7,616 nt of DNA from Pseudomonadota bacterium (GTDB lineage: Bacteria; Pseudomonadota; Alphaproteobacteria; Acetobacterales; Acetobacteraceae): positions 1 through 7,616 of the forward strand of contig JAKBCD010000065.1 of assembly GCA_021808205.1 (NCBI GenBank). Reading direction: 5' to 3'. Below are positions 1 to 7,616 of the stretch, piece by piece. The number at the start of each line of letters is the position of its first letter. The stretch's first letter is position 1. The translations under genes and the position numbers were made by a program. Below the pieces are notes generated by a model. That model did not search any database. It had not been told where the DNA came from and saw only the letters and a program-made list of their open reading frames with translations.

Positions 1-444
1 ATGAGCGAGAGCGTAACCGTTACCGTCACCCGGCAGGAAGATTTCCGGTTCCTCGTGGAATTCGGGCCGCAATACGCCACGATGATCGCGGATGAACCCA
101 TGCCCATCGGGGTGGATTCAGGCCCTTCGCCGCAGCATCTGCTGGCGGCCGCCATCGCCAACTGCCTCTGCGCCAGCCTCACCTTCGCCTGCCGGAAATA
201 TCACGAGGACCCGGGCGAGTTCTCCGCCACCGTCACCGCCGAGATCGGCCGCAACGAGAATAAGCGGCTGCGGGTCCAGGAGCTTGATGTGCGCATCACG
301 CTCAACGGCTCGCCAGAGGCCGTGCCGCATCTGGCCCGCGCGCTGGCCACGTTCGAGGATTTCTGCACCGTAACGGAAAGCGTGCGCCACGGCATAGACG
401 TGAAGGTGAGCGTGTTCGGGCCGGATGGCGCAAAACTGCACTGA
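1..444 (+). CDS. OsmC-family (Ohr/OsmC-like) peroxide-reducing protein
   Basis: The 147-residue product has the OsmC fold signature. After an N-terminal strand region comes GPSPQHLLAAAIANC (41-55), which leads into the long central helix carrying Cys55, Cys57 and Cys64. A second conserved segment, FCTVTESVR (121-129), carries Cys122. OsmC/Ohr proteins reduce organic hydroperoxides in the cytoplasm with a pair of cysteines, one in the central helix and one near the C-terminus; Cys55 (or Cys57) and Cys122 are the likely pair. Length is normal for the family (about 135-150). The start is the first base of the window, so the ribosome binding site and promoter cannot be seen, and a start further upstream cannot be excluded. 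It ends 62 bases before the tRNA gene, with no evident functional link to its neighbours. Many such proteins are annotated only as OsmC family, and I cannot tell the subfamily from sequence alone. Confidence 0.9.
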   Translation: MSESVTVTVTRQEDFRFLVEFGPQYATMIADEPMPIGVDSGPSPQHLLAAAIANCLCASLTFACRKYHEDPGEFSATVTAEIGRNENKRLRVQELDVRITLNGSPEAVPHLARALATFEDFCTVTESVRHGIDVKVSVFGPDGAKLH

Positions 445-447
445 GCT

Positions 448-475
448 TTGAATTCCGCCCCGGGCAGGCTAAAGA
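448..475 (+). promoter_or_regulatory. Tentative sigma70-like promoter for the tRNA gene
   Basis: TTGAAT (448-453) resembles a -35 element. It is followed after 16 bases by TAAAGA (470-475), a poor -10 match. Transcription would begin around 482, giving a roughly 25-base leader before the tRNA at 507. A tRNA gene needs a promoter and this is the only candidate I could see in the 62-base gap, but the -10 match is weak and the -35 lies just after the OsmC stop codon. Treat it as a guess. Confidence 0.2.
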
Positions 476-495
476 AGCCCGGCCCGCAAGGGCGG
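455..495 (+). other. GC-rich nested inverted repeat after the OsmC gene
   Basis: CCGCCC (455-460) pairs with GGGCGG (490-495). Inside it, CGGGC (461-465) pairs with GCCCG (477-481) around an 11-base loop, leaving 482-489 as a one-sided bulge. In place of the outer stem, the inner one can extend to 6 bp by using C460 and G482. No T run follows, so it is not a standard intrinsic terminator. It could slow or terminate OsmC transcription by another mechanism, or be chance in GC-rich DNA. Confidence 0.3.
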
Positions 496-506
496 CGCCT
501 ACACAT

Positions 507-580
507 GTCTCCGTAGCTCAGCAGGATAGAGCACCAGATTCCTAATCTGGGGGCCGTGGGTTCGAATCCCGCCGGGGACA
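507..580 (+). tRNA. tRNA-Arg (anticodon CCT)
   Basis: The full cloverleaf can be drawn by eye. The acceptor stem is 507-513 with 573-579 (7 bp, one U-G pair at 510/576). The D stem is GCTC 516-519 with GAGC 529-532. The anticodon stem is CCAGA 534-538 with TCTGG 546-550, closing the loop TTCCTAA (539-545), so the anticodon is CCT (541-543), which reads AGG. The variable loop is 5 bases (551-555). The T stem 556-560/568-572 encloses TTCGAAT, and A580 is the discriminator base. The 3' CCA is not encoded (TAC follows), so it must be added by CCA-adding enzyme. A T5 run at 585-589 lies just downstream and may help 3' end formation. The nagA-murQ start codon is only 26 bases past the tRNA end. Confidence 0.97.
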
Positions 581-606
581 TACCTTTTTCAAAACATCAC
601 GGTATC

Positions 607-2607
607 ATGCGGATTTTCGCCCAGCGCCTGTTCGATGGTGAAGATTTCACCGGCCCCGCCACCGTCGAGGTCGCGGGCGGGCGGATCGTATCGGTGCAGC
701 CGGGTGAGGCGGCGGCGGATGTGCATCTCACCCATGGCGTGCTGGGGCCAGGGCTGATCGACCTGCACAACAACGGCGCCTTTGGGGTGGATTGCGCCAG
801 CGCCACACCGGAAGGCTGGAACTGCTTCGTGGAAGGGCTGGCGGAACGCGGTGTCACCGCCGTGCTGCCCACCATCATCACCGCACCGCTGGCCGAAATT
901 GGGCAAGCTGCTACGCGGCTGAGGGCGGCCATGCAACGCCATCCGGGGCTTCTGGGGCTGCATCTGGAAGGGCCGTTTCTCAACCCCGCCAAACGCGGCG
1001 CCCACCGGGAGGATTGGCTGCGCCTGCCGGATAGTACGGCGCTGGACGAATTGCTGGACGGTCCGGCGGCTGCAGTGCTGCGGCTCGTCACCCTGGCGCC
1101 GGAATTGCCGCACGCGCTGGCGGCCGTTGCAAGATTCGCAAAGACGGGCATTGCCGTCTCGCTCGGCCACACAACAGCGGATGCAGAGCAAATGCAGGCC
1201 GGGGCGGATGCGGGGGCGCGGCTCGTCACGCATCTGTTCAACGCGCAATCCCCGCTCAGCCACCGCACCCCCGGCGCGCCGGGCGTGGCGCTGACCGACC
1301 CGCGCCTTGCCCCCTGCATCATCGTGGACGGGGTGCATGTGGACCCGGCGGTGGTGCAGATCGCCTTCGCCGCCTGCCCGCGCGCCATCGCGGTCACGGA
1401 TTCCATCGCCCTGGCCGGGCTGGAAATTGGGGCCACGCTGGATTTTGGGGGTGAATCTGCCACATTGGGCAAGGATGGGGTGGGACGCCGGGCGGATGGC
1501 ACCATCGCGGGCGCCGCCATCACGCTGGATGAAGGCGTGCGGCGGATGATCAGCTTCGGCATTGCGCCTGAGATAGCGCTGGCCGCCGCAACCTCCCGCC
1601 CCGCCACGGCTTTGGGGCTGAACACAGGGCGCATTGCCCCCGGCGCGGTGGCGGATCTGGTCTGGTGGTCCGATGATTTCCACGCCCTGCAGGTGTGGCG
1701 CGGTAGCATCGCGGCCCCGGCCCTGAAGCCACGCGGCACGGAAGTCGCGCGTACCGACCTTATGGATTTGGAGGAGCGCGGCACGGAAAACATCGTGCGG
1801 CTGTTCCTGGGCCAGGAAGCCGCTGCCTTGCGCGCCCTGGCCGCCGCATCCCCCGCCCTCGCCCGGCTAATCGATAGCGTGGCGGCACGGCTCTCCGCTG
1901 GCGGGCGGCTGTTTTATGCCGGGGCAGGCACATCCGGGCGACTTGGCTTGCTGGATGCGGTGGAGTGCCGCCCCACCTTCGGGGTGGAACCCGGCCTCAT
2001 CATTCCGCTGCTGGCGGGCGGGCCAGGCGCGTTCATCCAGGCGGCGGAAGGCGCCGAGGATAACGAAGCCGCCGCGCGCGCCACGCTGGATGAGCACGGC
2101 TTCAACGCCAAGGACGCGCTGGTCGGCATCGCCGCCTCCGGCGCCACGCCCTTCACCCTGGCCGCGCTGCGCCACGCCACCAGCCTGGGCGGGCTGACCG
2201 GCGCCATCGTGAACAATGCGGGCACCGCCATGGCCAGAGCCGCGCAAATAGCGGTGGAGATCCTCTCCGGCCCGGAGATTATCGCCGGGTCCACGCGGCT
2301 TTCCGCCGGGTCCACCGAAAAAATCGCGCTGAATATCCTGTCCTCGGCGATAATGGTCCGGCTCGGCAAAACCTACGGGCCGTTCATGGTGGATATGCGC
2401 GCCAGCAACACCAAGCTGCGAAACCGCGCGCTGCGCATGGTGATGGCGCTGACGGATGCGGATGAACAGCGCGCAAGCCTTGAACTGGAAGCCTGTGGAA
2501 TGCATGTTAAACTGGCCGTGCTGGCCATAAGGCTTGGCCTGGCGCCGGAAGCGGCCCGGGAAAAGCTGGCGGCGGCGGGCGGCTCGCTGCGGCGGGCTTT
2601 GCTGTAA
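607..2607 (+). CDS. nagA-murQ: Fused NagA-MurQ: GlcNAc-6-P deacetylase / MurNAc-6-P etherase
   Basis: One uninterrupted 666-residue frame. Residues 1 to about 380 are NagA (amidohydrolase superfamily). They show the metal strand PGLIDLHNNG (His54, Asn56), HLEGPF (Glu121), GHTT (His188), THLFNA (His209, Asn212), DGVHVD (His244) and VTDS (Asp265, the presumed catalytic acid/base). Residues about 386-666 are MurQ (SIS-fold etherase), with GAGTSGRLG (439-447), DAVECRPTFG (Glu453) and EGAED (Glu484). Glu453 and Glu484 match E. coli MurQ Glu83 and Glu114. MurQ converts MurNAc-6-P to GlcNAc-6-P plus D-lactate and NagA then yields GlcN-6-P plus acetate, so the fusion carries two consecutive cytoplasmic steps of cell-wall sugar recycling. 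The NagA part is full length. The MurQ part is slightly short at its N-terminus and lacks the usual TE-x-x-N segment. The start at 607 is preferred because earlier in-frame sequence lies in the tRNA. No clear Shine-Dalgarno is visible. Confidence 0.95.
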   Translation: MRIFAQRLFDGEDFTGPATVEVAGGRIVSVQPGEAAADVHLTHGVLGPGLIDLHNNGAFGVDCASATPEGWNCFVEGLAERGVTAVLPTIITAPLAEIGQAATRLRAAMQRHPGLLGLHLEGPFLNPAKRGAHREDWLRLPDSTALDELLDGPAAAVLRLVTLAPELPHALAAVARFAKTGIAVSLGHTTADAEQMQAGADAGARLVTHLFNAQSPLSHRTPGAPGVALTDPRLAPCIIVDGVHVDPAVVQIAFAACPRAIAVTDSIALAGLEIGATLDFGGESATLGKDGVGRRADGTIAGAAITLDEGVRRMISFGIAPEIALAAATSRPATALGLNTGRIAPGAVADLVWWSDDFHALQVWRGSIAAPALKPRGTEVARTDLMDLEERGTENIVRLFLGQEAAALRALAAASPALARLIDSVAARLSAGGRLFYAGAGTSGRLGLLDAVECRPTFGVEPGLIIPLLAGGPGAFIQAAEGAEDNEAAARATLDEHGFNAKDALVGIAASGATPFTLAALRHATSLGGLTGAIVNNAGTAMARAAQIAVEILSGPEIIAGSTRLSAGSTEKIALNILSSAIMVRLGKTYGPFMVDMRASNTKLRNRALRMVMALTDADEQRASLELEACGMHVKLAVLAIRLGLAPEAAREKLAAAGGSLRRALL

Positions 2608-2640
2608 CGGTCTGGCAGGGCGACGGATGAGGCCGGAGAC

Positions 2641-3141
2641 ATGATCGGTTTGGCGCGAAAAGCGGATGATTTTATCATCGACCAGTTGCTGCAACCGGGG
2701 GTGGACCGGGCAGAATGGTGGCTGGGGGTGAAGCTGTTTACCCTCGCGCGGGTTTGCACTGTGCTGGGCGCCCTGGCCGGGCTGGCCTGGATAAAATTGT
2801 TCGACCGCGCCTATTCATCGGATTTCTTCGAGGACATGCTGTGCCTCGCCATCATGGCGGGTGCTGCCTATGTGCAGATCAACACCCAGCAGGCACGCGG
2901 CGCACGGCGCGCGAACACGGCCCCCGCCGTGCGGCTTACGGGCTTGCTATGGCGCACCCTCTGGCTGCTGGACCTTGTGCTTTTCGTAACGCAATGGCCG
3001 CTCCAGGGGCATACACAGCTCATCTGGAATTTTATCTGGACGCTGCTGCTCGTGCTGCCCTACTGGCTGATCTGCTGCCACGAGGCGCCGCCGCGCGAAT
3101 ACCGCAGCACCTTGCGCTATGCCACGGTGCCGGCGCGTTAA
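2641..3141 (+). CDS. Small multi-pass inner-membrane protein of unknown function
   Basis: The 166-residue product is not recognised as a named family. It has four hydrophobic stretches that look like membrane helices, at about 31-52, 64-80, 99-117 and 127-146. A polar N-terminus precedes them, and a basic loop (86-98) lies between helices two and three. The tail after the last helix begins CCHEAPPREYR, a Cys/Pro/Arg-rich end of the kind seen in small proteobacterial membrane proteins. The positive loop suggests it faces the cytoplasm. The start at 2641 is supported by GAGG (2629-2632) 8 bases upstream; a GGAG (2635-2638) sits too close. It begins 33 bases after the nagA-murQ stop on the same strand with no terminator between, so co-transcription is likely. 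A role in muropeptide or sugar handling would be pure inference. It ends 15 bases from the convergent ispA stop. Confidence 0.75.
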   Translation: MIGLARKADDFIIDQLLQPGVDRAEWWLGVKLFTLARVCTVLGALAGLAWIKLFDRAYSSDFFEDMLCLAIMAGAAYVQINTQQARGARRANTAPAVRLTGLLWRTLWLLDLVLFVTQWPLQGHTQLIWNFIWTLLLVLPYWLICCHEAPPREYRSTLRYATVPAR

Positions 3142-3156
3142 GCCAGCCCGGTCGCG

Positions 3157-4068
3157 TTAACTTTTCCGGGACACCGTGAACTGCGCCAGGGCCTGCAGCA
3201 AAGCCGCCCGCTCGCCGAATATATCCAGATGTCCGGCCGCCTGCTCGGCCAGCTTCTGCGCCTGCGCCCTGGCGCGCTCCAGCCCTAAAATCCGCACCAT
3301 CGTGGCCTTGCCCGCCGCGGCATCCTTGCCAGCGCTTTTACCCATCTCTTCGGCCGTTGCGGTTTCATCCAGCACGTCGTCGTAAATCTGGAAGGCGGCA
3401 CCAAGATCCCGCCCGTAAGCCATGATGGCCTGGCGCTGCGGGGCTGGTGCCCGCCCCAAAATGGCCCCCGCCTCGGCGGCATATTGTATCAGCCGCCCGG
3501 TTTTGAGCGCCTGCAGCCGGGTGATCTCCGGGCCGGTGAGGTCCTTGCCCTCTGATTCCATGTCGATCATCTGCCCGCCGACCATGCCGCGCATGCCCGA
3601 CGCGCAGGCCAGCGCCAGCACCAGCTCAATACGTGCCTCAGGGTCGGCATGGGTGTCTTCCTCGGCCAGCACCTCGAAGGCGCGGGTTTGCAGCGCGTCC
3701 CCCGCCAGAATGGCGGTGGCTTCGTCGAATTTTTTGTGGCAGCTCGGCTGGCCGCGGCGCAGATCGTCATCGTCCATCGCCGGCAAATCGTCATGCACCA
3801 GCGAATAGGCGTGCAGCATTTCTACCGAGGCCGCCACGCGCGCGGCACAGGTGCGGTTGACGGAGAACAGCTTCGCTACCTCCATCACCAGAAACGCGCG
3901 CATCCGCTTGCCGCCATTCAGCACGGCATAGCGCATCGCCTCCACCAGCCTGGCCTCGGCACCGGCGGGCACCGGCAGCAGCGCCTCCAACTGCGCTTCC
4001 ACCAGGCGGGAGGTTTCAGCCAGCGCCTGGGCCAGCGTGTCTGGTTTGCGCACCACATCAAGCGCCAT
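3157..4068 (-). CDS. ispA: Farnesyl diphosphate synthase (short-chain polyprenyl synthase)
   Basis: The 303-residue length is normal for bacterial FPP synthases. These condense IPP with DMAPP and then with GPP to give farnesyl diphosphate, the precursor for undecaprenyl phosphate, quinones and hopanoids. Visible motifs are NGGKRMR (51-57, IPP-binding), the first Asp-rich motif DDLPAMD (93-99) with the two-residue insertion of bacterial FPP synthases, LKTGRL (188-193), and the second Asp-rich motif DDVLD (230-234). Tyr88, five residues before the first motif, fits a short-chain (C15) product, though GPP or GGPP synthesis cannot be excluded. GGGGA 5 bases upstream of the ATG, inside the end of xseB, is a plausible ribosome binding site. 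Only 1 base separates it from the xseB stop, so it is translated as the last gene of the minus-strand run. dxs, often next to ispA in related genomes, is absent here. Confidence 0.95.
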   Translation of the reverse strand: MALDVVRKPDTLAQALAETSRLVEAQLEALLPVPAGAEARLVEAMRYAVLNGGKRMRAFLVMEVAKLFSVNRTCAARVAASVEMLHAYSLVHDDLPAMDDDDLRRGQPSCHKKFDEATAILAGDALQTRAFEVLAEEDTHADPEARIELVLALACASGMRGMVGGQMIDMESEGKDLTGPEITRLQALKTGRLIQYAAEAGAILGRAPAPQRQAIMAYGRDLGAAFQIYDDVLDETATAEEMGKSAGKDAAAGKATMVRILGLERARAQAQKLAEQAAGHLDIFGERAALLQALAQFTVSRKS

Positions 4069-4069
4069 T

Positions 4070-4306
4070 TTATTCCCCGTCCTTCAAGGCCAGCGAGCCA
4101 TCCGCCCGCGCCACAATCGCCTGCACCCGCGCCTCGGCATGGGCCAGCTTTTCCTCACAGTGTTTTTTCAGGGCCGCCCCGCGCTCATACGCCGTAATCG
4201 CCTCCTCCAGCTTTTGCTGGCCAGATTCGAGCCCGCGCACAATCGCCTCAAGTGCTGCCAATGCCTCTTCGAAAGACATCGCGGCAATGTCGGAATTATT
4301 CGTCAT
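4070..4306 (-). CDS. xseB: Exodeoxyribonuclease VII small subunit
   Basis: This 78-residue protein has the XseB pattern: SFEEALAALEAIVRGLESG (11-29), then LEEAITAYERG, then a second charged helix with KLAHAEARV. These form the two-helix bundle that binds the large subunit XseA. Exonuclease VII degrades single-stranded DNA to oligonucleotides in the cytoplasm, and XseB has no nuclease site of its own. xseA is not in this window. The start at 4306 is supported by GGGAGG 4 bases upstream; an alternative Met10 lacks such support. The gene lies between the HDAC-family gene (45 bases upstream) and ispA (1 base downstream). The xseB-ispA pairing is widespread in proteobacteria and is probably conserved for operon reasons rather than shared function. 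Confidence 0.93.
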   Translation of the reverse strand: MTNNSDIAAMSFEEALAALEAIVRGLESGQQKLEEAITAYERGAALKKHCEEKLAHAEARVQAIVARADGSLALKDGE

Positions 4307-4310
4307 GCAG

Positions 4311-4316
4311 CCTCCC
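4311..4316 (-). promoter_or_regulatory. Shine-Dalgarno of xseB
   Basis: GGGAGG on the minus strand, 4 bases before the ATG at 4306. It is the strongest ribosome binding site seen in the four-gene run, and it fixes the xseB start in preference to the internal Met10. Confidence 0.6.
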
Positions 4317-4351
4317 TATCCGCGCCTTGCCGGAATCGCAACCACGGCCGT

Positions 4352-5275
4352 TCAGAGCCGCATAAGCCCCCGCACATGCGCCGCACAGCTTTGGGCAAGC
4401 GCCTCAAGGTTATACCCGCCTTCGAGAACGGAAACGACCCGACCCGGGCAGCATTCATCCGCCACGGCCAGCAGCTCCTGCGTGATCCAGGTATAATCCG
4501 GCACCTGCAATTGCAGCTGCGCCAGCGGGTCGGCCGCATGGGCATCAAACCCGGCGGAGATGATAAGCAGCTCCGGCGCGAAGGCCCGCAGATCCGGCAA
4601 AATGCCTTCCCGCCACGCGTCTCTGAACTCCTTGCTGCCAGCACCCGGCGGCAGCGGCATGTTGAAGATATTGCCCACCCCGGTTTCAGATTTTGAGCCG
4701 GTGCCCGGAAAGCACGGAGACTGATGCGAGGACGCGTACAGCACCGTCGGGTCCTGGTAGAAAATCTCCTGCGTGCCATTGCCATGGTGCACATCAAAAT
4801 CTACCACCGCCACGCGCTTTAACCCCCATTTCGCCTGGGCGTGGCGGGCGGCCACGGCAACATTGTTGAAAAAACAAAACCCCATCGCGCGGTCTGTTTC
4901 CGCATGGTGGCCGGGCGGGCGCATGGCCACAAAGGCGGCCTTGGCCTTGGCCTGCATCACCACATCCACCGCCGCCACGGCCCCGCCGGCGCCGCGCAGC
5001 ACGGTTTCCAGCGTGCCGGGGCTGAAAATGGTGTCACCGTCTATGGCGATCATCCGGTCCTGCGGCAGGGCAAAAATCGCGTCCACAAACGCCGGATCAT
5101 GCACGGCTATCAGCTGCTCGCGCGTGGCCATCGGCGCTTCCTCGCGCAGCAGAGGAGCAAATTCGGGCGCCTCCAGGGCGCGCAGCACATAACGCAGCCG
5201 GTCCGGGCATTCAGGGTGGTGCGGGCCTGTATCATGCTCCAGGGCCACCAGATGGGTAAAAACTGCGACGCTCAT
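4352..5275 (-). CDS. Histone deacetylase-family zinc amidohydrolase
   Basis: The 307-residue product carries every hallmark of the arginase/deacetylase fold. These are HPECPDR (20-26), the catalytic His pair in RPPGHHAE (His123, His124), [12 protein letters not shown] (132-143), the zinc ligands Asp161 and His163 in [11 protein letters not shown], Asp244 in GFDAH, and the transition-state Tyr288 in EGGYN. Bacterial members remove acyl groups from small molecules such as acetylpolyamines, or from acetylated proteins (AcuC-like). The substrate cannot be told from sequence. The active site looks intact and no signal peptide is seen, so it is cytoplasmic. Its ATG overlaps the TGA of the upstream TusA-like gene as ATGA, implying coupled translation. 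The HDAC-xseB-ispA order is common in alphaproteobacteria, so the position says little about the substrate. Confidence 0.93.
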
Positions 5276-5508
5276 TTATCTACTCGCTGGCATTTGATGG
5301 AAAAACTGAACACGCCCTTGCTCTCGCTGGCGGCGATAAGGGCGTGGCCGGTGGTGTGGCAGAATTCTCTGATGTCGGCCAGCGCCGCCGGGTCTGTTGC
5401 CAGAATCCGCAGCTTTTCTCCTGGCGCCAGCCCCCGCAACGCCCGCGCCGCCCGCAGCACGGGGATGGGCGATTTTTGGTATTGCGCATCAATCAGGCAT
5501 TCGCTCAT
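5272..5508 (-). CDS. TusA/SirA-family protein lacking the catalytic cysteine
   Basis: The 78-residue product aligns along its whole length with Tus[16 protein letters not shown] (6-20), [12 protein letters not shown] (29-40), DIREFC (45-50), GHALIA (54-59) and a closing strand FSFSIK. TusA carries sulfur as a persulfide on the Cys of its CPxP motif for tRNA thiolation and other pathways. Here the motif reads SPIP, with Ser13 encoded by TCG, so that route looks closed. The remaining cysteines (4, 50, 73) are not at that site. The start at 5508 gives the family length. Met codons at 5529 and 5577 are also in frame but add residues with no TusA similarity, and none of the three has a good ribosome binding site. 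It is the first gene of the minus-strand run and overlaps the next by 4 bases. It may be a binding or regulatory paralogue, or a decaying copy. Confidence 0.8.
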
Positions 5509-5570
5509 GCCAGAAACATGCGCCTTCATATGGGCTTGAGCAAGCCAGCATTTCGGCTCAGAACCGGGCC
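5509..5570. promoter_or_regulatory. Divergent intergenic region with a 14-bp near-palindrome
   Basis: This 62-bp gap separates the TusA-like start (-) from the ROK kinase start (+), so it or the adjacent coding ends should hold both promoters. GGCTTG (5533-5538) and CAAGCC (5541-5546) form an inverted repeat with 6-bp arms and a 2-base centre. That is the size and symmetry of a dimeric repressor's operator, although a short RNA hairpin is also possible. No convincing -35/-10 pair was found on either strand. If an in-frame upstream start of the TusA-like gene were used, part of this region would be coding. Confidence 0.4.
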
Positions 5571-6470
5571 ATGGCACATCGCATCGGCATCGATTTAGGC
5601 GGAACCAAAACCGAGATTATGGTGTTGGGCGAGGCCGGCACGCCCCTGCTGCGCCGCCGCCGCCCCACCCCCACGGGGTATGAATCCGCCTTGCGCACCA
5701 TCGTGGAGATGGTGGCCGAGGCTGAGCAGGAAACCGGCCCCGCCAGCGTGGGCGTGGGCATTCCCGGCTGCATCTCGCCTGCCACCGGGCTGGTGAAGAA
5801 CGCCAATTCCAACGCGCTGAACGGCCATGCGTTCGACCGCGACCTCGCAACCCTGCTGGGCCGCCCGGTGCGCGTGGCCAACGACGCGAACTGCTTTGCC
5901 CTCTCCGAAGCCACGGACGGCGCGGGGGCGGGCTGCGCCGTGGTGTTCGGCGTGATTCTGGGCACCGGCACCGGCGCGGGTATTGTGGTGAATGGCGCCA
6001 TTCTGGAAGGCCGCCACCGCCTGGCGGGCGAATTTGGCCATACCCCCTTGCCATGGCCACGGCCAGATGAGCTGCCGCTACCGGGCTGCTGGTGCGGGCA
6101 GGCGGGTTGTCTGGAACTCTACCTTGCTGGCCCCGCTCTGGCGCGCGACTGCGACGGGCCAGACCATACGGACGCCAGCGCCCTGCCCGCCCGCGCCGCG
6201 ACGGGTGACGAAACAGCCCGCGCCGCGCTGAACCGCCATGCAAACCGGCTGGCCCGCGCGCTCGCCACCGTCACCAATCTGCTGGACCCGGACTGCATCG
6301 TGCTCGGCGGCGGGCTCTCCAACATGGCGCATCTCTATGCCGAGCTGCCCGGCCTGATGCGGCCGTATGTGTTCTCAGACCATGTGGCGCCGAATATCGT
6401 GAAGGCAAAGCACGGGGATTCGTCTGGCGTACGCGGCGCGGCCTGGCTATGGCCCGCGCATAACGGTTAA
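5571..6470 (+). CDS. ROK-family sugar kinase, Mak (fructokinase)-like
   Basis: The 299-residue product is a complete ROK kinase. It has the phosphate-binding loop GIDLGGTKTE (6-15), GIPGCISP (63-70), KNANSNALNG (76-85), catalytic Asp105 in NDANC, and GTGTGAG (131-137). The zinc site is made of His157 (EFGH) plus Cys173, Cys175 and Cys180 (CWCGQAGC), followed by VLGGGLSN (244-251). The C-terminus KHGDSSGVRGAAWLWP (280-295) and the KNANS block closely match E. coli Mak, which phosphorylates fructose and mannose. Related ROK enzymes phosphorylate GlcNAc, so an amino-sugar role is possible but not shown. The start at 5571 gives the standard N-terminus; upstream in-frame sequence does not resemble ROK proteins. 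The ribosome binding site is weak. The gene is divergent from the TusA-like gene, and its TAA shares bases with the stop of the convergent dipeptidase. Confidence 0.93.
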   Translation: MAHRIGIDLGGTKTEIMVLGEAGTPLLRRRRPTPTGYESALRTIVEMVAEAEQETGPASVGVGIPGCISPATGLVKNANSNALNGHAFDRDLATLLGRPVRVANDANCFALSEATDGAGAGCAVVFGVILGTGTGAGIVVNGAILEGRHRLAGEFGHTPLPWPRPDELPLPGCWCGQAGCLELYLAGPALARDCDGPDHTDASALPARAATGDETARAALNRHANRLARALATVTNLLDPDCIVLGGGLSNMAHLYAELPGLMRPYVFSDHVAPNIVKAKHGDSSGVRGAAWLWPAHNG

Positions 6471-7498
6471 TCCGCCGCCGCCAGCCGTTCCTGCGCTACG
6501 TCCTCGGCCTTGCGCATCAACCGCAGGAAGTTCCCGCCCCAGATCTTGGCGATCTCCTCCCGCCCATAGCCGCGCCGGGCCAGAGCGGCGGTCAGGTTCG
6601 GGGTTTGCGCCGCGTTCATGTAACCGCGCACGCCGCCGCCGCCGTCAAAATCCGTGCCGATGCCCACATGGTCTATCCCCATGCGCTTCACAGCGTAATC
6701 CACATGGTCGACGATATCCTCCACCGTCAGATCCATCGCCCGGGCCTGCGGCCGCAGAAAATTGGAAACGATGGTGATCTGCGCCAGCCCGCCGGTGCCG
6801 GCCAGCATCTCCAGCTGCTCATCGTCCAGATTTCGCTTATGGTCGCACAACGCCTTCATGCAGCTATGCGTCGCCACCACCGGCGTGCGGGAGCGCCGAA
6901 CCGCCTGCATCATGGTTTTTTTGGAAGCATGGGAGACGTCCACCAGCACGCCCAGCTCGTTCATCCGCGCCACTACATCCTGCCCAAAGTCAGACAGCCC
7001 GCCATATTCCTCCACCTCGTCCCCCAGCATGGGCAGCGCGATGGCGGCATCGGCAATTTCATTATGGCCGTTATGGGTCAGTGTCATGTAGCGGATGCCC
7101 GTTGCCGCGAACACATCCAGCAGCGCCATATTTTTGCCGATGGCATAGCCATTCTCGATCGCCGGAATAATCCCGGACCTGCCGGCCGCGAAAGCGGCCT
7201 CTACCCCCGCCGCGCTCAGCGCCAGCATCCCGCCCGCATCGCTCTGGGCCATGGCGGCAATGGAGGCAAGCATGGCCCGGGCGCGGGCTGTTGCCGCCTC
7301 ATGCCCCGCCTCATCCCTGCGGCCTTGCGGAATATAGGCCGCGAAACATACGGCACTCACCCGCCCGCGCTTCAGCTTGGGCAGGTCCACACAGCGCGGC
7401 CCATCCTCAAACGGGCTGGGGCCTTCGGGCCAGGGAATATCAACATGTGTATCAATGACCAGCAGGCCATCATGCGGATCGTCGCTCATTGCCCCCAT
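6467..7498 (-). CDS. M19 membrane-dipeptidase (renal dipeptidase) family protein
   Basis: The 343-residue product has the full zinc dipeptidase signature in order. The signature comprises IDTHVDIP (His18, Asp20), IPAIENG (Glu115, bridging ligand), LTHNGHNEIAD (140-150), DVSHAS (His190), ATHSCMKALCDHKRNLDD (His211) and GIGTDFDGG (Asp283). M19 enzymes hydrolyse dipeptides, including ones with a D-residue at the C-terminus, so cell-wall dipeptides are possible substrates; others in the clan act on unusual peptides or lactones. No signal peptide is present despite the family name, so a cytoplasmic location is likely. The frame is open upstream to 7612, but that extension is Arg-rich, unlike the family, and collides with a possible divergent gene. 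Met at 7498 (AGGG about 9 bases upstream) or at 7489 is more credible. The 3' end overlaps the kinase stop codon. Confidence 0.92.
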   Translation of the reverse strand: MGAMSDDPHDGLLVIDTHVDIPWPEGPSPFEDGPRCVDLPKLKRGRVSAVCFAAYIPQGRRDEAGHEAATARARAMLASIAAMAQSDAGGMLALSAAGVEAAFAAGRSGIIPAIENGYAIGKNMALLDVFAATGIRYMTLTHNGHNEIADAAIALPMLGDEVEEYGGLSDFGQDVVARMNELGVLVDVSHASKKTMMQAVRRSRTPVVATHSCMKALCDHKRNLDDEQLEMLAGTGGLAQITIVSNFLRPQARAMDLTVEDIVDHVDYAVKRMGIDHVGIGTDFDGGGGVRGYMNAAQTPNLTAALARRGYGREEIAKIWGGNFLRLMRKAEDVAQERLAAAD

Positions 7499-7541
7499 GG
7501 TTGAGCGCCCTGCGGCCCGCGTCAAGCGCCTTGCGCATAAC

Positions 7542-7547
7542 GGAGGG
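7542..7547 (+). promoter_or_regulatory. Shine-Dalgarno-like GGAGGG before a GTG
   Basis: GGAGGG lies 5 bases before the GTG at 7553. It is one of the best Shine-Dalgarno matches in the window and the main reason to suspect a + strand gene leaving the right edge. Confidence 0.35.
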
Positions 7548-7552
7548 TAAAG

Positions 7553-7616
7553 GTGCCGCCGCCGCCGGGGCGCGTAATGCCCCTTCGGGCAAGGCGCCCA
7601 CCCGCGCCGCATATAC
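7553..7616 (+). CDS. Possible 5' end of a gene running off the window
   Basis: The frame from GTG at 7553 (or ATG at 7577) stays open to the window edge, about 21 codons. It encodes a Pro/Arg-rich start, MPPPPGRVMPLRARRPP if the GTG is read as Met. Support comes from the well-placed GGAGGG and from a sensible divergent layout: 54 bases separate it from the dipeptidase start at 7498. The stretch is far too short to name a family, and Pro/Arg-rich frames are common by chance in DNA this GC-rich. It may simply be intergenic DNA. Confidence 0.25.
   Translation, partial: MPPPPGRVMPLRARRPPAPHI

Follow-up and report, generated by a model that had tools for sequence, protein, structure and literature searches.

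One gene in the DNA analysed here, a window of 7,616 nucleotides from a bacterium of the Acetobacteraceae, encodes a NagA-type deacetylase followed by a MurQ-type etherase in a single polypeptide. MurQ converts MurNAc-6-P into GlcNAc-6-P and D-lactate, and NagA converts GlcNAc-6-P into GlcN-6-P and acetate. We consider it very probable that one protein serves these two consecutive steps of peptidoglycan-sugar recycling and that it arose by a single fusion of neighbouring genes; both activities and the direction of the flux are predicted. The NagA-MurQ fusion is genuine and not a sequencing artefact, since 111 aligned relatives are fused alike and carry the expected catalytic residues, and the codon signal is continuous. 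The features of the window are collected in Table 1.

Table 1. Features of the fused gene and its surroundings (window positions)
Feature	Position	Strand	Remarks
tRNA-Arg (CCT)	506..581	+	ends 25 nt ahead of the ATG of the fusion
Fused gene, NagA-type deacetylase then MurQ-type etherase	607..2607	+	666 codons + stop; family models, relatives, codon signal
NagA half, residues 1-367, amidohydrolase fold	607..1707	+	TIGR00221 252 bits; 2p53 TM 0.90 of target; E121, H188, H209, R220, H244, D265 in 112/112
Linker, residues 368-378	1708..1740	+	11 residues; lowest pLDDT of the model
MurQ half, residues 379-666, SIS fold	1741..2604	+	PRK05441 334 bits; 4lzj E=4e-64; 4s12 TM 0.95; E453, E484, N601, K603 in 112/112
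Codon of S566	2302..2304	+	lysine in H. influenzae and Yersinia MurQ at the aligned position
ROK-family sugar kinase	5571..6470	+	family models; putative source of sugar phosphate, candidate only

One open frame for two domains

The frame starts with the ATG at 607 and ends with the stop codon at 2605-2607 without an internal stop. A longer alternative frame from the GTG at 556 begins within the tRNA-Arg gene, so the ATG is the better start. The third-position G+C content was even along the fused frame (0.79 in NagA, 0.80 in residues 350-400 and 0.81 in MurQ). When five close relatives (L001-L005) were compared with the window, both halves differed mostly at third positions, and no internal stop was present in any of the five. 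Pfam placed Amidohydro_1 at residues 48-356 and a GKRP-type SIS domain at 418-522. A protein search gave 1729 matches, and all of the best 120, which include the window's own protein, carried PF01979 and PF22645 at 98-100% query coverage. The original prediction had described NagA and MurQ as fused in one 666-residue frame and had proposed a search for database matches that span both domains; the uninterrupted frame, the two family models described below and these two-domain matches bear it out.

To follow the conservation, 112 of the 175 proteins listed by two protein searches were aligned, the window's protein included. The 111 relatives were single-chain across the joint, and the frameshift or stop near residues 370-390 that had been considered at the outset was not seen. 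The order of the domains was as first described, with NagA at about 1-380 and MurQ at about 386-666, whereas the boundaries had to be moved: the MurQ half starts nearer to 379 and the NagA half covers about 1-367, leaving the 11-residue linker between them. The stretch between G367 and E379 had 11-15 residues in 89 rows and 18-20 in 20 rows, with 26, 33 and 54 residues in one row each, so that 109 of the 112 linkers were 11-20 residues long; they varied both in length and in letters. An internal restart that would yield a separate MurQ is improbable: there is an ATG at residue 386, but a methionine occurs there in only 9 of 112 rows and no Shine-Dalgarno-like run precedes it. Three fusions (L018, L102 and L103) stop at 642 residues, some 24 residues before the end of the MurQ half; in G286, too, the flagged stops fall beyond the end of a 642-residue frame.

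The AlphaFold2 model, built from the 112 fusions, had a mean pLDDT of 93.8 and a pTM of 0.75. The lowest block-mean pLDDT values of the model, 76 and 72, were found at residues 361-380. Because the joint is the least confident part and the pTM is 0.75, a fixed arrangement of the two active sites cannot be claimed.

Predicted activities and pathway context

The NagA half was matched by the NCBIfam model nagA TIGR00221 over residues 8-359 with 252.1 bits (cut-off 225.65), and the narrower NagA model PRK11170 was not reached (194.4 of 483). A sequence search of the PDB returned the NagA proteins of B. subtilis (8e-51) and E. coli (3e-50), and Foldseek with the AlphaFold2 model returned NagA 2p53. 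The residues E121, H133, H188, H209, R220, H244 and D265 were identical in all 112 rows and H54 in 110. Four of these, E121, H188, H209 and D265, align with E131, H195, H216 and D273 of E. coli NagA, which we take to be the metal ligands and the catalytic Asp; the aspartate D273 is the position mutated in the structure 2p53 (D273N). The NagA proteins of E. coli (1yrr, 2p50, 2p53) and B. subtilis (2vhl) resemble the NagA half in the fold and in the aligned metal and substrate residues, but are stand-alone proteins. At the first metal-site position the fusion has H54-N55-N56, whereas E. coli NagA has Q-L-N and B. subtilis NagA has H-I-H.

The MurQ half was matched by PRK05441 over residues 377-665 with 334.1 bits (NCBIfam, cut-off 168) and by PRK12570 (296 over 255). 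The MurQ equivalog TIGR00274 was just missed, with 293.2 against 302, which is 9 bits short. In the PDB sequence search the MurQ proteins of H. influenzae and Yersinia came up with E-values from 8e-64 to 2e-61, and Foldseek superimposed the model on 4s12_A (TM 0.95) and 4lzj_A (0.96 of the target) with an rmsd of 1.2. T442, E453, E481, E484, S511, K572, N601 and K603 were identical in 112 of 112 rows and S443 in 110. E453 and E484 align with Glu89 and Glu120 of H. influenzae MurQ, presumably the two catalytic glutamates. The MurQ half shares its fold, the two glutamates and both fixed residues (N and K) of the NxK motif with the MurQ proteins of H. influenzae (4lzj) and Yersinia enterocolitica (4s12).

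One lysine is different. In the H. influenzae and Yersinia proteins, which are separate proteins, a lysine is retained after GS(T/S)R(L/M) (Lys202 of 4lzj, counted on the alignment), whereas the window has S566 at this position. Of the 112 fusions, 109 have S and 3 have A here; the residue is T in the split relatives G009 and G029, N in six fusions of the opposite order and K in the other aligned MurQs of the family. The lysine replacement predates the fusion, and it need not spoil the etherase, as the G029 protein with T passes TIGR00274 (310.1 against 302). It is the sole sequence reason to check the predicted etherase activity and not to assume it. As originally predicted, catalytic and ligand residues are visible in both halves, identical throughout the 112 fusions, and together with the family models and the PDB matches they support the assignment of the halves to consecutive recycling steps. 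A bifunctional enzyme is likely on this evidence.

The pathway genes were surveyed in 15 genomes that carry the fusion and in five relatives (G009, G029, G061, G137 and G199), 20 in all. AnmK was found in all 15 fused genomes, as were a GH3 family protein, the family to which NagZ belongs, and TIGR00901, which we take to be AmpG, with 14 of the 15 over the cut-off. NagB (TIGR00502) was over the cut-off in none of the 15 and gave weak matches in four (22.8 to 41.3 bits), and nothing in the 15 closely matched the NagB-II-like gene of the relatives. The strong SIS match in each fused genome sits in a frame of at least 609 residues, which we read as GlmS. A BadF-type kinase over the cut-off was found in 0 of 15, and a PTS EIIC over the cut-off in 7 of 15 and in none of the other 8. 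One ROK kinase matched at 1e-20 in each of the 15, distantly in G259.

The trio of AnmK, MurQ and NagA is shared with the E. coli-type route of MurNAc recycling. That route has NagB feeding glycolysis, whereas the fused genomes have no NagB over the cut-off. As AnmK is present in all 15, with neither NagB over the cut-off nor a close NagB-II-like match in any, recycling to UDP-GlcNAc is likelier than catabolism. MurNAc-6-P made by AnmK would enter the C-terminal MurQ half, which is predicted to cleave the lactyl ether and to yield GlcNAc-6-P and D-lactate. The N-terminal NagA half would then take off the acetyl group to give GlcN-6-P. With no NagB over the cut-off in these genomes, the probable fate of GlcN-6-P is a return to UDP-GlcNAc, most likely by way of GlmM and GlmU. 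In the fused genomes, MurQ may supply a major part of the GlcNAc-6-P. According to the available parts of two papers, NagA of the E. coli scheme has further GlcNAc-6-P to process, made by NagK (PMC13046382) and by NagE (PMC13041923). With these further sources to serve in that scheme, the 1:1 ratio of NagA to MurQ that a fusion would fix, according to the original prediction, is not obviously the right one.

Distribution and origin of the fusion

The nearest named relatives were three Rhodospirillales MAGs with 84-85% identity and Acidocella aminolytica with 81%. Of 38 genomes in the genus of A. aminolytica, 35 had a match across the junction; the remaining three assemblies measure 2.0-2.4 Mb, with no completeness given. 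No other match at E<=1e-40 was present in 31 of the 35, whereas four had a second piece on another contig, which in three of them completes the first piece. In G694 the two pieces have residues 119-258 in common, so this genome may hold a second copy or be a mixture. When three genomes were examined to 1e-3, the only other match was weak, covered residues 508-581 and lay in a 623-aa frame that we read as GlmS. Acidiphilium, including A. acidophilum, is also fused, as found in a second protein search with the query G266. The fusion is widely kept in this group of acid-loving bacteria. Among 299 genomes sampled from the family, with up to four candidates scored per genome, 208 had some match and 13 were fused, 12 of these in a single frame; the fusion of G026 has a frame break in the NagA half. 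Among 385 genomes sampled from the class, six matched at E<=1e-60 and only A. aminolytica was fused, with up to three candidates scored per genome. Both samples are weak negatives.

Protein names at JGI already read etherase/deacetylase. These proteins, known by their names alone, belong to the window's family and have the same two domains in the same order in 665-714 aa. In the literature searched, which covered subscription journals thinly, no title or abstract described a NagA-MurQ fusion, and the fusion passages in the available part of PMC11980594 concern GFP tags and vectors. Database entries that are named after one half conceal the other.

Maximum-likelihood trees of the halves were calculated with 67 and 79 rows after redundant loci and short pieces had been excluded. 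The fused NagA halves formed one clade of 37 rows with a support of 92/94, below the star of the tool, and the fused MurQ halves formed one clade of 39 rows with 98/94, which was starred and includes one MurQ-only row. Both clades were sister to relatives that have the order nagA-murQ as separate frames. In G009, four genes follow one another, the NagB-II-like SIS gene, nagA, murQ and anmK, and nagA and murQ overlap by 8 bp. The NagB-II-like gene of G061 reached 199.9 of 430 with the NagB-II model, under the cut-off, and GlmS models fitted it similarly. G061 and G137 have the NagA of the fusion lineage without the MurQ of the lineage adjoining it. As the fused halves group together beside split relatives of the same order, the trees point to a single old fusion of neighbouring nagA and murQ genes in the window's lineage.

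A MurQ-only gene in G199 lies directly after a HIT-domain gene, as does the fusion of G156, and it falls among the Acidiphilium-type fusions in the tree. We read it as a later loss of the NagA half. The NagA half of the lineage (L009 5878-6960) groups more closely with the NagA of an actinomycete, Actinocrinis, than with the family's other NagAs; with one actinomycete in the tree, this is only a hint of a transfer between phyla.

A different gene order was seen elsewhere in the family. Seventeen unfused pairs of the family with both genes close, chosen for this closeness and so no census, were all in the order murQ-nagA and in different frames. In G300 the two genes overlap by 4 bp. The joined MurQ and NagA of G300 were used as a query for fusions of the opposite order, and among the best 120 of 3596 matches six proteins of 675-691 aa had MurQ first and NagA second (P0224, P0233, P0235, P0248, P0261 and P0263). 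They carry both domains in one chain, like the fusion in the window, but in reversed order. P0235, which represents 145 sequences, passed nagA TIGR00221 (237.4 of 225.65) and PRK05441 and was just under TIGR00274 (295.2 of 302). In quick trees, for which the loci of a 25-name list were removed from the earlier rows, the six formed a clade of their own with both halves, away from the window's family (SH-aLRT 93 for MurQ and 100 for NagA). Two further proteins with MurQ before NagA were not counted, as they look like gene-model or frame errors: P0176 from a eukaryote collection, with 886 aa and an extra tail, which is probably a bacterial contaminant or a merged gene model, and P0177, which has an arginine-rich stretch at the joint.

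A different partner was found in one genome, G029. There, a 621-codon frame on the minus strand (L043 3401-5266) encodes a BadF-type kinase domain (residues 7-259) followed in the same chain by MurQ (321-613). The best NCBIfam kinase match of this domain was NagK_SO3507 with 70.2 bits, far under the cut-off of 370. The nagA gene overlaps the kinase-MurQ frame by 8 bp, and a sodium-solute symporter and anmK come after. As in the window, a MurQ, here of a sister lineage, lies downstream of nagA in frame with another recycling-type enzyme, but its partner is a kinase-like domain and not NagA. The NagA-MurQ joint connects two known enzymes; it is uncommon and has evolved more than once.

Explanations for the joint and the gene neighbourhood

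Why the two genes were joined is a separate question. There is about an even chance that the joint is a neutral accident, in which overlapping neighbour genes were joined and the two domains have remained independent on a string. The split neighbours of the same order with their 8-bp overlap in G009 would be a fitting starting point, and the complete domains on either side of a short variable linker and the loss of one half in G199 agree with this explanation. However, the fusion has been retained across a genus, and the fusion of the opposite order is an independent case.

A selected coupling of the two reactions is possible, but rather doubtful in our judgement. The fusion would pass GlcNAc-6-P on or keep it low since it is harmful, in cells that are without NagB and in which GlcNAc-6-P perhaps comes mainly from MurQ. 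Conservation of the junction in the genus (35 of 38 genomes), the separate family of opposite order and the MurQ-kinase joint in G029 speak for it. Other sources of GlcNAc-6-P may be few, as judged from the lack, over the cut-off, of a BadF-type kinase in all 15 fused genomes and of a PTS EIIC in eight. According to the available part of PMC13046382, a joint deletion of both nagA genes of Caulobacter could not be made, which its authors tentatively ascribe to a toxicity of GlcNAc-6-P. On the other hand, no channel geometry is seen with a pTM of 0.75, a joint of low confidence and a linker that varies in length and letters; the ROK kinase matched in each of the 15 fused genomes might phosphorylate GlcNAc; G199 is without the NagA half; and drift also fuses adjacent genes. 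In a wider form, the joining of MurQ to a neighbouring recycling enzyme, be it NagA in either order or, in one sister genome, a kinase, would be a recurrent adaptation. In the window's lineage, with no recognisable NagB outlet, it would commit MurNAc-6-P to GlcN-6-P and hold free GlcNAc-6-P low; this too we regard as rather unlikely. If it were true, the halves would share a pool of GlcNAc-6-P that is hard for bulk GlcNAc-6-P to enter. For the reading that we prefer, a bifunctional recycling protein, we assume that the joint mainly serves to tether and co-express both enzymes and not to channel. With split relatives and an independent counterpart of opposite order, this natural two-in-one enzyme offers a clean case for studying the fusion of metabolic neighbours, and it also bears on whether GlcNAc-6-P has to stay low.

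It is improbable that the SIS half is a relative of MurQ without etherase activity, such as a GlcNAc-6-P dehydratase like NagS of Streptomyces, whose product would be used by NagA. As described in the available part of PMC12680351, NagS (SCO4393, 9eol) is related to MurQ, has the SIS fold and an amino-sugar 6-phosphate as substrate, and partners NagA, which takes the NagS product as its substrate; it is a precedent for an altered chemistry in a MurQ-like protein. The missing MurQ lysine would agree with such a change; its place is taken by S, A or T in the lineage, and in the fusions of opposite order by N. But NagS is an unfused chain of 251 residues and is far in sequence from the MurQ half of the window, which matched MurQ 4lzj at E=4e-64 and NagS 9eol at E=0.094. 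Both glutamates, N601 and K603 are identical in all 112 fusions, the G029 relative with T passes TIGR00274, and AnmK is present in the 15 fused genomes, with anmK beside murQ in G009. An assembly or base-calling artefact, for which the frame break in the fused relative G026 could be cited, is practically excluded by 111 aligned relatives from several sources that are single-chain across the joint and by the continuous codon signal.

Upstream of the fusion, a tRNA on the same strand ends 13-45 nt before the fusion start in 19 of the 35 distinct loci that could be examined, a 36th being too near to the contig end. It is tRNA-Arg(CCT) in 6 loci including the window and tRNA-Thr(TGT) in 13; the starts of L106 and L107 are poorly placed. 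That two different tRNAs occupy the same place suggests that the mRNA of the fusion may be released by cleavage from a tRNA transcript.

Downstream, the window encodes from 3141 to 7616 a farnesyl diphosphate synthase, a small xseB-like frame (assigned by eye), a histone-deacetylase-like protein, TusA, the ROK kinase and an M19 dipeptidase. The ROK kinase fitted a fructokinase model best (361.6 of 443) and NagK with 239.1 of 380, both under the cut-off. Only L001 has the complete gene block, and L004 has it apart from the last gene, which was not detected. In the other long loci nothing but the small downstream gene remains next to the fusion, so a functional link such as an operon with the ROK kinase was dropped as a candidate. 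The small gene, at 2641-3141 in the window, encodes a 166-aa protein without a Pfam match. Of the nine long Acidocella-type loci with sequence at this place, L060 is without it, and a relative lies just downstream of the fusion in the other eight (L001, L004, L005, L007, L008, L052, L053 and L057).
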